The translations under genes and the position numbers were made by a program. A stretch of DNA of 64,000 nt from NCBI RefSeq assembly GCF_000948975.2, contig NZ_CP059735.1:5268603-5332602 (forward strand), in the 5' to 3' direction. This document shows, one piece after another, positions 1 through 64,000 of the stretch (position 1 is the stretch's first letter; the number at the start of each line of letters is the position of its first letter). The stretch comes from Thalassomonas actiniarum (lineage in GTDB: Bacteria > Pseudomonadota > Gammaproteobacteria > Enterobacterales > Alteromonadaceae). The notes beneath the pieces were generated by a model. It made no database searches, had not been told where the DNA came from, and saw nothing but the letters and a program-made list of their open reading frames with translations.

Positions 1-68
1 GTGAAGTCTGCGATCTCATCATGTTAAGCCAGGGCACTCTTGCCGGGGCAAAAGGTGCCAGTGTATGA
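1..68 (+). CDS. kdsC: KdsC C-terminal end (partial)
   Basis: Only the last 21 codons are present, in frame 3, ending in TGA at 66-68. The tail reads EVCDLIMLSQGTLAGAKG, which matches the C-terminus of 3-deoxy-D-manno-octulosonate 8-phosphate phosphatase (KdsC in E. coli ends in a similar VCDLLLLAQGKL segment). KdsC removes the phosphate from KDO-8-P in the cytoplasm during LPS inner-core synthesis. The stop overlaps the lptC start in an ATGA arrangement, which fits the usual kdsD-kdsC-lptC-lptA-lptB operon. The catalytic region lies outside the window, so the call rests on the tail and the context. Confidence 0.8.
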   Translation, partial: EVCDLIMLSQGTLAGAKGASV

Positions 69-631
69 GCCGATTATCGGTTTTAGCGCTGATCTTTTTT
101 TTATCAAGCGTCTTGCTCTATGGCGTAGCCGAATGGCGCTCGTCCCTGGTGGAACAAACCGATGCCATCGACAGCGAGTTGATCCCGGATTTTATCGCCG
201 AAGCACTGAAAAGCGATATTTACGATATCTCCGGCAAGCTCTCCCATAAAATCGATGCCCAGCGCATGGAGCATTATGCCAGCCTGGAGTTCACCCATTT
301 CGAATTCCCCAACTATACCTTATACCCGAAAAATGAATCCTCGCCCTGGAAAGTCAGTGCAAATGAAGCAACTTTATATAATAACAATAGGGTTATTCTG
401 GAAAATCGGGTACGCTTGTTAGCAACAGCACCAGAAAGTCTGGTAAAAGAGATTCATTGCAAATACTTAGAATTAGATTTGAATACCAACATCATCAGCT
501 CAGAGCAAACGGTAGTGATCAAAGGAAAAGATTTCACTATGCACGGCTCCGGGCTGATAATAGACCTAAACACTAAACAGATGACACTTACTGAACATGT
601 CCAGACCATTTATGAAAAATCTAGCCGCTAG
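65..631 (+). CDS. lptC: LPS export system protein LptC
   Basis: 188 residues, the usual LptC length. One N-terminal membrane anchor (about residues 4-22, rich in L, F, V) is followed by a periplasmic beta-jellyroll region. The segment around residues 60-110 (ASLEFTHFEFPNYTLYP, then SPWKVSANEATLY) fits the LptC/YrbK family. LptC sits in the inner membrane with LptB2FG and passes LPS to LptA. The start overlaps the kdsC stop by 4 bases and the 3' end overlaps the lptA start region, so translation is probably coupled along the operon. Confidence 0.93.
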   Translation: MSRLSVLALIFFLSSVLLYGVAEWRSSLVEQTDAIDSELIPDFIAEALKSDIYDISGKLSHKIDAQRMEHYASLEFTHFEFPNYTLYPKNESSPWKVSANEATLYNNNRVILENRVRLLATAPESLVKEIHCKYLELDLNTNIISSEQTVVIKGKDFTMHGSGLIIDLNTKQMTLTEHVQTIYEKSSR

Positions 632-1118
632 TTTGCTGCTGATCACCTCGGTAATCGCCGTGCCGGGCGTTAACGCCGCCAAGGCGGATTTTGAGCAGAG
701 AATAAAAATAGACTCTGACCGCCAGGCCGCCGATTTAAAAAACAAAATCGCCAGCTACCTCGATAATGTCAGAATTACCCAGGGCTCTTTGGTGATCAAT
801 GCCGATATCGTCCAGGTATTCGGCGAAAAAGACAGCGACGTGAAAACCTATCTGGCCAAAGGCAACCCGGCCACCTTCGAGCAGTTGCTCGATGACGGCA
901 ACATGATCAATTTGCAGGCGGACGAAATCAAATATGAGCCGGGCAAGAATATGATCACTATCTCCGGCCATGCCCTGTTGCGCCAACAGGACAGCCAGGT
1001 CAGCGGCAGCAGGATCACCTACAATACCCTGACCGAACAGCTCAGCGCAGAAAGCGATAAAAATGAACGTGTTACCACGATATTAGAACCCGAAAGCAAA
1101 GATAAAGACAAAAATTAA
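612..1118 (+). CDS. lptA: LPS transport periplasmic protein LptA
   Basis: Periplasmic bridge protein that carries LPS between LptC and LptD. I chose the ATG at 612 rather than the upstream start at 597 because it places a clean signal peptide at the N-terminus (MKNLAASLLLITSVIAVPG, cleavage near VNA/AKA). The mature part holds the OstA/LptA repeat features (SLVINADIVQVFGEK, NPATFEQLLDDGNMINLQAD, EPGKNMITISGHALLRQ). It overlaps the lptC stop by 20 bases and is followed 3 bases later by lptB. The C-terminus is charged and Lys/Asp-rich, as in other LptA proteins. Confidence 0.94.
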   Translation: MKNLAASLLLITSVIAVPGVNAAKADFEQRIKIDSDRQAADLKNKIASYLDNVRITQGSLVINADIVQVFGEKDSDVKTYLAKGNPATFEQLLDDGNMINLQADEIKYEPGKNMITISGHALLRQQDSQVSGSRITYNTLTEQLSAESDKNERVTTILEPESKDKDKN

Positions 1119-1121
1119 TCT

Positions 1122-1853
1122 ATGAGCAAAGCAACCTTAGCCGCACAAGGGCTGGCAAAAGCCTATAAAGGCCGTAAAGTGGTAAAAAATGTCAGCCTGC
1201 AGGTCTCTTCCGGGCAAATCGTCGGCTTACTGGGCCCCAACGGCGCAGGCAAAACCACGTCTTTTTATATGATCGTCGGTTTAGTGGCTAACGACAGCGG
1301 CAATATCACCCTGGATGACGAAGATCTGACGTTAGCGCCTATGCATGAACGGGCACGCAAAGGCATAGGTTATTTACCACAGGAAGCTTCTATTTTCAGG
1401 AAATTAACCGTTTATGACAATATCATGGCGATACTGCAAACCCAGAAACAGCTCAGCGGAGTCGAGCGGGAGCAGAAACTGGAACATTTGCTGGAAGAAT
1501 TTAATATCGGCCATATCAAGGATAATACCGGTATGAGCCTGTCCGGCGGCGAACGTCGCCGGGTAGAAATAGCCAGAGCACTGGCGGCGGATCCAAAGTT
1601 TATTTTGCTTGATGAACCCTTCGCCGGAGTTGACCCTATTTCTGTAGGTGATATAAAGAAGATAATAATACATTTAAAACAGCGCGGCATTGGCATATTA
1701 ATTACCGATCACAACGTCAGGGAAACCCTGGATGTATGTGAACATGCTTATATCGTCAGCCACGGAGAATTAATCGCACAAGGCAATGCAGATCAAATAC
1801 TTGCAAATCAGCAGGTAAGAGATGTATACCTAGGAGAGCAATTCACGCTATAG
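1122..1853 (+). CDS. lptB: LPS export ABC transporter ATP-binding protein LptB
   Basis: 243 residues, typical of LptB, the cytoplasmic ATPase that drives LPS extraction by LptFG. Visible motifs are Walker [10 protein letters not shown] (about residues 38-46), the Q-loop region [13 protein letters not shown], the ABC signature [15 protein letters not shown], Walker [14 protein letters not shown] and the H-loop [10 protein letters not shown]. All key ATPase residues are intact. It lies 3 bases after lptA and about 180 bases before rpoN, the order known from many gammaproteobacteria. Confidence 0.97.
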
Positions 1854-2032
1854 TTAGGTATAAGTTATGCCGCTACATTGGCAATGCCGCTAATGAGTTA
1901 ACAGACTATTTGGTTAGACGTGGATTTTTGGTTAAATATTATTGGGTTAGTGCCTCTTTGATCAGAGACTTTTTCCTTGTAGACCAATAAAACAAACGTT
2001 TAATTAAAACAACAGGAAGATAAAAGACGTAG

Positions 2033-3553
2033 ATGCGCCCTACACTTCAGCTCCGAATCGGACAACAATTAACCATGACGCCTCAGTTGCAGCAGGCGAT
2101 TAAGCTATTGCAACTGTCAACCCTAGATCTTCAGCAGGAAATTCAGGAAGCACTTGAAAGCAATCCCCTGCTTGAAGTGGAAGAAACCCCGGTAGCAGAA
2201 AAAGAGACCTCATCCAATGATCTCGAAGAAGCCTATTCTGCCACGACCCAGAGCGAATCAAGCGCAAACGCAGAGCAAACGCCAAGTGATGGCAGTGAAG
2301 AAGCTGCCCCGACCATAGATGAAATCAGCACCACAGAAGCGCTGGAAAAATCAGATATTCCCGATGAACTGAACATGGATACCACCTGGGAAGAAAGCTT
2401 CAGCGCCGGTATTTCCGGCCCCGCCAGCAGCGCGCCGTCGGAAGACTTTACCTACCAGGGGGAAACCACAGACTCGATTCAGGATCATTTACGCTGGCAG
2501 ATGGATTTAACGCCGTTTTCCCCCACGGATGAAGCCATTGCCACCGCCATCATAGATGCCATAGACGACAGTGGCTACCTTACCGTCAGCAGCGAAGATG
2601 TGCTGGAAAGCGTCGGTGGTGAAGATGTTGAATTAGACGAAGTCGAAGCGGTATTAAAACGTATTAATATGTTTGACCCTATCGGGGTCGGCGCCCGCTC
2701 GATCTCGGAATGCCTGCTGATTCAGTTAAACCAGTTCGATAAAACGACCCCCTGGCTGGAAGAGAGTAAGCTGGTGGTGCGCGATTATATCGATTTACTG
2801 GGTAACCGGGATTATCGCCAGATCATGCGTAAAACCCGGTTAAAAGAAGATCAGTTAAGGGAAGTTATCCGCTTAATTCAGTCACTGAATCCACGCCCCG
2901 GCGATGCCATCATCCAGGGGGATGACCAATATGTGATCCCGGATGTCTCGGTGGAGAAGAAAAATGGCCGCTGGGTAGTGGAGCTCAATCCCGATACCGC
3001 GCCTAAGCTGTCCATTAACCAGCAATACGCGGCTTTGTCCCGTACCATGAAGTCTTCCAATGATAACCAGTTTATCCGCTCAAACCTGCAGGAAGCCAAG
3101 TGGTTTATCAAAAGTCTGGAAAGCCGCAACGATACCTTGCTTAAGGTGTCCAACTGTATCGTACAAAGGCAGCAGGGCTTTTTTGAATATGGACCGGAAG
3201 CCATGCGTCCCATGGTGTTAAATGATATTGCCGAAGCGGTGGAAATGCATGAATCGACCATTTCCCGGGTCACCACGCAAAAATACATGCATACCCCGAG
3301 AGGGATTTTTGAACTGAAATTTTTCTTTTCCAGCCATGTAAGCACAGAAAACGGAGGTGAATGTTCATCAACCGCCATCAGGGCACTGATTAAAAAAATC
3401 GTCTCAGCTGAAGTTCCCTCTAAGCCTTTGAGTGACAGCAAAATAGCCGAATTACTGGCTGAACAAGGCATTAATGTCGCCCGGCGCACCATAGCCAAAT
3501 ACCGTGAATCTTTGTCTATTCCGCCGTCGAATCAACGTAAAAGTTTACTTTAA
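2033..3553 (+). CDS. rpoN: RNA polymerase sigma-54 factor RpoN
   Basis: 506 residues. Region I is glutamine/leucine-rich (first 50 residues, with [20 protein letters not shown]). An acidic, low-complexity region II follows (about 55-135), then the core-binding domain and DNA-binding domain. The RpoN box is near the C-terminus as [10 protein letters not shown] (residues 483-492), with Ile where the consensus has Val. RpoN directs RNA polymerase to -24/-12 promoters and needs AAA+ activators. It stands in the conserved lptB-rpoN-hpf-ptsN-rapZ-npr order, which links LPS export with nitrogen-PTS control. Confidence 0.97.
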
Positions 3554-3578
3554 TTAACCATCTATAAGGATAAAGCTT

Positions 3579-3866
3579 ATGCAAATTAATCTTTCAGGCC
3601 ACCATGTAGAAGTTACCACCTCATTACGTGATTATGTTAATACTAAGTTTGCAAAGCTGGAACGACATTTTGACAACATCAACAACGTCTATGTCGTTTT
3701 AACCGTTGAAAAATTAAATCAGACAGCGGAGGCCACCATTCATCTCAACGGCGGCGAAGTCCATGCCTCTTCCCAGCACGATGATATGTATGCCGCTATC
3801 GATAACCTGGTTGATAAACTCGATCGCCAAGTCTTAAAACACAAAGGTAAAATGACCCATCACTAA
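3579..3866 (+). CDS. hpf: ribosome hibernation promoting factor HPF (short form)
   Basis: 95 residues, the short HPF/YhbH type. The family pattern is clear: MQINLSGHHVEVTTSLRDYV at the start, then KFAKLERHFDNI and the HASSQHDDMYAAIDNLVDKL region near the C-terminus. HPF binds the 30S decoding site and promotes 100S ribosome dimers in stationary phase. It lies 25 bases after rpoN with a GGA-type ribosome site (ataaggataaag) upstream, and 5 bases before ptsN. Confidence 0.95.
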   Translation: MQINLSGHHVEVTTSLRDYVNTKFAKLERHFDNINNVYVVLTVEKLNQTAEATIHLNGGEVHASSQHDDMYAAIDNLVDKLDRQVLKHKGKMTHH

Positions 3867-3871
3867 GCATT

Positions 3872-4324
3872 ATGAAGTTGCAAAATATCCTTACCCTGGA
3901 CTGCACGGTATGTGCAGTCCCCGCTGGCAGTAAAAAGCGCATTTTAGAAAAAATCTCTGCGGTTGCGGCCGTTAAGATGACGGATTTCAGTCAATTTGAA
4001 TTACTGGAAAGCCTGATGAACAGGGAAAAAATGGGCAGTACCGGCATAGGCAACGGTATCGCCATACCCCATGGCCGCCTGGTCAATGCCAAACATCCGG
4101 TCGCGGTGTTGTTGACCACGCAAGAACCCATCCCTTTTGATGCCATAGACAACCGACCGGTTGATATTTTTGTTGCCTTATTTGTCCCGGAAGATTGCTG
4201 TAAAGATCATTTAAGCACCTTGCAAAGTATCGCTAAACTGTTCAGTAATAAGCAAACCACCAAACAAGTAAGGAAATGCCTGAATGATCAGGAACTTTTT
4301 CAACTTGTCAGCCAAATGGACTAA
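3872..4324 (+). CDS. ptsN: nitrogen PTS enzyme IIA-Ntr
   Basis: 150 residues of the fructose/mannitol-type IIA fold. The phosphorylated histidine is in GIAIPHGRL (His67). The flanking MNREKMGSTGIGNG and DNRPVDIFVALFVPE segments are family hallmarks. IIA-Ntr receives phosphate from Npr (gene at 5377) and acts as a regulator, of potassium uptake and envelope stress in E. coli, rather than as a sugar transporter. It lies 5 bases after hpf. A 107-base gap separates it from rapZ. Confidence 0.95.
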   Translation: MKLQNILTLDCTVCAVPAGSKKRILEKISAVAAVKMTDFSQFELLESLMNREKMGSTGIGNGIAIPHGRLVNAKHPVAVLLTTQEPIPFDAIDNRPVDIFVALFVPEDCCKDHLSTLQSIAKLFSNKQTTKQVRKCLNDQELFQLVSQMD

Positions 4325-4372
4325 TCCATGAACGTCATTATCGCCAGTACTCGTGCCTGCTTAGCCTCAGGC

Positions 4373-4390
4373 AACAAGCTTGCGCTTGTT
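4373..4390. other. short hairpin in the ptsN-rapZ gap
   Basis: A perfect 7-bp stem (AACAAGC / GCTTGTT) around a TTGC loop sits in the only sizeable gap of the rpoN operon. There is no U-run after it, so it does not look like a strong terminator. It may be an RNA-processing or stability element. Confidence 0.3.
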
Positions 4391-4431
4391 TGGCAACCGT
4401 GCCACCAATCACTAAATAAGAATATACCAAG

Positions 4432-5286
4432 ATGAAACTGATTATCGTCAGTGGCCGTAGCGGTTCGGGAAAAACCGTCGCCCTGCGGGTACTGGAAGAT
4501 TTAGGCTATTATTGCGTTGATAATATCCCGGTTAACCTGTTGCCGGCCTTAACCCATACCGTGATTAACGACTACGAGAATGTCGCCGTCAGCCTGGATG
4601 TCCGCAACCTGCCGGACGAACCCGGCGATATCGCGGAAATGATCGATTACCTGCCAAAATCGGTGGAGCTGAATTTCCTTTATCTCGATGCCAATGACGC
4701 CGATTTGATCAAACGTTTTAGCGAAACCCGGCGTTTGCACCCGCTGATCCGCCGCAATATTCCGCTGGATCAGGCCCTGTCGCTGGAGAAAAAATTACTG
4801 GAGCCGGTATCGAGCCGGGCCGATTTATTTATCGACACCAGCCAGCTTTCCCCCCATCAGCTGTCAGACTTGGTCAGGGAGCGTATTTTAGGCAAGAAAT
4901 CCGGCTCTATGGTGCTGGTGTTTGAATCCTTTGGTTTCAAGCACGGCATACCGCCCGATGCCGATTATGTTTTTGATGCCAGGTTTTTACCCAACCCGTT
5001 CTGGGAGAAAGATCTCAAAGGTTTTACCGGTTTGGAGCAGCCGGTAAAAGACTTTCTCAGCAGCCAGCCGCTGGTGACAAAATTTATCTGGCAAATCAAC
5101 AGTTTTATGCTGACCTGGCTGCCTCACTTGGAGCGCAATAACCGCAGCTATGTCACCATTGCCATCGGCTGTACCGGCGGCAAGCATAGATCGGTATACA
5201 TTGCCGAGCTATTGGCGAATAACTTTCGCAAAGAGCGGGATGATGTGCAGTCCCACCACAGGGATATCGGCATCACAGCAAGCTAA
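4432..5286 (+). CDS. rapZ: RNase adapter protein RapZ
   Basis: 284 residues, standard RapZ/YvcJ length. The N-terminal P-loop is GRSGSGKT (residues 8-15). The Walker B-like region and the C-terminal conserved block TIAIGCTGGKHRSVYIAELL are present. In E. coli RapZ senses glucosamine-6-phosphate and presents the sRNA GlmZ to RNase E. Its place between ptsN and npr is conserved. The C-terminus has a short extension, SHHRDIGITAS. Confidence 0.95.
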   Translation: MKLIIVSGRSGSGKTVALRVLEDLGYYCVDNIPVNLLPALTHTVINDYENVAVSLDVRNLPDEPGDIAEMIDYLPKSVELNFLYLDANDADLIKRFSETRRLHPLIRRNIPLDQALSLEKKLLEPVSSRADLFIDTSQLSPHQLSDLVRERILGKKSGSMVLVFESFGFKHGIPPDADYVFDARFLPNPFWEKDLKGFTGLEQPVKDFLSSQPLVTKFIWQINSFMLTWLPHLERNNRSYVTIAIGCTGGKHRSVYIAELLANNFRKERDDVQSHHRDIGITAS

Positions 5287-5376
5287 CGTTTGATGTCGCT
5301 ATGTAAAAAAGGGTGATCTCTGCTCACCCGCCTGCAACAAAGAGACACCTGCGCAAGCACTAGCCAGGAGACTAAA

Positions 5377-5652
5377 ATGACGGTATTAGAAAAGAAAGTC
5401 ACCATCACCAATAAACTCGGCTTACATGCCAGGGCTGCCAGTAAACTGGCACAGTTGTGCAGTGAGTTTGACGCCGAAGTTACTTTAGAGCTTGAAGATA
5501 ACCAGGCAGATGCCAGCAGCATTATGGCGCTGATGTTGCTTGCCGGCGGCCAGGGAAAAGAAGTCACGGTAAAAACCCGGGGCAGCCAGGCCAAAGAGGC
5601 GCTGCAGAGTATTTGCCAACTGATCACGGATAAATTCGACGAATCCGAGTAA
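5377..5652 (+). CDS. ptsO: nitrogen PTS phosphocarrier NPr
   Basis: 91 residues of the HPr fold. The active histidine lies in NKLGLHARAASKLAQL (His17). The conserved serine region is ADASSIMALMLLAG, as in NPr/HPr proteins. NPr passes phosphate from EI-Ntr (PtsP) to IIA-Ntr (PtsN), whose gene is four genes upstream in the same run. A Shine-Dalgarno (caggag) precedes the ATG. Confidence 0.94.
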   Translation: MTVLEKKVTITNKLGLHARAASKLAQLCSEFDAEVTLELEDNQADASSIMALMLLAGGQGKEVTVKTRGSQAKEALQSICQLITDKFDESE

Positions 5653-5824
5653 CTCTGCTCGGACGACTTAAGATAAACCGATAAAAAAGCTGAAAAAAAA
5701 ACGCGATTACGATAAACTTCATACCAATAGCAAAACTGAAGCTTTTCCAGAGCCCTTCATTTGTATGCTATTTTTCATCTAATAATTTTTCAGATTCGTT
5801 CCATAAACGGCACAGGGTTGATAT

Positions 5825-7183
5825 ATGCCGGAAATTTCAGAGCAAGAATTTAACCAGCAACGGCTACAAGAAGTCAATGAGGCCCTTGGCAGTGGTATGT
5901 TCGTCTATGTGCGTAAATTACTGCACAACCTGCCTCCCTATGATTTAGCGCTGATTTTAGAGTCTTCCACCGCCAAAAGCCGCCCGGTATTATGGCAGCT
6001 GATCGAACCCGACAATCAGGGGGAAGTCCTTGAAGAACTGAGTGAGGAAGTACGTAAGGGCATACTCAAAAGCATGCGCCCGGAAAAAGTCGCCGCCGTT
6101 GCCGAAGGTATGGATGTCGATGATCTGGCAGAAGTTTTACGCACCCTGCCCGACAGCGTTTACCGGGAAGTACTCAACTCGATGGACTCCCAGGACAGGG
6201 CCAGGGTAGAAACCGCGTTATCTTTTGACGAAGATACCGCCGGCGGTATTATGAATACCGATACCATCACCTTACGCCCCGATGTCACCGTTGATGTGAT
6301 CTTACGTTACCTGCGTTTAAAAGGCACCTTGCCGGAAGCCACCGATTCCTTTTATGTCGTCGATCGCCATGACAGGTTTATCGGCGCCGTTTCCCTCTCG
6401 GCCCTGGTCACCGCCAAAACCGAAACTGTGGTTTCTAACCTGATCGACGCCGAAATAGAAGCTGTTCCCGCCGATATGCCGGAAACCGATGTTGCCCAGC
6501 TGTTCGAGCGCCACGACTGGTTATCGGCCCCTGTGGTGGATGAAAACGGCCGCCTGCTCGGCCGGATCACCATAGACGATGTGATTGATATTATCCGTGA
6601 AGATGCCGAGCACTCTATGATGAGTATGGCGGGTTTGGACGATGAAGCCGATACCTTTGCCCCGGTCATTAAAAGTACCAGCCAGCGCTCTATCTGGCTC
6701 GGGGTAAACTTAATCACCGCCCTTTTTGCCGTCGCCGTCAGCAGCCAGTTTGAAGAGCTATTGAGCATCTTGCCTATCCTGGCGATACTCAACTCCCTGG
6801 TCCCCAGTATGGGAGGGGTCGCGGGCAACCAAACCCTGACCCTGGTGATCCGCGGTATTGCCCTGGGACATGTCGGTGACAGCAACGCCCGCTCATTATT
6901 GTACAAGGAACTGGCGGTCGGCTTTTTAAACGGAGTTATTTGGGCCTTTCTTATCGCCAGCTTTGTTGCCCTGTGGAAACAGGATTTAATGCTCGGCGGC
7001 GTGATTGCCTTTGCCATGTTGATGAATTTAACCGTGGCCGGTATCGCCGGGGTGGTGATCCCGCTGCTGTTGAAAAAGCTTTCCATAGATCCGGCACTGG
7101 CGGGCAGCGTGATCCTGACCACAATCACAGATGTCGTTGGTATTTTTGCCTTCCTGGGCACCGCGACCTTATTGTTGCAATAA
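5825..7183 (+). CDS. mgtE: magnesium transporter MgtE
   Basis: 452 residues with the MgtE layout: a cytosolic N domain of alpha-helical repeats (about 25-130, with LLHNLPPYDLALILESS), two CBS domains (about 140-255), a plug helix, and five transmembrane helices from about 285 on. The pore-region signature SMGGVAGNQTLTLVIRGIAL is intact. MgtE is a Mg2+-gated magnesium channel of the inner membrane. It is followed by a strong terminator at 7251 shared with the convergent pmbA. Confidence 0.95.
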   Translation: MPEISEQEFNQQRLQEVNEALGSGMFVYVRKLLHNLPPYDLALILESSTAKSRPVLWQLIEPDNQGEVLEELSEEVRKGILKSMRPEKVAAVAEGMDVDDLAEVLRTLPDSVYREVLNSMDSQDRARVETALSFDEDTAGGIMNTDTITLRPDVTVDVILRYLRLKGTLPEATDSFYVVDRHDRFIGAVSLSALVTAKTETVVSNLIDAEIEAVPADMPETDVAQLFERHDWLSAPVVDENGRLLGRITIDDVIDIIREDAEHSMMSMAGLDDEADTFAPVIKSTSQRSIWLGVNLITALFAVAVSSQFEELLSILPILAILNSLVPSMGGVAGNQTLTLVIRGIALGHVGDSNARSLLYKELAVGFLNGVIWAFLIASFVALWKQDLMLGGVIAFAMLMNLTVAGIAGVVIPLLLKKLSIDPALAGSVILTTITDVVGIFAFLGTATLLLQ

Positions 7184-7249
7184 AACGTGCTCAGAGCCGT
7201 GTTTCCGGCCCTGTCCCAGCTCCGGCATCCGTTCACTCATGTAAATAAA

Positions 7250-7282
7250 AAAGCCCTGAAGCGCATGCTTCAGGGCTTTTGC
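7250..7282. terminator. bidirectional terminator between mgtE and pmbA
   Basis: A 12-13-bp GC-rich stem (AAGCCCTGAAGC / GCTTCAGGGCTT) with a GCAT loop, preceded by an A-run and followed by TTTT. It lies between the convergent mgtE and pmbA genes and can serve both. Confidence 0.9.
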
Positions 7283-7314
7283 TGTTTAAGCTCGCTCAAA
7301 GGCCAGCTTTACGG

Positions 7315-8658
7315 TTAATTACCGGCAACCTGCATTTCATCAATCAATAATGAACCTGTGCGTATGCTGCCTTTCATATCGGTATCACTGCCGACCGCCA
7401 CCAGGCCTTTAAACATATCTTTTAAATTACCGGCTATGGTGATTTCCGATACCGGGTAGGCTATTTTGCCGTTTTCTACCCAGAAGCCGGCAGCGCCGCG
7501 GGAATAATCACCGTTGACCACGTTCACCCCCTGCCCCATCAATTCGGTCACCAGCAAACCTGTGCCCAACTGTTTCAGCATAGCATCGAAATCGCCGCCG
7601 TTAGCCGTGACCAGCCAGTTATGGATGCCGCCGGCATGGCCTGTGGTACTTAAACCTAATTTCCTGGCGGAATAACTGGTCAACAGGTAACTTTGCAGCT
7701 GACCGTTAACTATGATATCCCTGTCTGTGGTTTTCACCCCTTCGCTGTCGAAAGGGCTGCTCGCCAGAGCCTTGGCCAGATGCGGACGCTCATGGATAGA
7801 TAAAAATTCAGGAAATATTTCCTGCCCTAAGGCATCAACCAAAAATGAAGATTTTCGGTATAAATTACCGCCGCTGTTGGCAGCAATAAAGTGGCCAAAA
7901 ATGGTATTGGCAATATCCGCCCGGAACATGACCGGCACTTTAGCCGTTGACAGCTTATGGCTGTTCAGCCGTGACAAGACTTCTTCTGAGGCCTGTTCGC
8001 CTATGGTTTTACCGTCAACCAGGCCTGCAAAGTCACGGTTGACGGTATAGGCATAATCCCGCTGCATATCATCGCCGTCACTGGCGATCATCACGCAACT
8101 GAGGCTATGGCGGCTACTGGGATACCCCACCAGCTGGCCGTGACTGTTACCATAGACCTTAAAGCCTTCAAAACTTGCCAAGGTCGCGCCGTCAGAGTTG
8201 GTAATGCGCTTATCAAAGCCGAGGCCGGCATCTTCACATTCTTTGGCGATGGCAATCGCCTGATCTGTGCTCATCTCATGGGGATGATATAAGTCCAGAT
8301 CAAGAGGGTCCATCGCCAGCAGCTCTTTATCCGCCAGACCGGCACAATCATCTACCGAAGTATATTTAGCAATATCCACCGCCGCCTGAACCGATTTCGC
8401 CAGGGCAGCTTCGGATAAATCTGCGGTTGAAGCACTGCCTTTACGTCCGTCCTGATAAACCGTGATCCCCAGAGCGCCGTCATTGGTAAACTCGACATTT
8501 TCAACATCGCCAAGGCGGGTACTGACACTTAATCCCTGCTGACGGCTCATGGCAACCTCGGCGCCGTCAGCCCCTAAAGACTTGGCGAGTTCGAGCACTT
8601 TAGCTACACGTGTTTTTACCTGATCTACTTGTTCAAGAAGACTGTTTGATTCGCTCAT
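7315..8658 (-). CDS. pmbA: metalloprotease PmbA (TldE)
   Basis: 447 residues of the TldD/PmbA family. The family signs include [37 protein letters not shown] and the C-terminal [15 protein letters not shown] block. PmbA pairs with TldD as a cytoplasmic zinc protease that matures microcin B17 and degrades CcdA in E. coli. The family also acts on unfolded modified peptides. The subunit itself lacks the zinc site, which is in TldD. It is divergent from darP, as in many gammaproteobacteria. Its closeness to the lanthipeptide genes is probably only this conserved pmbA-darP synteny. Confidence 0.94.
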
Positions 8659-8775
8659 GATGTTATTTTTTATCCTGCTGCCACGCTAACATACAGTGCA
8701 TTCCAAGATTAAGGTTTTTTGCCTTAACTGCTTTGTTGTATACTAGAGACATTATTTCTTTTGATAACAAACATT

Positions 8776-9294
8776 ATGCACCACTCTTCACACGATATCG
8801 ACGAATTAGATGAAGATCTGAAAAGTAAATCTGAAATAAAAAGAGAAATGCACCAGTTGCAGGAATTTGCCCTGCAATTGGTAAAGATGTCCAAGCATCA
8901 GCGCAGCCGCTTGCCGCTCACGGAGAGCTTACAGGAAGCCATGGTGCTTGCGGATAAAATTCAGAATAAACACGAAGCTTTAAGCCGTCATATCCGCTAT
9001 ATTGCCAAGGTATTGTCGGAAACCGACCTGGCCCCTATCCACCAGGCCATGGATGTGATGGCCAACAAACATCAGCAGGAAACCGCCAAATTTGTCCGCC
9101 TGGAACAGCTCAGGGATGAATTAATTGAACAAGGGGCAGATGCCATTGAAGCCCTGCTGGCAGAATACCCGGGGCTGGAACGGCAAAAATTACGCCAGCT
9201 GGTCCGCCATGCCGCCAAAGAAAAGGCCGCCGAGAAAACCGGCAAGCATTATAAAAACCTGTTCAGCTATTTAAAAGAAAACGCTCAAGGTTAA
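8776..9294 (+). CDS. darP: ribosome biogenesis factor DarP (YjgA)
   Basis: 172 residues from the ATG at 8776, preferred over the in-frame TTG at 8761. It matches the DUF615/YjgA family: SKSEIKREMHQLQEFALQLV near the start, then ALSRHIRYIAKVL, and AEYPGLERQKLRQLVRHAAKE near the end. DarP acts in late 50S subunit assembly. It is highly helical and charged. It is divergent from pmbA and ends at a terminator shared with the convergent lanthipeptide operon. Confidence 0.93.
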   Translation: MHHSSHDIDELDEDLKSKSEIKREMHQLQEFALQLVKMSKHQRSRLPLTESLQEAMVLADKIQNKHEALSRHIRYIAKVLSETDLAPIHQAMDVMANKHQQETAKFVRLEQLRDELIEQGADAIEALLAEYPGLERQKLRQLVRHAAKEKAAEKTGKHYKNLFSYLKENAQG

Positions 9295-9295
9295 T

Positions 9296-9335
9296 TAAAA
9301 AAGCAGAAGCCTGCTAAAGGCTTCTGCTTTTTCTC
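9296..9335. terminator. bidirectional terminator between darP and the lanthipeptide operon
   Basis: The stem AAAGCAGAAGCC / GGCTTCTGCTTT encloses a TGCTAAA loop, with A-run and T-run flanks. It ends both the rightward darP transcript and the leftward lan operon, setting the 3' boundary of the cluster just after the second precursor gene. Confidence 0.9.
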
Positions 9336-9348
9336 ATTCAGGTAAAAA

Positions 9349-9522
9349 TTACATCTCTACCTGACAATCTCCCCAGGCAACGGTATAGGTATGGGTGGTA
9401 ATATGCTCACAATCCTTCAAGGTCACAGCTCCACCATTAATGTCTTTAGTTTGCTCGTTCGGCAATTCATTTAAGTCTTTAGAAAGGTTAGCTAAATTTT
9501 TCTTTTTTAAAGTCAGTTTCAT
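9349..9522 (-). CDS. class I lanthipeptide precursor A2
   Basis: 57 residues, read by hand from ATG at 9522 to TAA at 9349. The leader (1-31) starts MKLTLKKKNLANLSKDLNEL and ends in INGG, a double-glycine cleavage motif. The 26-residue core begins AVTLKDC, contains only Thr as dehydratable residues (T34, T42, T43, T45, T47) and two Cys (C38, C53), and ends WGDCQVEM. T34-C38 has the spacing of a typical lanthionine A-ring. An AAGGA ribosome site lies 6 bases upstream. The leader is identical to that of A1 at 18 of 31 positions, but the core is unrelated. It is the last gene of lanC-lanB-A1-A2. Ring pattern and product activity cannot be read from the sequence. Confidence 0.85.
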   Translation of the reverse strand: MKLTLKKKNLANLSKDLNELPNEQTKDINGGAVTLKDCEHITTHTYTVAWGDCQVEM

Positions 9523-9541
9523 TTTTATTCCTTATTATCAA

Positions 9542-9712
9542 TTAAAAGCAGTCAACTTCACTCGGCTTACAAACACAACTATGCACAACCGACACTATGG
9601 TTTTGTTCGCTGAAGCCAAACCGCCGGCAATCGCTGCCGTTTCTTTTTTAGGCAAAAGGTTGACGTCATTGCTTAATTGCTTAACTGCTTTTTTTTTCAA
9701 AGTTAGTTTCAT
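9542..9712 (-). CDS. class I lanthipeptide precursor A1
   Basis: 56 residues, from ATG at 9712 to TAA at 9542. The leader starts MKLTLKKKAVKQLSNDVNLL and ends AIAGG (Gly30-Gly31). The 25-residue core is LASANKTIVSVVHSC followed by VCKPSEVDCF. It has three Cys (C46, C48, C55) and five Ser/Thr (S34, T38, S41, S45, S51), enough for up to three thioether rings. An AAGGAAG ribosome site precedes the start. The gene lies 24 bases after lanB and 19 bases before A2. The LSxDxNxLP block in both leaders probably takes the place of the FNLD-type recognition motif bound by LanB (inference). Standard callers can miss a gene this short. Confidence 0.87.
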   Translation of the reverse strand: MKLTLKKKAVKQLSNDVNLLPKKETAAIAGGLASANKTIVSVVHSCVCKPSEVDCF

Positions 9713-9736
9713 TTTTTTCTTCCTTATTGTTGTTTT

Positions 9737-12700
9737 CTAACTGTGTTTAAGGCTTGAATGGTAATACCGCCTTAAAAAGTCATATGCCACCAACTCCTGT
9801 TGTCGCCCGTAAGCCTTAAACATCCTGTTCGTATGCATATGTAATATGGAATTAAGCAGTGTTGTAATTTCACAGCCTAATACTCCATCCTTGTCCAGCG
9901 CCAGGATCGTTTTCACATCCGGCGCTATCAGCTCACTCCTTCGCTTGAGTATGCTGTTGATCTCACTAAACAGGGCATCATCGTTTTCTGATACCAGTGC
10001 TGTTTTTAATACTTGTTCATGTTCACGGAATTTTTCTCCCAGCTGTTTCCTTAACCGGGCATTCTCATTAAATTCTTTACCGTAACCTATGCGCAGGCCA
10101 TCCATTAATTCATACTTTTCCTGCATGGATAAGCCAAAATCATCAAGCAGGCGGTCGCAGCCTAAAATCGCGGCGTAACCGCGCGCGGTTTCATCATATT
10201 CAGCGCTCAGCTCGGCGGTTTCTATCGCGGTAATGCTGTCGGCGGCAAAGATATTCTCAACATAAGGCATTGAGGTTGCCCCGCCATAACGTTCCACTTC
10301 CCGATCATAGGTAAAGAGCTCTATCCGTTTTAACTGACCGTTTTGGATCAGGGGATCAAGCTCTGCATAACAGGCGGGTAATACCTGCTGCATCAGCTTG
10401 TCCGGTGCGCCATAAAAGCGCAGCCTTAAATGCCAGTCGGGATCGCCATAGCGGATAAAAAAGCTTTTCTCATATACCCCGCTTGCCTTGAGCTCTGCCA
10501 TGGCCGGCGCCAGCTTTTCAATCAGGGCCTTTTCGACCTGGCTGTTACCGCCGTATATTTTGATACTCAGCCATTCCGATCCCGGCATAAAATTACGCTT
10601 TCGGGCGTTTCTGTCCAGCTGGCGATCCGGATGATCGGCATAGACGGGCGATATCCGGGTATTTTTATTGATAAAAGGGATCAGCAATTCATGGGCAAAA
10701 TGCTGCCCCTGCTGCTGCAATTTACTCGGAAAAACGTGCACGACGGACTCTTTTAACGTGACCTTCTGCGCATATTTTATTTCGCTGAGTAAGATCTCAA
10801 AGCAGATGGGATTTAATAAATCCAGGGTCAAGACATTATCGGCAACCGAATAGGTCACCACCCGGGGTAAATTAAACTTCTTCAGCAAAGCCTGAACCTT
10901 GTCGGCAAAATCATTATCCGGCTTAATTTTCTCCAATTCGGCTTTATCCAGGCGCCAGGTCCGGGGCGCTAAAATGATATTATCGAGTTTGACTCTGGGC
11001 GTGTAGGCAACATTATTCAGGCTTGCCGGCCAGGAAAAATTCGGTGCCGAGACTTCCTGGTGCTGTAACATGCACAGGAACTTGTAGATCCCCAGGCTAC
11101 GGCTGGAATAATTATGGGCAGAAGACAAGCGCGGAATGATTTGCTTGTTTAAACGTTTAGACCACAGTTTCACCAGACTGCCTTCAACACAAACATAGAG
11201 ATCACTGACCGGGATCTGCTTATCCGAACTTAAACTGGTATCCGCCAGGAAGACAATCTCATGCTCCCTGAGCCTTGGCCGGGCGATAACATTGCCGGGG
11301 CGGCCTTCGGGTAAATGGACAATTTCGGCAAAAACGGCATCCGGCTGTAAGGCTTCTTCTTTTTCTAAATGCTGTTTCACGTTCTGATACAGTTTGTCAT
11401 CCAAATGACAAAAGCGCCCCATCAGATTGCCGGCAGACGGACCTGAGATCCCCTGAAAATGTATTTGTTCCCGGCCATGCTCATCGTTATGCAAGGAACA
11501 CATCACAGAAAAAGAACCCGGCAATTGCGGCACGGTTTTAATATCGGCGGTCAATTTTTTCAGTTCTTTTTTACTGAGTCTCAGCTCTTCGGTATTACTG
11601 CCCTCACTCAGGGCAATTTTATCCAGCAATAAAGATTCCAGGGCATTAGCTGCCGGTAGTTTACCTTCGCCGCCATTGACGATTAATTGCAAGCCTGCCA
11701 GCAGCGGCGTTTCATAACCGGTATCATCGGTATAGGAGATCCCCGATTCATCATCGAGCAGGTAACTTAAGGGGACAAACTGCCCTTCAAAGCGTTTATT
11801 AAACTCAGTGGTAAAGGTTTCCAGGGCGTTATTTTTACGGTAACAGGCCTTATGGAGCAGGGTCAGGCTATCGAGCAACTGCCGGGTACTCGACTCGGAC
11901 AGGGTCAGGTTTTCACCGCCTTTAAACCAGTCCACCTGGAATAATTTACTTTCTTCCACTTCAAACGGCAGTGCTTTTAGTTGCTGATAAATGGCTTTAT
12001 AGTCACCGATATCGGCGCCGCTGGCTTTATCTATCTCATTTATCCTGTGTACTGCCGTCATTATCGCATCCGCCAGCTCACCCTCTCCCAGCGCTACCAG
12101 TTGTTTCGCCAATAAGGTCGCCGGCTCGGGATCGGTCAGCGACAATAGCAGCTCCGGCACCAGGACCCCTTCTTCTACCAGGGAAGCAAAATATTCATCG
12201 ATATCTTCGCTGTCGGCTTCCGGGAAGCTGGCTTTAAAGTCTGCTTTTAACCGGCCTAATAGCTGTACCTGCTGACAGTTTTGCCGGAGCCAGGTAATAC
12301 ACTCATCGATTTCCACCGAACTCAGACGATAATGACGGGCATCTTTCGATTGATAGGCTTCTATGTATCTAAGCTGATCCCCTACCGGGTAACTGCTGGT
12401 ATTGAGTTTCACCTTAAGGCCGGGATTATCCGCCAGCTTTTTCGCCAGCAAGTCTTTAATTGACGACAGATAAAACATATCCAGCCGGGTAATGCGGCGG
12501 CTCGCTAAATCGGCGGGTAATTCAAACCGGTTTTCCTGAGCTATTTCACCATTGGAGATCCCGGAAAATAAGCCAAACGGTGTCGGACGCGAACACATGC
12601 GGATAAAATATTTCGCCAGCGAATGAATCAGCTTTTTCTCTTGTTTGCTGCCGGGTTTGACTTTCCACTCCAACAGCCGCTCGCATAATGACGGACTGGC

Positions 12701-12859
12701 AATATAAAGCGCCTCTTTCACCCCCGGCTGCTCCAGCCAGGATTTTAACGCTTGTACTAATTCACTGTGTTCACCTTGCCACCGGGTTAGTGTCTCAAAG
12801 GAGAACTTAGGGGAGCGGGCAAGAAAAAAGTTATCTGCGTATACCGAATTGTTTTGCAT
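9737..12859 (-). CDS. lanB: lanthipeptide dehydratase LanB
   Basis: 1040 residues, the size of full-length class I LanB enzymes. The N-terminal glutamylation domain has the family motif RPTPFGLFSG (residues 91-100). The C-terminal elimination (SpaB_C / thiopeptide-type) domain begins near residue 750 with EWLSIKIYGG and contains FFIRYGDPDWHLRLRF near residue 800. LanB glutamylates Ser/Thr in the precursor with Glu-tRNA and eliminates glutamate to give Dha/Dhb. Both halves are fused, so it is not a split-LanB system. It is transcribed after lanC (10-base gap) and before two precursor genes. Confidence 0.94.
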   Translation of the reverse strand: MQNNSVYADNFFLARSPKFSFETLTRWQGEHSELVQALKSWLEQPGVKEALYIASPSLCERLLEWKVKPGSKQEKKLIHSLAKYFIRMCSRPTPFGLFSGISNGEIAQENRFELPADLASRRITRLDMFYLSSIKDLLAKKLADNPGLKVKLNTSSYPVGDQLRYIEAYQSKDARHYRLSSVEIDECITWLRQNCQQVQLLGRLKADFKASFPEADSEDIDEYFASLVEEGVLVPELLLSLTDPEPATLLAKQLVALGEGELADAIMTAVHRINEIDKASGADIGDYKAIYQQLKALPFEVEESKLFQVDWFKGGENLTLSESSTRQLLDSLTLLHKACYRKNNALETFTTEFNKRFEGQFVPLSYLLDDESGISYTDDTGYETPLLAGLQLIVNGGEGKLPAANALESLLLDKIALSEGSNTEELRLSKKELKKLTADIKTVPQLPGSFSVMCSLHNDEHGREQIHFQGISGPSAGNLMGRFCHLDDKLYQNVKQHLEKEEALQPDAVFAEIVHLPEGRPGNVIARPRLREHEIVFLADTSLSSDKQIPVSDLYVCVEGSLVKLWSKRLNKQIIPRLSSAHNYSSRSLGIYKFLCMLQHQEVSAPNFSWPASLNNVAYTPRVKLDNIILAPRTWRLDKAELEKIKPDNDFADKVQALLKKFNLPRVVTYSVADNVLTLDLLNPICFEILLSEIKYAQKVTLKESVVHVFPSKLQQQGQHFAHELLIPFINKNTRISPVYADHPDRQLDRNARKRNFMPGSEWLSIKIYGGNSQVEKALIEKLAPAMAELKASGVYEKSFFIRYGDPDWHLRLRFYGAPDKLMQQVLPACYAELDPLIQNGQLKRIELFTYDREVERYGGATSMPYVENIFAADSITAIETAELSAEYDETARGYAAILGCDRLLDDFGLSMQEKYELMDGLRIGYGKEFNENARLRKQLGEKFREHEQVLKTALVSENDDALFSEINSILKRRSELIAPDVKTILALDKDGVLGCEITTLLNSILHMHTNRMFKAYGRQQELVAYDFLRRYYHSSLKHS

Positions 12860-12869
12860 TTATAAATCC

Positions 12870-14069
12870 TTATTGAAGTAGCAAACATTCCGACCAGTCG
12901 GATGAATGCCCTAACGCTGATAACAGGCATAAACCTACGCCTGTATATCCTTCAAGTAAACCTGACTCAGACAGATAACATTCATCAGCCACCGAGTATT
13001 TATCAAACCCGTTGAGACCATCGCGCTCAAAGCGCGCTAAAGTATGATCCAGCCAATATTGGGCTGTAATGAAAAGTTCAGGAGCATCAAACAGTTCACC
13101 GGCTTGCTGGTACATCAAACATATTCCCGCACTGCCATGGCAAATACCGGCATCGAACACACCCGAGTCATCATCTAAACGTTTGCTGGTAGCCAGCATC
13201 AGCTGGCGGGAGAATTGAAAGAGTACGTCATCGGCTAATAATTTGCCGGCCCTGCCGAGGATCAGGGCATTGCTTAAGTCACCGTAACACCAGCCCAACC
13301 GGGTATGGCCGTTGGTGCAAGCGGAATAAGCATAACGGGAGCCGGGTTCTTTTTCTTCCCGGGTCTGGGACATCAGCCATTGACAGCAAGAAGCCAGCAC
13401 AGGTTCAAACTCAGCCCTTAAAGCCGGGTAGTGCTGACACACACAAGTTAATACCGCAATGACCCCGGGCACGCCGTGGGCGAGGCCTAAATTAAACTCG
13501 GGGGCTTGCTTGTTAAAGCTATAAACAGAATCGACAGCAGTTTCCCAGGCATGACCGTCGGCGGTGGCTGTAGAATATTGTAATAACAGCTGTAGTGCTT
13601 GTCGCAGCAGGCTTATATCCCGGGTGCCCCGTGCCCGTCGCTGGATAAAAGTGATATAGCCTAGCAAACCGGAGATAAATTCATACTCTCCCTGCCAGTT
13701 TTCGCTCAGGTGCTGCTTAAGTAACAGCTCCAGCTCTTCATTGATTTCACCGTTATAGTCATCTTGTTGCAGCAAAAATTCGAATAACCAGCCGATACCG
13801 GAAAGTCCGCTGCTAAACGCCAGTTGGTGGCCTAGTTGCGCTAAGTTTGTTTGAATGGCATCAAGCCTTTCATCAACCGCATCCTGTGCCGGCATTTCAG
13901 GGTAGGCGCATCCGAGCTGCCATAAGAAAACCACTTCTCCGCCAATACCGCCAAATAAAGACAAATCCTTCTCGGCCAGGGGCTTTGCAGTTAATTCCTG
14001 CAAAATGCGTTCAAGCGCCAATTTACATTTTGCTTGCTGCTCATCTTTAACAATTTTCTGCCACTTCAT
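12870..14069 (-). CDS. lanC: lanthipeptide cyclase LanC
   Basis: 399 residues of the LanC-like alpha-toroid family. The active-site histidine is in GLAHGVPG (His198), and the zinc ligands are in GWCYGD (Cys261) and GICHGSAG (Cys310, His311), so all catalytic positions are present. Repeated G-x-G segments (FGGIGGE, SSGLSGIGW, FISGLLGY, ESGLLEGYTGVGL) fit the double-barrel fold. LanC adds Cys thiols to Dha/Dhb to close lanthionine rings. As the first gene of the operon it is probably transcribed from the promoter near 14154. Confidence 0.95.
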   Translation of the reverse strand: MKWQKIVKDEQQAKCKLALERILQELTAKPLAEKDLSLFGGIGGEVVFLWQLGCAYPEMPAQDAVDERLDAIQTNLAQLGHQLAFSSGLSGIGWLFEFLLQQDDYNGEINEELELLLKQHLSENWQGEYEFISGLLGYITFIQRRARGTRDISLLRQALQLLLQYSTATADGHAWETAVDSVYSFNKQAPEFNLGLAHGVPGVIAVLTCVCQHYPALRAEFEPVLASCCQWLMSQTREEKEPGSRYAYSACTNGHTRLGWCYGDLSNALILGRAGKLLADDVLFQFSRQLMLATSKRLDDDSGVFDAGICHGSAGICLMYQQAGELFDAPELFITAQYWLDHTLARFERDGLNGFDKYSVADECYLSESGLLEGYTGVGLCLLSALGHSSDWSECLLLQ

Positions 14070-14153
14070 ATCAAAGCCTGTTTAATGGTTATATGACAAC
14101 TACAAATACAGTGACTCAGGTTGTTTGTTGTTACATTACCCGGGCAAGTATTT

Positions 14154-14159
14154 ATTATA
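14154..14159 (-). promoter_or_regulatory. candidate -10 box of the lanthipeptide operon
   Basis: On the minus strand this reads TATAAT, a perfect sigma-70 -10 hexamer inside an A+T-rich stretch, 85 bases before the lanC ATG. No good TTGACA hexamer stands 16-18 bases upstream, so it may need an activator or be a weak promoter. Only the -10 match is seen; the rest is inference. Confidence 0.4.
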
Positions 14160-14805
14160 TAAGCCAATAATGCTTTCCTTATGGCGAACCGTTAATATCC
14201 AACAGCCCACTTTGACAATATATCCCTATGTCACAAAGAAACCTTTGTTATGCCATTTATTATTGTAATTATGCCTAATAATCTACTGAGATCAGTTTCC
14301 TAAAACCGGCGTAAAATAATTATCTGACTGAGCAAAAAGCAATTTATCGGTAGGCTGAACGGAAAGGCGCTATTGCCTGGCTACTGTTCGTGCTAAAAGA
14401 AGCGTGGAAGAATAAAAATGATGCTGCGTCCACTGCAACTTATCCGGATAGTCTAAATAATTAAAACTACTACCATCCTTTTCCTGAGTGTGATGGGAAA
14501 CTGATATTGTAAATTTTTTGTTATTATATTTTTAGATATAAAAACTACATAAAAACAATTTGAATGTCAACTTCTTGGCATCAAAGCCTAAAACAATAAA
14601 AACTTTATATAACAACACGATAACAAAATCATTTTCTCAAAGTGAAAAAATTAATCTTAATAAAAGTTAAAAATTGCCAAAAGGCGGCTACTTATATTTT
14701 TTAAAGCTGTTAACAAAACTCCTATCAGATGCAGGCAGCAAGAGGCAGGTATGGTACTATTCAATGCGTTTTTAGAAGGCAAAAAAGACAAATTTCAGGC
14801 GAAAA

Positions 14806-14830
14806 AAAACCCGACCATAGGTCGGGTTTT
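14806..14830 (-). terminator. terminator of the first tRNA-Ser/tRNA-Arg block
   Basis: The stem AAACCCGACC / GGTCGGGTTT with an ATA loop is followed, in the leftward direction, by an A/T-run (TTTTTTTT on the minus strand). It lies 20 bases beyond the tRNA-Arg 3' end. Confidence 0.85.
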
Positions 14831-14849
14831 CTTATAACCACATAAAATG

Positions 14850-14926
14850 TGGCGGACGCGGCAGGAGTCGAACCTGCGACCGCCTGGTTCGTAGCCAGGT
14901 ACTCTATCCAGCTGAGCTACGCGTCC
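14850..14926 (-). tRNA. tRNA-Arg (ACG)
   Basis: 77 bases including encoded CCA. Acceptor stem GGACGCG pairs with CGCGTCC, discriminator G. The anticodon loop CTACGAA gives anticodon ACG, the one edited to ICG to read CGU/CGC/CGA. D-loop AGCTGGATAGAGT and T-loop GGTTCGACTCC are normal. It lies 4 bases after tRNA-Ser and is identical to the copies at 16228 and 16381. Confidence 0.95.
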
Positions 14927-14928
14927 GC

Positions 14929-15022
<94 letters not shown>

Positions 15023-15353
15023 AGTGGGTGCGAATATTAATAGATCTAAAAAATATGTCAAATAATATTCGCAATAATCTCCTAAAAATTATCGAATAAA
15101 TATTAATTGGATAAAAAACAAACTCATTGATGAAAAACTTCCCGCATTATCATGCCAGGAGCCAAACCTGCGGCGACTAAATTCGTCAATCAACTCCTTC
15201 ACAGATAAAAGCCAGCCCAAAAATTTTAATGCCGGTCAATTAAGAGCTGACTGGCATTAGGCTTATTAGCCAACTGGCCATCAATTTTTCACGGGCTGTA
15301 ACTAATGAATATTTCAGCATATAAATACTAACATTTATCCTTGTCATGACTGT
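15023..15353. other. gap between tRNA block 1 and the pseudogene
   Basis: The first 38 bases belong to the duplicated flank. The rest is A+T-rich with no gene seen. A small inverted repeat at 15231-15258 (TGCCGGTCA / TGACTGGCA, one mismatch) lies just beyond the 3' end of the leftward pseudogene and may be its old terminator. Confidence 0.5.
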
Positions 15354-15854
15354 TTAATTCATGGTGCGATGCACGTCGCCTTCCAGGCTTTCTATATCAC
15401 TTATCATGACCTTGCCGTTACTAGCGTCATAGCCAGAAAAGTTATTCGAAAGATATTTACGGCCTTTATCAATATTGTTTAATGGCAGCGCATTTAAAAA
15501 ACCATTATTGTTTTCACCACGACCATAATACAAAATATTTGCGTCTATTTTTACGTGATAAAAGCCATTTAGCAGGGTTACTTAAGTTTTAGTAAGCTTA
15601 TTTACGTTAATGATTAAACCATCATCAAGTATAAGCAAACTGGCACGATATAAGGCATGAGTCTGTTGCTCAATTAAATAGCTATGTTCAGGATGCTGGC
15701 TATCTGTCAGTCCATAAGCCCAATTACCATTGAGCTGTTGAACTTTATTGTCAAACAAACTGACAACCACTAACTCGGGTATACCGTTATTAACCGTAGT
15801 GCTAGCCACCCCATTGTCTGTCAGCCAGTCAAGATTGATCAAAGAAAAATGCAC
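15354..15854 (-). pseudogene. remnant of an unrecognised protein, broken by an in-frame stop
   Basis: From a GTG at 15854 the frame runs 90 codons (with PELVVVSLFDNKVQQLNGNW and ALYRASLLILDDGLIINVNK) to TAA at 15582. The same frame then stays open for another 75 codons (VTLLNGFYHVKIDANILYYG, LNALPLNNIDKGRKYLSNNF, ISDIESLEGDVHRTMN) to TAA at 15354. Both parts look like protein, with beta-rich secreted-type sequence, so a single nonsense codon probably broke one gene. The 5' end is also degraded: no good start, ribosome site or signal peptide is seen, and upstream coding-like sequence is in another frame. I do not recognise the family. Confidence 0.6.
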
Positions 15855-16183
15855 AAAGCGCCGGAAGCGTATTCAGGAAAAATATCCCCGAGGTGCAGAG
15901 CAATAACTGCTGCTTATTTTATTCACCAAAGGACATGAAAATCATAATACCAATTTTATTAAATATCTAACCAGCTTCGGATGCTCTAAATCTCCAAGTC
16001 CTGCGTTGTTTTCAATCACAATAGCTTGCTATTGCTCAACCAAACGCCTCGCCTGCATGGATGCAGGTGCTTAGCTTTAGTCTGGAACGATAAAGGGGTT
16101 TCTTGAAAATTTATCCTCACCGAATTTGGGTCATCTACTTAATGCAACTGGTATAAATTCCGAATAAAAAAATCAGGACAAAA
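15855..16183. other. gap holding a dispersed repeat
   Basis: No gene is seen. Most of the gap is the terminally inverted repeat at 15947-16154; the left 90 bases are decayed 5' sequence of the pseudogene. Confidence 0.6.
15947..16154. repeat. 208-bp non-coding repeat with terminal inverted ends, copy 1
   Basis: It begins ATACCAA and ends TGGTAT. Internally it shares with 38372-38530 the core CAATAGCTTGCTATT, a preceding gtt/caatc segment, and a following block of the form tttatcctca..gaatttgggtca. No reading frame is conserved. The layout (inverted ends, internal palindrome, no coding) resembles a MITE or REP-like interspersed element. It lies between the pseudogene and tRNA block 2. Confidence 0.65.
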
Positions 16184-16211
16184 AAAAGCCCGACTTAAAA
16201 GTCGGGCTTTC
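16184..16211 (-). terminator. terminator of the second tRNA block
   Basis: The stem AAAGCCCGACTT / AAGTCGGGCTTT with an AA loop is followed leftward by a T-run. It lies 17 bases beyond the last tRNA-Arg. Confidence 0.88.
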
Positions 16212-16227
16212 TCTTCCACATGGAATG

Positions 16228-16304
16228 TGGCGGACGCGGCAGGAGTCGAACCTGCGACCGCCTGGTTCGTAGCCAGGTACTCTATCCAGCTGAGCTACGC
16301 GTCC
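16228..16304 (-). tRNA. tRNA-Arg (ACG)
   Basis: 77 bases, same sequence as the other two tRNA-Arg copies: acceptor GGACGCG/CGCGTCC, anticodon ACG, CCA encoded. It is the distal gene of the Ser-Arg-Arg block. Confidence 0.95.
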
Positions 16305-16380
16305 GCGGTATATTAATTTCTTTATCCAGTCTTAATATAAACTGTCACTTTCATTGCTGCCACTTTATCAGAAGAAAAAG

Positions 16381-16457
16381 TGGCGGACGCGGCAGGAGTC
16401 GAACCTGCGACCGCCTGGTTCGTAGCCAGGTACTCTATCCAGCTGAGCTACGCGTCC
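16381..16457 (-). tRNA. tRNA-Arg (ACG)
   Basis: 77 bases, identical in the tRNA body to 16228-16304 and 14850-14926. It lies 4 bases after tRNA-Ser. The 76-base spacer to the next tRNA-Arg contains nothing recognisable. Confidence 0.95.
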
Positions 16458-16459
16458 GC

Positions 16460-16553
<94 letters not shown>

Positions 16554-16591
16554 AGTGGGTGCGAATATTAATGGATCTAAAAAATAAGTCA

Positions 16592-17089
16592 AACACTTTT
16601 TTATCTTTTCTTTTATCTTTTTCACTGTTTGCCGAGAAAACAGCCAGGACGTGTATTTTTCAGCCTAAAAGGCATAAAAACCGCCGGTTTTATCCAATAA
16701 AACTGGCGTGGAGTTTTGGCAAGATTAATTCAGATAACGGCCCGCTGGTAGTTAAATTAAGTCATTCTTGTCTGTCAGCCGCTGTTTATTGCCCGCAATC
16801 ATCGATAAATAGCCAAATAAAAGAAATATTCGGGTCAATACAGTGAAAAAACAACAAATAACCAGAAAAAATAGCCGGGACCCTTATTAGAAATTTTCCT
16901 ATCGCAGCAGTTATTGTTTATGATGATTTTTTTCAGGCATAAAAAAACCGGCAATTGCCGGCCTTTTATATCAACACGCTACACCAAGTTTTTTTGCCCG
17001 GGCTCAAATTCGCGATGCGAAGAGAAAGCTGCTGACTTTTTCACAAATACATCATTCAGGCTAGTGCTAGCCAGGATACTGCCGTGAAA
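16592..17089. other. gap between tRNA block 2 and csrA
   Basis: No supported gene. An open stretch on the plus strand (16559-16846) has no ribosome site, begins inside the duplicated tRNA flank and has an unconvincing composition. The tRNA promoter should lie around 16570-16650. The csrA terminator is at 16940-16970. Confidence 0.5.
16940..16970 (-). terminator. csrA terminator
   Basis: On the minus strand a 14-base palindrome CCGGCAATTGCCGG is followed by TTTTTTT. A strong rho-independent terminator 120 bases past the csrA stop. Confidence 0.88.
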
Positions 17090-17287
17090 TTAAAACTTAT
17101 TCCCTGTAGGGTCTGTATCACCTTTTTCGGATTGTATACGCATGTATATTTCCTCACGATGAACTGAAACTTCCTTCGGCGCATTAACACCTATACGCAC
17201 CTGATTACCTTTAACACCTAAAACTGTAACGGTAACGTCGTCACCAATCATCAACGTTTCACCGACTCGTCGTGTTAATATTAACAT
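17090..17287 (-). CDS. csrA: carbon storage regulator CsrA
   Basis: 65 residues. The start [20 protein letters not shown] and the body [19 protein letters not shown] are nearly invariant in CsrA. The RNA-binding residues (Leu4/Arg6 region and the VHREEI strand with Arg44) are present. CsrA is a dimeric RNA-binding protein that represses or stabilises mRNAs with GGA motifs. The leader contains GGA both in its ribosome site (AAAGGAACAG) and about 30 bases upstream (GTGGACC), which would allow autoregulation as in E. coli (inference). It follows lysC. Confidence 0.97.
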
Positions 17288-17406
17288 TCTACTGTTCCTT
17301 TCTCTTTAAAATGAGGTCCACTAAATATTTATAAGCTAGTAATAAATAAAGTTAGACTAATTTCTAACAAAGCGCACTAAAGTCACTGTAAACTTTGTAA
17401 AAATAA

Positions 17407-18642
17407 CTAGTTATTCTTTGGTGAATTTAATCCGAAGGTCTGGTGTAGCAACCTGACCCCCTTGATAAGATTTAATTCATCTACAATGACAGAAATAGTG
17501 ATTTCTGATGTTGATATCATCAACACATTGATATTTTCTTTGGCTAATGCAGCAAACAACTTTCCTGCAACACCGGCATGGGATTTTAGTCCTATACCTA
17601 TCGCCGATATTTTAACAATCTTCTGATTGCAATGAATAGCACCTATGATGTTTTTTTGCGCCATTTCGTGTAATTTTTCGCTCGCCTGAGCACAATCATT
17701 ACGATGTATAGAAAATTTAACCCTGTGTTTACAATTACTTTGCATTTCAGCAGAAATCATATCGACTTCGATCCCTGCCTCACCTAACAAAACAAAAATT
17801 TCGGCAATGGTATTGTCGTCAATAACATCACTAATGGTCAGCAAAGCTTCCTGTTGATGATGGGCAATATTCGACACAGGTTGCGATGTTTTCGACTCAC
17901 CTGCCATAAGTGCTTCATTGATCACTTTCGTTCCATCTCCTATATCAAAACTACTCAAGACTCTGATCGGCATATCATGGGCCATGGCATATTCCACCGC
18001 CCGGTTTTGCAATACCTTGGCCCCTAAACTTGCCATCACCAACATTTCATCAAAAGCAATCACCTCCAATCGTGTTGCCTGAGGTTCGATACGGGGATCG
18101 GCACTGTAAATACCGTCCACATCGGTATATATCTGGCATTCACTTGCTTCAAGTGCGACGGCAACGGCGACGGCCGAGGTATCTGAGCCTCCCCGGCCTA
18201 AGGTGGTAATATTTTGCTCGCTATCCATGCCCTGAAAACCGGCGATCACCACCACCTGTTCCTGCTCAAGCGCCTCAAGCAAACGTTTATTATCCACCGA
18301 GCGGATCCTCGCCCGGCCAAAATGGTTATCCGTTTTAATGCCCGCCTGGTGGGCAAGCAAAGAAATCGCGGAAAAACCACGCTGGATCAGGGCAATGGTC
18401 AGCAAGGAGATACTGACCTGCTCACCGGAAGATAGCAGCATATCCAACTCCCGGGTTGCCGGCTTGGGATCCAGGGCGGTGGCAAGGGATAACAAGCGAT
18501 TGGTTTCACCTGCCATGGCCGACAAAACCACCACTACCTGATGTCCCTGACGCCGGGTGGCAATGATGTTTTCAGCGATCGCTTCTATACGACTGAGGGA
18601 ACCGACAGAGGTTCCCCCATATTTTTGAACAATAACGGCCAC
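17407..18642 (-). CDS. lysC: aspartate kinase LysC
   Basis: 411 residues, the monofunctional class with a kinase domain and two C-terminal ACT domains. The N-terminal signature is VQKYGGTSVGSLSRIE. GRGGSDTSAVAVAVAL and TDVDGIYSADPRI mark the active site. The ACT part includes ISAIGIGLKSHAGVAGKLFA and ENINVLMISTSEI. It phosphorylates aspartate at the entry to the Lys/Met/Thr/diaminopimelate pathway and is usually inhibited by lysine and threonine. The stop-to-start distance to alaS is only 6 bases, so the two are co-transcribed. Confidence 0.95.
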   Translation of the reverse strand: MAVIVQKYGGTSVGSLSRIEAIAENIIATRRQGHQVVVVLSAMAGETNRLLSLATALDPKPATRELDMLLSSGEQVSISLLTIALIQRGFSAISLLAHQAGIKTDNHFGRARIRSVDNKRLLEALEQEQVVVIAGFQGMDSEQNITTLGRGGSDTSAVAVAVALEASECQIYTDVDGIYSADPRIEPQATRLEVIAFDEMLVMASLGAKVLQNRAVEYAMAHDMPIRVLSSFDIGDGTKVINEALMAGESKTSQPVSNIAHHQQEALLTISDVIDDNTIAEIFVLLGEAGIEVDMISAEMQSNCKHRVKFSIHRNDCAQASEKLHEMAQKNIIGAIHCNQKIVKISAIGIGLKSHAGVAGKLFAALAKENINVLMISTSEITISVIVDELNLIKGVRLLHQTFGLNSPKNN

Positions 18643-18648
18643 GTCGTG

Positions 18649-21249
18649 TTAAGACAGTTTTTCCGCTAACCAGGGCTCAACTGAGGCCAGTGCCGGTGCA
18701 ACATTTTCCGGCTGGCTGCCGCCGGCTTGCGCCATATCCGGTCTGCCGCCGCCTTTACCACCGACCTGCTGGGCCACCATGTTCACCAGCTCACCCGCTT
18801 TTACACGGCCAACCAGATCTTTGGTAACACCGGCAATCAGGCCAACCTTACCGTCGTTGGCGGTAGCCAACATAATGATGCCGGATTGCATTTTATTTTT
18901 CAGCTCATCCATCATACCGCGCAAGGCTTTTGACTCAACGCCGTCAAGCTCGGCTACCAGGACTTTAACGCCGTGAATATCTTTCGCCTGCGATACCAGA
19001 TCAGAGCCCGCCTGAGCTGCCAATTGCTGTTTTAACTGGGCGATTTCTTTTTCCTGTTGCTTACTCTTGCTGAGCAGCTGCTCAACTTTACCGGTTACCC
19101 CCGGCACATCGGACTTCACCAGGGCGGCAATGCTGGCAAGTGAAGAAGACTGCTGGTCAACAAAACATAGCGCAGCTTCGGCCGTTACCGCTTCAATACG
19201 GCGCACACCGGCAGCAATGCCTGCTTCTGAGGTGATTTTAAATAAGCCGATATCACCACTGCGTTCAACGTGCACACCACCACAAAGTTCGGTTGAGAAC
19301 TCACCTAAGGTTACCACCCGTACTTCATCGTCATATTTTTCACCAAACAGGGCCATAGCACCTTTTTCTTTGGCTTCATCAATCGGCATTAACGCGGTGT
19401 GACGCTCAAGGTTACGGCGGATTTCACCGTTAACCATTTGCTCAACCTGACGCAGTTCATCCAGGGTCACCCCTTCAAAATGGGAAAAATCGAAACGTAA
19501 TTTTTCCGGCTCAACCAGGGAGCCTTTCTGGGTAACATGCTCTCCTAATACTTTTCTTAACGCGGCATGTAATAAGTGCGTCGCGGTGTGGTTTTTGACA
19601 ATAGCGGCGCGGCGCACGGTATCAATTTCAGCTCTAACCCTGGCATTTAACTGCACGCTGGTATGGGCAACGCCGACATGGGCAAATGCATTGCCTAATT
19701 TGATGGTATCGGTTACTTCAAAAACACCGCCCGGCAGATGCAGCTCACCGCTGTCCCCTACCTGGCCGCCGGATTCGGCATAAAAAGGCGTAGCATCGAG
19801 GATCACAACCCCCTGCTCGCCATTCTCCAGTTGAGATACCGATTGTCCGTCTTTGAAGATTTCCACAACAGTCGATGAGTAAGAGCTGTTGGTATAACCT
19901 TTAAAGCGGGTATCGTGATCCGATTTCATCTGCTCATTATAGTCAGTACCGAACTGGCTGGCCTGCTGGGCACGCTCACGTTGCAGGCCCATGGCAACAT
20001 CAAAACCGTTATGGTCGATTTTCAGCTGGCGTTCACGGGCAATATCCGCAGTTAAATCCGCAGGGAAACCATAGGTATCATAAAGCTTGAAGACATCATC
20101 ACCGGCGATGGTATCCCCTTTAAGGTTAGCTAAGATATCTTCAAGCAACAGCATACCGCGGTCTAAAGTACGGCCAAACTGCTCTTCTTCAATACGCAGG
20201 ATCTTTTCAATAATTTCCTGCTTCTGGATCAACTCAGGGTAGGCTTCCCCCATTTGCTTAGCCAGGGACGCCACAAGTTTGTGGAAGAAGTGAGACTTTG
20301 CTTCGAGCTTGTGACCATGACGAATGGCGCGGCGGATAATACGACGCAAAACATAACCGCGTCCTTCATTGGACGGCATCACATCATCGGCAATTAAAAA
20401 GCTACATGAACGGATATGATCGGCAATCACCCGCAGGGATTTATGCTCAAGGTCATCGCAACCAAGTAAGTTGGCAGCGTCCTTAATCAGCCCCTGGAAG
20501 ATATCGATTTCATAGTTACTGTGTACCCCTTGCATAATGGCCGAGATACGCTCAAGTCCCATGCCGGTATCTACCGAAGGCTTAGGTAAAGGCTCCATGG
20601 TACCGTCTGCATGACGGTTATACTGCATAAAGACCAGGTTCCAGATTTCAATGTAGCGATCGCCGTCTTCATCCGGAGTGCCCGGAGGACCACCGAAGAT
20701 CTCTTCGCCATGATCGTAGAAAATCTCGGTACAGGGACCACAAGGACCGGTATCCCCCATAGACCAGAAATTATCTTTGGCGCCGATACGGGAAAGACGC
20801 TCGGGATCTACACCGATTTGTTCCAACCAGATTTTTTCTGCTTCGCTGTCTTCTTCAAAAACCGTCACCCATAACTTTTCTTTTGGCAGCTTTAACACAT
20901 CCGTTAAAAATTCCCAGGCAAAACGAATGGCATCTTCTTTAAAGTAATCGCCGAAACTAAAGTTACCCAGCATTTCAAAAAACGTATGATGGCGTGCGGT
21001 ATAACCGACGTTTTCCAAATCGTTATGTTTACCGCCGGCGCGTACACAACGCTGCGACGAAGTTGCCCGGGTATAACTGCGGCTTTCAGCCCCTAAAAAG
21101 ACGTCTTTAAATGGCACCATACCGGCATTGGTAAAAAGTAAGGTGGCGTCATTGCCCGGCACAAGTGAACTGCTGGAAACGATTTGATGCTGCTTAGATG
21201 CAAAATAATCTAAAAATGCCTGACGTACTTCGGCACTGGTCTTTATCAT
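18649..21249 (-). CDS. alaS: alanyl-tRNA synthetase AlaS
   Basis: 866 residues from the ATG at 21249, which gives the usual [16 protein letters not shown] start; an in-frame ATG four codons earlier is less typical. Class II catalytic core with [20 protein letters not shown] and [17 protein letters not shown], the editing domain with the zinc motif [12 protein letters not shown] and CGGVHV, and the C-Ala domain ending [16 protein letters not shown] are all visible. It charges tRNA-Ala and clears mischarged Ser/Gly. It lies between recX and lysC as in related bacteria. Confidence 0.97.
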
Positions 21250-21274
21250 GGGTCTGTCCAATTAATTGAAAAAG

Positions 21275-21712
21275 TTAATCTGTTTGCAATACTGCCATAA
21301 TTTCGTCGATCGAAAAACCACGGTATTGGAGAAAACGTATCCGCTTGGCTTTATCTTTTTGATCTTTGATTTCTTTGAGAGCAAAGCGTTTATTATACGC
21401 AAGTTCGGCCTGGTGATACCAGTCGGTATCCTGCTCCTGGCCAAGCGCTTTAATCAGGGCGGCGCTAACCCCCTTTTGCTGTAATTCATTTTGAATATAA
21501 CGCCAGCCAAATCCCCGGCTGAGGCGATAACGAAACACACTGTCGGCAAAACGTTGATCACTTAAATAATCTTTTGCGATTAGATGTTCAATAACGACGT
21601 CTATTTCATCAGGGGCATAGTCCTTGGCTTTAAGCTTATTCACCAGCTCTTTTTCCGAGTGTTCGCGCCTGGCTAAAAAGTTAACCGCCGAATGCAATAT
21701 TTCTTTGTTCAA
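21275..21712 (-). CDS. recX: regulatory protein RecX
   Basis: 145 residues, typical for RecX. Three tandem helical repeats are visible: LARREHSEKELVNKL, DEIDVVIEHLIAKDYLSDQR, then SRGFGWRYIQNELQQKGVSA, and the C-terminal RIRFLQYRGFSIDEIMAVL. RecX binds the RecA filament and limits its activity. It lies upstream of alaS as usual. The recA gene that normally precedes it is missing here: the region before 21712 is a 240-base gap leading to a divergent lipoprotein gene. Confidence 0.92.
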   Translation of the reverse strand: MNKEILHSAVNFLARREHSEKELVNKLKAKDYAPDEIDVVIEHLIAKDYLSDQRFADSVFRYRLSRGFGWRYIQNELQQKGVSAALIKALGQEQDTDWYHQAELAYNKRFALKEIKDQKDKAKRIRFLQYRGFSIDEIMAVLQTD

Positions 21713-21955
21713 TGGGAATTACATCTCTATCCGAATGGCGGCTATTTTACCCGCAAAAGCAGGCAAAATAATAGAGTAAATATCGGCATATTGGTAAATG
21801 TTGCCGCCAGGCAAGCCGGAGGATGGCTTTTCTCCTCAAGAAAAAGGCAAATCATCTTTTGCCGCGGCTTTTCGCTATACTTTAACGCCATTATCACGCA
21901 AAATATTTGCGTTAACTACAACCGACTAAACTCATCAAATAAAACAAGGACCTGT

Positions 21956-24265
21956 ATGAAGGGACCAAGACTAATCATAAAACAGTTTTTCAGCCTGTTT
22001 ACCCTGATTTTATTGCTGCAGGCTTGCGGCGGCTCAGGTAACAATGCCCCGACCTTTACCATTTCAGCCGATACCAGCAAGGTAACTTTCAGTACAGAAG
22101 CAGGCATCGCATCTGAACAAACCCTGGCGGTTAACGTCAGCTTTGACGGCGAAGGCTTGCTGGTGGGTTACTCACCGGATGCCGCCTCCACCGGCTGGCT
22201 CAACTACCGCACCGAAACCGTCAGCGCCACCTCGGCCATCATTTATATTGATGTGGTCACAGAATTTAACTCTCAAGCGGGCCCGGTTTTCTTACCCCAG
22301 GGCTTGTATAACAGCACATTACGCCTGTCTACCGGCAGCACCGCCGACAGAAACCTGGCTCATCACGATATAGATGTTTCCTTGCTGGTATGGCAATTAA
22401 TGACTTTTAGCGAAACTTTCGGTGCTGCGACGACAGACAGCCAGACGGTTTCTGTTACCCATAATGGCGATACTTTAAGCGCAAGCTCAGACGTGGACTG
22501 GTTAACGGTACAGACCCAGGCAGACACTGAAAACACCGAGTTTACGGTAACAGCGGATCTCAGCGGCTTTAGTGCTTCTGGCTTGTATCAGGGCAATATT
22601 ATCGTCACCGGTACCAATGGTGATATGAACTTCCCGGTAGAGCTTGGCCTGGATAACCGTTATTTGTTTGCCGATGACAACACCCTGGCTTTCACCTCAA
22701 CCCCGGATATCGATGCAACAGAGCAAACCATCACCATCAGCAGCAACAGCCTTTCTTCCTATAACTGGCAAGCCAGCACCCAAACCCCCTGGTTAACCCT
22801 GACGCCGATAGCCGACAGCAACCAATTAAAAGTTACTGCCAATCCGTTATTGGCAAGTGCAAATACCCTCAATAATGCCAGCATTACGATTAGCTCACCT
22901 GAAGATAATACCCTGCTCGCAGAAACCGTCAGCATCAGCCTTTATAACAGTGATACCAGCAGTGAAAGCGCCAATATCTCTGAACTTGCCATTAACGAGA
23001 ATGCCTTGGTGTATGCCCCTTTACAGCCTTATATCTATGTCGGCATGAATAATGAACTACGGGTTTATCACCTGTATAGCAATGAGCTGATCACCTCGGT
23101 GGAGATATCACCACAAGATACCTTGTTAAAGGAATTGGTAATACATCCCCAAGGCGGTTTCATGCTGGGGCGTGCCGATGAAACAACCCAGGATGAAAGC
23201 GGACAATCACAAACGGTTATTCACAGATACAAAATTGATTTATCTGACATAACAGCCATTAGCGCAACAGCTCTCGGTGAAGTGTCTATCACCTCGGAAG
23301 CAGTGAAATTTGTACGCTTTGCCGGTCGCTATTTTGTTGTCACTGAGCGCGTTGAAATTGCCGATGAAAACTTGCAGCAACTCTATTGGGATACCAGTGA
23401 TATCTTTAGCGCAACGACTATTGAACAGGCCAACCAGACCGGCGCTCTGTTTGCCCTGGATGATAGCAATGCCACCTTCAAACGCTATGAGGCCAAGGTC
23501 AATGACTTCACCAGCAATAATATCAGCTTGAGTCTCAGGCACAGCTATCGACCGGAAAGTCTGGCCGATAACGATACTATTCGTGATTTTATCGTCACCA
23601 ATGATGAAGCCAATATTTACCTGCTCAGCCCAACCACACAATGGCTGAGTTTTGATGGCAGCGACTTTACCGATCAAGGATTAATCGAGACTGAGGTAGA
23701 AGCACCGGAAAATACCAGACAAAGCACAGTTGCCCTGACAAAAGATAACAACGAGCAAGCACACTTTCTTATTGCCACTTTTCTTGGCAGCAATACCTTT
23801 AGCCTGGATGCCCATATTTATGATGACCAGCAAACTTTAGTAGCCTCAATGCAGGCGCGGGATAACCTTACTGACTTGGGTGCGATTTCTGCTGATATAT
23901 CAAACGATAACAGGCGGCTGATAATTAACAACACCAGCATAGCCGAAGTGAATACCCTTTCATTTACCAACCTGGTGCAATTTACCACCTCAACAACCAG
24001 CTTAACCTTTGCCGGTATTGTCGGCGAAAGTATCCCCAGCCAAAGTGTGACCATATCAGGCATAGGTGAAAACTGGCAGGTGGCTGAAGATGCGGGGTTA
24101 ATCTTCACCCAGGATAACAGTGGCGAATTGGCACAATTAACCGTTGAAATTGACCATACGCTATTCTCTGTCGCCGACACTTATACCACATCAATTCGCT
24201 TAAGCGATCCCGACACGAATACTGCTGCTGAAATCGCCGTTGAATTAATCCTAAGCGAAAATTAA
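21956..24265 (+). CDS. BACON-domain-like outer lipoprotein of unknown role
   Basis: 769 residues from ATG 21956. The first 25 residues are a lipoprotein signal ending in LLLQACGGSG, so Cys is likely acylated. The N-terminal half has at least two or three beta-sandwich repeats of BACON type (SASSDVDWLTVQTQ..., NWQASTQTPWLTLTP, ISGIGENWQVAEDAGLIF), each with the W-(L)-x-(V) pattern. The middle (about 340-680) looks like a beta-propeller or cell-surface WD-like region (APLQPYIYVGMNNELRVYHL). Such proteins may bind carbohydrate or mucin-like material at the surface; the function here is unknown. It is divergent from recX and ends at a strong terminator. Confidence 0.7.
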   Translation: MKGPRLIIKQFFSLFTLILLLQACGGSGNNAPTFTISADTSKVTFSTEAGIASEQTLAVNVSFDGEGLLVGYSPDAASTGWLNYRTETVSATSAIIYIDVVTEFNSQAGPVFLPQGLYNSTLRLSTGSTADRNLAHHDIDVSLLVWQLMTFSETFGAATTDSQTVSVTHNGDTLSASSDVDWLTVQTQADTENTEFTVTADLSGFSASGLYQGNIIVTGTNGDMNFPVELGLDNRYLFADDNTLAFTSTPDIDATEQTITISSNSLSSYNWQASTQTPWLTLTPIADSNQLKVTANPLLASANTLNNASITISSPEDNTLLAETVSISLYNSDTSSESANISELAINENALVYAPLQPYIYVGMNNELRVYHLYSNELITSVEISPQDTLLKELVIHPQGGFMLGRADETTQDESGQSQTVIHRYKIDLSDITAISATALGEVSITSEAVKFVRFAGRYFVVTERVEIADENLQQLYWDTSDIFSATTIEQANQTGALFALDDSNATFKRYEAKVNDFTSNNISLSLRHSYRPESLADNDTIRDFIVTNDEANIYLLSPTTQWLSFDGSDFTDQGLIETEVEAPENTRQSTVALTKDNNEQAHFLIATFLGSNTFSLDAHIYDDQQTLVASMQARDNLTDLGAISADISNDNRRLIINNTSIAEVNTLSFTNLVQFTTSTTSLTFAGIVGESIPSQSVTISGIGENWQVAEDAGLIFTQDNSGELAQLTVEIDHTLFSVADTYTTSIRLSDPDTNTAAEIAVELILSEN

Positions 24266-24282
24266 CGCTTCATGCCTGAATA

Positions 24283-24328
24283 AAAAATAGGCCACCAGGA
24301 ACGGATGAGTTTCTTGGTGGCCTATTTG
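24283..24328. terminator. terminator after the BACON-like lipoprotein gene
   Basis: A long stem (AAATAGGCCACCA / TGGTGGCCTATTT, extended by GGAA/TTCT) lies between this gene and the convergent MBL-fold gene. It can act in both directions. Confidence 0.85.
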
Positions 24329-24363
24329 GCTGGCTTGCTGCTCAATGCCTGAATATTCAAGCA

Positions 24364-25230
24364 TCACTTTAAATCACTGATCAGAGTTTGCAGCCAGCGT
24401 TCTTCATTGATAAAAGACCAGGACCAGTGCTGATAATCTTCACCTATGCCCATCGCAAGGATTTCCTGCTCTGACTTACCCTCAGCCAATGCCTGGCTCA
24501 CCCGCTTGATACTATAATCTATCATCCGGGCAAAAACCTTATACCTGGCTTTGTCGGTTAATTTACCGTGCCCGGGAATAATTTTGACATCATCCGGCAC
24601 CTTATCCAGCAGCGCATTTACATTAGCTAAATAAGCTTTAACATTACCGCCATGCTTGAGGTCGACATAGGGAAAGCCGAGTTCAAAAAACAGATCGCCG
24701 GTATGCAGGACATTCGCTTTTTTAAAATAAACCACCGAATCACCGTCGGTATGGCCGCCGGGTAAATGGGTGATTTGTATTTCTTCATCCGCCAGATATA
24801 CCGTAAGACCGTTTTGATAAGTCACTACAGGTAAAGCAGCCAGCTCATCCGGGCGCTCCTGCCTGACACGTTGCCGGACATTTTCATGGGCAAAAATAGG
24901 CGCCTTGGCGGCAAAGTTGGCATTACCGCCGGTATGGTCCTTATGAAAATGAGTATTAACAATATATTTCAATCCCGGGTTATCAACACTGCCGATACCT
25001 TTCATCGCGGTTTCGATACGTTCGGCAAGGGGAGCAAATTGATCGTCCACCATCAACAGCCCCTGGTCCGTGGCCAGCACGGCAATATTGCCTCCCGCCC
25101 CCTGCAACATATAGACATTACCGGCCACCTGCTCGGCCGTAATCTTCACCGAAGCAAAGCGGTTGGCAAAACTTTGTCCGCCACCAAGCAGCAAAACCCC
25201 TAAACCAAGAGTTAACAAAAACGATCGCAT
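24364..25230 (-). CDS. secreted MBL-fold metallo-hydrolase
   Basis: 288 residues with a signal peptide (first 22 residues, cleavage after SFA). The metallo-beta-lactamase signature HFHKDH is at 94-99 (HxHxDH). Further ligands lie in LPGGHTDGD, LHTGDLFF and IPGHGKL. This is an extracytoplasmic zinc hydrolase. The family is broad: it includes beta-lactamases and thioester or lactone hydrolases. The NVYMLQGAGGNIAVL start resembles SoxH/quinoprotein-relay type hydrolases more than classic lactamases (inference). Substrate cannot be told. It is a single gene between a terminator and dinB. Confidence 0.82.
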   Translation of the reverse strand: MRSFLLTLGLGVLLLGGGQSFANRFASVKITAEQVAGNVYMLQGAGGNIAVLATDQGLLMVDDQFAPLAERIETAMKGIGSVDNPGLKYIVNTHFHKDHTGGNANFAAKAPIFAHENVRQRVRQERPDELAALPVVTYQNGLTVYLADEEIQITHLPGGHTDGDSVVYFKKANVLHTGDLFFELGFPYVDLKHGGNVKAYLANVNALLDKVPDDVKIIPGHGKLTDKARYKVFARMIDYSIKRVSQALAEGKSEQEILAMGIGEDYQHWSWSFINEERWLQTLISDLK

Positions 25231-25316
25231 GATTTTTCATCCCTAAGATATGAGTAATATTAGAGACTTACTATATAGAGAAAGCTTAAGAAGTGAACAA
25301 AAAGTTGCCTGAGATT

Positions 25317-26363
25317 TTATATCGGCAAGCTTAGCTGGCTGGTGCCCTGCTCTTTTTCGGCAAATCCCAGGGTTAAGCCCACCAGGCGAATACCGCGGTT
25401 ATCGGCTCTCGCCAGGGCTTTTTTTAACAGGCACAGGAAAAATTCCAGATCGCACTCCTGGCTTTGCAATTCCACTGTGGTCTGGTTAAAGTCAGCGAAC
25501 TTCAATTTCACCCCCTGGCGGGTAATGCTTCTGTCGCTGTGCTTTTCCAGCCGCTGCACTAATTTAGGAAAAAGGTGGTTGACGACATCGGCACATTCCA
25601 CAGAGCTGATATCATGTGCCAAGGTGGTTTCAATTGCCAATGACTTGCGCAAACGGGAAGTTTCCAACTCGCGTTCATCCAGGCCAAAGCTGCGCTGATA
25701 GAGGGAAAAGGCAAATTTGCCGACAATTTGCTGCAACTTGCTGACATTGCTGCTGCGGACATCGGCACAGGTGTGATAACCAAACTGTTTCAGCTTTTCC
25801 GCCGTTTTCGGGCCTATGCCGGGAATTTTCTTCAGCGGCAGCTGCTCAACAAAGCTATCCACTTTATCGGGCGAGATCACACACTGGCCATTAGGTTTAT
25901 TTTCATCACTGGCAATTTTCGCCAGGAACTTATTCGGGGCAATGCCTGCCGAAGCAGTCAGGTTAAGCTCATTAAAGATTTCCTGCCTGATCTGCTGTGC
26001 AATCAGGGTGGCGCTGCCATGGCATTCACTGCTGTCGGAAACATCCAAATAGGCTTCATCTAACGACAGCGGTTCGATAATGTCGGTATAACGTAAAAAG
26101 ATGGCGCGGATCTTTTGCGAAATCTCCTGGTAAACCGCCATGCGGCCATCGACAATTTTTAAATCCGGACATAATTGCAGTGCCTTGGCCGCCGGCATCG
26201 CCGAGCGAACACCGTATTCACGGGCCTGGTAATTACAGGTACAAAGCACACTTCTCGGCCCGCTGCCGCCAACGGCCAAAGGGATATCACGGTACTCGGG
26301 ATTATCCCGCATTTCCACCGCCGCATAAAAACAGTCCATATCAATATGAATTATTTTACGCAC
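25317..26363 (-). CDS. dinB: DNA polymerase IV DinB
   Basis: 348 residues from GTG 26363, chosen because a strong GAGGGGGG ribosome site stands about 8 bases before it and the family start VRKIIHIDMDCFYAAVEMRD begins there. A longer frame opens at 26411 but adds non-conserved residues. Y-family catalytic residues are in IDMDCFYAAVE and SLDEAYLDVS. The helix-hairpin-helix KIPGIGPKTAEKL is present. The C-terminus ends in QLSLPI, a beta-clamp-binding peptide. It is an error-prone translesion polymerase. No clear LexA box was identified upstream. Confidence 0.93.
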   Translation of the reverse strand: MRKIIHIDMDCFYAAVEMRDNPEYRDIPLAVGGSGPRSVLCTCNYQAREYGVRSAMPAAKALQLCPDLKIVDGRMAVYQEISQKIRAIFLRYTDIIEPLSLDEAYLDVSDSSECHGSATLIAQQIRQEIFNELNLTASAGIAPNKFLAKIASDENKPNGQCVISPDKVDSFVEQLPLKKIPGIGPKTAEKLKQFGYHTCADVRSSNVSKLQQIVGKFAFSLYQRSFGLDERELETSRLRKSLAIETTLAHDISSVECADVVNHLFPKLVQRLEKHSDRSITRQGVKLKFADFNQTTVELQSQECDLEFFLCLLKKALARADNRGIRLVGLTLGFAEKEQGTSQLSLPI

Positions 26364-26558
26364 CCGACACCCCCCTCTGAAAACTAACCGCACCAAACAC
26401 TGTTCATACATACAGTTTAATTAAATGTACGGACAATGCAAGTGCTTCTTGACCAAAGGTGGCAGAAGTTGACGGGTGTAGAAATTCATTAAATCAGCTT
26501 TCCCCGCCCAGGCAAATGATATACCTTAACCAGCTCTTTAGCTGATACAGAGACCGAC

Positions 26559-27686
26559 GTGATATTTTTCAGAGCCCCATTTTACCTGCTGTTTTCTTTA
26601 TTATTTTTAAGTACATATGCTAATGCCCATGTCAGCAGCCCGTCACAGGCCAGCCTTTTTATTCTGAGCGACAACGAATATATGCTCGAATTGCAGCTCG
26701 ATATAGTGCACCTGCTGCAGCAGGAAACCGGGCTGGAAAATAATGATAAAACCCTGATCCCGGCGCTGAAGAAACTCCCTTTGCCCGCCTTGATGAAAGC
26801 CCTGTATGCCAGTAAAAACCGGCTGCAACAGCAAACCGTCATCAAGTTCAACCAAGAAGTTTTTCCGCTGGTTAGCCTGCAAGCCCCGAGCTTGCAGCAA
26901 GTAAAACAGATCCTGGCAAATCCACCGGGAACTTCCGGTTACCAGCTCACCTTTACCGGTTACGGCGATATGCCGGACGATAGCGCAGAAGTTAACGTGA
27001 GTTTCCCTGAAATATTGGGGGATGTCTCCCTGGCGCTGGCACGTCCCTATCAGACTTTTGTCCTGGCGGGAAAAACCAGTGAAACCATTACCTTAAATCA
27101 GCAAATGTCTTTTTCCGGCGAGCTTGCCGCGAAAATTACCACTTTTATCGATTACACCGTCCAGGGGGTGTTGCATATTATCCCCAAAGGTTTAGATCAT
27201 ATCTTATTCGTGTTGGCCCTGTTCTTATTGGCAACCAAGATGTCGACCTTGCTATGGCAAGTCAGTGCTTTTACCTTGGCCCATACCATCACCTTAGGCT
27301 TGGGGATCTTTGGCGTAGTGAATTTACCCGCCACTATTGTTGAGCCGCTCATTGCCTTATCCATTGCTTATGTGGCGGTGGAAAATATCTTCGCCCTGCA
27401 ACTAAAAAAATGGCGCATCCTGGTCATCTTCGCCTTCGGTTTATTACACGGCTTAGGCTTTGCCTCGGTATTACTGGAATTAGGACTGGCCCCGGGGCAA
27501 TATGTGTTAAGTTTAATCGCCTTTAATCTCGGGGTTGAACTGGGGCAGCTTGCCGTTATTTTGCTGGCTTTTGCCTGTGTCTGGTGGTGGCAAAGCAAGC
27601 ACTGGTATCGCCAGCGCATAGTACAACCGTTAAGCCTGGTTATCGCCGTGACCGGGGTCTACTGGTTTGTGGAAAGGATCGTTTAA
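26559..27686 (+). CDS. HupE/UreJ-family membrane protein
   Basis: 375 residues. A signal peptide (first 23 residues, ending ANA) precedes an extracytoplasmic domain of about 170 residues. It is followed by six predicted membrane helices in the HupE/UreJ_2 family pattern: HIIPKGLDHILFVLALFLL, FTLAHTITLGLGIFG, PLIALSIAYVAVENIF, LLHGLGFASVLLELGL. The conserved His and Asp in these helices suggest metal (nickel or cobalt) transport as in HupE/UreJ. Here no hydrogenase or urease genes are nearby, so the substrate is unknown. Confidence 0.8.
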   Translation: MIFFRAPFYLLFSLLFLSTYANAHVSSPSQASLFILSDNEYMLELQLDIVHLLQQETGLENNDKTLIPALKKLPLPALMKALYASKNRLQQQTVIKFNQEVFPLVSLQAPSLQQVKQILANPPGTSGYQLTFTGYGDMPDDSAEVNVSFPEILGDVSLALARPYQTFVLAGKTSETITLNQQMSFSGELAAKITTFIDYTVQGVLHIIPKGLDHILFVLALFLLATKMSTLLWQVSAFTLAHTITLGLGIFGVVNLPATIVEPLIALSIAYVAVENIFALQLKKWRILVIFAFGLLHGLGFASVLLELGLAPGQYVLSLIAFNLGVELGQLAVILLAFACVWWWQSKHWYRQRIVQPLSLVIAVTGVYWFVERIV

Positions 27687-27719
27687 AAGGTTTTAACCGC
27701 AAAAATCAACCACGAAAAA

Positions 27720-27750
27720 TAAAAACGAGCAACCAGGTTGCTCGTTTTCT
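27720..27750 (+). terminator. terminator after the HupE/UreJ-like gene
   Basis: The stem AAAACGAGCAACC / GGTTGCTCGTTTT with a 1-base loop core (A) and T-run ends the rightward gene just before the tandem repeat. Confidence 0.85.
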
Positions 27751-27751
27751 A

Positions 27752-27849
27752 TATACAGGATGTATGGTATCCCTTGGTGTCATGGATGACAGTGAAAGGG
27801 GCTATACAGGATGTATGGTATCCCTTGGTGTCATGGATGACAGTGAAAG
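27752..27849. repeat. two-copy tandem repeat, 47-bp unit, 51-bp period
   Basis: 27752-27798 and 27803-27849 are identical over 47 bases, separated by GGGC. Each unit holds two small dyads: GGAT-GTATGGT-ATCC and GTCAT-GG-ATGAC. It fills the gap between a terminator and the 3' end of nqrM. An open frame across it is not convincing as a gene. Function unknown; it may belong to a dispersed intergenic repeat family. Confidence 0.85.
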
Positions 27850-27859
27850 CCTGTAAAAG

Positions 27860-28084
27860 CTAAATATTTTTGATATCTATGCTGTTTTCTTGCTTCAACG
27901 CCGCTTTGCGTTCACGCTCCTGGCGCTTTTCACAAGGGTTGTCACAGTCACAGGCTTTCTCAATGCCCATAGACGACAAACCGCCGCAGCTGCCTGCCAG
28001 GGTCTTTTGCTGGAAGATATACCCTACGGCCATAGCCATAACGATGACCAGAAAGAACCCTAAAGTGATTAAAAATATTGTCAT
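27860..28084 (-). CDS. nqrM: Na+-NQR maturation factor NqrM
   Basis: 74 residues of the DUF539 family. One N-terminal membrane helix (MTIFLITLGFFLVIVMAMAV) is followed by a cysteine cluster, GSCGGLSSMGIEKACDCDNP then C, as expected for the protein that delivers or inserts the iron centre between NqrD and NqrE. It lies at the end of the nqrABCDEF-apbE series, the usual place. The gap to apbE is 96 bases. Confidence 0.9.
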   Translation of the reverse strand: MTIFLITLGFFLVIVMAMAVGYIFQQKTLAGSCGGLSSMGIEKACDCDNPCEKRQERERKAALKQENSIDIKNI

Positions 28085-28180
28085 ATATGACCTCTATACA
28101 GCTTAATCTTATCTCTGCCCAAACAATTAACCCAGGGATTAAACCAAGGCGGTATTGATTAGACAGAGCAAACAAACCGG

Positions 28181-29251
28181 CTATTTCAAAAATTGTACGA
28201 ATTTTAACGTGCTTTGCTGCTCAAAGCCATCTTGAGTTTTAACTATAAACAAAGCAGCGAGATCATTTTCCTCGGCAAACGCCATCGCCTGCTTTTCTCC
28301 CATCACCATCATCGCCGTAGACAGGCCATCCGCCGTCATCGAAGAAGGGTGAATAACGGTCACCGAGACCAGCTTATGGTTAATAGGTTTGCCGGTATCC
28401 GGGTCAATAATATGGGAAAAACGCTGGCCGTCTGCTTCAAAATAAATCCGGTAATCACCCGAGGTAGCCACCGCATTATCTTTAGGCACAATAATTTGTT
28501 GCACCGCCCGCTCGGTCGAAACCGGTTTTTCAATGGCAACATGCCATAAGGAGCCGTTATGTTTAAAGCCCTTTAAACGCATTTCGCCGCCGATTTCCAC
28601 CAGGTAGTTATCAAAACCGTTACGCTCTACCAGCTCAGCCACCATGTCCACGCCATAACCTTTGGCAATTGTCGATAAATCGACATATAAAGAAGGGATT
28701 GCCTTGGCCAGCTTATGCTCGCTTAAACTAAGTTTATCCAAACCGGTTTTCGCCTTGGTACTGGCAAGCAACTCATCGCTTGGCACGGTTTCCGGGCGGT
28801 ATTCCGGGCCGAATCCCCAAAGGTTTACCAAAGGGCCCACGGTCACATCGAGCTTGCCGCCGGTGAGCTTTCCTAAGCGTATCGCTTCACTGACCACCCG
28901 CTCCAGTCCTTGAGACACAGCAACGGCGCCAGCAGAGCCCGAGTTGTTAAACCGGGATAATTCCGAGTCGGGGATATAGGTGGACATTTCCTGGTTCACC
29001 TGCTGAAGCAAAGTCTCTATTTGCTGATGAACTTTTTTATCCTTAACATCCTGCTCATCGCCGATCAGCTTAACGGTATAGGTAGTACCCATGGTATTTC
29101 CCTGGAGCAGTACCTCTTGTTTACCGACCCGCTCATCACTTTCAGAGCAGGAAAACAAAAAGGCCAGCGTCAGCAGTCCCAGCCAGGTCCTTAACCGCAA
29201 AAACATCAACATCATAAACCGGGCTCGCTTAAATCCTTGAGTTACTTTCAT
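28181..29251 (-). CDS. apbE: FAD:protein FMN transferase ApbE
   Basis: 356 residues with a lipoprotein-type signal (LTLAFLFSCSESD). Family motifs are MGTTYTVKL, GKLDVTVGPLVNLWGFGP, TIAKGYGVDMVAELVE, NYLVEIGGEMRLKG and HIIDPDTGKPI. ApbE transfers FMN from FAD to the Thr of D-x-S-G-A-T motifs. NqrB and NqrC upstream carry SGAT sites, so they are the obvious substrates. An in-frame ATG 12 codons later is an alternative start. A terminator-like hairpin separates it from nqrF. Confidence 0.93.
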   Translation of the reverse strand: MKVTQGFKRARFMMLMFLRLRTWLGLLTLAFLFSCSESDERVGKQEVLLQGNTMGTTYTVKLIGDEQDVKDKKVHQQIETLLQQVNQEMSTYIPDSELSRFNNSGSAGAVAVSQGLERVVSEAIRLGKLTGGKLDVTVGPLVNLWGFGPEYRPETVPSDELLASTKAKTGLDKLSLSEHKLAKAIPSLYVDLSTIAKGYGVDMVAELVERNGFDNYLVEIGGEMRLKGFKHNGSLWHVAIEKPVSTERAVQQIIVPKDNAVATSGDYRIYFEADGQRFSHIIDPDTGKPINHKLVSVTVIHPSSMTADGLSTAMMVMGEKQAMAFAEENDLAALFIVKTQDGFEQQSTLKFVQFLK

Positions 29252-29279
29252 TTGGACAAATCACTTTTTATGCATGAAA

Positions 29280-29318
29280 AAACAAAGGCGATTGTCTAAA
29301 ACCAGACAACCGCCTCTA
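29280..29318 (-). terminator. hairpin between nqrF and apbE
   Basis: The stem AGGCGRTTGTCT / AGACAAYCGCCT with a short loop is followed on the minus strand by TTTGTTTTTT. It is likely a partial terminator that lowers apbE and nqrM transcription relative to nqrA-F. Confidence 0.7.
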
Positions 29319-29368
29319 CATTGAAACAAGTTTTGTTCTAAACCAAGCAATGACGCTTGAAACAAAAA

Positions 29369-30592
29369 TTAGCCGCCGAAGTCATCCAACATGATGTTTT
29401 CGTCTTCCACGCCTAAATCTTTAAGCATATGGATAACGGCCGCATTCATCATAGGTGGCCCGCACATGTAGTATTCACAATCTTCAGGCGCTTCATGGTC
29501 CTTCAGGTAGTTTTCATGCAATACGTTGTGGATAAAGCCAGTCATACCGTCCCAGTTATCTTCCGGTTGTGGATCTGACAAGGCAACATGCCATTCGAAG
29601 TTGTCGTTATCAGCCGCCAGGCCGTTAAAGTCATCTTCATAGAACATTTCACGCAATGAACGGGCACCATACCAGAAGCTCATCTTACGCTTGGATTTCA
29701 AACGCTTAAGCTGATCGAAGATATGGGAACGCATAGGCGCCATACCGGCACCACCACCGATAAAGACCATTTCCGCATCGGTTTCTTTCGCGAAGAACTC
29801 ACCGAACGGACCGGAAATCGTTACCTTATCGCCAGGCTTAAGGCTGAAGATATAAGAAGACATCTTACCGGCAGGCAAATGCAGCTTACCCGGAGGCGGC
29901 GTAGCGATACGCACGTTCAGCATGATAATGCCTTCTTCTTCCGGATAGTTCGCCATTGAGTAGGCACGCAACGTGTCGGTATCCACTTTAGATTCTACAT
30001 CGAAGAAACCAAAGTGCTCCCAGTCGCCGCGATATTGTTCTTCAATATCGAAATCTTTATATTTCACGTGGTGGGCAGGGGCTTCAATCTGAATATAACC
30101 ACCGGCACGGAAAGGTACAGACTCGCCGTCAGGGATACCTAACTTCAGCTCTTTAATGAAAGTAGCTTTGTTATCGTTAGAGATAACTTCACATTCCCAT
30201 TGCTGAACACCGAAGATCTCATCTTCTAATTCGATATCCATGTCCTGCTTAACCGCAACCTGACATGAAAGACGACAACCTTCTTTCGCTTCACGCTTAG
30301 TGATATGTCCCAATTCGGTCGGCAGGATATCACCGCCGCCTGAATGAACATGGACACGACACTGGCCACAAGTGCCGCCGCCGCCACAGGCAGAAGGCAC
30401 GAAAATGCCCTGATCCGCCAAAGCGCCTAATAACTTGCCACCAGCCGCTGTAGTGACCGATTTTTCCGGATCACCATTTATTGCTATCGTTACGTCTCCC
30501 GAAGATACCAGTTTGGATTTAGCGAATAAGATCACCAATACCAATGCCAGTACTATTAGGGTAAACATCGATACGCCGAGAACTATTTCCAT
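29369..30592 (-). CDS. nqrF: Na+-NQR subunit F
   Basis: 407 residues. It has an N-terminal membrane helix, a ferredoxin-type 2Fe-2S domain with [17 protein letters not shown] and [10 protein letters not shown] cysteines, then an FAD domain ([11 protein letters not shown]) and NADH domain ([31 protein letters not shown]). NqrF is the electron entry point: it oxidises NADH and passes electrons through FAD and 2Fe-2S. It is the last of the six nqr structural genes. Confidence 0.97.
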
Positions 30593-30660
30593 CGACTTTT
30601 CCTTTACACTTCTCTAAGGGTTCTGACTAGTTAGACACTAAGTCAGAACCGACATTAACC

Positions 30661-31284
30661 TTACAGGGAGATACCACCGAAAGAAAGAAAGCCGAACGCC
30701 ATCAATCCCGCAGTAATAAACGTAATACCTAAACCTTTTAAACCGTCCGGTACATCTGAGTACTTCATTTTCTCACGAAGACCCGCCAGTAGCACGATGG
30801 CCAGCATCCAGCCAACACCGCTACCCAGACCGTAAACAACGCTTTCGCCTAAGGTCAGGTTTTTCGCTACCATGAAAGAAACCGCACCGAAAATCGCACA
30901 GTTTACCGTGATCAAAGGTAAGAAGATCCCAAGGGCCTGGTATAAGGCAGGGAAATATTTATCCAATACCATTTCCAGAATTTGTACTAAGGCTGCAATC
31001 ACGCCGATAAAGGTAATGAAAGACAGGAAGCTCAAATCAATGGATTTAGCCGGATCGGTAATGCCCATAAGGCCGTCTAAAGCGCCAGGTGCCAAAATGG
31101 CCTGATAAATGATTTGGTTAGCAGGAACTGCTAAACCTAAAACCACAACAACCGCAACACCTAGGCCGATAGCCGTGCTGACTTTCTTGGAAACCGCCAG
31201 GAAAGTACACATACCAAGGAAGAAGCTTAATGCCATATTTTCAATAAATATGGTCTTAATAAAAATACTTAAATAATGTTCCAC
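30661..31284 (-). CDS. nqrE: Na+-NQR subunit E
   Basis: 207 residues, integral membrane with six helices, start [20 protein letters not shown] and signature [14 protein letters not shown]. The conserved Cys in the two half-repeats (GMCTFLA and [10 protein letters not shown]) hold the membrane iron centre together with NqrD. It lies 2 bases after nqrD. Confidence 0.96.
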
Positions 31285-31286
31285 GA

Positions 31287-31910
31287 TTAATCCTTCTCTA
31301 CTTGGTCAGGTTTAGCCTGGCGAATCGCCCAGATAACCAACCCGATAATGAAGAATGAACTAAAAGGTAAGACTAATAAGCCGTTACCTTGGTACCAGCC
31401 GCCATTTTGCACTAAAGGCAGGATTTCAATACCAAACAAGGTACCGAAACCGAACAGCTCACGGAAGAAAGCGACGGTGATCAGGATAAAGCCGTAGCCT
31501 AAACCGTTACCGATACCGTCAAGGAAGCTCACACCAGGCTTTTCCTTCATGGCAAAAGCTTCGGCGCGGCCCATGACGATACAGTTGGTAATGATCAAGC
31601 CGATATAAACCGATAACTCTTTCGATAACTGGTAAGAGAAGGCTTTAAGTACCTGGTCAACCACGATTACCAGGGAAGCGATAATCGCCATTTGTACGAT
31701 AATACGCACGCTGGACGGGATCTGGTTACGGATAATCGAAATAAATAAATTCGAAAATGCCGTAACCAAAACTACCGCTATGGTCATAACCATGGCGTTG
31801 GCCATAGAGCTGGTGACCGCCAGCGCTGAACAGATACCCAGTACCTGCAGCGCAATCGGGTTATTGTCGACTATAGGAGCCGTAAGAACTTTTTTAGCTT
31901 CTGAAGCCAT
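31287..31910 (-). CDS. nqrD: Na+-NQR subunit D
   Basis: 207 residues, a six-helix membrane subunit homologous to NqrE in inverted topology. It has [19 protein letters not shown] and the second cysteine in [19 protein letters not shown]. It lies between nqrC and nqrE with 2-base gaps. Confidence 0.96.
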
Positions 31911-31912
31911 GA

Positions 31913-32692
31913 TTACATTCCTCCGTCACGAAGTTGAGTGCGGAATTTAGTGATAAACGGACCGTAACCCTCATCACCTAACCAGAAGTGCAAGGTATTC
32001 TCTACGCCGTTACTGGTTAATGTTGCACCGGATAAACCGTCAACACCGTAAGTATCACCGGCTTTAGCACCGCCTTTAACAAGTTTGATGGCAACATTGT
32101 TTTGCTCATCAAACATTTTCTTACCCGGCCATAAGGCTTTCCAGTTAGGGTTAAGTACTTCGGCACCTAAGCCCGGAGTTTCCTTTAACTCGGAGTAAAC
32201 CAAGCTGCGTACGGTATTTAAATCTGGGGCTAAACCGACAAAACCGGACATCAGATCCCATAAACCGCTACCGATGATCGGCAATACAACCGTGGTGACC
32301 TTGCCGCTGTCATCTTTAATCAAATAAATGACGGCATTATCAGCGCGACGGTTAATACCGGCGATATCGTTTTTAGGCTTGGAACTTTTCGTCATGTCAC
32401 GGGAATCGCGACGTTCGTCAAACATATCGGTATTGCCTTCGACAAAGTCACCTGAGTTCAGGTCAATCATCTTAGCTTCAACATATTTGCCGTAAGTGCC
32501 TTTAATATCTTTACCTGCCTGCTCTAACAAGCCGGCAGCTTCTAAGATCTTGGTTTGCTGATCCAGCAAACGGTTAGCCGTTTGCAAGGGTTTCAGGCCA
32601 ACGGCGGAAATAGAAACTAACGCCGCACAGACTAAACAAACAATGAAAACAAAAATCAGCGTTTTGCCGAAAGTTTCTTTATTACTGGCCAT
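31913..32692 (-). CDS. nqrC: Na+-NQR subunit C
   Basis: 259 residues from ATG 32692 ([11 protein letters not shown], as in Vibrio NqrC); an earlier in-frame ATG at 32701 is possible. One N-terminal membrane helix, then a periplasmic domain. The FMN attachment motif is [20 protein letters not shown] with Thr in SGAT. ApbE in this operon would add the FMN. The start overlaps the nqrB 3' end by 11 bases. Confidence 0.96.
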
Positions 32693-33896
32693 TACGTGCA
32701 AGCCTCCGTTTTACGTTTGCCTGTACCACAAAGTAATCGAACAGTGGCGCAAATAAGTTGGCAAATAAGATAGCTAACATCATGCCTTCAGGGAAAGCCG
32801 GGTTAACCACACGAATTAAGACCACCATAATACCCACTAAGGCACCAAACATGTATTTACCTGTATTGGTGAATGAAGCAGATACCGGATCGGTTGCCAT
32901 AAACATCATACCAAAGGCGAAACCACCTACTACCAAGTGCCAATGCCAAGGCATGGCAAACATAGCGTTAGTATCGCTGCCGATAGCATTAAACAAGGTA
33001 GCCGTTACCGCCATCCCCAGGAACACACCTAAAACGATGCGCCATGACGCTATACCTTTATAAAGGATATAAGCACCACCTAATAAGATAGCCGCAGTAG
33101 AAACTTCCCCGACAGAGCCGGGAACAAAGCCCCAGAAAGCATCCCACCAGTCAGCATTCATGCTGTAATCTATAGTGCCAGGTGTAGCAGCGGCGAAGGC
33201 ACCCAGTGAAGTAGCACCGGAGAAACCGTCAACAGCCACCCAAACCGCGTCACCTGAGATTTCCCCCGGGTAAGCGAAGAATAAGAAGGCACGACCCGCT
33301 AATGCCGGGTTCAGGAAGTTTTTACCTGTACCGCCGAAGATTTCCTTGGCGATAACCACACCAAAGGTAATACCGATAGCCACCTGCCATAAAGGAATAG
33401 AAGCCGGTACGATCAGGGCAAATAAAATAGAAGTCACGAAGAAACCTTCGTTGACTTCATGCTTACGTACCGCGGCAAACAAGACTTCCCAGAAACCACC
33501 GACGACAAAAGTCACGGCATAAATCGGCAGGAAGAACACGGCGCCGTACAGCATCATGGAGAACCAGCCGGAATCTGCTCCCAGGCTGCCACCAAGCATT
33601 TCAAACAAACCTACTTGCCAGGTATCAGGTAAGGCATAACCGGCCGCCATGGCTTCAACCGCCTGGTAACCTATGTTGTACATACCAAAGAACATCGCCG
33701 GGAAGACTGCCAACCAGACGGTGATCATAATACGCTTCAAATCTATACTGTCGCGTATATGGGTTTTGCCTTTGGTGACATAACCCGGGGTGAATAAACC
33801 TGTAGCAATGGCTTCGTAAAGGGCAAACCACTTCTCATGTTTGCCGCCTTTTTCAAAATGCGGCTCAATATCTTCAATAAACTTTTTCAAGCCCAT
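32682..33896 (-). CDS. nqrB: Na+-NQR subunit B
   Basis: 404 residues from ATG 33896 ([20 protein letters not shown]), which removes a 31-base overlap with nqrA that the longer frame would need. About ten membrane helices. The covalent FMN site is [18 protein letters not shown]. NqrB also holds riboflavin and is the main sodium-conducting subunit. Confidence 0.96.
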
Positions 33897-33898
33897 GT

Positions 33899-35233
33899 CT
33901 AACCTTCCTTCTCTATGGTAGTTAGGCATTCACGAAGAACAACGCCGTAATCTGTTTTGCCGGGGCAAACAAATGTACATAAGGCTAAATCTTCTTCATC
34001 CAGCTCCAAGGCACCAAGCTGCTGTGCACCGTCGGTGTCGCCGGCACATAAATCACGTAACAACATGGTTGGTAAAATATCTAATGGCATCACACGCTCA
34101 AAGTTACCGATTGGCACCATGTCTCGCGCACTACCGTTAGTCGTAGTGGTCATGTTAAACAACTTCTTCGGGAAGAAATGCGACATAAAAGCACGGGTTA
34201 CCGAGAATTTATTAGGACCCGGATACATATAACCGATGAACTCTTTTTCTCTGCCTTCAAGCAGCAAAGAAACTTGTACATGGTAACGACCTAAATAAGC
34301 ATGAACACCCTGGGCATTAGCACCTAATAATACAGAGCCGGAAACAACACGAAGTTCGCCTTCTTTGGCTTCACCTTTAGTTAAATCAGCGGTATTAGCG
34401 CCTAAAGTAGTGCGAACCAAGCGTGGATTCTTTGCTGCAGGACCAGCAAGGGAAATCACACGGCTATTATCCAGTTCGCCGGTAGTAAAGAGTTTACCAA
34501 AAGCGATCACATCCTGATAACCTAAGTGCCAGACAACATTTTCGGCGCTGACCGGCTTAAGGAAATGGATATGGGTGCCGACAAGACCTGCAGGATGCTT
34601 ACCGGCAAACTCGTTCACCTTGGCATTGGCTGCTACCGGAATGTTCGCTCCGGGGGCCTTGGAAACAAAAACTTCACCGCTTAAACGGGCCAGGATCTCT
34701 AAGCCATGCTGAAAAGCTTCGCTGTTATCCTTGATAACCACTTCAGCATCTGCCGCTAACGGATTGGTATCCATAGCGCTGACAAAAATGGCTTTTGGCT
34801 CGCTGTCGATAGCAGGGATCTTGCTAAACGGACGGGTACGTAAAGCGGTCCACAAACCTGAATTAACCAGGTTAGCAACCACATCTTCACGTGCTAATGA
34901 GGCTAACTCATTGGCAGAATAGCTTTTGAATGTTTCCTGTTCATTGCCATCGAGTTCGATAACAACAGACTGTAAAACACGCTTTTCACCACGATTGATT
35001 TCTTTAACAACACCGGCAGCATTAGCTGTGAACTTAACGCCTGGATTCTTTTTATCTTCAAAAAGATCCTGACCTTTTTTAACGCGATCACCTACTTTAA
35101 CAAACATAGTTGGTCGCATGCCCACAAACTCTTCACCGAGTGTTGCAACGGTTTTGATGGTCGGACCATCATGGATTACCTGCTGGGGAGCTCCGACTAC
35201 AGGAACATCCAGACCTTTTTTTATCGTAATCAT
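33899..35233 (-). CDS. nqrA: Na+-NQR subunit A
   Basis: 444 residues from ATG 35233 ([20 protein letters not shown]). The soluble cytoplasmic subunit with the barrel-sandwich N-terminal region ([20 protein letters not shown]) and the C-terminal [20 protein letters not shown]. It binds ubiquinone near NqrB. First gene of the operon; the promoter must lie in the 590-base gap upstream. Confidence 0.96.
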
Positions 35234-35835
35234 AAACACTTGCACTACTTTGACGGGAGTATCAAAATCAATAATCTAACGTACCTGACGTGTTTAACCA
35301 TTACTTAACAACGGCCTGAAAATACATCCAAACAGCATAATAAACAAAGATTTAAACAATAACCAAGTAAGATAAATAATCGATTTCAGTGTATTTCAGC
35401 AGAACAGCTAATTTCCTAAGAAATTAACATCCGCTGGCTCTAAGTTAAAAATCTGGCGCGATTTTAGCAAAAAGCTGTTTTTTATTCTACGGGCCATTGT
35501 CATTTTTCATTACAATTTAGACGATTAATTGCCATCCTGCCTGCAAATGCAGCAAAACTTTGGCTTGCGCTAAAATAAACAGGTGACAGAAAGCTTTGCC
35601 GAGCTGGATAACGGTCAAATTTCAGGCAAAAATGGTTTAACAATAACCAAGAGGTTTTATATTACAAAGGAAGGATCCCGGGCTTGACCGGGGACAATAA
35701 AAGTCAATTTTGTCGCTTACAGCCGAATTACTTCACTATTAGCGAGAATATTGAAGTTTTCTTTTACCTGCAAACGGCTTTATCACAAAGATAACTTGTT
35801 GGTTTATCTATAAACCAACAAGTTATCGCCGGTAA
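35234..35835. other. 600-base gap upstream of nqrA
   Basis: No gene is supported on either strand. It should hold the nqr promoter in its left part and ends on the right with the fabV hairpin (35791-35826). The A+T-rich segment 35280-35420 is the most likely control region, but I could not pick a clear -35/-10 pair. Confidence 0.5.
35791..35826 (-). terminator. perfect 16-bp hairpin after fabV
   Basis: ATAACTTGTTGGTTTA and TAAACCAACAAGTTAT pair without mismatch around TCTA, 9 bases past the fabV stop. The following minus-strand run (CTTTG) is a weak U-tract, so it may end transcription poorly and mainly protect the 3' end. Confidence 0.65.
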
Positions 35836-37026
35836 TTAAACCAGGTTATTGATCTCTGCCAGCGGGCTGACGTCGGCATCATAATCAACACCGGCAAGTT
35901 CAAAACCAAACAGATGTAAAAACTCCTGATGATAACCGCTATAATCGGTTAATTCATCTATGGTTTCTGTAGTTACCTTGTTCCAGATATCCGTCACCCG
36001 TTGCTGAACGCTGTCTTCAAGTTCTTTATTGTTCTGACGTAAACGGCCCATATCATCCAGGATCGGGTTTTCACCGTATAAATTGTCACGGAACAAGCCC
36101 TGAATTTGCTCGATACAACCTTCATAGGTGCCGTCGCCCTTCATCACTTTAAACATGGCGGAAATATACAAGGGCATAATAGGAATAGCCGAGCTTGCCT
36201 GAGTCACTACCGCATTAAGAGAAGTCACATAAGCCTGCCCCTGAATATCGGCGGTAGCGGTTTTAATGGCGCTTGATGCCCGGTCCAAATCATCTTTGGC
36301 ACGGCCTATGGTAGCTTTACCATAAATCGGCCAGGTCAGCTCTTTACCTATATAGGTATAAGCAACGGTTTTAAAGCCATCCGCCAGTACACCAGCTTCT
36401 TTAAGGGCATTAATCCATAATTCCCAGTCTTCGCCGCCCATGACCTTAACGGTATTGGCAATTTCATCTTCGCTGGCCGCTTCGACAGACACTTCATCGA
36501 TAATGCGTTTCGAAGTATTTAAGTTTTTCGTGGTGACATCCTGACCAATAGGTTTCAGAGTCGATGAATAAACTTCGCCGGTAACGGGATCGGTACGGCG
36601 TGGCGATGCCAGGCTGTAGACAACCAAATCAATCTGGCCTAAATCTTCTTTGATAACATCAATAGTTTTTTCTTTGATTTCATTAGAGAAAGCATCACCG
36701 TTGATGTTTTTTGACCACAGGGCAACTTCATCGGCTGCCTTTTGGAACGCGGCGGTATTGTACCAACCGGCAGAAGCCGTTTTCTTTTCTGTCGGCGGCT
36801 TTTCAAAGAAAACCCCCAAGGTTTTAGCATTGTTACCAAAGGCGGCGGTAATACGTGAAGCCAGGCCATAACCGGTAGACGCCCCGATCACCAGAACATT
36901 TTTAGGCTTAGTTTCCGCCTGCAATTGGGCTCTGACATAAGAGATTTGTTCATTTACATGTGCTTCACAACCCGCAGGGTGAGCATTTGTACAAATAAAA
37001 CCACGAATTTTTGGCTGAATAACCAT
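35836..37026 (-). CDS. fabV: trans-2-enoyl-ACP/CoA reductase FabV
   Basis: 396 residues from ATG 37026 ([20 protein letters not shown]), the typical FabV start; a longer frame opens at 37065. The Rossmann loop is [16 protein letters not shown]. The active-site pattern Y-x8-K is seen as [22 protein letters not shown] (Tyr-Ile-Gly... and Pro-Ile-Tyr-Gly-Lys-Ala region). FabV reduces enoyl-ACP in fatty-acid elongation and is insensitive to triclosan. Monocistronic by its flanks. Confidence 0.95.
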
Positions 37027-37087
37027 AGGAAAACCTTTTCGATATAATTGTTTTACTGCCACCATAGTGAGGCGGCAATGTCTGTTT

Positions 37088-37142
37088 AAACATGAGTGCT
37101 GTGGAGAAAAACTACTATTATCTTCTCAAAAGCAGCACTCAT
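37088..37142. other. 55-base inverted repeat between dctP and fabV
   Basis: AACATGAGTGCTG (37088-37100) pairs perfectly with CAGCACTCATGTT (37130-37142), with a second inner pairing GAGAA/TTCTC. It lies in the fabV leader, 62 bases before the ATG and past the dctP stop. It could be a dctP terminator without a U-run or a control element of fabV. Confidence 0.5.
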
Positions 37143-37234
37143 GTTATTTATGGATAAGTAATAATGGCCGCTAGTTTACTCTTCCTTGCTGCATCAAGAG
37201 GTACGAGCAGTCATTTTCTGACTAAGAAAATACC

Positions 37235-38338
37235 TTAGCGGTTTAAATAATATTCCTTAAGCGTTAAATCATGATATTCACGGATGGATGCCATAAACTC
37301 GCTGTAAGACTCCCAAACCTTGGCAAATCCGGCATCTTTACTTGCCTGCTCTGCCATCACCTCGGCTGTGATACGTTTTAATTCTGCCAATACCGGCTCA
37401 GGCAAGGTACGTAGTTTCACCTTGTGCTTTTCCTGTAACTGGTGCAAAGCTTCATTGTTGCGGGCATTGTATTCATCCAGGGTCGATTCATTTACCGCCC
37501 GGGCCGCCACTTCAACAATTTTTTGTAAATCCCTGGGTAATTCATTAAAGGCTTTTTCATTGATCAAAAACTCCAGCCCTGTGCCCGGCTCGTGCCAGAT
37601 AGAAGAATAATAATATTCTGCCGCCTGGTAAAAGCCAAATGCCAGGTCGTTATAAGGTCCTACCCATTCCGACGCATCGATGGCACCACTTTGCAAGGAA
37701 GAGAAAATCTCCCCGCCGGTTAAGGTAACCGGTACCGCACCGGCACGCTGCAATACTTCACCGGCAAGTCCCGGGATACGCATTTTCAAACCTTTAAGGT
37801 CGTCCATCGAGTTAATTTCTTTTTTAAACCAGCCGGCAAACTGCGCCCCCGAGTTGCCCCCCGCCATCGGGATAATGCCAAAAGGTTTATACATCTCCTG
37901 CCATAACTCCAAACCGCCGCCATAATGCAACCAGGCATTTAACTCTGTCGCGGTCATACCAAAAGGAATGGCGCCGAATAACGGCGAGGAAGGTATTTTC
38001 CCTTTCCAGTAATAAGAGCCGCTGTGGCCCATTTGCGCGGTGCCGCCGGAAACGGCATCAAATACCTGGAATCCCGGCACCAGCTCACCGGCGCCATATA
38101 CCTGAACCTTTAACCGGCCGCCGCTCATTTCATCAACGTAACCGGCAAATTTTTCCGGCGCCATACCCAGCCCCGGGAAGTTTTTTGGCCAAGAGGTCAC
38201 CATTTTCCATTTATAGGTTTTCACTTCAGCGCTTTGCGTGTTTTGACCACCACTTTGCTTATCGCCGCAAGCAGTTAACGCTAAACTTGAGATCGCCAGC
38301 AGGCTGACAGAGATCCATTTATTCATTTTGTTTATCAT
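37235..38338 (-). CDS. dctP: TRAP transporter solute-binding lipoprotein DctP
   Basis: 367 residues from ATG 38338, which has a GGAAATAAGA ribosome site; ATGs at 38350 and 38326 are alternatives. A lipoprotein signal ends in SLALTACGDKQ. The DctP family fold is clear: WKMVTSWPKNFPGLGM, GAGELVPGFQVFDAVSGGTA, MRIPGLAGEVLQRAGAVPV, and the conserved Arg/Trp binding motif SEWVGPYNDLAFGFYQAAEY. This subgroup resembles 2-oxoacid or mannitol/chloroaromatic binders (TakP-like). It captures its substrate outside the membrane and passes it to DctQM. It is separated from dctM by a repeat element. Confidence 0.88.
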   Translation of the reverse strand: MINKMNKWISVSLLAISSLALTACGDKQSGGQNTQSAEVKTYKWKMVTSWPKNFPGLGMAPEKFAGYVDEMSGGRLKVQVYGAGELVPGFQVFDAVSGGTAQMGHSGSYYWKGKIPSSPLFGAIPFGMTATELNAWLHYGGGLELWQEMYKPFGIIPMAGGNSGAQFAGWFKKEINSMDDLKGLKMRIPGLAGEVLQRAGAVPVTLTGGEIFSSLQSGAIDASEWVGPYNDLAFGFYQAAEYYYSSIWHEPGTGLEFLINEKAFNELPRDLQKIVEVAARAVNESTLDEYNARNNEALHQLQEKHKVKLRTLPEPVLAELKRITAEVMAEQASKDAGFAKVWESYSEFMASIREYHDLTLKEYYLNR

Positions 38339-38371
38339 TCTTATTTCCATTGTTTTTGCCCGGATGTTGTT

Positions 38372-38530
38372 ATACCAAACAAAATAATGAATTAACCACC
38401 TTCAACGGTCTAAATATCCAAGGTCTTCGTTGCGCTCAATCGCAATAGCTTGCTATTACGCAATCACGCGCCTTGAACTTGAATCTTTATCCTCATTGAA
38501 TTTTGGTCACTTCTTTATTACGTTTGGTAT
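38372..38530. repeat. 159-bp non-coding repeat with 9-bp inverted ends, copy 2
   Basis: It begins ATACCAAAC and ends GTTTGGTAT, exact inverted ends. It shares the core CAATAGCTTGCTATT and the tttatcctca..gaattttggtca block with 15947-16154. Its last base is the first base of the dctM stop codon complement, so the element lies directly against dctM, inside the TRAP gene run. Confidence 0.7.
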
Positions 38531-39915
38531 TATTTGTACATCAACTCAGGCAACCAGGTGACTAATTCCGGCCAAACCGCCAGGGCGATCAGCAATACCA
38601 ACTGCATCGCGATAAAAGGGATCACACCGCGGTAAATATCTGCCGTGCGCACCGATTTAGCTGCAACCCCGCGTAGATAAAATAACGCAAAACCAAACGG
38701 CGGCGTCAAAAAGGAGGTTTGCAGGTTAATGGCTATCATAATGCCCAACCAGATAGGATCAAGCCCCATGGCCAATAAAACCGGGGCAACAATAGGCACC
38801 ACCACAAAAGTGATCTCGATAAAGTCGAGGATAAAACCTAATAAAAAGATCACCAGCATCACAATCAAGGTAGCGCCGACAACCCCTCCGGGCATCTGCT
38901 GAAAAAAGCCGTGTACCAGTTCTTCTCCGCCAAAACCGCGAAATACCAGGGAAAACAAGCTGGCACCTATGAGGATCATAAACACCATGGCGGTGATCTT
39001 GGTAGTGCTTTGCATCACAGCTTTTAAATTCTCTCTGGTCAGCTTCTTCTGGGCCAAAGCCAATAAGGTTGCGCCCATGGCCCCGACACCTGCGGCTTCG
39101 GTAGGAGTTGCAAAGCCGAGTAAAATTGAGCCCAATACCGCTACCATCAATAACAGCGGCGGCAATAAAGCTGACAACATCAACGCAGGAACAGACTGAT
39201 CCCGGGTGAGCTTTTCTATGTCTTCGGCTTCCAGACGCGGCATAATATCGGGTTTGACCACGGCAAGTACCAAGCAATATAGAATATAAAAACCCACCAA
39301 GATAAGCCCCGGCACTACCGCACCAGCAAACAAGTCTCCCACGGAGACGGTTTCCGGACTAAATATGCCCATATCCAGCTGGGCTTTTTGGTAGGCATTG
39401 GATAACACATCACCGAGTAAGACCAAGGCTATAGAAGGAGGAATGATCTGGCCAAGGGTGCCAGTAGCACAAATAATTCCGGAGGAAAAAGCCGGACTAT
39501 AACCGCGTTTAAGCATAGTTGGTAAGGACAAAAGCCCCATAGTCACAACTGTCGCTCCGACAATACCTGTACTTGCTGCCAGTAAGGCCCCGACCAGAAT
39601 AACCGAAATCCCCAAGCCGCCATGAAAACGGCCAAAAAGCAGGGACATGGCGTTAAGCAGGTTTTCTGCTATTTTCGAGCGCTCAAGCATAGCCCCCATA
39701 AAAACAAACAAGGGCACCGCCAGTAAAGTCTGATTATTCACTACCCCGTAGAGTCGGCTGGGTAAAGCTGTTAAAAAAGCAGGGTCGAATACATCCAGGG
39801 CCATACCAACCCCGGCAAACAAGAGTGCGGTACCTGCCAGAGAAAAAGCGACCGGGTAACCCAGCAATAATACCAGGCATACGACCACGAACATCAAAAT
39901 GGCTGCATATTCCAT
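38530..39915 (-). CDS. dctM: TRAP transporter large permease DctM
   Basis: 461 residues with about 12-13 hydrophobic helices. DctM signatures are FVFMGAMLERSKIAENLL, GALLAASTGIVGATVVTMGL, SFSSGI-type region PAFSSGIICATGTLGQIIPP and GFILDFIEITFVVVPIVAP. It is the sodium-driven transport subunit. It overlaps or abuts dctQ (2-base gap) and is followed by the repeat element and dctP. Confidence 0.94.
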   Translation of the reverse strand: MEYAAILMFVVVCLVLLLGYPVAFSLAGTALLFAGVGMALDVFDPAFLTALPSRLYGVVNNQTLLAVPLFVFMGAMLERSKIAENLLNAMSLLFGRFHGGLGISVILVGALLAASTGIVGATVVTMGLLSLPTMLKRGYSPAFSSGIICATGTLGQIIPPSIALVLLGDVLSNAYQKAQLDMGIFSPETVSVGDLFAGAVVPGLILVGFYILYCLVLAVVKPDIMPRLEAEDIEKLTRDQSVPALMLSALLPPLLLMVAVLGSILLGFATPTEAAGVGAMGATLLALAQKKLTRENLKAVMQSTTKITAMVFMILIGASLFSLVFRGFGGEELVHGFFQQMPGGVVGATLIVMLVIFLLGFILDFIEITFVVVPIVAPVLLAMGLDPIWLGIMIAINLQTSFLTPPFGFALFYLRGVAAKSVRTADIYRGVIPFIAMQLVLLIALAVWPELVTWLPELMYK

Positions 39916-39917
39916 GA

Positions 39918-40463
39918 CTAGCTCTCTCCCGCTTTACTGTTATCTGCACTATTACCTGCAAGTAAAAACACCAGGTTACGCATAATTTCTGCCAGACCTT
40001 GTAATAACAAGGTCACCGGCAGTAGCAACAGCAGGGATTTATTGAGATAAACCAGTGGCAGGCCACCGGCTTCGGAAGATTTTTCCATGATTTGCCAGGA
40101 AATAACCACGTAATCCAGACTAATATAGAAAATAAACAGCACCACGGGTAATAACAGAAAAATGCCACCCAGCAAATTCACCAGCGCCTTAGTGTTAGCC
40201 GAGAATCTCTGGTAAAAAATATCTACCCGTACATGGCCATCGGCTTTTAAGGTATAGGCAGCCCCGAGCATAAAAACGATGCCGTGAAAATAAAGCACTG
40301 ACTCCTGCATGGCCACCCAGCCAAGGTTAAAGCCGTAACGCAATAAGACAATGATAAAGGTCATCAACACCATGACCAGGGTTAACCAAGCAATTATTTT
40401 GCCGGTTAACTCGGTAAAAGTGTCAATGACGGCGACGGCGTTTTTGAACCCGTTAACCAACAT
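39918..40463 (-). CDS. dctQ: TRAP transporter small permease DctQ
   Basis: 181 residues from ATG 40463 (MLVNGFKNAVAVIDTFTELT). The frame extends upstream to 40622 but that part is not DctQ-like. Four membrane helices with the family pattern IIAWLTLVMVLMTFIIVLLRY, WVAMQESVLYFHGIVFMLGA, LKADGHVRVDIFYQRFS. DctQ is the small subunit that pairs with DctM. It is the first gene of the TRAP operon. Confidence 0.9.
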   Translation of the reverse strand: MLVNGFKNAVAVIDTFTELTGKIIAWLTLVMVLMTFIIVLLRYGFNLGWVAMQESVLYFHGIVFMLGAAYTLKADGHVRVDIFYQRFSANTKALVNLLGGIFLLLPVVLFIFYISLDYVVISWQIMEKSSEAGGLPLVYLNKSLLLLLPVTLLLQGLAEIMRNLVFLLAGNSADNSKAGES

Positions 40464-40672
40464 ACCTGTTTCCAAAAAATTGTTATTCTTTTTAATGGGG
40501 TAAACAAATAACAGAATTTGACAAAAATTGGAAACCTTACCTTTAAAAACAGTTGAATTTGCTGAGCCCCAGGCTAAATAGCTGCATATTTTATGTACCG
40601 TAAAAATAAACAGACCAGTCAAGGGCTACAGGTCAAGGTTTGCCAAAACCCTCAACAGTTACAACAGAAACT

Positions 40673-40702
40673 AAAAAGCGACTTCGGTCGAAGTCGCTTT
40701 TC
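40673..40702. terminator. terminator between bolA and the TRAP operon
   Basis: The stem AAAAGCGACTTC / GAAGTCGCTTTT with a GGTC loop lies 28 bases past the bolA stop (leftward). T-runs on both sides. Confidence 0.88.
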
Positions 40703-40729
40703 ACTTATAAAATTTAACACCTTTTGCTT

Positions 40730-41056
40730 TTATATCGACTGCTTTTTCCCGCCTCCCAGACACTTAGGCGATAACGGCGTATTCTCTGCGTAGTAATTCT
40801 GCCATTCTTTTTCGGTATAGGTATGTAAAGCCAGGGCATGGATATGCTCCGCCAACTCGGTGGCCAGCAAGGTGTTGATGGCCCGGTGACGGTTGATCAA
40901 ACGCTCCCCTTCAAATTTTTCTGAGACTATGATCACTTTAAAATGCGACTCGCTGCCCGGGGGCACGTTGTGCTGGTGACTTTCATTAATCACATCCAAA
41001 TGCACGGGAGAGAATGCCGTGAGTAACTTTTCTTCGATTATGGCTTCAATTGTCAT
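40730..41056 (-). CDS. bolA: BolA family protein
   Basis: 108 residues, the class II KH-like BolA fold. The motif [20 protein letters not shown] with the invariant His and the C-terminal [13 protein letters not shown] match BolA. BolA binds monothiol glutaredoxin and 2Fe-2S clusters and affects cell shape and stress response. A C-terminal tail rich in Gly/Lys ([11 protein letters not shown]) is a small extension. Single gene with its own terminator. Confidence 0.92.
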
Positions 41057-41194
41057 GTTATTTCCCTGATGATATTAGCCCGGTAACTGGCTTATCATCA
41101 TTAACTCTAGTTTGTTAGATTGAATATGCCATCAAACAAGATGGCCGATTGAATGAAAAAATCATAAGGTTTTGCTAAACCTGAAAAAATATTT

Positions 41195-41776
41195 TTAGCT
41201 TTTTATTTGCCGAAACGTCAGGTTAATCCGCGGCAATTTTGCCTTTTTTGTCCGGGGCAGACAGTGCTGCCAAAAGCGCTGGGTTTGCCCGGCCATGGTC
41301 AGCAAGCTGCCTGATTTTAAAGGTACCGTCAGCTTTTCACCAGAAATTTTATGCTTTAAGTTAAAGTTTCTTTCCCCGCCGAATGACAAAGAAGCGATCA
41401 CCGGATTTTCCCCCAATTCAGGTTCATCATCGCTGTGCCAGCCAACGGTATCATTGCCGTCACGATAAAGGTTTGCCAGCACGGCATTAAACTGCTCCCC
41501 GGTTTTTGCTTCCACCATTTGTTTTAGCTGTATCAATACCGGCAACCAGGATTTCGCCGCTAAAGTGAGCCCTGAATAGGTATAATCAAGGCCATCATCG
41601 CCATACCAGGCCTGCAGCCTGGGGATCAACACGGGTTTACCATAGAGCACAATACTGTCCTGGGACCAGTCCAGTTGCTGCGCTAACTCATCATATAACA
41701 GCCGGCTCCTGGCCATAGGGATAAAAGCCGGAAAATATTGCAAATCGGCATTGGGGGCGGTGATGTTAATAATCAT
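41195..41776 (-). CDS. alkB: AlkB-like 2-oxoglutarate-dependent dioxygenase
   Basis: 193 residues. The Fe(II) ligands are in VGWHSDDEPELG (HxD), and the 2-oxoglutarate-binding end is PRINLTFR (R-x-N-x-T-F-R). The segment PVIASLSFGGERNFNLKHK is typical of AlkB/ALKBH2-like enzymes. It would remove alkyl damage (1-meA, 3-meC) from nucleic acid by oxidation. It is divergent from rlmG. The short bacterial AlkB subgroup, so the exact substrate is not known. Confidence 0.88.
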   Translation of the reverse strand: MIINITAPNADLQYFPAFIPMARSRLLYDELAQQLDWSQDSIVLYGKPVLIPRLQAWYGDDGLDYTYSGLTLAAKSWLPVLIQLKQMVEAKTGEQFNAVLANLYRDGNDTVGWHSDDEPELGENPVIASLSFGGERNFNLKHKISGEKLTVPLKSGSLLTMAGQTQRFWQHCLPRTKKAKLPRINLTFRQIKS

Positions 41777-41903
41777 TCCTTACTACGCGGGCATAGCATA
41801 AAACTGGCGACATTAACGGAATTTTGTCACAATAACGGCCTATTCTCCATATTTTACCTCCGGGCTACACCCGGGACAGGCCCAAATAAAAGTTATTAAC
41901 ACC

Positions 41904-43043
41904 ATGCTCAGTCCTTTTATTATCAATGACAAAAACCTCCACCTTGACCGCTATCCCCTGGCACAGGTCAACCGCAGTTTACAGGCCTGGGATGCCGCCG
42001 ACGAGTACCTGGTCAACCATATTGCCCAGCACCAGCTGATCAAACCCGGCACCAGGGTGTTAATCTTTAATGATTTATTTGGCGCATTAACGGTAAACTT
42101 TACCGAAAGCCAGCTCTTTACCGTCAACGATTCTTTTTTGAGTATCTGCGGCATCAAGCATAATCTGGAGCAAAACTATCTCAGTGATGATAACCGCAGC
42201 CAACTGACCAGTTTAGATCCCTTGCCGGACGATATCGATGTTATCTTATACAAGAACCCAAAAAGTAAGTCCTTACTCAGTGACCAGCTATTAAAAATAA
42301 AACAAAAATATAGCGACAACGTCATTTTTATCGCCGCCGACCGTGCCAAGGAAATACACACTTCAACATTAAAGCAGTTTGAGAAATACCTGGGGACGAC
42401 CAAAACCTCACTGGCGGTGAAAAAAGCCCGGCTGGTCTTTGCCGAGCTGGACAACCCTGCCCGATATAACTCCCCCTTTCCAACTGTTTGGCCGCTGGAA
42501 AATACCCGTTTTTCCCTGAGTAACCATGCCAATGTCTATGCCAGGGAGAAATTAGATTTAGGCGCCCGCTATTTTATCCAGAACTTGCCCGAAATTCCCG
42601 CCGGCAGCCGGGTAATCGATTTAGGCTGCGGTAACGGCGTTATCGGCTTAACGGTGCTCGCCGCCCAGGAGCAAGCTAAAGTGCAGTTTGTCGATGAATC
42701 TCATATGGCCATTGCTTCTGCCCGTGAAAATATTGAAAACAACTTACCCCAGGTCATGGATAACTGCATTTTTCATGTCAATGACTGTCTGACCGGCTTT
42801 GAGGGGGGCAGCGCCGATGTCATTCTTTGTAACCCGCCTTTTCATCAACAAACCGCCACCACAGATCATATTGCCTGGCAAATGTTCAATGACAGTTTCA
42901 GGGTATTAAAAAAAGGCGGGGAATTGCGTATTATCGGTAACAGACAATTAGGTTATCATGTTAAATTACAACGTATTTTCGGCAACCATAAACTGATTGC
43001 CACCAATGAAAAATTCGTCACTATTTCAGCGATAAAAAAATGA
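41904..43043 (+). CDS. rlmG: 23S rRNA G1835-N2 methyltransferase RlmG
   Basis: 379 residues, close to E. coli RlmG (378). It has an N-terminal degenerate methyltransferase domain and a C-terminal one with VIDLGCGNGVIGLTVLA for SAM and the catalytic motif ILCNPPFHQ. RsmC is the closest alternative but is shorter, and PLENTRFSLSNHANVYAREKLD with GARYFIQNLP fits RlmG. It modifies guanine 1835 in 23S rRNA. Its stop overlaps the start of the next gene by 4 bases (ATGA). Confidence 0.9.
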   Translation: MLSPFIINDKNLHLDRYPLAQVNRSLQAWDAADEYLVNHIAQHQLIKPGTRVLIFNDLFGALTVNFTESQLFTVNDSFLSICGIKHNLEQNYLSDDNRSQLTSLDPLPDDIDVILYKNPKSKSLLSDQLLKIKQKYSDNVIFIAADRAKEIHTSTLKQFEKYLGTTKTSLAVKKARLVFAELDNPARYNSPFPTVWPLENTRFSLSNHANVYAREKLDLGARYFIQNLPEIPAGSRVIDLGCGNGVIGLTVLAAQEQAKVQFVDESHMAIASARENIENNLPQVMDNCIFHVNDCLTGFEGGSADVILCNPPFHQQTATTDHIAWQMFNDSFRVLKKGGELRIIGNRQLGYHVKLQRIFGNHKLIATNEKFVTISAIKK

Positions 43044-43642
43044 AACTAAAAAATCTAACTTCCTTAAAACAAGCCCGGGTGCAGCTCGGCGCTATGCTGG
43101 CCATCCCTGTCCTGTTGCTGCTCGGCGGCTGCAGCCAGACCCCGAGTCACTTGATTGTCGCCCCCGAGGTCATGGCGGCAAACTCAGGCAAGTATGCCAA
43201 TAAGCAGGCGCAACTCCAGGTTCTTGACATGCGCACCGGCAACCACATAGTACAGATTTCACGCCCGGAAAAAGCGGCGCAGCTGTTTTCTTCGCAGGCC
43301 CCCCTTAAAGACATAGTGGCGCAAAGCTTAACGGCACAATTAAACAAACAGGGTATGGCCATGGGCCCGGTCGGCACCAATGCCATCGAAATTTCTATCG
43401 ACCAGGCCTTAATCAAGGTCGACCAGCAACTGATGCAATACCAGGTCAAAAGTGAAATCGTACTGACGGTGAAAATTGACAACGGCATCAGCACCCTCAC
43501 CAATACTTTTCGCAACCGCGGCAGCAGCCACGGACCGTTAAAAGCAGATATTGCGGTATTGGAGCGGGATTTTAACCAGCAACTGGCTTTGCTGTTGGCC
43601 CAGGTTATTGACAATACCGAAATTCAGCAATTTATCAGGTAA
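43040..43642 (+). CDS. YajG-family lipoprotein
   Basis: 200 residues. A lipoprotein signal sequence ends in LLLGGCSQTP. The rest resembles the YajG family: LIVAPEVMA at the mature N-terminus, LQVLDMRTGNHIVQI, then LTAQLNKQGMAMG and the NTFRNRGSSHGPLKADIAV region. It is probably anchored in the outer membrane; YajG has no firmly known role, although in E. coli it lies by ampG. Here ampG-like lies three genes downstream, which supports the assignment. It overlaps rlmG and is followed 6 bases later by ppi. Confidence 0.78.
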   Translation: MKLKNLTSLKQARVQLGAMLAIPVLLLLGGCSQTPSHLIVAPEVMAANSGKYANKQAQLQVLDMRTGNHIVQISRPEKAAQLFSSQAPLKDIVAQSLTAQLNKQGMAMGPVGTNAIEISIDQALIKVDQQLMQYQVKSEIVLTVKIDNGISTLTNTFRNRGSSHGPLKADIAVLERDFNQQLALLLAQVIDNTEIQQFIR

Positions 43643-43648
43643 AGCACT

Positions 43649-44245
43649 ATGAAAGCAGTTAGCATAAAACTTCTGACGTTATTTTTACTCTGCCTCAGCT
43701 TTTTCAGCCAGGCCAAAAACGCCGCGATAGATCCCAACAACATCTATCCCAGGGTGAAACTGGAAACCTCTATGGGGGTTATTATCGTCGAACTTGACCG
43801 GGTAAAAGCACCGCTCACCGTCGATAACTTTCTCACCTATGTGGTCACAGGGGAATATAACAATACTATCTTCCACCGTATCATGGCAGACTTTATCGTT
43901 CAGGGCGGCGGTTACGATCCCCTGTTCATCGAGAAAAAAGTCAATGAAAGCATAGTCAATGAATCAGGCAACGGTTTGAAGAACGAAGCCGGTACCATTG
44001 CCATGGCCAAGGAAAATCGCCCCCATACCGCCAACCGCCAGTTCTTTTTCAATGTCGCCGACAATAAATCCCTGGATCCAGGAAAACGCTGGGGTTATGC
44101 AGTTTTTGGCGCTATCGTCGAAGGCGAAGAAGTCCTTGAGGCCATGGCCCAGGTAGAAACCGACTATAACTCAGAAATGGCCTGGTCGGATGTTCCGGTA
44201 AAACCCGTGATCCTGAAAAAAGCGACTCTGCTGCCGGCACAATAA
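43649..44245 (+). CDS. periplasmic cyclophilin-type peptidyl-prolyl isomerase
   Basis: 198 residues, signal peptide of 22 residues ending SQA. The cyclophilin core is typical: VKLETSMGVIIVELDRVKAP, NTIFHRIMADFIVQGGGYDP, GTIAMAKENRPHTANRQFFF and WGYAVFGAIVEG. The FHR and QFFFN active-site segments are intact. It catalyses cis-trans isomerisation of X-Pro bonds of exported proteins. It is co-transcribed with the YajG-like gene. Confidence 0.92.
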   Translation: MKAVSIKLLTLFLLCLSFFSQAKNAAIDPNNIYPRVKLETSMGVIIVELDRVKAPLTVDNFLTYVVTGEYNNTIFHRIMADFIVQGGGYDPLFIEKKVNESIVNESGNGLKNEAGTIAMAKENRPHTANRQFFFNVADNKSLDPGKRWGYAVFGAIVEGEEVLEAMAQVETDYNSEMAWSDVPVKPVILKKATLLPAQ

Positions 44246-44289
44246 GCTTTTTCATTAAAGCAGAAGCAGAAAAGACAAAGCTTGTCAAA

Positions 44290-44341
44290 GATCGGCATCA
44301 ATAAAACAGCGGAGAAAAAGAAAAATTTATTGATACCGATC
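44290..44341 (+). terminator. long imperfect inverted repeat after the cyclophilin gene
   Basis: GATCGGCATCAATAAA (44290-44305) pairs with TTTATTGATACCGATC (44326-44341) with one mismatch around a 20-base loop. It stands 45 bases past the stop of the cyclophilin gene and probably ends or protects that transcript. The large loop and missing U-run make the terminator role uncertain. Confidence 0.5.
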
Positions 44342-44394
44342 AAACTTATATACTCTTTTTTACAATTTGTTGACAAAAAACACTAGTATTGCTT

Positions 44395-44422
44395 TTGACA
44401 AGCCCCGCTTTATCGTTAATAA
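44395..44422 (+). promoter_or_regulatory. candidate sigma-70 promoter
   Basis: TTGACA at 44395-44400 and TAATAA at 44417-44422 are 16 bases apart. They precede the gene at 44542 by 120 bases. A second TTGACA lies at 44370-44375. Only the hexamer matches are seen. Confidence 0.35.
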
Positions 44423-44541
44423 CTAATACTGAATCTATATAATAAAACTTCACATCGGCGCTTATCACCAAACGATGGAAATTCTTCCACATTCGTTTCT
44501 AAAAGGAATTAAATAAGCCAATAGCATTTTGGGGATCACGA

Positions 44542-44871
44542 ATGATAATCGAGCAGTTTATCAACGAAAAAACAACGCAAATCAGCGCCTATGTCAAGGC
44601 GGTTCTGGAGCAGGGCATACATTATACCGAACTGGATAAATTTATTGTCGATGTTATGGATGAATGGACCTTGCTCAATGTCACCGAAGAAACCCCGGGT
44701 AATGCCCAGGAACGGGTGTTCTGGCATATTGTCCATGAAATCAGTTTACACGGTGCCCAGTCGCTGAGTCACGACTTATACCTGAAAAGCGAAATCAACA
44801 CCTGTCTGGACTTTTTCGCCGGCACCGGCAGCTACCCGATAGATTGCATCGGCTGGCGCCCTATTCCCTGA
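44542..44871 (+). CDS. conserved-looking small protein of unknown function
   Basis: 109 residues, acidic, no signal peptide or membrane helix. It is predicted helical, with ISAYVKAVLEQGIHYTELDK, DEWTLLNVTEETPGNAQER, VFWHIVHEISLHGAQSL and a Gly/Cys-containing end (FAGTGSYPIDCIGWRPIP). I do not recognise the family. It stands alone with its own candidate promoter between the cyclophilin and AmpG-like genes. Composition is like its neighbours, so it looks native. Confidence 0.65.
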   Translation: MIIEQFINEKTTQISAYVKAVLEQGIHYTELDKFIVDVMDEWTLLNVTEETPGNAQERVFWHIVHEISLHGAQSLSHDLYLKSEINTCLDFFAGTGSYPIDCIGWRPIP

Positions 44872-45070
44872 ACCTGTCTTTTAAGTCTTCTGTAATAAGT
44901 CAGTTATCGCCCCCATAACTGAGAACCTCCCCTAAAAACCCAGCTCAAAACAATTACTGACAGACTAATTCCCTGCAACCGCCACCTTCCCTGGCTATAA
45001 ACGCAAGTCTTTGATAACCTAGCCTTCATTATTCATCCTGTCTCCAGACTTTTTCAGGTACCCGCTATTT

Positions 45071-46696
45071 ATGTCTTCACCCCACAGCTTACGACAAACC
45101 CTGTCCTACTTTAAAGATCGCAGGTTACTCAGCATCTTTTGCTTTGGTATTGCCAGCGGTTTTCCCTGGGTGATGACAGGCTCTGCCATGAGCGGCTGGT
45201 TAACAGATGCCGGTTTAAGCCGTTCCAGTATCGGCTTATTCGGTTTAATCTTTGTCGCTTACAGCATTAACTTTCTTTGGTCGCCCCTGGTAGACCGCCT
45301 CAAAGTACCTTTATTAACCCGGTTTATAGGGCAAAGGCGTAGCTGGATCTTAGCCACCCAGCTGCTGATCATGTTGGCCACACTGCAATTAAGCCAGCTA
45401 GATGTCGTCAACCAGCTCAGCCTGATGGCCTTTTTTGGCTTAATCATCGCCATTTGCGGCGCTACCCAGGATATTGCCATCGACGCCTATCGTATCGACT
45501 TGTTGCAGGATAAAGACACAAATTACATGGCGGCCGGCTCCGCCATGGCCACCTCCGGATGGTGGACCGGCTTTGCCGGTTTAGGCAGTATCCCCTTTAT
45601 CCTGGTGGATCAGCCAGACTGGCAATGGTCGCAGGTATACCTGGTACTGGCGGTGATCATGGCTATTTTAATGATCACCGCCATGGTGGTGCGTGAACCG
45701 AAAAGCAACCGCGAGGCGGTACAAGCCAAAATAGAAAAAAATTACCTGCAAGTCCTGCCTACCCAGGGCCGGCAACCGCTGGCTATCCTGCTTATTTTAC
45801 CGGCCATTTTTGCCGCTATCATTTATGCCAATATAGGTTATCCCGGCTGGCCGCAGGGGGTTATCGACAGCGGTTACCGCTTTTGGCTGATCAGTGTCTT
45901 TATCCTGCTACTGCTGCTGCTTTTCAGCCAGCAGCTGACCCGCTTAAATAAGGTGGTCAACAGCCAGCTAATGAATAACGCAACGGGCACAGGGCTTGTT
46001 TCGACGCCTAACCGTACCCACCGTCTGACCGCCTGGTTACTGACCACCTTAGTTGCCCCTATCCAGGAATTTTTCGACCGCAACGGCGCCCGGTTATCGA
46101 TAGCCATTTTACTCTTTATTTTTTTATTTAAACTGGGAGAAGCTTACCTGGGACGCATGTCGATAGTGTTTTACCGGGAAGTAGGTTTTTCCAACAGCGA
46201 TATTGCCTATTATTCGAAAATGATCAACTGGTCGGTCACCATTATTTTTTCGCTGATCGGCAGTGTCTTTACCATACGCTACGGTATTTTAAAGGGCTTG
46301 TTTATCGGCGGCACGGCAATGGCTGCCAGCAACTTGCTGTTTTCCGTGATGGCAATTGTCGGCCCGGATAAAGCACTGTTTGCCTTTACCGTATTTGTCG
46401 ACGGCTTTACCTCCGCCTGGGGTTCGGTGGCTTTTGTCGCCCTGTTATCGGTATTGTGCAACCATAGCTTTACCGCCAGCCAATATGCGCTGATGGCCTC
46501 CCTGGGCACCTTTGGCCGGGTTATGCTCGGCTCTTATTCCGGTATTATTGTCGACTGGCTAGACGGCAACTGGTCCTTATTCTTTGTACTTACCGCCTTT
46601 ATGGTCATTCCCAGCTTGCTGTTCTTATATTCCATCCGTAAACCGCTAACGGTGCTGATCGAAAAGAACCAGGCACAAAACGGCAACAACTCATAA
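45071..46696 (+). CDS. ampG: AmpG-family MFS permease
   Basis: 541 residues with 12-14 membrane helices. The N-terminal SIFCFGIASGFPWVMTGSAM with SGWLTDAGLSRSSIGLFGLI matches AmpG, the inner-membrane importer of anhydromuropeptides. GATQDIAIDAYRIDLL and YLGRMSIVFYREVGFSN are further family blocks. It recycles cell-wall fragments and feeds AmpR-type beta-lactamase control where present. It is convergent with the GGDEF-EAL gene; a stem-loop terminator follows. Confidence 0.88.
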   Translation: MSSPHSLRQTLSYFKDRRLLSIFCFGIASGFPWVMTGSAMSGWLTDAGLSRSSIGLFGLIFVAYSINFLWSPLVDRLKVPLLTRFIGQRRSWILATQLLIMLATLQLSQLDVVNQLSLMAFFGLIIAICGATQDIAIDAYRIDLLQDKDTNYMAAGSAMATSGWWTGFAGLGSIPFILVDQPDWQWSQVYLVLAVIMAILMITAMVVREPKSNREAVQAKIEKNYLQVLPTQGRQPLAILLILPAIFAAIIYANIGYPGWPQGVIDSGYRFWLISVFILLLLLLFSQQLTRLNKVVNSQLMNNATGTGLVSTPNRTHRLTAWLLTTLVAPIQEFFDRNGARLSIAILLFIFLFKLGEAYLGRMSIVFYREVGFSNSDIAYYSKMINWSVTIIFSLIGSVFTIRYGILKGLFIGGTAMAASNLLFSVMAIVGPDKALFAFTVFVDGFTSAWGSVAFVALLSVLCNHSFTASQYALMASLGTFGRVMLGSYSGIIVDWLDGNWSLFFVLTAFMVIPSLLFLYSIRKPLTVLIEKNQAQNGNNS

Positions 46697-46707
46697 AGGT
46701 AAACAGG

Positions 46708-46748
46708 CTTTCCTTTGCCGGTCATTTATCCTTCCGGCAAAGGAAATA
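46708..46748. terminator. bidirectional terminator between ampG and the GGDEF-EAL gene
   Basis: The 13-bp stem TTTCCTTTGCCGG / CCGGCAAAGGAAA encloses a 12-base loop between the two convergent genes. Confidence 0.75.
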
Positions 46749-46759
46749 AAAATCAGGTT

Positions 46760-49327
46760 TTAGATTTCAGCCAGGTTTTCAACACCAATATTTTCTCCGG
46801 CGATATTAGCACTGTTTTTCCCGTAAAGTTCAAGCAGCTGTGCACTGATGCTGTCGGCATTGGCGGGTTTGCAATATAAATAGCCCTGCATCACCGAGCA
46901 GCCTTTTTTGGTGAGAAAGTCCACCTGCTCCCGGGTTTCCACCCCTTCTGCGACAATACCGAGATTCAACCCTTGTGCCATAGCAATAATGGTGGCCACT
47001 ATCTGACATTCCTGCTGATCAAAAGGCAACTTACGGATAAAACCGGCATCAATCTTTAAGGTATCAAACGGCAACTGAGTCAAATAGCTCAGGGCGGAGA
47101 AACCGGTACCGAAATCATCAATAGAGTTTTTAATGCCCAGTTCATTGGCCCGGGTCAGGGTTTTACTGGCCTGTTCGATATTTTCAATCAGGCAGCCTTC
47201 GGTAACTTCCAGGGTTAATAACCTGGGATCTAAACCGGTTTCTTTTAACGCCAGTTCAATCGACTTGATCAGGTCATGGCGAAAATGCAAGGCGGAAATA
47301 TTCACCGCTACCCGGACATCTTCCAGCCCCTGCTGTTGCCAAAGCTTTCTTTGTTTGCAGGCCTGGCGCAATACCCAGCGGTCGATATCAACGATAATGC
47401 CGATTTCCTCCGCCATCGGGATAAAATAGGCGGGGGAGACATAGCCCAATTCAGGGTGGTTCCAGCGCAGTAAGGCTTCAATACCCACCACCTGGCCGCT
47501 GATGCTGTCAAACTGCAACTGGTAAAACAGCTCAAGTTCATCCTGCTGCAACGCACTGCGTAAATAATTTTGCGTCAGCAAACGGTCCATCGCCACTACA
47601 TTCATTTCTGCGGTATAAAGCTGGTATGAGTTTCTGCCGCTGTCCTTGGCCTTATACATGGCAATATCCGCATGTTTAAGCAAGGTATCCGTATCCTGAC
47701 CGTCCTCGGGATAAATGGCCACGCCGATTGACGGGGTTACATGCAGTTTTTTCGACTCCAGCTCATAAGGCTGGCTCAACACCTTACTGATGCGCTCCAC
47801 CACGGAAACCACGTCTTTGACGCAATCCATTTCCGTTAATAACAAGACAAATTCATCACCCCCGAAACGGGAAACGGTATCCCCTTCTTTAAGGCTGGCA
47901 TTAAGACGGTTCGATACCGCTTTTAACAGTTCATCGCCGACTTTATGCCCCAGGCTGTCGTTGATCTGCTTAAAGCGATCTAAATCCAGGAACAGCACCG
48001 CCGCCTGCTGCCCGTTTCTGTGGGCGGTGGACAAGGCAATTTCAAACCTGTCGTTAAATAAGCGCCGGTTGGGCAAACCGGTAAGATCGTCAAAAAACGC
48101 CAGCGCGTGAATTTTATTTTCACTGACCTTACGGTCGGTAATATCGCTGAAAATGGCGGCAAACAAATGCTCGCTTTCATCGTCCTGATCTATCTGCACT
48201 ATGGTCAGCCATTCCGGATAAATATCGCCGTTTTTCTTTTTATTCCAGATCTCCCCCTGCCACATGCGGTTTTGTGCAATCGCTCCCCACATTTCCCGGT
48301 AAAAAGTTTGATCATGGCGCCCGGAGCTGAGCAGGCTCGCCGGTTGCCCTATGGCTTCGGCTTCGCTATAACCGGTGAGCTTGGTAAAGGCCGAGTTCAC
48401 CGATAAGATCAAACCATTGGCATCGGTCACCATAATGCTGTCGAGGGAGGCTTCGATAATTTTTTCAGCAAAATAAAGGCTTTTTTTCGACTCCCGCAGG
48501 GCATCATCGCGCTCGGTTAAAATGGTTTCCAGTTTTTGCACATAGGCAATTTCAATATCCGATAAGATATGCTGCAAAGACAAAATACCGACGATTTCAC
48601 TTAAACTGTTGGTCACCACCAGGTGGCGGATATTGTTTTGCTTGATGGTGATATAGGCCTGATGCAGGGTATCTTCATCATGTATGGTCACCAGCGGATA
48701 AGCGGCATAAAACCAGGCATCGCGGTCCCGGTGCTTTTCCGCCAGAATGGTCAGCAAATCCCGCTCGGTGATAATGCCGTACTCGCCGCTTTGTTCATCT
48801 TTAACCAGCGCCGAGGAACTCTTATATTCCGCCATGGCTTCGGCGATTTTACTCACCGGCAGCTTGCCGCTGATCACAGGTATTCTGGAGTTGTAGTTAT
48901 CTTTTATTTTTCTTAGCTGCAGATAATGCTCGATTCCCTGCTTTTTAATTACATCCGTTTGATTCACTATGCCTATCGCCTGCTCATTTTCATCCACTAC
49001 CAGCAAATGACGTACCCGATTCCGGTAAAAGGTCATAATGATCTTTTGCAACGGGGTATCGGCCTTTATGGTCAGCACCGGCGCACTCATAAACTGCTTG
49101 ATCGGGCTGTCAAAATAATCTTGTTGCTCAAAGGATAATTTAGCGCAGTCGGCTTCAGTCCAGATGCCGATCGTTTTACCGTCCTCCTCTATCAAAATAG
49201 AGCTGGTTTTATGGGTTCGGATCATTTGTGCCGCCAGACACAAAGGGGTGTCGGGCGCACAGGATAACAAGTTTTTTTGTGCCAAATGAGAAGCTGTTAA
49301 TGTGCTCTTATTACTCACCAAAGTCAT
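46760..49327 (-). CDS. CBS-PAS-GGDEF-EAL signalling protein
   Basis: 855 residues, cytoplasmic. The N-terminal 260 residues hold four CBS motifs as two pairs (with IGIWTEADCAKLS, VNQTDVIKKQ, GIITERDLLTILA, VGILSLQHIL). A PAS domain follows (about 285-400, LDSIMVTDANGLILSVNSAF). The GGDEF domain has the catalytic RFGGDEFVLLL. The inhibitory I-site position reads KEGD, not RxxD. The EAL domain has GIEALLRWNHP, DDFGTGFSALSYL and VAEGVET, so phosphodiesterase activity looks possible. The CBS part suggests control by adenine nucleotides. The net effect on cyclic di-GMP cannot be judged from sequence. Confidence 0.92.
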   Translation of the reverse strand: MTLVSNKSTLTASHLAQKNLLSCAPDTPLCLAAQMIRTHKTSSILIEEDGKTIGIWTEADCAKLSFEQQDYFDSPIKQFMSAPVLTIKADTPLQKIIMTFYRNRVRHLLVVDENEQAIGIVNQTDVIKKQGIEHYLQLRKIKDNYNSRIPVISGKLPVSKIAEAMAEYKSSSALVKDEQSGEYGIITERDLLTILAEKHRDRDAWFYAAYPLVTIHDEDTLHQAYITIKQNNIRHLVVTNSLSEIVGILSLQHILSDIEIAYVQKLETILTERDDALRESKKSLYFAEKIIEASLDSIMVTDANGLILSVNSAFTKLTGYSEAEAIGQPASLLSSGRHDQTFYREMWGAIAQNRMWQGEIWNKKKNGDIYPEWLTIVQIDQDDESEHLFAAIFSDITDRKVSENKIHALAFFDDLTGLPNRRLFNDRFEIALSTAHRNGQQAAVLFLDLDRFKQINDSLGHKVGDELLKAVSNRLNASLKEGDTVSRFGGDEFVLLLTEMDCVKDVVSVVERISKVLSQPYELESKKLHVTPSIGVAIYPEDGQDTDTLLKHADIAMYKAKDSGRNSYQLYTAEMNVVAMDRLLTQNYLRSALQQDELELFYQLQFDSISGQVVGIEALLRWNHPELGYVSPAYFIPMAEEIGIIVDIDRWVLRQACKQRKLWQQQGLEDVRVAVNISALHFRHDLIKSIELALKETGLDPRLLTLEVTEGCLIENIEQASKTLTRANELGIKNSIDDFGTGFSALSYLTQLPFDTLKIDAGFIRKLPFDQQECQIVATIIAMAQGLNLGIVAEGVETREQVDFLTKKGCSVMQGYLYCKPANADSISAQLLELYGKNSANIAGENIGVENLAEI

Positions 49328-49388
49328 ACGTTTATTTTCTGATACAATTTACCGCAGTGTTTTATACCAGTTTTAAAAAGCAAGAGAT

Positions 49389-49402
49389 TTGATCTGTATC
49401 AA
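49389..49402. promoter_or_regulatory. FNR-like site
   Basis: TTGATCTGTATCAA is a perfect match to the FNR/EtrA/ANR consensus TTGATnnnnATCAA. It lies 62 bases upstream of the GGDEF-EAL start (leftward) and 159 bases upstream of the small membrane protein gene (rightward). It may bring either gene under oxygen control. Confidence 0.55.
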
Positions 49403-49560
49403 GACAGTTAAAATAGAGCATTCACCGTCCGCCGGGGAAAGGTTTACCCCTCCGCCAAAGCAAAGAAGAGCAAATACTGTGAAATATCTAATTTCACCGA
49501 TAGCATCGGCCGATATTTTCGCCTATGATATTGGAATATAATAAGTAACTATTTAACTTT

Positions 49561-49734
49561 ATGATAAAGTTTTTCATTTTATTGCCTATTCTGATGTGCG
49601 GTATCTGGTGGTGGTATCTGACCGAAAAGGGTTACACCGTCAAAGACGGCCTGAGGGGATTTGCTTACATTATCTCGTTCAATGCCATTATTATCGGCTT
49701 TTTTATCCTGATGATCTTTGTTACCCACAGGTGA
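49561..49734 (+). CDS. small membrane protein of unknown function
   Basis: 57 residues from ATG 49561 to TGA 49734, read by hand. Two membrane helices are predicted: FFILLPILMCGIWWWYL and IISFNAIIIGFFILMIFV, joined by a polar turn (TEKGYTVKDGLRGF). The C-terminus is THR. The stop codon is inside the left arm of a clear terminator hairpin, which supports a real transcript. No strong ribosome site is visible (AATAAGTAAC upstream). I do not recognise it. It could be a small respiratory or transporter accessory subunit (inference). Confidence 0.6.
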   Translation: MIKFFILLPILMCGIWWWYLTEKGYTVKDGLRGFAYIISFNAIIIGFFILMIFVTHR

Positions 49735-49760
49735 CAAGAGGTTTATTGTCACCTGTTTTA
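49725..49760 (+). terminator. terminator of the small membrane protein gene
   Basis: ACAGGTGACAA and TTGTCACCTGT pair as an 11-bp stem around GAGGTTTA, followed by TTTTA. Confidence 0.82.
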
Positions 49761-49791
49761 GCAATAAATTTATTGTCAAACGGCTTAGCCG

Positions 49792-50841
49792 TTAGCGATT
49801 TAACGCCATTTGCTGCCAAACTTCCTCGACGCTGATAGGCTCAAACTTCTCCTGGCTGAATGCCTGCCGGCAAAGTCGGTATATCGCCTTGTTATAGGGC
49901 GCCTCGACATTAAACTTATCCGCCAGCTCAAGCAGGTACCCGTTGATGCCGTCAAGCTCATTATCGCTGCGGCCATTTTGAATGATATCCTGGGCCATAG
50001 AGCTGACCACCATCTTCTTGACGTTTTTATTAAACACCTTACGCGTTAAAAACTGCGGCAACTTGGCGCTGGCGCTGATAATAAACCAGCTGGGAATATC
50101 CCCGACCTTACATTCTTTATGGCCGGAAGCTTTAACAATTTTTACCCCCTCATAAGTCAGCTGGCTGAGAATTTTCTGGAACAAAGACGGGTGATCGATT
50201 TCCCGGTACCCCAAGCCCATCAAAGTAGTAAAGGAATTGGTCAGGTTGATGATCATTTTTGACAGCGCCGCATCCTGAAAATGCCGGCTGGCAATGGCCT
50301 CGACTCCTAAATTAAATACCGAGGTGACCAGCTCAACTTCCGTTTGCAGGCTATTATCCGGGGTGCCGAAAATAAAAGGTCCCTTGGCCTGATAACCAAC
50401 CACTCCGGGTTCATCAAGCCAGGCATTAAAACTGATAATACCGTAGACCAGTTTAGGAAAGTATTTTGGCAATATTTGCTGATTTTCAACACCGTTTTGC
50501 AGCCCCACCACCACGATATCTTTCAGGGCCTGCTCACCATAAACATCCAGTATCGCCTGGGACAAACCGTCTAAACTGTAATTTTTTACGCACAACAAGA
50601 TAATATCCGGTTTAGGGCACTCTTTAAGGCTGGCCACCGTTTTCACCGGGGTATTTTCTGTTGCTTGCTTATGGTGCTGTAAATAGGAACTGACCCCTTT
50701 TTCTTCTATAGCTTTAAGGGTTTCCCCCTGATCTAACACATAAAAGTTTTTAAGCTTGGGGGCAAGCCAGGCGGCAATGGTAGCGCCGACGGCGCCGGCC
50801 CCGACAAGTAAAACGGTTTGTTGTTTAAATGAAGCTGGCAT
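49792..50841 (-). CDS. ketopantoate reductase-like (PanE/ApbA) oxidoreductase
   Basis: 349 residues from ATG 50841 (MPASFKQQTVLLVGAGAVGA); an upstream in-frame start at 50883 is possible. The NADPH-binding loop is VLLVGAGAVGATIAAWL. The family Asn/Lys region is VCVK-like (ILLCVKNYSLDGL) and QNGVENQQIL. Ketopantoate reductase is the namesake, but the sequence is divergent and longer than E. coli PanE (303). It lies 57 bases after the acetoacetate-decarboxylase-like gene and is probably co-transcribed, so a ketoacid or polyketide-like substrate is more plausible than pantothenate synthesis. Confidence 0.72.
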   Translation of the reverse strand: MPASFKQQTVLLVGAGAVGATIAAWLAPKLKNFYVLDQGETLKAIEEKGVSSYLQHHKQATENTPVKTVASLKECPKPDIILLCVKNYSLDGLSQAILDVYGEQALKDIVVVGLQNGVENQQILPKYFPKLVYGIISFNAWLDEPGVVGYQAKGPFIFGTPDNSLQTEVELVTSVFNLGVEAIASRHFQDAALSKMIINLTNSFTTLMGLGYREIDHPSLFQKILSQLTYEGVKIVKASGHKECKVGDIPSWFIISASAKLPQFLTRKVFNKNVKKMVVSSMAQDIIQNGRSDNELDGINGYLLELADKFNVEAPYNKAIYRLCRQAFSQEKFEPISVEEVWQQMALNR

Positions 50842-50897
50842 CACACATTTCCTGTTCTTAGCTGTTTCTCTATTGGTAAACACTTTCTCCGGCTCAG

Positions 50898-51782
50898 TTA
50901 GCCGGTAAAAGTAAACGGGGCCTGGTAATTTTCATTGGGCAAATCAAAGCAGGCATTCATATGATGGGCATAACGGAACTGGAACGGCTGCGGCTCAATC
51001 TTCAGTTTTTTAAGCATATCGCCGTAAGGGCCTGCACCGATTTTCAGCACACCCGGATCTGAGCCGCCCCTTTTCCATAACCTGTCCATATATTTAGTGA
51101 CGTTGAAATCCCCTTTAAACTGGGTCGGGCTTTGCAGCAAGTCTTGATCCAGACGGGAGTATAGATTTGAGCGGACATCAAAATGGGTAGACTTACCTTG
51201 TGTCGGTACTTCCAGGGAAAAATAAAAGTTGCCCTGCTCGTCCGTCGCCCGGGTTTTAGATATGCCGTCCTCGACCTTGATATCTACGGTATCTACCACC
51301 TTAGGCAGGCCCCAGATCTTGTTACCGCGGATGCGGTTTTCCAGTGAGGTCACCGGCATATGGAAAACGTAATAACCAAACTTGCTAAAACCATCCATAA
51401 CCATAGGCAGTACCGGAATATTAATCGCAGGATCCACCATCACGGGAATAGTCATGGCAATTTCGTTATAGGGGGCAATGCCCATAACATTCTGGTATTC
51501 ATAGCAGGAGAAAGTCACTAAGGCCCGCCCTTTGGGCATAGCCACCGGCTTCATTTTCGGATGAGGCAAAAGCTTATGTGCTTGTTGATAATCACAAAGG
51601 AAAACCCCGATAGCACAGGTCACATTGCCGTAAAAGGTCGGAAACTGATAATCTTTGCTGATAGTCTCATTAAGCTGCAGCGGTTGCTTGTTTTTACGCA
51701 GGGTAAACTGCTGAAAAAAACTGTCGGTAAACAGCGCTTCATTGGCGACCAGTTCGCTCTCCAGGGTATTGTTAGGTTGCAT
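50898..51782 (-). CDS. acetoacetate decarboxylase-like protein
   Basis: 294 residues from ATG 51782; an earlier frame opens at 51827. The family signs are MPKGRALVTFSCYEYQNVMG, YNEIAMTIPVMVDPA, MPVTSLENRIRGNKIWGLPK and a C-terminal beta-barrel region. In acetoacetate decarboxylase the Schiff-base lysine is in a P-K motif; here WGLPKVVD has it. True acetoacetate decarboxylases and many ADC-like hydratases/aldolases share this fold, so the reaction is open. It is divergent from the LuxR-type regulator at 52015. Confidence 0.75.
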   Translation of the reverse strand: MQPNNTLESELVANEALFTDSFFQQFTLRKNKQPLQLNETISKDYQFPTFYGNVTCAIGVFLCDYQQAHKLLPHPKMKPVAMPKGRALVTFSCYEYQNVMGIAPYNEIAMTIPVMVDPAINIPVLPMVMDGFSKFGYYVFHMPVTSLENRIRGNKIWGLPKVVDTVDIKVEDGISKTRATDEQGNFYFSLEVPTQGKSTHFDVRSNLYSRLDQDLLQSPTQFKGDFNVTKYMDRLWKRGGSDPGVLKIGAGPYGDMLKKLKIEPQPFQFRYAHHMNACFDLPNENYQAPFTFTG

Positions 51783-52014
51783 AATATTCCTCAAATGCCC
51801 GCAGCCTTTTACCATGAGCCAAGTCACGGCAGTTAAGGGGCGGGGGTTAACATCTTAATGGTGCCAGTATCGGCAAAAAAACTGAGCAGCTAAATAGTAG
51901 ATATAACCTAACCGCAAACTCACAAGAAAGTAGCCATCACCTAACGGAATGTTTATTATCAGGTTATAAAAATAACCATATTCAAATAATAACCAGGCGC
52001 CAGGATCTGCACAT

Positions 52015-52995
52015 ATGCCCGACTCACGTACACTGGACGAATTTATCAGCCACTTATACCGCTCTGCTACCCGCATTCCCCCAAACCAATACCGGGAATG
52101 GGCACTGGAACAATTAAGTCGGGTAATTGATTTTGACGCCGCCTTCTGGGGCACGGGCAATGAAGCCAGTATCAATTTTCATTATGTCACCCAGGTCGGC
52201 CTCGACAAGCAGTATGCCAAACGCTTAAAAGCCACCATGGAGATCAACCCGATACGTGATGCGGTGATCAATAACCTGGGTAAGCCGGTGGATATGTCTG
52301 AAGTAATTGATGATGAAGCTTTTTTTAACTCGCCTTTATACCGGAAGCTGTTCCGGCCCTACGGCATTAAACGTATCCTGGCCTCGGGGCACCTGGACAG
52401 TAAAAACGGCCTCTATACCTTATTAAGCCTGTATCGTTTCGACCGGGAGCATGTCTTTACCGAGCAAGAGCGGGAACTGCAACAACACCTTATTTTTCAT
52501 CTGGTTTCTGCGGTATCCCATGCTTTTTTTCTGCACCTGCGTGTCGGTGATGAATTACAGCAAACGGTAGATCAGGCCACTTCCGCCATCTGCGATCAGC
52601 AAGGCTGCTTCCACGAGGTCCAGCCGCGTTTTGTTGCCCTGCTCAATGAGCACTTTCCCGAGCGCGGCACAACTTTGCCTTTTGCTTTACCTAAACTCAG
52701 CAGCAATGAAAGTAAAACCATAGAAGTCGGCCAGCTCGCGGTCAGCCTAAAGCCCATGGGAGAGTTGATTATTGTCAGCCTGCGCCCTCTGGGACCACTG
52801 GATCAGCTAAGTAAGCGGGAGCAGGAAATTGTCGAGTTTATCTGCAAGGGCCTGTCCTTTAAAGAAGTGGCCAAATCCCTTTCCCTGGCTCCATCTACTG
52901 TCTCTAACCACCTTTACCGGGTGTATGATAAATTAGGTATTTCCAGCCGCACCGAGCTGGCGCAGCTGGTCAGCGCTCAAAACAGCGAGGCGTAA
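52015..52995 (+). CDS. LuxR-family transcriptional regulator
   Basis: 326 residues. The C-terminal GerE/LuxR helix-turn-helix is LSKREQEIVEFICKGLSFKE followed by VAKSLSLAPSTVSNHLYRVY (about 260-315). The N-terminal 200 residues are not a receiver or a clear autoinducer domain; they contain a hydrophobic GAF-like stretch (LYTLLSLYRFDREHVFTEQE). It probably senses a small molecule. It is divergent from the ADC-like/PanE-like pair (232-base shared gap), so it is the likely regulator of these two. Confidence 0.85.
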   Translation: MPDSRTLDEFISHLYRSATRIPPNQYREWALEQLSRVIDFDAAFWGTGNEASINFHYVTQVGLDKQYAKRLKATMEINPIRDAVINNLGKPVDMSEVIDDEAFFNSPLYRKLFRPYGIKRILASGHLDSKNGLYTLLSLYRFDREHVFTEQERELQQHLIFHLVSAVSHAFFLHLRVGDELQQTVDQATSAICDQQGCFHEVQPRFVALLNEHFPERGTTLPFALPKLSSNESKTIEVGQLAVSLKPMGELIIVSLRPLGPLDQLSKREQEIVEFICKGLSFKEVAKSLSLAPSTVSNHLYRVYDKLGISSRTELAQLVSAQNSEA

Positions 52996-53035
52996 ATTTA
53001 AACTTAAGCTGAGGTAAAGGCTGGCTCAACTGAAC

Positions 53036-53416
53036 TTAGTTGAGTCTGGTCACCAACTCATCGACAGCCGTTTTGACAAAATCATATTTAAAATAATCCT
53101 GATCAACGATGTCGTGATCGATTTTAACGATATCTAAGTCTATAGTGCGCGGGCCGTTTTTATTAGCGGTACGCACCCGCCCCAGCTTTGCCTCGATATC
53201 ACGCAAGTAAGCTTTTAACGCCGCGGCATCAAGGGAGCTTGAAAACGAAAACGCGGTATTGATAAAATCCGCCTGCTCGGTAAAACCCACCGCCTTGGTA
53301 TGCAACAAGGTCGCGATATCTGCCTGAACATCCATTTGCTTGATTAAGGCAAAGGCCTGCTCAATATGCTTTTTCGGCTCTATATTCGAGCCCACGGCAA
53401 CAATATAAAGCGCCAT
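53036..53416 (-). CDS. folK: FolK-like HPPK, short form
   Basis: 126 residues versus about 160 in E. coli FolK. The N-terminus YIVAVGSNIEPKKHIEQAF, the region HTKAVGFTEQADFINTAF and the signature NGPRTIDLDIVKID match 6-hydroxymethyl-7,8-dihydropterin pyrophosphokinase (HPPK). The part after DLDI that in E. coli folds over the pterin is much shorter. It overlaps folX by 1 base (TGATG). As the last gene of folE-folM-folX-folK it may serve the monapterin branch or be a second folK. Confidence 0.8.
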   Translation of the reverse strand: MALYIVAVGSNIEPKKHIEQAFALIKQMDVQADIATLLHTKAVGFTEQADFINTAFSFSSSLDAAALKAYLRDIEAKLGRVRTANKNGPRTIDLDIVKIDHDIVDQDYFKYDFVKTAVDELVTRLN

Positions 53417-53766
53417 CAGGCAGAGCGCTCGGCGGTAATGGAGACATTTTTAGCGTAACGTAATGCCCCGGGCTTGGCGATTTTCATTTTTGCGTGCGAG
53501 ACGCCATCAAAGCCAAGCACCACTTCCAGCAAGATCCCCAATAAACGCTCTATGGTGTTATAACTGGAATTTTCCACCACAGATAAGATTTTTTTATTGA
53601 TGGTGCGGTAGTTAACACAATCTTCGATGTCATCGCTGAGCATGGCCTTGGAAATATCAACATCAAGCCAGTAATCAATCAGGATCTTTTGCTTGTGCTC
53701 ACGCTCTTCTGCCGTGATCCCCAAGATGGTATAAATTTCTAATTCTTCAACATATATGGTGGACAT
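53416..53766 (-). CDS. folX: dihydroneopterin aldolase / epimerase family FolX/FolB
   Basis: 116 residues of the tunnelling fold. The family pattern is [20 protein letters not shown], then KILIDYWLDVDISKA and RYAKNVSITAERSA. FolB and FolX are close homologues. With folM next to it, the FolX epimerase role (dihydroneopterin-triphosphate to dihydromonapterin-triphosphate) is favoured by context, but FolB cannot be excluded. It overlaps folM by 28 bases and folK by 1. Confidence 0.82.
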   Translation of the reverse strand: MSTIYVEELEIYTILGITAEEREHKQKILIDYWLDVDISKAMLSDDIEDCVNYRTINKKILSVVENSSYNTIERLLGILLEVVLGFDGVSHAKMKIAKPGALRYAKNVSITAERSA

Positions 53767-54488
53767 TGTAGATGGCTCCCTCCGTCAATATTAATGGTTT
53801 GTCCGGTGATGGAATGATTATTTTGCAAAAATTCAATCGCCGAAAATAGGTCGTTTAACGGCACTTTAGCTTGTAATAAGTTAATGTCTTTATGCTCAGG
53901 GCCGCCGTTAACGGCATCTATCGCCTCAAGTACAAAACCCGGCGCCAGCGCGTTTACCCTGATCTTAGGGGCACATTCTATTGCCGCCAGCTCGGTTAAG
54001 GTTTCCAGGGCTTTTTTGGCAATAAAATACGCCGATTTACCGGTATAACGGTGCGCCAAATTCGCATCTAAGATATTAATGATCTGCGCAGAGGGCCCGG
54101 TGTTAAGCTTGATCATTTCCTGGATCAGCAGCCAGGGGCTGGTGAGATGAACATGCATATGGGCCTGGATCTGGGCTAAAGAGGACTCAAGCAAAGCGCC
54201 CTGCTCGAATATCGAGGCATTATTGATCAGTAAATCAAGCTGCGGTACCTGGCTGCGCAGCCTTTGAAAAGCCAAAGGCAGGGTTTCTGGCTCGGCTAAA
54301 TTTGCCTGCCATAACACCACCTGAACACCGTGCTGCTCCAGCTGTGTTTTTAACGCCAACGCCGCCGATTCAGATTGGTGATAATGCAGGACAAGGTTAA
54401 AACCCGCCTCGGCAAGGCGCTGGTTAAAGTAGGCACCGATACGCTGGGCGCCTCCTGTCACCAGGGCCCAGGGAGCGTTATTCATCAT
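53739..54488 (-). CDS. folM: dihydromonapterin reductase FolM
   Basis: 249 residues, a short-chain dehydrogenase. The cofactor motif is [20 protein letters not shown], with NNASIFEQG, and the catalytic YxxxK is in [23 protein letters not shown] and [14 protein letters not shown] complete the SDR pattern. FolM reduces dihydromonapterin to tetrahydromonapterin, the cofactor of phenylalanine hydroxylase in pseudomonads and relatives. It overlaps folE by 4 bases and folX by 28. Confidence 0.87.
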
Positions 54489-55093
54489 GCTTTAATCAGC
54501 TGTAAAAATTCCGCCCGGGTATCTTTATCTTTCATAAAAGAGCCCAGCATGCAGGAGGTTTTCATTTCCGAGTTTTGCTTTTCCACCCCGCGCATTCTCA
54601 TGCATAAATGGGAAGCTTCTACCACGACCCCGACCCCTTTAGCGCCGGTAACCTCCATAATGGCATTGGCAATTTCCTGGGTCAGGTTTTCCTGGATCTG
54701 TAAACGGCGGGCATACATATCAACAATACGTGCCAGCTTGGATAAGCCCAACACTTTGCCATTGGGGATATAACCTATGTGACAGCGGCCGGTAAAGGGC
54801 AACATGTGATGTTCGCATAAGGAATACAGCTCGATATGATCCACCACCACCATAGAATCGCATTCTGAACTGAACAAAGCCCCGTTAATTACGGTATCTA
54901 AGTCCTGCTCATAACCCCGGGTCAGATATTTCAGGGCTTTTGCCGCCCGACTGGGCGTATCGACTAATCCTTCACGGCTTGGATCTTCACCTATTGCCGT
55001 GATGATGCGTTTAAATTCTTGCTCCATTGGCTGCTCAACCTGGAGATTTTCATCTGCTTCGCTGACAACAGCTTTTAATTTTTGGTCCATCAT
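54485..55093 (-). CDS. folE: GTP cyclohydrolase I FolE
   Basis: 202 residues, type I. Zinc and active-site motifs are [20 protein letters not shown], with [37 protein letters not shown] near the start is typical. The enzyme converts GTP to dihydroneopterin triphosphate, the first step for folate, monapterin and queuosine-type pterins. First gene of folE-folM-folX-folK; its promoter lies in the 420-base gap upstream. Confidence 0.95.
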
Positions 55094-55516
55094 TTATCTG
55101 CTTATTGCTTTGATTTTTCCTCATAATACGGTAATTACCGGGCCGGTTCAAAGCTGAGCGGACAATATTTCATTTAAGCGACGATTTTATGACCTGAGCC
55201 TGCCCGGGACAGATATACCGGCGATGTTTGCCTTGACTGTTGCTGCCCAATAACAAGCCATCACCCCCTATTTTTATTCATATCTTTCATATAGTTGATG
55301 TTTTCGTACTGCTATCGATACAGTGCGGGCAATTGACATAAATATTAAATGCCAGCCCAGGGGGATTTTTCCGGTATTTTGTACTATCACTAACAGGTGA
55401 ATTCCCCGTCAGCGGAGGTGTTTAAAGCAGAGAACCAGCAGATAGACCAAGCGCTGCCCCTAAGTGGACCAACACTCAGAGACAGCTAACCACAACAGAT
55501 ATATGGAGTATCCACC
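55094..55516. other. 420-base divergent gap
   Basis: No gene is supported. It must hold the folE promoter (leftward) and the promoter of the small genes at 55517 (rightward). The stretch 55370-55500 is G+C-richer and contains no clear reading frame or hairpin. Confidence 0.5.
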
Positions 55517-55678
55517 ATGGCTAACCCTAATGATATGCCAGAGTTTCACTCGGTTAAAGCTTACCTAACAGAAAGTTTAACAGAAAATATACCAGCCCCC
55601 ATCGCCAGGCAGCCAACATCAGCTTATGCAAGCAACTATAGGCCGTTAAGTCGCAAAGGAGGCAGCTGTCATGTCTGA
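55517..55678 (+). CDS. small protein of unknown function
   Basis: 53 residues from ATG 55517 to TGA 55678, read by hand. A GGAG ribosome site lies 8 bases upstream. The sequence MANPNDMPEFHSVKAYLTES and later IARQPTSAYASNYRPLSRKG is polar with no membrane helix. The stop overlaps the next gene's ATG by 8 bases, which indicates translational coupling. I do not recognise it. Confidence 0.6.
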   Translation: MANPNDMPEFHSVKAYLTESLTENIPAPIARQPTSAYASNYRPLSRKGGSCHV

Positions 55679-55952
55679 ATCAAACCTCCCCCTGACGGAG
55701 GATGCCGTCAAAAGGGAACAGCTGTCGGACGATTTTGCCAACCTGCGTGAAGACTTTAGCAAATTCAGTGAAGAATGCGCCTTCCTGTTCGATGCATTCG
55801 CAGCGATTACCCGCGAGCCCGAATGCATCACAGAGCACACCAGTGAAGGTATCAGGCACCTGTGCTATTGGCTCAAATATCAGGTTATCGGCTACCGGAA
55901 GAAAATAGAGGAAATGCAGGAGTGCTGGCGAGTGCTTAGCCGCAAGAAATAA
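55671..55952 (+). CDS. small helical protein of unknown function
   Basis: 93 residues. An AAAGGAGG ribosome site lies 8 bases before the ATG, inside the preceding gene. The protein is acidic at the N-terminus and basic at the end (RKK), with a heptad-like helix (SDDFANLREDFSKFSEECAF) and three cysteines. No family is recognised. It and the preceding 53-residue protein form a two-gene unit convergent with the HEGRH protein gene, so an accessory, chaperone or immunity role for that protein is possible (inference only). Confidence 0.65.
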   Translation: MSESNLPLTEDAVKREQLSDDFANLREDFSKFSEECAFLFDAFAAITREPECITEHTSEGIRHLCYWLKYQVIGYRKKIEEMQECWRVLSRKK

Positions 55953-56288
55953 TGTTAACAACGTAAGATTGACTATGGCTTAAACGGAGCAAAAAAACGG
56001 GCGAGTTAACGGCAATAAAAGTTTCAGCTATGTCGGTGATCCGCCCGGTATCAAATGCAATCCTGGCAACCCTGAGGGGAATCGCCTCCCTGTTAGCGCA
56101 TGTTAACTTAAGCGCTAGTGTTTACCTGTCCGTCACTAGCAATTCATACCTTTTATCGCTACTGGCTACCAATGCTGATGCCGTGATAATCCCCGTATAG
56201 CTGAACTTTTCATACCACAGTCTATACCCTGGTGAATAATTAACAGCAACACTAAATGCAAACAAAACCGGTATCCCCATTGCCCGGC
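55953..56288. other. gap between two convergent units
   Basis: Mostly without supported genes. A minus-strand frame from ATG 56280 to the TAA at 56122 (52 codons, YSPGYRLWYEKFSYTG...) is the only candidate and is listed separately. No good terminator hairpin was seen. Confidence 0.4.
56122..56280 (-). CDS. possible small protein after the HEGRH gene
   Basis: 52 residues if it starts at ATG 56280, eight bases past the HEGRH gene stop; the frame opens at 56307 inside that gene. The C-terminal half (SALVASSDKRYELLVTDR) has protein-like composition, the N-terminus is hydrophobic. No clear ribosome site. It may be a small partner or a shadow frame. Confidence 0.25.
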   Translation of the reverse strand: MGIPVLFAFSVAVNYSPGYRLWYEKFSYTGIITASALVASSDKRYELLVTDR

Positions 56289-57194
56289 TTAAGGCTGCTG
56301 CTGGCAAATGGTCGTATGTTGGCCGTTGGCGGCATTAAATTGATCTATGGTGGTGCCGACACAATCGGTATTGGTTTCGCTGAACCTGTCCATATCGTCA
56401 TTGAACTGCTGCCTGGCAGTGGCATAGGCCTGCATCGCCTGTTCAAATGCCTGAACCGACATGCCAACAGCACCACTAAATTGCGGAAAGGGATTCGCAT
56501 TTAAGAATTGCATAAAGTCCAAACCGTGACGGCCCTCGTGAAAACCTAAACTGGTATTGCCCGCCTGGACATCCGCCGCTGTCGTACCTCGTCCGTAGCC
56601 GGAAGTAGAAGCAGCACTGACACCGCCGCCATAAGTGGTCACTATGGTAATGCTGGTCGCTCCCGGACCGGTAAAGGAAGTTATCCGCCCGCCACTGGCC
56701 TGGTAATTGATGTTATAGGCAGAAATAGAAAATGACGTTTGCGCCCGGTTGGCCATGGCCGGATCGGCGCTGACAGCATCCGGTAAAAAGACAACATTGA
56801 CACCGCCGGCACGCAAATTGGTTGCCCCCGCGGCATTAGCCCGGGTACCAAAAGGCTGCGGCGTTGAAATTCCCGGTATATTGACATGAGTTGGTTGCGG
56901 CGGTGCTTCCCCCAATACTTCCTGGCGACAATAATCCCTGTTTTCCTCCCCCATAATACGGATACATTCCACCAGCTCAGTGGCTTCACGATAGGGTAAG
57001 GTTGAACCCGGGTGTCTCTGCTCAGGGTTTGTCGGATCAAAAGGCAAACGCTGGATCACAGCTCCTGTGCTCTGCCCCTGCCGCAGGATGTTGCCTACCG
57101 CACGACTTTGCCCGCTAAAGGCGAAATTATCTCTTACGGGAGCTGAACTTTTAGGTGGTTGTCGCGCGTGCTTTTTCTGTAACAAGGTATGCAT
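56289..57194 (-). CDS. putative secreted zincin/toxin-like protein with HEGRH motif
   Basis: 301 residues from ATG 57194 (MHTLLQKKHARQPPKSSAPV), chosen for its GGGAGA ribosome site 5-6 bases upstream; an ATG at 57215 has poor spacing. The N-terminus is basic and disordered and runs into SRAVGNILRQGQSTGAVIQR, a type of segment seen in DUF4157-like and other extracellular-contractile-injection-system cargo (resemblance only). The C-terminal half has GNTSLGFHEGRHGLDFMQFL, with HExxH as HEGRH (219-223). This suggests a zinc peptidase related to DUF922-like zincins. No Sec signal peptide is seen. Four Cys in the rest. Function unproven. Confidence 0.6.
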   Translation of the reverse strand: MHTLLQKKHARQPPKSSAPVRDNFAFSGQSRAVGNILRQGQSTGAVIQRLPFDPTNPEQRHPGSTLPYREATELVECIRIMGEENRDYCRQEVLGEAPPQPTHVNIPGISTPQPFGTRANAAGATNLRAGGVNVVFLPDAVSADPAMANRAQTSFSISAYNINYQASGGRITSFTGPGATSITIVTTYGGGVSAASTSGYGRGTTAADVQAGNTSLGFHEGRHGLDFMQFLNANPFPQFSGAVGMSVQAFEQAMQAYATARQQFNDDMDRFSETNTDCVGTTIDQFNAANGQHTTICQQQP

Positions 57195-57616
57195 ATTTTC
57201 TCCCTGAACTTTCATTCCTTAAAGCCAGACTCACTTTCAACAGCTTGATAAAACAAGATAGCGGCGGCATTTTTTACTATAGGCATAAAACCGTTTAAAT
57301 CCACCCGGCTTCCCCTCTTTCAGCTACCGTTATGACCCCTGCCGATTAGAACAGTTAGGTCATTTTTACCATAGACCGACGATATTTTGATCAATTATCT
57401 TGTGCCGGTGACGATGTTGTCACTCTTGACGAAAAAAACGATAAAAAACCGCCAAGACATTATGTGCTCCACCCCGTGGATATAGTGCACTGACAACCCG
57501 GATTGCCAGGCATTAACAGATAAAATAAACAATAAAAAATCCTCCGGGAGCATAGGAACAGGGAAGCGGTGCAGGCTGATTATCGTTGTCCGTCAAGTCA
57601 CAAAGGAATAGCAACT
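57195..57616. other. 420-base divergent gap
   Basis: No gene is supported. It holds the promoters of the HEGRH gene (leftward) and of the ceramidase gene (rightward). A small dyad GGTGAC-GATGTT-GTCACT lies near 57406-57422. Confidence 0.5.
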
Positions 57617-59722
57617 ATGAACAAATTATTAAACAGGATCACCCGTACAGGCCTGGTGGTCGGTACCTCAATAGGCATGCTCGCCTCCCCTTTATCATCC
57701 GCTTATGCCGCCAGCAGCTGGAATATCGGCTCAGGCATCTATGACGTTACAGGCCCCGCCGCCGATGCCGGCATGGTGGGTTACGGCGATACCAGCCAGA
57801 CCACCAAAGGCATACATACCCGCTTATGGTCCAGGGCTTATGTGGTTGAAAAACCGGCTAGCGGTAAGCGCATAGCCTTTGTCAGCGCCGATATCCAGAG
57901 TATCCCCCAGGGGGTCAAACAGGCGGTGGTGGCCAAACTTAAAAGCCGTTACGGCAATTTATACGACGACAGCAACGTGATGTTAACCGCCACCCATACC
58001 CATGTCGGCCCGGGGGGATATGATCATTATGTACTGCTTAACCTCAGCGCCCTGGGTTATGACGAGTTAAACTTTGATGTTATCGTCGACGGTATTTACC
58101 AGTCGATTGTCCGGGCAACCGATACCCTGGCCCCCGGCAGCATCAAGTTTAACCGCGGCGACTTGCTCGATACCAGCTACAACCGGAATATGGTGCCTTA
58201 TGCCCAAAACCCGGATGCGGCCAACTACAGCCACACCACCAACAAGTCCATGAGCCTGCTGAAATTTGCCCGCGACGACGGCACCGAAATCGGCATGCTG
58301 AACTGGTTCCCGGTCCATGCCGTCTCCAACGACCAGAGCCAGCGCCTGATAAGCGCCGACAACAAAGGCATCGCCAGCCAGCTGTTTGAGCGGGATCACA
58401 ACGCCGATTACAGTCAGGCATTAACCTTTGTCGCCGCCTTTGCCAACAGCAACGAAGGGGATGTTTCCCCCAACAGCGACGGGCAAAATACCCCGGGTAC
58501 TAACAGTGAAAAAGCCATCGCCTCGGGAGGAAAACAATACGCCAAGGCCCGTAGCCTCTACGATAATGCCAGCATCACTTTAAGCAGCGCAGGCAATCTT
58601 GATTATCGTCATCAGTACGTGGATTTTCCCGGCTACCAGGTCAGCAGTGAATTTACCGGCTCCAGTGCTGCCACGATTTGTGAAGGCGCAGTTGGCTGGT
58701 CCATGGTGGCGGGTTCTGCCTGGGATGGTCCCACCAATATGGAAGGCGTTTTTGAAGGTATGACGGTCGACAATGAAGGCACAAGCTGGAACAAAGATGC
58801 CGGTTTATATGACAGCTACCTGGGAAAATACGCCCTTTTTGGCTGGTTAAATCTGTTCTCCGGCAGCAGCTGGCTGGCCGATGCCGATGACGACCCCTGC
58901 CAATACCCTAAACCAACTTTTGTTAACCGCGAAGCAATAGGGGCAGAGCTTTATACCACCACATTGCCATTCCAGATGTTTATCCTGGACTCTTTAGCCA
59001 TAGTGTCAGTGCCGGGTGAAATGACCACCATGGCAGGACGCCGCCTGGAAGCGCACCTGTTGGGTCAGCTGGCACCGATGGGGGTCGATAAAATAGTAAT
59101 TGCCGGCCTGGCCAACGCCTATACCGGTTATATCACCACACCGGAAGAGTATTCGCTGCAATATTATGAAGGCGGCCATACCATCTACGGCGCCAATACC
59201 CTGGCCGGTTATACCCAGGTTTATCACAATATGGCCAATGCCCTGGTTGCCGGCACAGCACTTGACGCCGGACCGACCCCGAAAGATTTAAGCGACGAGC
59301 AGATCATCACTAAAATCGGCGTGGTTTATGATGATAAACGCTTATGGGAAAGCTTTGGCCAGGTCACCAAAGACACCAACAACAGCTACCAATACGGCGA
59401 TACCATTATGGCGGAATTCCGCTCCGGCCATCCCCGCAATAACCTGAAAACCATGGATACTTTCTTAAAGGTACAAAAGAAGGTTAACGGCAGCTGGCAA
59501 ACCATCTTGACCGACAACGATATCGAAACGGAATTTCAATGGATACGCGATACCGATGCCGACTGCCTGGCCTGCTCAAATGCCAGGATCTACTGGACGC
59601 CGAGTGCCGATACCCCGTCGGGAACCTACCGCTTGAAGCATCAGGGTCACTGGAAATCAGGCTGGACCGGGAACATTTCCAGCTACTCAGGTACCTCGGA
59701 TTCCTTCACCTATACCAAATAA
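57617..59722 (+). CDS. neutral/alkaline ceramidase
   Basis: 701 residues from ATG 57617 (MNKLLNRITRTGLVVG); the longer frame from 57569 has no signal. A Sec signal peptide ends near AYA/ASS. The family nucleophile motif is SNEGDVSPNSDG (Ser284, as Ser274 in Pseudomonas ceramidase). Zinc ligands begin with TATHTHVGPGG (His127, His129), with NWFPVHAVS. The N-terminal IYDVTGPAADAGMVGYG and C-terminal beta-sandwich (RSGHPRNNLKTMDTFLKVQK) complete the family. It hydrolyses ceramide to sphingosine and fatty acid outside the cell. A sphingomyelinase-like gene follows 120 bases later. Confidence 0.93.
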   Translation: MNKLLNRITRTGLVVGTSIGMLASPLSSAYAASSWNIGSGIYDVTGPAADAGMVGYGDTSQTTKGIHTRLWSRAYVVEKPASGKRIAFVSADIQSIPQGVKQAVVAKLKSRYGNLYDDSNVMLTATHTHVGPGGYDHYVLLNLSALGYDELNFDVIVDGIYQSIVRATDTLAPGSIKFNRGDLLDTSYNRNMVPYAQNPDAANYSHTTNKSMSLLKFARDDGTEIGMLNWFPVHAVSNDQSQRLISADNKGIASQLFERDHNADYSQALTFVAAFANSNEGDVSPNSDGQNTPGTNSEKAIASGGKQYAKARSLYDNASITLSSAGNLDYRHQYVDFPGYQVSSEFTGSSAATICEGAVGWSMVAGSAWDGPTNMEGVFEGMTVDNEGTSWNKDAGLYDSYLGKYALFGWLNLFSGSSWLADADDDPCQYPKPTFVNREAIGAELYTTTLPFQMFILDSLAIVSVPGEMTTMAGRRLEAHLLGQLAPMGVDKIVIAGLANAYTGYITTPEEYSLQYYEGGHTIYGANTLAGYTQVYHNMANALVAGTALDAGPTPKDLSDEQIITKIGVVYDDKRLWESFGQVTKDTNNSYQYGDTIMAEFRSGHPRNNLKTMDTFLKVQKKVNGSWQTILTDNDIETEFQWIRDTDADCLACSNARIYWTPSADTPSGTYRLKHQGHWKSGWTGNISSYSGTSDSFTYTK

Positions 59723-59842
59723 AACGATAGGAAAACTATAAATATCAAGCAAAGCGATGATGGCCGCATAAACTGCGGCAATCATCAGCTGCTACCATGT
59801 CCCTGCCGGGACTTGCCCAAGGGATAACTTAAACAAGGATGA

Positions 59843-61411
59843 ATGATGAAATTTAAGAAAAAAGCACTTGCCGGATTAATCGTCGGCTCATTAGGATTTT
59901 CCGCCAATGCCCAGGCCGCCTGGTATGACGATGCCTGGGACTGGATCAAGGATAATATTGCCGAGCCGGTAGTAGATGCCGGTAAGGTTACCCTGGACTG
60001 GCTCGATGCCAAGGTTATCGAGCCGATAGCAGGCCTGGCCTCCGATGTCGACGGTTATATTTCGATTTTAGAAGCCACCATGTCGGATCACGGTTATATC
60101 GACGCTTATGGCCTGGATTACAGCCCGGCGACAAATTACGCCGAAAGCAGCGGCAGCCTTGATGTCATTACCTTTAATATCAAGGGATTTCCCGAAGCCC
60201 TGAGCGGTATCTCCAACAGCCAGGCGCGCGAGCTCAGCACCATCATTGAAAGCTGGGGTGCCGATATTGTCGGTATCCAGGAAAACTGGGTGCGAACCGA
60301 TGCCCTGACCGATAACCTGACCACGGCCACTTACCCGTACCGCAGCGATTACTGGGCCGGTACCCCCACCACCTTTGGCGACGGCTTATTAACCCTGTCC
60401 CCTTACCCTTTCAGCCAGAACAAGGTGCAATACCATGAGTGGAACAAGTGTCACGGCACCTTACTGGAATACCTGACAGGCGACGTTAACAGCCCGGATT
60501 GCGCCACGGAAAAAGGCTTTACCATTACCGAAGTCGAAATCGCCAAAGATTTTATCGTGCATTTTTATAACCTGCACGGCAACACCGGCGGCAATGAAGC
60601 CAATAACAAGTCAGATCTGGATCAGGTCGCGGAAATGATCCACACCTATTCCGCCGGCTCGCCGGTGATCATCGTCGGCGACTTTAATATCTACTTTGCC
60701 CGGCGGGATAAAAACCCGCACCAATATCAGCAAATGATAGATTTTAAAATTAAAACCGGCATCACCTTTACCTGTGAACAACCGCAAGCGGACGGCACCA
60801 TAAAAGGCTGTGGCCGCATCGATTACATAGGCTATCGGGGCAACCCCAAATACCGGTTCAGCCATATTCCGCTGGAGGACAATCGTTTAGATCACAACAA
60901 TATCAGCGACCACCCGCCAAGGCTCGGTAAACTGGAATGGGTCAATACCTATGCCGACCAGGCAGTTGTCGACTATCCGAAAATCAGCCAAAATATCGCC
61001 CTGGTCAGCGACAGCGGCAAATATCTGGTGGCAGAAGGTAACGGCGGCGGCACAGTCAATGCCGACCGCAATAGCCAGGGATCCTGGGAGTCGTTTAAGT
61101 TAAACCTGGAGCAGGCGAAATACTTTGCAGGCTGTATCCAAAGTGGCGACCTGGTCTCCATCAGCACCAATGCGGGTTATTACTTCAGCGCCCAGAGCAA
61201 TGGTGATCTCGATGCGGACCGCACCGACCTGGGTTCCTGGGAGCAGTTCACCTTAATCAACCATGACGATAATTCCGGCTGCCTTGAAAACAACGATAAG
61301 GTCTCGTTTAGATCGGCGCACGGCAAATATCTCGTCGGTGAAAACGACGGTGACGCCCATGCCAACCGCAGCGATATCGGCCCATGGGAAATCTTTACTG
61401 TGAAGCTCTAA
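59843..61411 (+). CDS. sphingomyelinase-like phosphodiesterase with fascin/trefoil-like tail
   Basis: 522 residues, signal peptide to about residue 26 (AQA). The endonuclease/exonuclease/phosphatase core (about 104-365) shows DVITFNIKGF (Asn112), GIQENW (Glu147), NLHGNTGG, IIVGDFNIYF (Asp280, Asn282) and NISDHPPRLG (Asp356, His357), the ordered motifs of bacterial sphingomyelinase C. Three repeats of the pattern SGKYLVAEGNGG..NADR follow from 385 to the end, like fascin/beta-trefoil folds that bind sugars. It would split sphingomyelin to ceramide, the ceramidase substrate. Other EEP phosphodiesterases remain possible. AAGGA ribosome site. Confidence 0.85.
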   Translation: MMKFKKKALAGLIVGSLGFSANAQAAWYDDAWDWIKDNIAEPVVDAGKVTLDWLDAKVIEPIAGLASDVDGYISILEATMSDHGYIDAYGLDYSPATNYAESSGSLDVITFNIKGFPEALSGISNSQARELSTIIESWGADIVGIQENWVRTDALTDNLTTATYPYRSDYWAGTPTTFGDGLLTLSPYPFSQNKVQYHEWNKCHGTLLEYLTGDVNSPDCATEKGFTITEVEIAKDFIVHFYNLHGNTGGNEANNKSDLDQVAEMIHTYSAGSPVIIVGDFNIYFARRDKNPHQYQQMIDFKIKTGITFTCEQPQADGTIKGCGRIDYIGYRGNPKYRFSHIPLEDNRLDHNNISDHPPRLGKLEWVNTYADQAVVDYPKISQNIALVSDSGKYLVAEGNGGGTVNADRNSQGSWESFKLNLEQAKYFAGCIQSGDLVSISTNAGYYFSAQSNGDLDADRTDLGSWEQFTLINHDDNSGCLENNDKVSFRSAHGKYLVGENDGDAHANRSDIGPWEIFTVKL

Positions 61412-61612
61412 TGTAGAGAGCAACCAGATAAAGTTAAACACGGGTTTATTCGCCCGTGTTTTTATTTTTAGCTGTACCTTATCGAGATTTCCCCCGGTTT
61501 AGGCACCTCTCCCCCCAGAAAACAGACAAACAAATTAACAAAAATTACATATTGTTAACGAAATCATTTTTATCTAGAATAATGCCGAACTTTCAAGAGA
61601 ACTATAACAATC

Positions 61613-63067
61613 ATGAAGTTAGCATTACCTTTTTCCCTAATCACCAGCGCCTTATTATCTGCCTGTGGTGGTTCATCCGGCTCAGACTCCAGCCCTGAAA
61701 CCGGCAAAGCAACTGTCGCCAGCAACTACGCCTTAACCGGTAAAGTGATTGACGGTTATGTCAGCGGTGCCACCGTATGGCTCGATTTCAACGGCAACGG
61801 TATCTTAGATGCCAATGAACCTTCGGCCATTTCTAGCGATGCCGGCAGCTACACCATGGAGTTAACCGGGCAGCAAAGGCAATGTGCCGCCTACTCGGCG
61901 ATTTATGTCGACGTCCCCGTCGGCGCCATAGATGAAACCGAAGGGGAAGTGACCGAAGCATACCAGATGATGCGCCCGCCACAACTGGAGACCCTGACCG
62001 ATAGCAGTTTATTGCATATCTCGCCGTTAACCACGGTATTATGGGAATCGTTAAAAAAAGACCTGACAGAATCTTCTATTGAAAACTGCAGTGCTTTTCT
62101 CAATGACCAGGAAAAACGCCAGCAAATAAAAAGCCGGCTGAGCGAAAGCATATACAACACGGTCTCCCACTATAATATTTCCGCAGAAAAAATATTTTCT
62201 GATTTTATCGCCGCCAATGATGAAACCAGCCAGCAACTGGCCGTCAACATAGTTAAAAACCTGAAAAAAAGTTACGGCTACCGCCAACAATTAACCGAGC
62301 AATATGCCGATACCAGTGAAATCCGCGTGGTTTATTACCAGGGAGAAAGCTACGACACAGCTGCCGATATTGATGCCTGGTACCGTAAGGTAGTGATCTT
62401 TTTTAACAATGATAATTTCCTCTCCCGGGTCGACAGGGTCACGGAAGATCTCAGCGATATCATCCGGCCGATATATTATCGTGACGAGGTGGTTTCTCCC
62501 TGGAAGTCAGGCACCTTATCCCTGACTAAAGACATCATCAGCCGCGGCTATGATGGTGATCTTTATTATTCCTGCTCTTTATCAGAAAAAATCGAAATCA
62601 CCGCACAAGGTACCCGCTATACCCTGACCAATGGCGGCCAGGGGGGCCGGGTTGACAATATTGAACAATGCCAGCCGGACACGGTGAATCCCGACGGTTA
62701 CCGCGGCTACGGATTTGACTATCAACAGGGCGGTAAATATTACTTTTCTGACTTAAGACAAAGTAATTACGACAACGGTATTAGTTATCTCACCGATTGG
62801 GTCAACTTTACCGAAAATGAAGACAGTTTAGATCCCCAGGAAATGATCAGCGAAATGTCCGCCATGGGTTATAAATTCGATGAAGAAGTTAACGGCGAGT
62901 TTTCCTCCTGGTATAAAAGACATACGACTTATAGCGGCAATAGCCAAACGCAAATCACGAAATCAAGCGGCGGCAGCTGGGAAAAAATTGTTTACGCATC
63001 AGACGGTACCCACACCCGCGAATGCAGCCGTGACGGTGAAACCTGGTTATCTTGTGACGGGTTTTAA
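61613..63067 (+). CDS. lipoprotein of unknown function
   Basis: 484 residues. A lipoprotein signal ends in SALLSACGGSSGS, followed by a Ser-rich linker. Residues 40-90 (GKVIDGYVSGATVWLDFNGN) are a beta-rich carboxypeptidase-regulatory or dockerin-like region (DFNGNGILDANEP, calcium-type loop). The rest (QLETLTDSSLLHISPLTTVL, later YYFSDLRQSNYDNG) is not recognised. It is a likely surface protein. Single gene; terminator follows, shared with the subtilase gene. Confidence 0.7.
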   Translation: MKLALPFSLITSALLSACGGSSGSDSSPETGKATVASNYALTGKVIDGYVSGATVWLDFNGNGILDANEPSAISSDAGSYTMELTGQQRQCAAYSAIYVDVPVGAIDETEGEVTEAYQMMRPPQLETLTDSSLLHISPLTTVLWESLKKDLTESSIENCSAFLNDQEKRQQIKSRLSESIYNTVSHYNISAEKIFSDFIAANDETSQQLAVNIVKNLKKSYGYRQQLTEQYADTSEIRVVYYQGESYDTAADIDAWYRKVVIFFNNDNFLSRVDRVTEDLSDIIRPIYYRDEVVSPWKSGTLSLTKDIISRGYDGDLYYSCSLSEKIEITAQGTRYTLTNGGQGGRVDNIEQCQPDTVNPDGYRGYGFDYQQGGKYYFSDLRQSNYDNGISYLTDWVNFTENEDSLDPQEMISEMSAMGYKFDEEVNGEFSSWYKRHTTYSGNSQTQITKSSGGSWEKIVYASDGTHTRECSRDGETWLSCDGF

Positions 63068-63108
63068 CAAACACACAACTGATGCCAGGCCAGGCTAACC
63101 CCTGAAAA

Positions 63109-63148
63109 GCAAAATCCCCTGTAGCTCACTGCTTCAGGGGATTTTTTC
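63109..63148. terminator. bidirectional terminator between the lipoprotein and subtilase genes
   Basis: AAAATCCCCTG and CAGGGGATTTT pair as an 11-bp stem around TAGCTCACTGCTT, with A- and T-runs. It lies between two convergent genes. Confidence 0.88.
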
Positions 63149-63159
63149 AACAGCCCGAA

Positions 63160-64000
63160 TTAATTTAACAGTAAACTAAAAATCGGGATCAAAGCACCAA
63201 CATCAAAAATCCTGCTTTTTCCTTTATATTCCAGTGCCTGATTGGCAGCATTTTCCAGATCCAAACGCCGGTATGGCAAACCGGTTTCTACATCCGTCAT
63301 AGGGGTAGCACTTTGTGTGATGATATCCATGGCCACCTGTGGCGGCTCATCCGCCAATATTTGCGGCGAACGCAGCACAGCCACCGCACCGCTGACATGG
63401 GGGGCCGCCTGGGAAGTACCGGACATGGTGATGCCCGCGGCCGTAATCCAGGAGCCGGGGGCAACAATTTCAACGCTTTCAGAGCGGTTGGAGAAACAGG
63501 TGAAAGTATCGACATCGGTCACTACGCCGCTGTTGCAAGTGGAGAAAACGGCATTATCAGAGATTTGCTTAAAACTGGCGCCAACGGTTAATGAATGTCG
63601 CGCACATGCCGGGCTGCCGACCCGTCTCAGCTCCCCTTCATTGCCTGCCGAGACCACAGGTATGATGCCATTATCCATCAGGCGTTCAAACGCCCTGTCA
63701 TAGGCTGAACCGACGCAATCGCCACTGTGCAGGGAGTCGCCGCCAAGACTCAGGTTTACCGCGACAATATCAAAGTTTTTTTCAATTTTATCCTCGATAA
63801 CACCATCAATGGCATCAAAAATCCAGTCATCCGGGGCCCCGCCGCCGTTGAACACCTTGTAGGAAAGAAATTTGGTGGCAGGGGCTACCGCAGCAATGAT
63901 GCCGGCGACATTGGTGCCGTGACCGATAGAGTCAGGACGATCGGGATCTATCGGGTCATCCGTGGTATAACGCCAGCTTCGGCCATGAACGATTTTACAG
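63160..64000 (-). CDS. subtilisin-family (S8) serine protease, partial at window edge
   Basis: 280 residues are visible and the frame stays open to the window end. The catalytic His is in SIGHGTNVAGIIAAVAP and the Ser in MSGTSQAAPHVSGAVAVL; the oxyanion Asn region is VVSAGNEGE. The Asp motif and any prosegment or signal peptide are outside. NTI-type tail: IPIFSLLLN, hydrophobic end, possibly a membrane or sorting tail (rhombosortase-like, unproven). It is an extracellular protease, convergent with the lipoprotein gene. Confidence 0.92.
   Translation of the reverse strand, partial: CKIVHGRSWRYTTDDPIDPDRPDSIGHGTNVAGIIAAVAPATKFLSYKVFNGGGAPDDWIFDAIDGVIEDKIEKNFDIVAVNLSLGGDSLHSGDCVGSAYDRAFERLMDNGIIPVVSAGNEGELRRVGSPACARHSLTVGASFKQISDNAVFSTCNSGVVTDVDTFTCFSNRSESVEIVAPGSWITAAGITMSGTSQAAPHVSGAVAVLRSPQILADEPPQVAMDIITQSATPMTDVETGLPYRRLDLENAANQALEYKGKSRIFDVGALIPIFSLLLN

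Follow-up and report, generated by a model that had tools for sequence, protein, structure and literature searches.

Within the window, i.e., the whole 64,000-nucleotide stretch of the Thalassomonas actiniarum genome analyzed here, a lanC-lanB-lanA1-lanA2 operon is encoded on the minus strand. All four open reading frames (ORFs) were found where the initial annotation had placed them, and the spacing stated for the two precursor genes, which start 24 and 19 bases after the preceding gene, was confirmed. The locus comprises the following features:

12870..14069, minus strand: lanC (probable tlnC), lanthipeptide cyclase, 399 aa (from ORF, Pfam, residues and congener identity)
9737..12859, minus strand: lanB (probable tlnB), full-length dehydratase, 1040 aa (from ORF, Pfam N and C halves)
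9542..9712, minus strand: lanA1 precursor, 56 aa (from ORF, leader profile match), with a 31-aa leader ending in GG (9620-9712) and a 25-aa core with 3 Cys (9545-9619)
9349..9522, minus strand: lanA2 precursor, 57 aa (from ORF, leader profile match), with a 31-aa leader ending in GG (9430-9522) and a 26-aa core with 2 Cys (9352-9429)
9303..9327, no strand assigned: bidirectional intrinsic terminator between lanA2 and yjgA (from sequence)

The terminator claimed at the operon end was confirmed: positions 9303-9311 pair without mismatch to 9319-9327 in a 9-bp stem, and T runs are present on both strands. A shorter form of it was also retrieved by a pattern scan, which returned 10 terminator-like sites in total for 7.2 expected. 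A promoter scan returned 9 sites, no more than chance would give (10.2). The motif AAGGAA lies immediately 5' of both lanA1 and lanA2.

LanC matches the Pfam LANC_like family (E 2.5e-35) and contains His198, Cys261, Cys310 and His311, which we take to be the zinc and catalytic positions and which are identical in 12/12 aligned LanC proteins. LanB is full length with both halves, as first described, one for glutamylation and one for elimination: it matches Lant_dehydr_N (PF04738, 4.6e-136) and Lant_dehydr_C (PF14028, 9.7e-63), and its alignment runs along NisB (4wd9), which together with 9g04 represents its relatives of solved structure. A full-length LanB, a LanC with zinc ligands and adjoining precursors composed of a leader and a Ser/Thr/Cys core identify the locus as class I, and class I lanthipeptide genes are correctly assigned to this marine gammaproteobacterium. 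The operon had also been called complete, which goes too far: among the ORFs of the locus, none was seen to encode an exporter, a leader peptidase or an immunity protein, and the cluster is not self-contained.

In the three other Thalassomonas genomes searched, lanC, lanB and both precursors also adjoin yjgA and pmbA, a shared gene set which makes the operon more than a chance assembly. Lack of conservation of the precursors beside lanB/lanC had been proposed as a refutation; both precursor types adjoin lanB in 3/3 congeners. LanC shares 98, 89 and 83% identity with its counterparts at the same place in these genomes, and LanB is 98% identical to that of Thalassomonas sp. RHCl1, the closest named genome. 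Across the whole genome, a single PF04738 and a single PF14028 match were obtained, this LanB being the only one over the cut-off, and each of the four Thalassomonas genomes (G000, the present one, to G003) possesses one such LanB. A second, stand-alone LanC is encoded at C1:2734934, with the four residues kept and 65% identity to the LanC of a Colwellia cluster. A plasmid collection contained 22 records with a distant LanC, all below 60% identity.

The initial statement that the cores match no familiar lantibiotic does not stand, and their interpretation as unknown peptides was rejected, since their length and Cys count fit thalassomonasins A (25 aa, 3 Cys) and B (26 aa, 2 Cys), derived from tlnA1/tlnA2 of Thalassomonas actiniarum, as described in passages of a review. 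Judged by this description rather than by a comparison of letters, the locus is very likely the thalassomonasin cluster (tln, NBRC 104231; MIBiG BGC0002640) or a close counterpart. Both are class I systems with two precursors, and the 29-aa leader quoted in the review passages equals the 31-aa leader found here minus GG. A second review names E. coli as the host in which thalassomonasins were expressed. Open-licence full texts gave no match when three fragments of the cores were used as text words. The first review's excerpt also describes the viridisins of T. viridans (strain XOM25; vdsA1-A3). In congener G001, which we infer to be T. viridans, this locus holds three precursors instead of two; the first has 4 Cys (3 in lanA1) and each of the others has 2, in agreement with this excerpt. 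The second G001 core has the quoted 25 aa, while the first has 26 aa after GG versus 25 aa in the same source.

The locus itself has probably already been described, and the unexpected finding comes from beyond the window. The 31-aa leader profile retrieved 29 precursor genes in this genome, namely lanA1, lanA2 and 27 others which are distributed over both replicons, the nearest 120 kb off, mostly as solitary genes among unrelated ones. Examples are found at C1:5547265, C1:252615, C1:1897784 and C2:638448. Their cores are hypervariable and mostly Cys- and Thr-rich; 2/29 of all cores have no Cys. In the congeners G001, G002 and G003, 23, 29 and 14 leader-bearing precursors were counted, respectively. 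The leaders of lanA1 and lanA2 contain KKKAVKQLSND or KKKNLANLSKD and differ from the scattered type (NKKKLKNLSKD), so that one LanB would need to accept both. An RBS-like motif is located 5' of 25/29 precursor genes (4.4% of random 16-mers), and beyond this RBS no common upstream motif emerged from 7-mer and 8-mer counts, which resembled those of shuffles. Searched against Pfam, lanA1 and lanA2 matched no family at E 1. With the NCBIfam models lant_leader_L1a and L1b, lanA1 gave no match, lanA2 stayed below the cut-offs (13 bits versus 27 for L1b and 10.1 versus 22 for L1a) and 0/10 other precursors passed any curated cut-off in the libraries tried. Hidden clusters around the scattered genes were considered and rejected, no lanthipeptide enzyme being found in Pfam among 39 neighbor proteins of 19 loci (30 with a Pfam match and 9 without; loci L186 and L187 not included). 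The same scan indicated an exporter pair at L184, a further HlyD-type protein at L174 and an NRPS at L167; L186 is located ~4 kb from a second C39 gene.

The initial annotation considered class I systems to be known mainly from Firmicutes, Actinobacteria and Bacteroidetes. Proteobacterial LanB is not rare: in the Pseudoalteromonas group (99 genomes), LanB is present in 47 and the leader in 47, the two sets being identical (Fisher p 2e-29, a value which ignores shared ancestry), with up to 42 leaders per genome (G203, for which 20 stretches with 28 matches were retrieved). In a family sample of 147 genomes, the leader was found in 15, each of which belongs to the 22 genomes possessing a LanB domain. 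Chance profile matches were rejected as a source of the scattered leaders, as none occurred in 125 LanB-free family genomes or in 52 LanB-free Pseudoalteromonas-group genomes, absence being taken from the first look of the search tool. Of the 16 family genomes with full-length LanB, 2 have no such leader. In one genome with the leader (G066), all LanB frames are broken and the leader frame itself is interrupted by a stop.

Among 32 Pseudoalteromonas lanB loci with full flanks, 23 have no leader within ~6 kb, and LanB would be left without a substrate of this kind there unless distant ones are used. The lanC-lanB clusters of Colwellia, Rheinheimera and Pseudoalteromonas, whose LanB are 43-46% identical, include HlyD and an exporter. 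Precursors with a leader of the same family adjoin lanC in Colwellia and Rheinheimera, and one lies ~7.9 kb from lanB on a P. caenipelagi contig. In Thalassomonas, by contrast, lanB is not linked to the exporter, to the second LanC or to most of the precursors. The P. citrea pci cluster has been expressed according to an excerpt of PMC9993889.

In 72 non-redundant scattered cores (reduced from 109 by removal of precursors beside lanB, lanC or LanM, of the precursor on the G203 lanB contig and of near-duplicates), a Ser/Thr is located 2-6 residues upstream of 170/188 Cys, compared with 123.7 (sd 5.6) predicted when the positions of Cys are fixed (z 8.3). The spacing peaks at -3 and -5, as in the cores beside lanB/lanC. 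Lanthionine rings would be expected to require such an arrangement, whereas disulfides would not. Ser/Thr downstream of Cys are also somewhat enriched (113 versus 93.8 expected, z 3.6). This Cys-fixed test supersedes a looser first shuffle with mobile Cys and lanB-side cores included (306/345 Cys versus 201.3). Among orthologous cores, Cys are kept in 34/37 cells for G001 and 27/27 for G003, and core dN/dS values of 0.11-0.19 indicate purifying selection. These pairs include lanA1 and lanA2; of the 13 with G001, one is probably mispaired (41% identity) and a truncated G001 frame under 40 aa was left out beforehand, while in one of the ten with G003 a leader frame has no start and the core boundary is shifted. 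Conservation of Ser/Thr was not significant in one of the two species comparisons (41/53 versus 116/166, p 0.38).

Collectively, these sequence data make it probable that a single LanB acts in trans on dispersed precursors of a class I system, the operon being the tln cluster or its counterpart. LanB would dehydrate Ser/Thr of the GG-leader precursors with glutamyl-tRNA and LanC would then close the thioether rings to Cys. For the 27 scattered precursors, LanB would be assisted by this LanC and/or the stand-alone one, and the modified peptides would be cleaved behind GG/GA, with an unlinked HlyD/C39-ABC pair (C1 ~6.39 Mb) responsible for their export. This exporter shares 75 and 78% identity with those in the Colwellia and Pseudoalteromonas lanB clusters; two of the four remaining C39 proteins encoded in the genome were included in the same comparison. 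We infer from sequence that LanB processes the scattered precursors, which LanC is its partner, that the unlinked exporter serves them and what the chemistry of the scattered peptides would be. Here and in related Pseudoalteromonas, a dispersed class I lanthipeptide system is probably organized around this type of enzyme.

The alternative which survives best, although unlikely, is an ordinary two-peptide class I cluster restricted to its own A1 and A2, the scattered peptides being unmodified or disulfide-bonded, microcin-like products with an exporter leader in common. The GG/GA leader end, which is what a C39 exporter reads, and the two cores devoid of Cys fit this possibility, and because LanB and exporter share one cluster in relatives, the co-occurrence of leader and LanB could arise in this way and is not discriminating alone. 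However, the position of Ser/Thr before Cys in the scattered cores and the many Pseudoalteromonas lanB loci devoid of a nearby leader argue against it. It is even less probable that another enzyme, such as the LanM of the second replicon or an unrecognized modifier, acts on the scattered precursors. A LanM is present in 3/4 Thalassomonas genomes (G000, G001 and G002, which served as positive control of the search), a G001 precursor of the same leader family is located ~1 kb from LanM, and the 9 neighbor proteins without a Pfam match leave room for a modifier, but the 30 matched ones do not include any lanthipeptide enzyme. As a general modifier, LanM was rejected: it is absent from 99/99 Pseudoalteromonas-group genomes, which hold up to 42 leaders, and from G003, where 10 of the 14 leaders do not lie near a lanB or lanC. 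It is highly improbable that the operon is a decayed or silent remnant, although the missing exporter, peptidase and immunity genes and the word "cryptic" used by Thetsana et al. (2022) in their title are consistent with this. The four frames are intact in this genome and its three congeners, and the residues of LanC are preserved. According to passages of the reviews, products of the T. actiniarum cluster were obtained from E. coli, and a thioether-ringed product is reported for T. actiniarum.

Action of one LanB in trans is reminiscent of prochlorosins and synechococsins, in which ProcM is associated with 29 ProcA and SyncM with 79 SyncA, the precursors being partly single genes among unrelated ones, as reported in the available part of PMC10783134. 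Both situations combine one enzyme, one leader type and many hypervariable, scattered precursors. However, prochlorosins depend on a class II LanM and Nif11 leaders, while LanB, LanC and a short leader are found here, and the dispersed one-enzyme arrangement is so far known from this different enzyme class, in cyanobacteria. No earlier description of scattered class I precursors was found in open-licence full texts, a scope which does not extend to the original Thalassomonas papers, and the thalassomonasin review passages do not mention them.

If correct, LanB/LanC with dozens of natural substrates would constitute a promiscuous class I platform similar to ProcM/SyncM but relying on glutamyl-tRNA chemistry, and would explain the Pseudoalteromonas lanB clusters with no precursor in sight. 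With slightly less assurance, it also appears likely that marine Alteromonadales possess a natural combinatorial class I library, one LanB modifying in trans up to ~40 dispersed precursors, and that many lanC-lanB clusters which look precursor-less when mined by cluster have large unlinked substrate sets. Distance-limited mining is blind to such precursors; according to Walker et al. (2020; PMC7268733), their search was confined to seven genes around the LanC-domain protein. The precursor set assembled here provides a list of peptides to seek in culture.

The class I lanthipeptide operon of Thalassomonas actiniarum lies wholly on the minus strand, and its four reading frames were found at the positions given in the initial annotation, followed by the terminator it had described:

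12870-14069, minus strand: lanC, ORF with a LANC_like match
9737-12859, minus strand: lanB, ORF matching both dehydratase halves
9542-9712, minus strand: lanA1, ORF
9349-9522, minus strand: lanA2, ORF
9303-9327, both strands: terminator closing the unit, a 9-bp perfect stem with T runs on both strands

The lanC/lanB, lanB/lanA1 and lanA1/lanA2 gaps measure 10, 24 and 19 bases, the last two as already reported. Likewise, LanB carries both halves attributed to it, and the four LanC residues previously named are all present and identical in 12/12 aligned LanC proteins. The NisB alignment runs along LanB and takes in its RPTPFG, DPDWHLRLR, EVERYGG and HMHTNR stretches, whose NisB counterparts contain catalytic residues. 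The claim that the operon is complete did not hold, because no exporter, peptidase or immunity gene was seen among the ORFs of the locus.

Following GG, the two cores are 25 residues long with three Cys and 26 residues long with two. A 2024 review (PMC11433236) assigns to tlnA1/tlnA2 of T. actiniarum thalassomonasin A, of 25 aa with three Cys, and thalassomonasin B, of 26 aa with two; their 29-aa leaders correspond to the leader of the operon minus GG. The nearest named genome is that of Thalassomonas sp. RHCl1 (LanB 98% identical, A1 core identical). At the locus of the congener G001, three precursors are encoded, the first with four Cys and the others with two, in agreement with the Cys counts given in the same review for the viridisins of T. 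viridans, although the first core has 25 aa there (PMC11433236) and 26 aa after GG in G001. The operon is therefore of a known kind and is probably the very cluster already in print, the match in core letters and in strain being inferred; taken as it stands, the initial finding correctly describes a cluster that is probably published.

On one side, the operon is flanked by yjgA and pmbA and, on the other, by tRNA genes followed by lysC and alaS, both recognized from sequence. The lanC, lanB and precursor genes adjoin yjgA/pmbA in 3/3 congeners searched, while the lysC side is visible in two, the third contig stopping shortly past lanC. In the window, yjgA and pmbA (7315-9294) directly adjoin the operon, as they do in the three congeners. 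TldD/TldE is a leader peptidase for microcin B17; pmbA (TldE) is probably a chance neighbor, but a role as leader protease may be worth considering. Among the five tRNA genes (14850-16553), the Arg(acg)-Ser(gct) pair at 14850-15022 recurs as an Arg-Ser pair at 16381-16553, a local duplication beside the operon; the fifth gene is one more Arg(acg). At the operon locus of G001, a further leader frame (L017, 4641-4733) is stopped early and followed downstream by a short core-like frame (4530-4616), apparently a decayed precursor.

The 31-aa leader is shared by many genes elsewhere in the genome. At a profile threshold of E <= 1e-5, 29 precursor genes were found in T. actiniarum and 23, 29 and 14 in the congeners G001, G002 and G003, with a leader close, as judged by eye, to MKLKLNKKKLKNLSKDNKALPAEMTPQVGGG. 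Six of the 29 are carried by the second replicon; on the main replicon, lanB has just A1 and A2 close by, with the nearest other precursor 120.8 kb off and the rest 194 kb to 3.2 Mb away. Among the 27 scattered genes, 19 are solitary, four form one array and two sites hold two each; two lie ~10 and 13 kb from a second LanC. A ribosome-site-like motif precedes 25/29 precursors (vs 4.4% of random 16-mers), and their cores contain 0 to 5 Cys, with at least one Cys plus at least one Ser/Thr in 27/29. Pfam searches of 39 neighbors of 19 scattered loci left nine of these neighbors without a match; they turned up an exporter pair at one locus (L184) and no enzyme of lanthipeptide synthesis. The precursor beside this unlinked exporter (L184, 7466-7666) lacks Cys in all four Thalassomonas genomes, which is unusual for the leader family. 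Another scattered precursor adjoins a gene whose product belongs to the necrosis-inducing protein family NPP1 (L179, 9610-10494).

In 72 non-redundant scattered cores, 170/188 Cys have Ser/Thr 2-6 residues upstream, vs 123.7 expected (sd 5.6, z 8.3) when the other residues are shuffled with Cys fixed. The downstream excess is smaller (113 vs 93.8, z 3.6), and four other residue classes (GP, DE, AV and NQ) are not enriched upstream of Cys. Similarly, 129/148 Cys qualify (97.8 expected, z 6.1) in the 33 non-redundant cores that adjoin lanB or lanC, and both sets share Ser/Thr peaks at -3 and -5. Between species, Cys is kept at 34/37 positions (vs G001) and 27/27 (vs G003), more than the remaining residues with Ser, Thr, Gly and Pro set aside (111/204 and 116/166, respectively). 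Ser/Thr is likewise kept more than these residues in one comparison (52/67 positions, p 0.0009) but not significantly so in the other (41/53, p 0.38). Cores have a dN/dS of 0.11-0.19 and leaders one of 0.08-0.13 across three comparisons, in which 23, 10 and 13 of the 29 genes were paired; the values are rough, since synonymous change nears saturation vs G001. Such low ratios indicate purifying selection on those genes that have orthologs.

The leader co-occurs with LanB. In the Pseudoalteromonas group (the genus to which G170 belongs, 99 genomes, P. caenipelagi G020 included), 47 genomes have the leader, the same 47 have LanB and 52 have neither, as raw counts ignoring ancestry. These 47 contain 1 to 42 leaders each (median 13, total 717), and frame lengths point to a single full-length LanB in 45 and two in 2. 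At 23/32 full-flank Pseudoalteromonas loci from named genomes (nine of the 32 from P. luteoviolacea), no leader lies within ~6 kb of lanB. In an overlapping family sample of 147 genomes, searched for both under identical settings and with matchless genomes only partly listed by name, the leader occurs in 15, all within the 22 with a LanB domain, and in 0/125 without it (again raw counts, ancestry ignored). It is present in 14/16 genomes with full-length LanB; in the fifteenth leader genome, G066, the LanB frames are broken and the leader frame has a stop. With one and the same search, LanM was found in 0/99 Pseudoalteromonas-group genomes and in three Thalassomonas genomes, once in T. actiniarum, on the second replicon. 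G003, the fourth, was negative, and 10 of its 14 leaders are away from any lanB or lanC. This congener also has a third LanC with its own adjoining precursor (L022, 7800-9269) and no LanB within the 18 kb fetched.

One LanB exceeds the cut-off in T. actiniarum. The second LanC (C1, the main replicon, at 2734934) has no LanB beside it, keeps the four residues and is 65% identical to the LanC of the Colwellia cluster and 37% to that of the window. In the clusters of Colwellia (G027), Rheinheimera (G019) and Pseudoalteromonas (G020), HlyD-like and exporter genes adjoin lanB/lanC, unlike at the operon; the exporters were identified by aligning them with that of L184, a C39 exporter confirmed by Pfam. 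The matching pair in T. actiniarum is unlinked to lanB (C1, ~6.39 Mb, L184), its exporter being 75%, 63% and 78% identical, respectively, to these cluster exporters; two of the four other C39 proteins, when compared with them, reach <=61% (L027) and 29% (L038).

Solitary precursor genes would most likely each be translated from their own start. LanB would then bind the shared leader and dehydrate Ser/Thr, LanC1 (of the operon) or LanC2 (the second LanC) would close the rings onto Cys, and the unlinked exporter would, through its C39 domain, cut after GG/GA and release the peptide, the order of steps and the partners being those suggested by the established class I pathway and by the gene set. 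No prior account of scattered class I precursors was found in open-licence full texts; to that extent, the dispersed class I system to which the operon leads is apparently undescribed.

Precursors from the Pseudoalteromonas group (L275, 2011-2217) and T. actiniarum (L169, 5745-5960) have similar cores, and their likeness is confined to the precursor gene (169 bp, 77%), the flanks being unlike in the stretches compared. This suggests relocation or transfer of individual precursor genes independently of their surroundings and hints at their possible movement between genera. A precursor of Bowmanella denitrificans (L097, 4253-4648), whose core repeats CGSTCGST-like units, lies near a LanB of the same family as that of the window.
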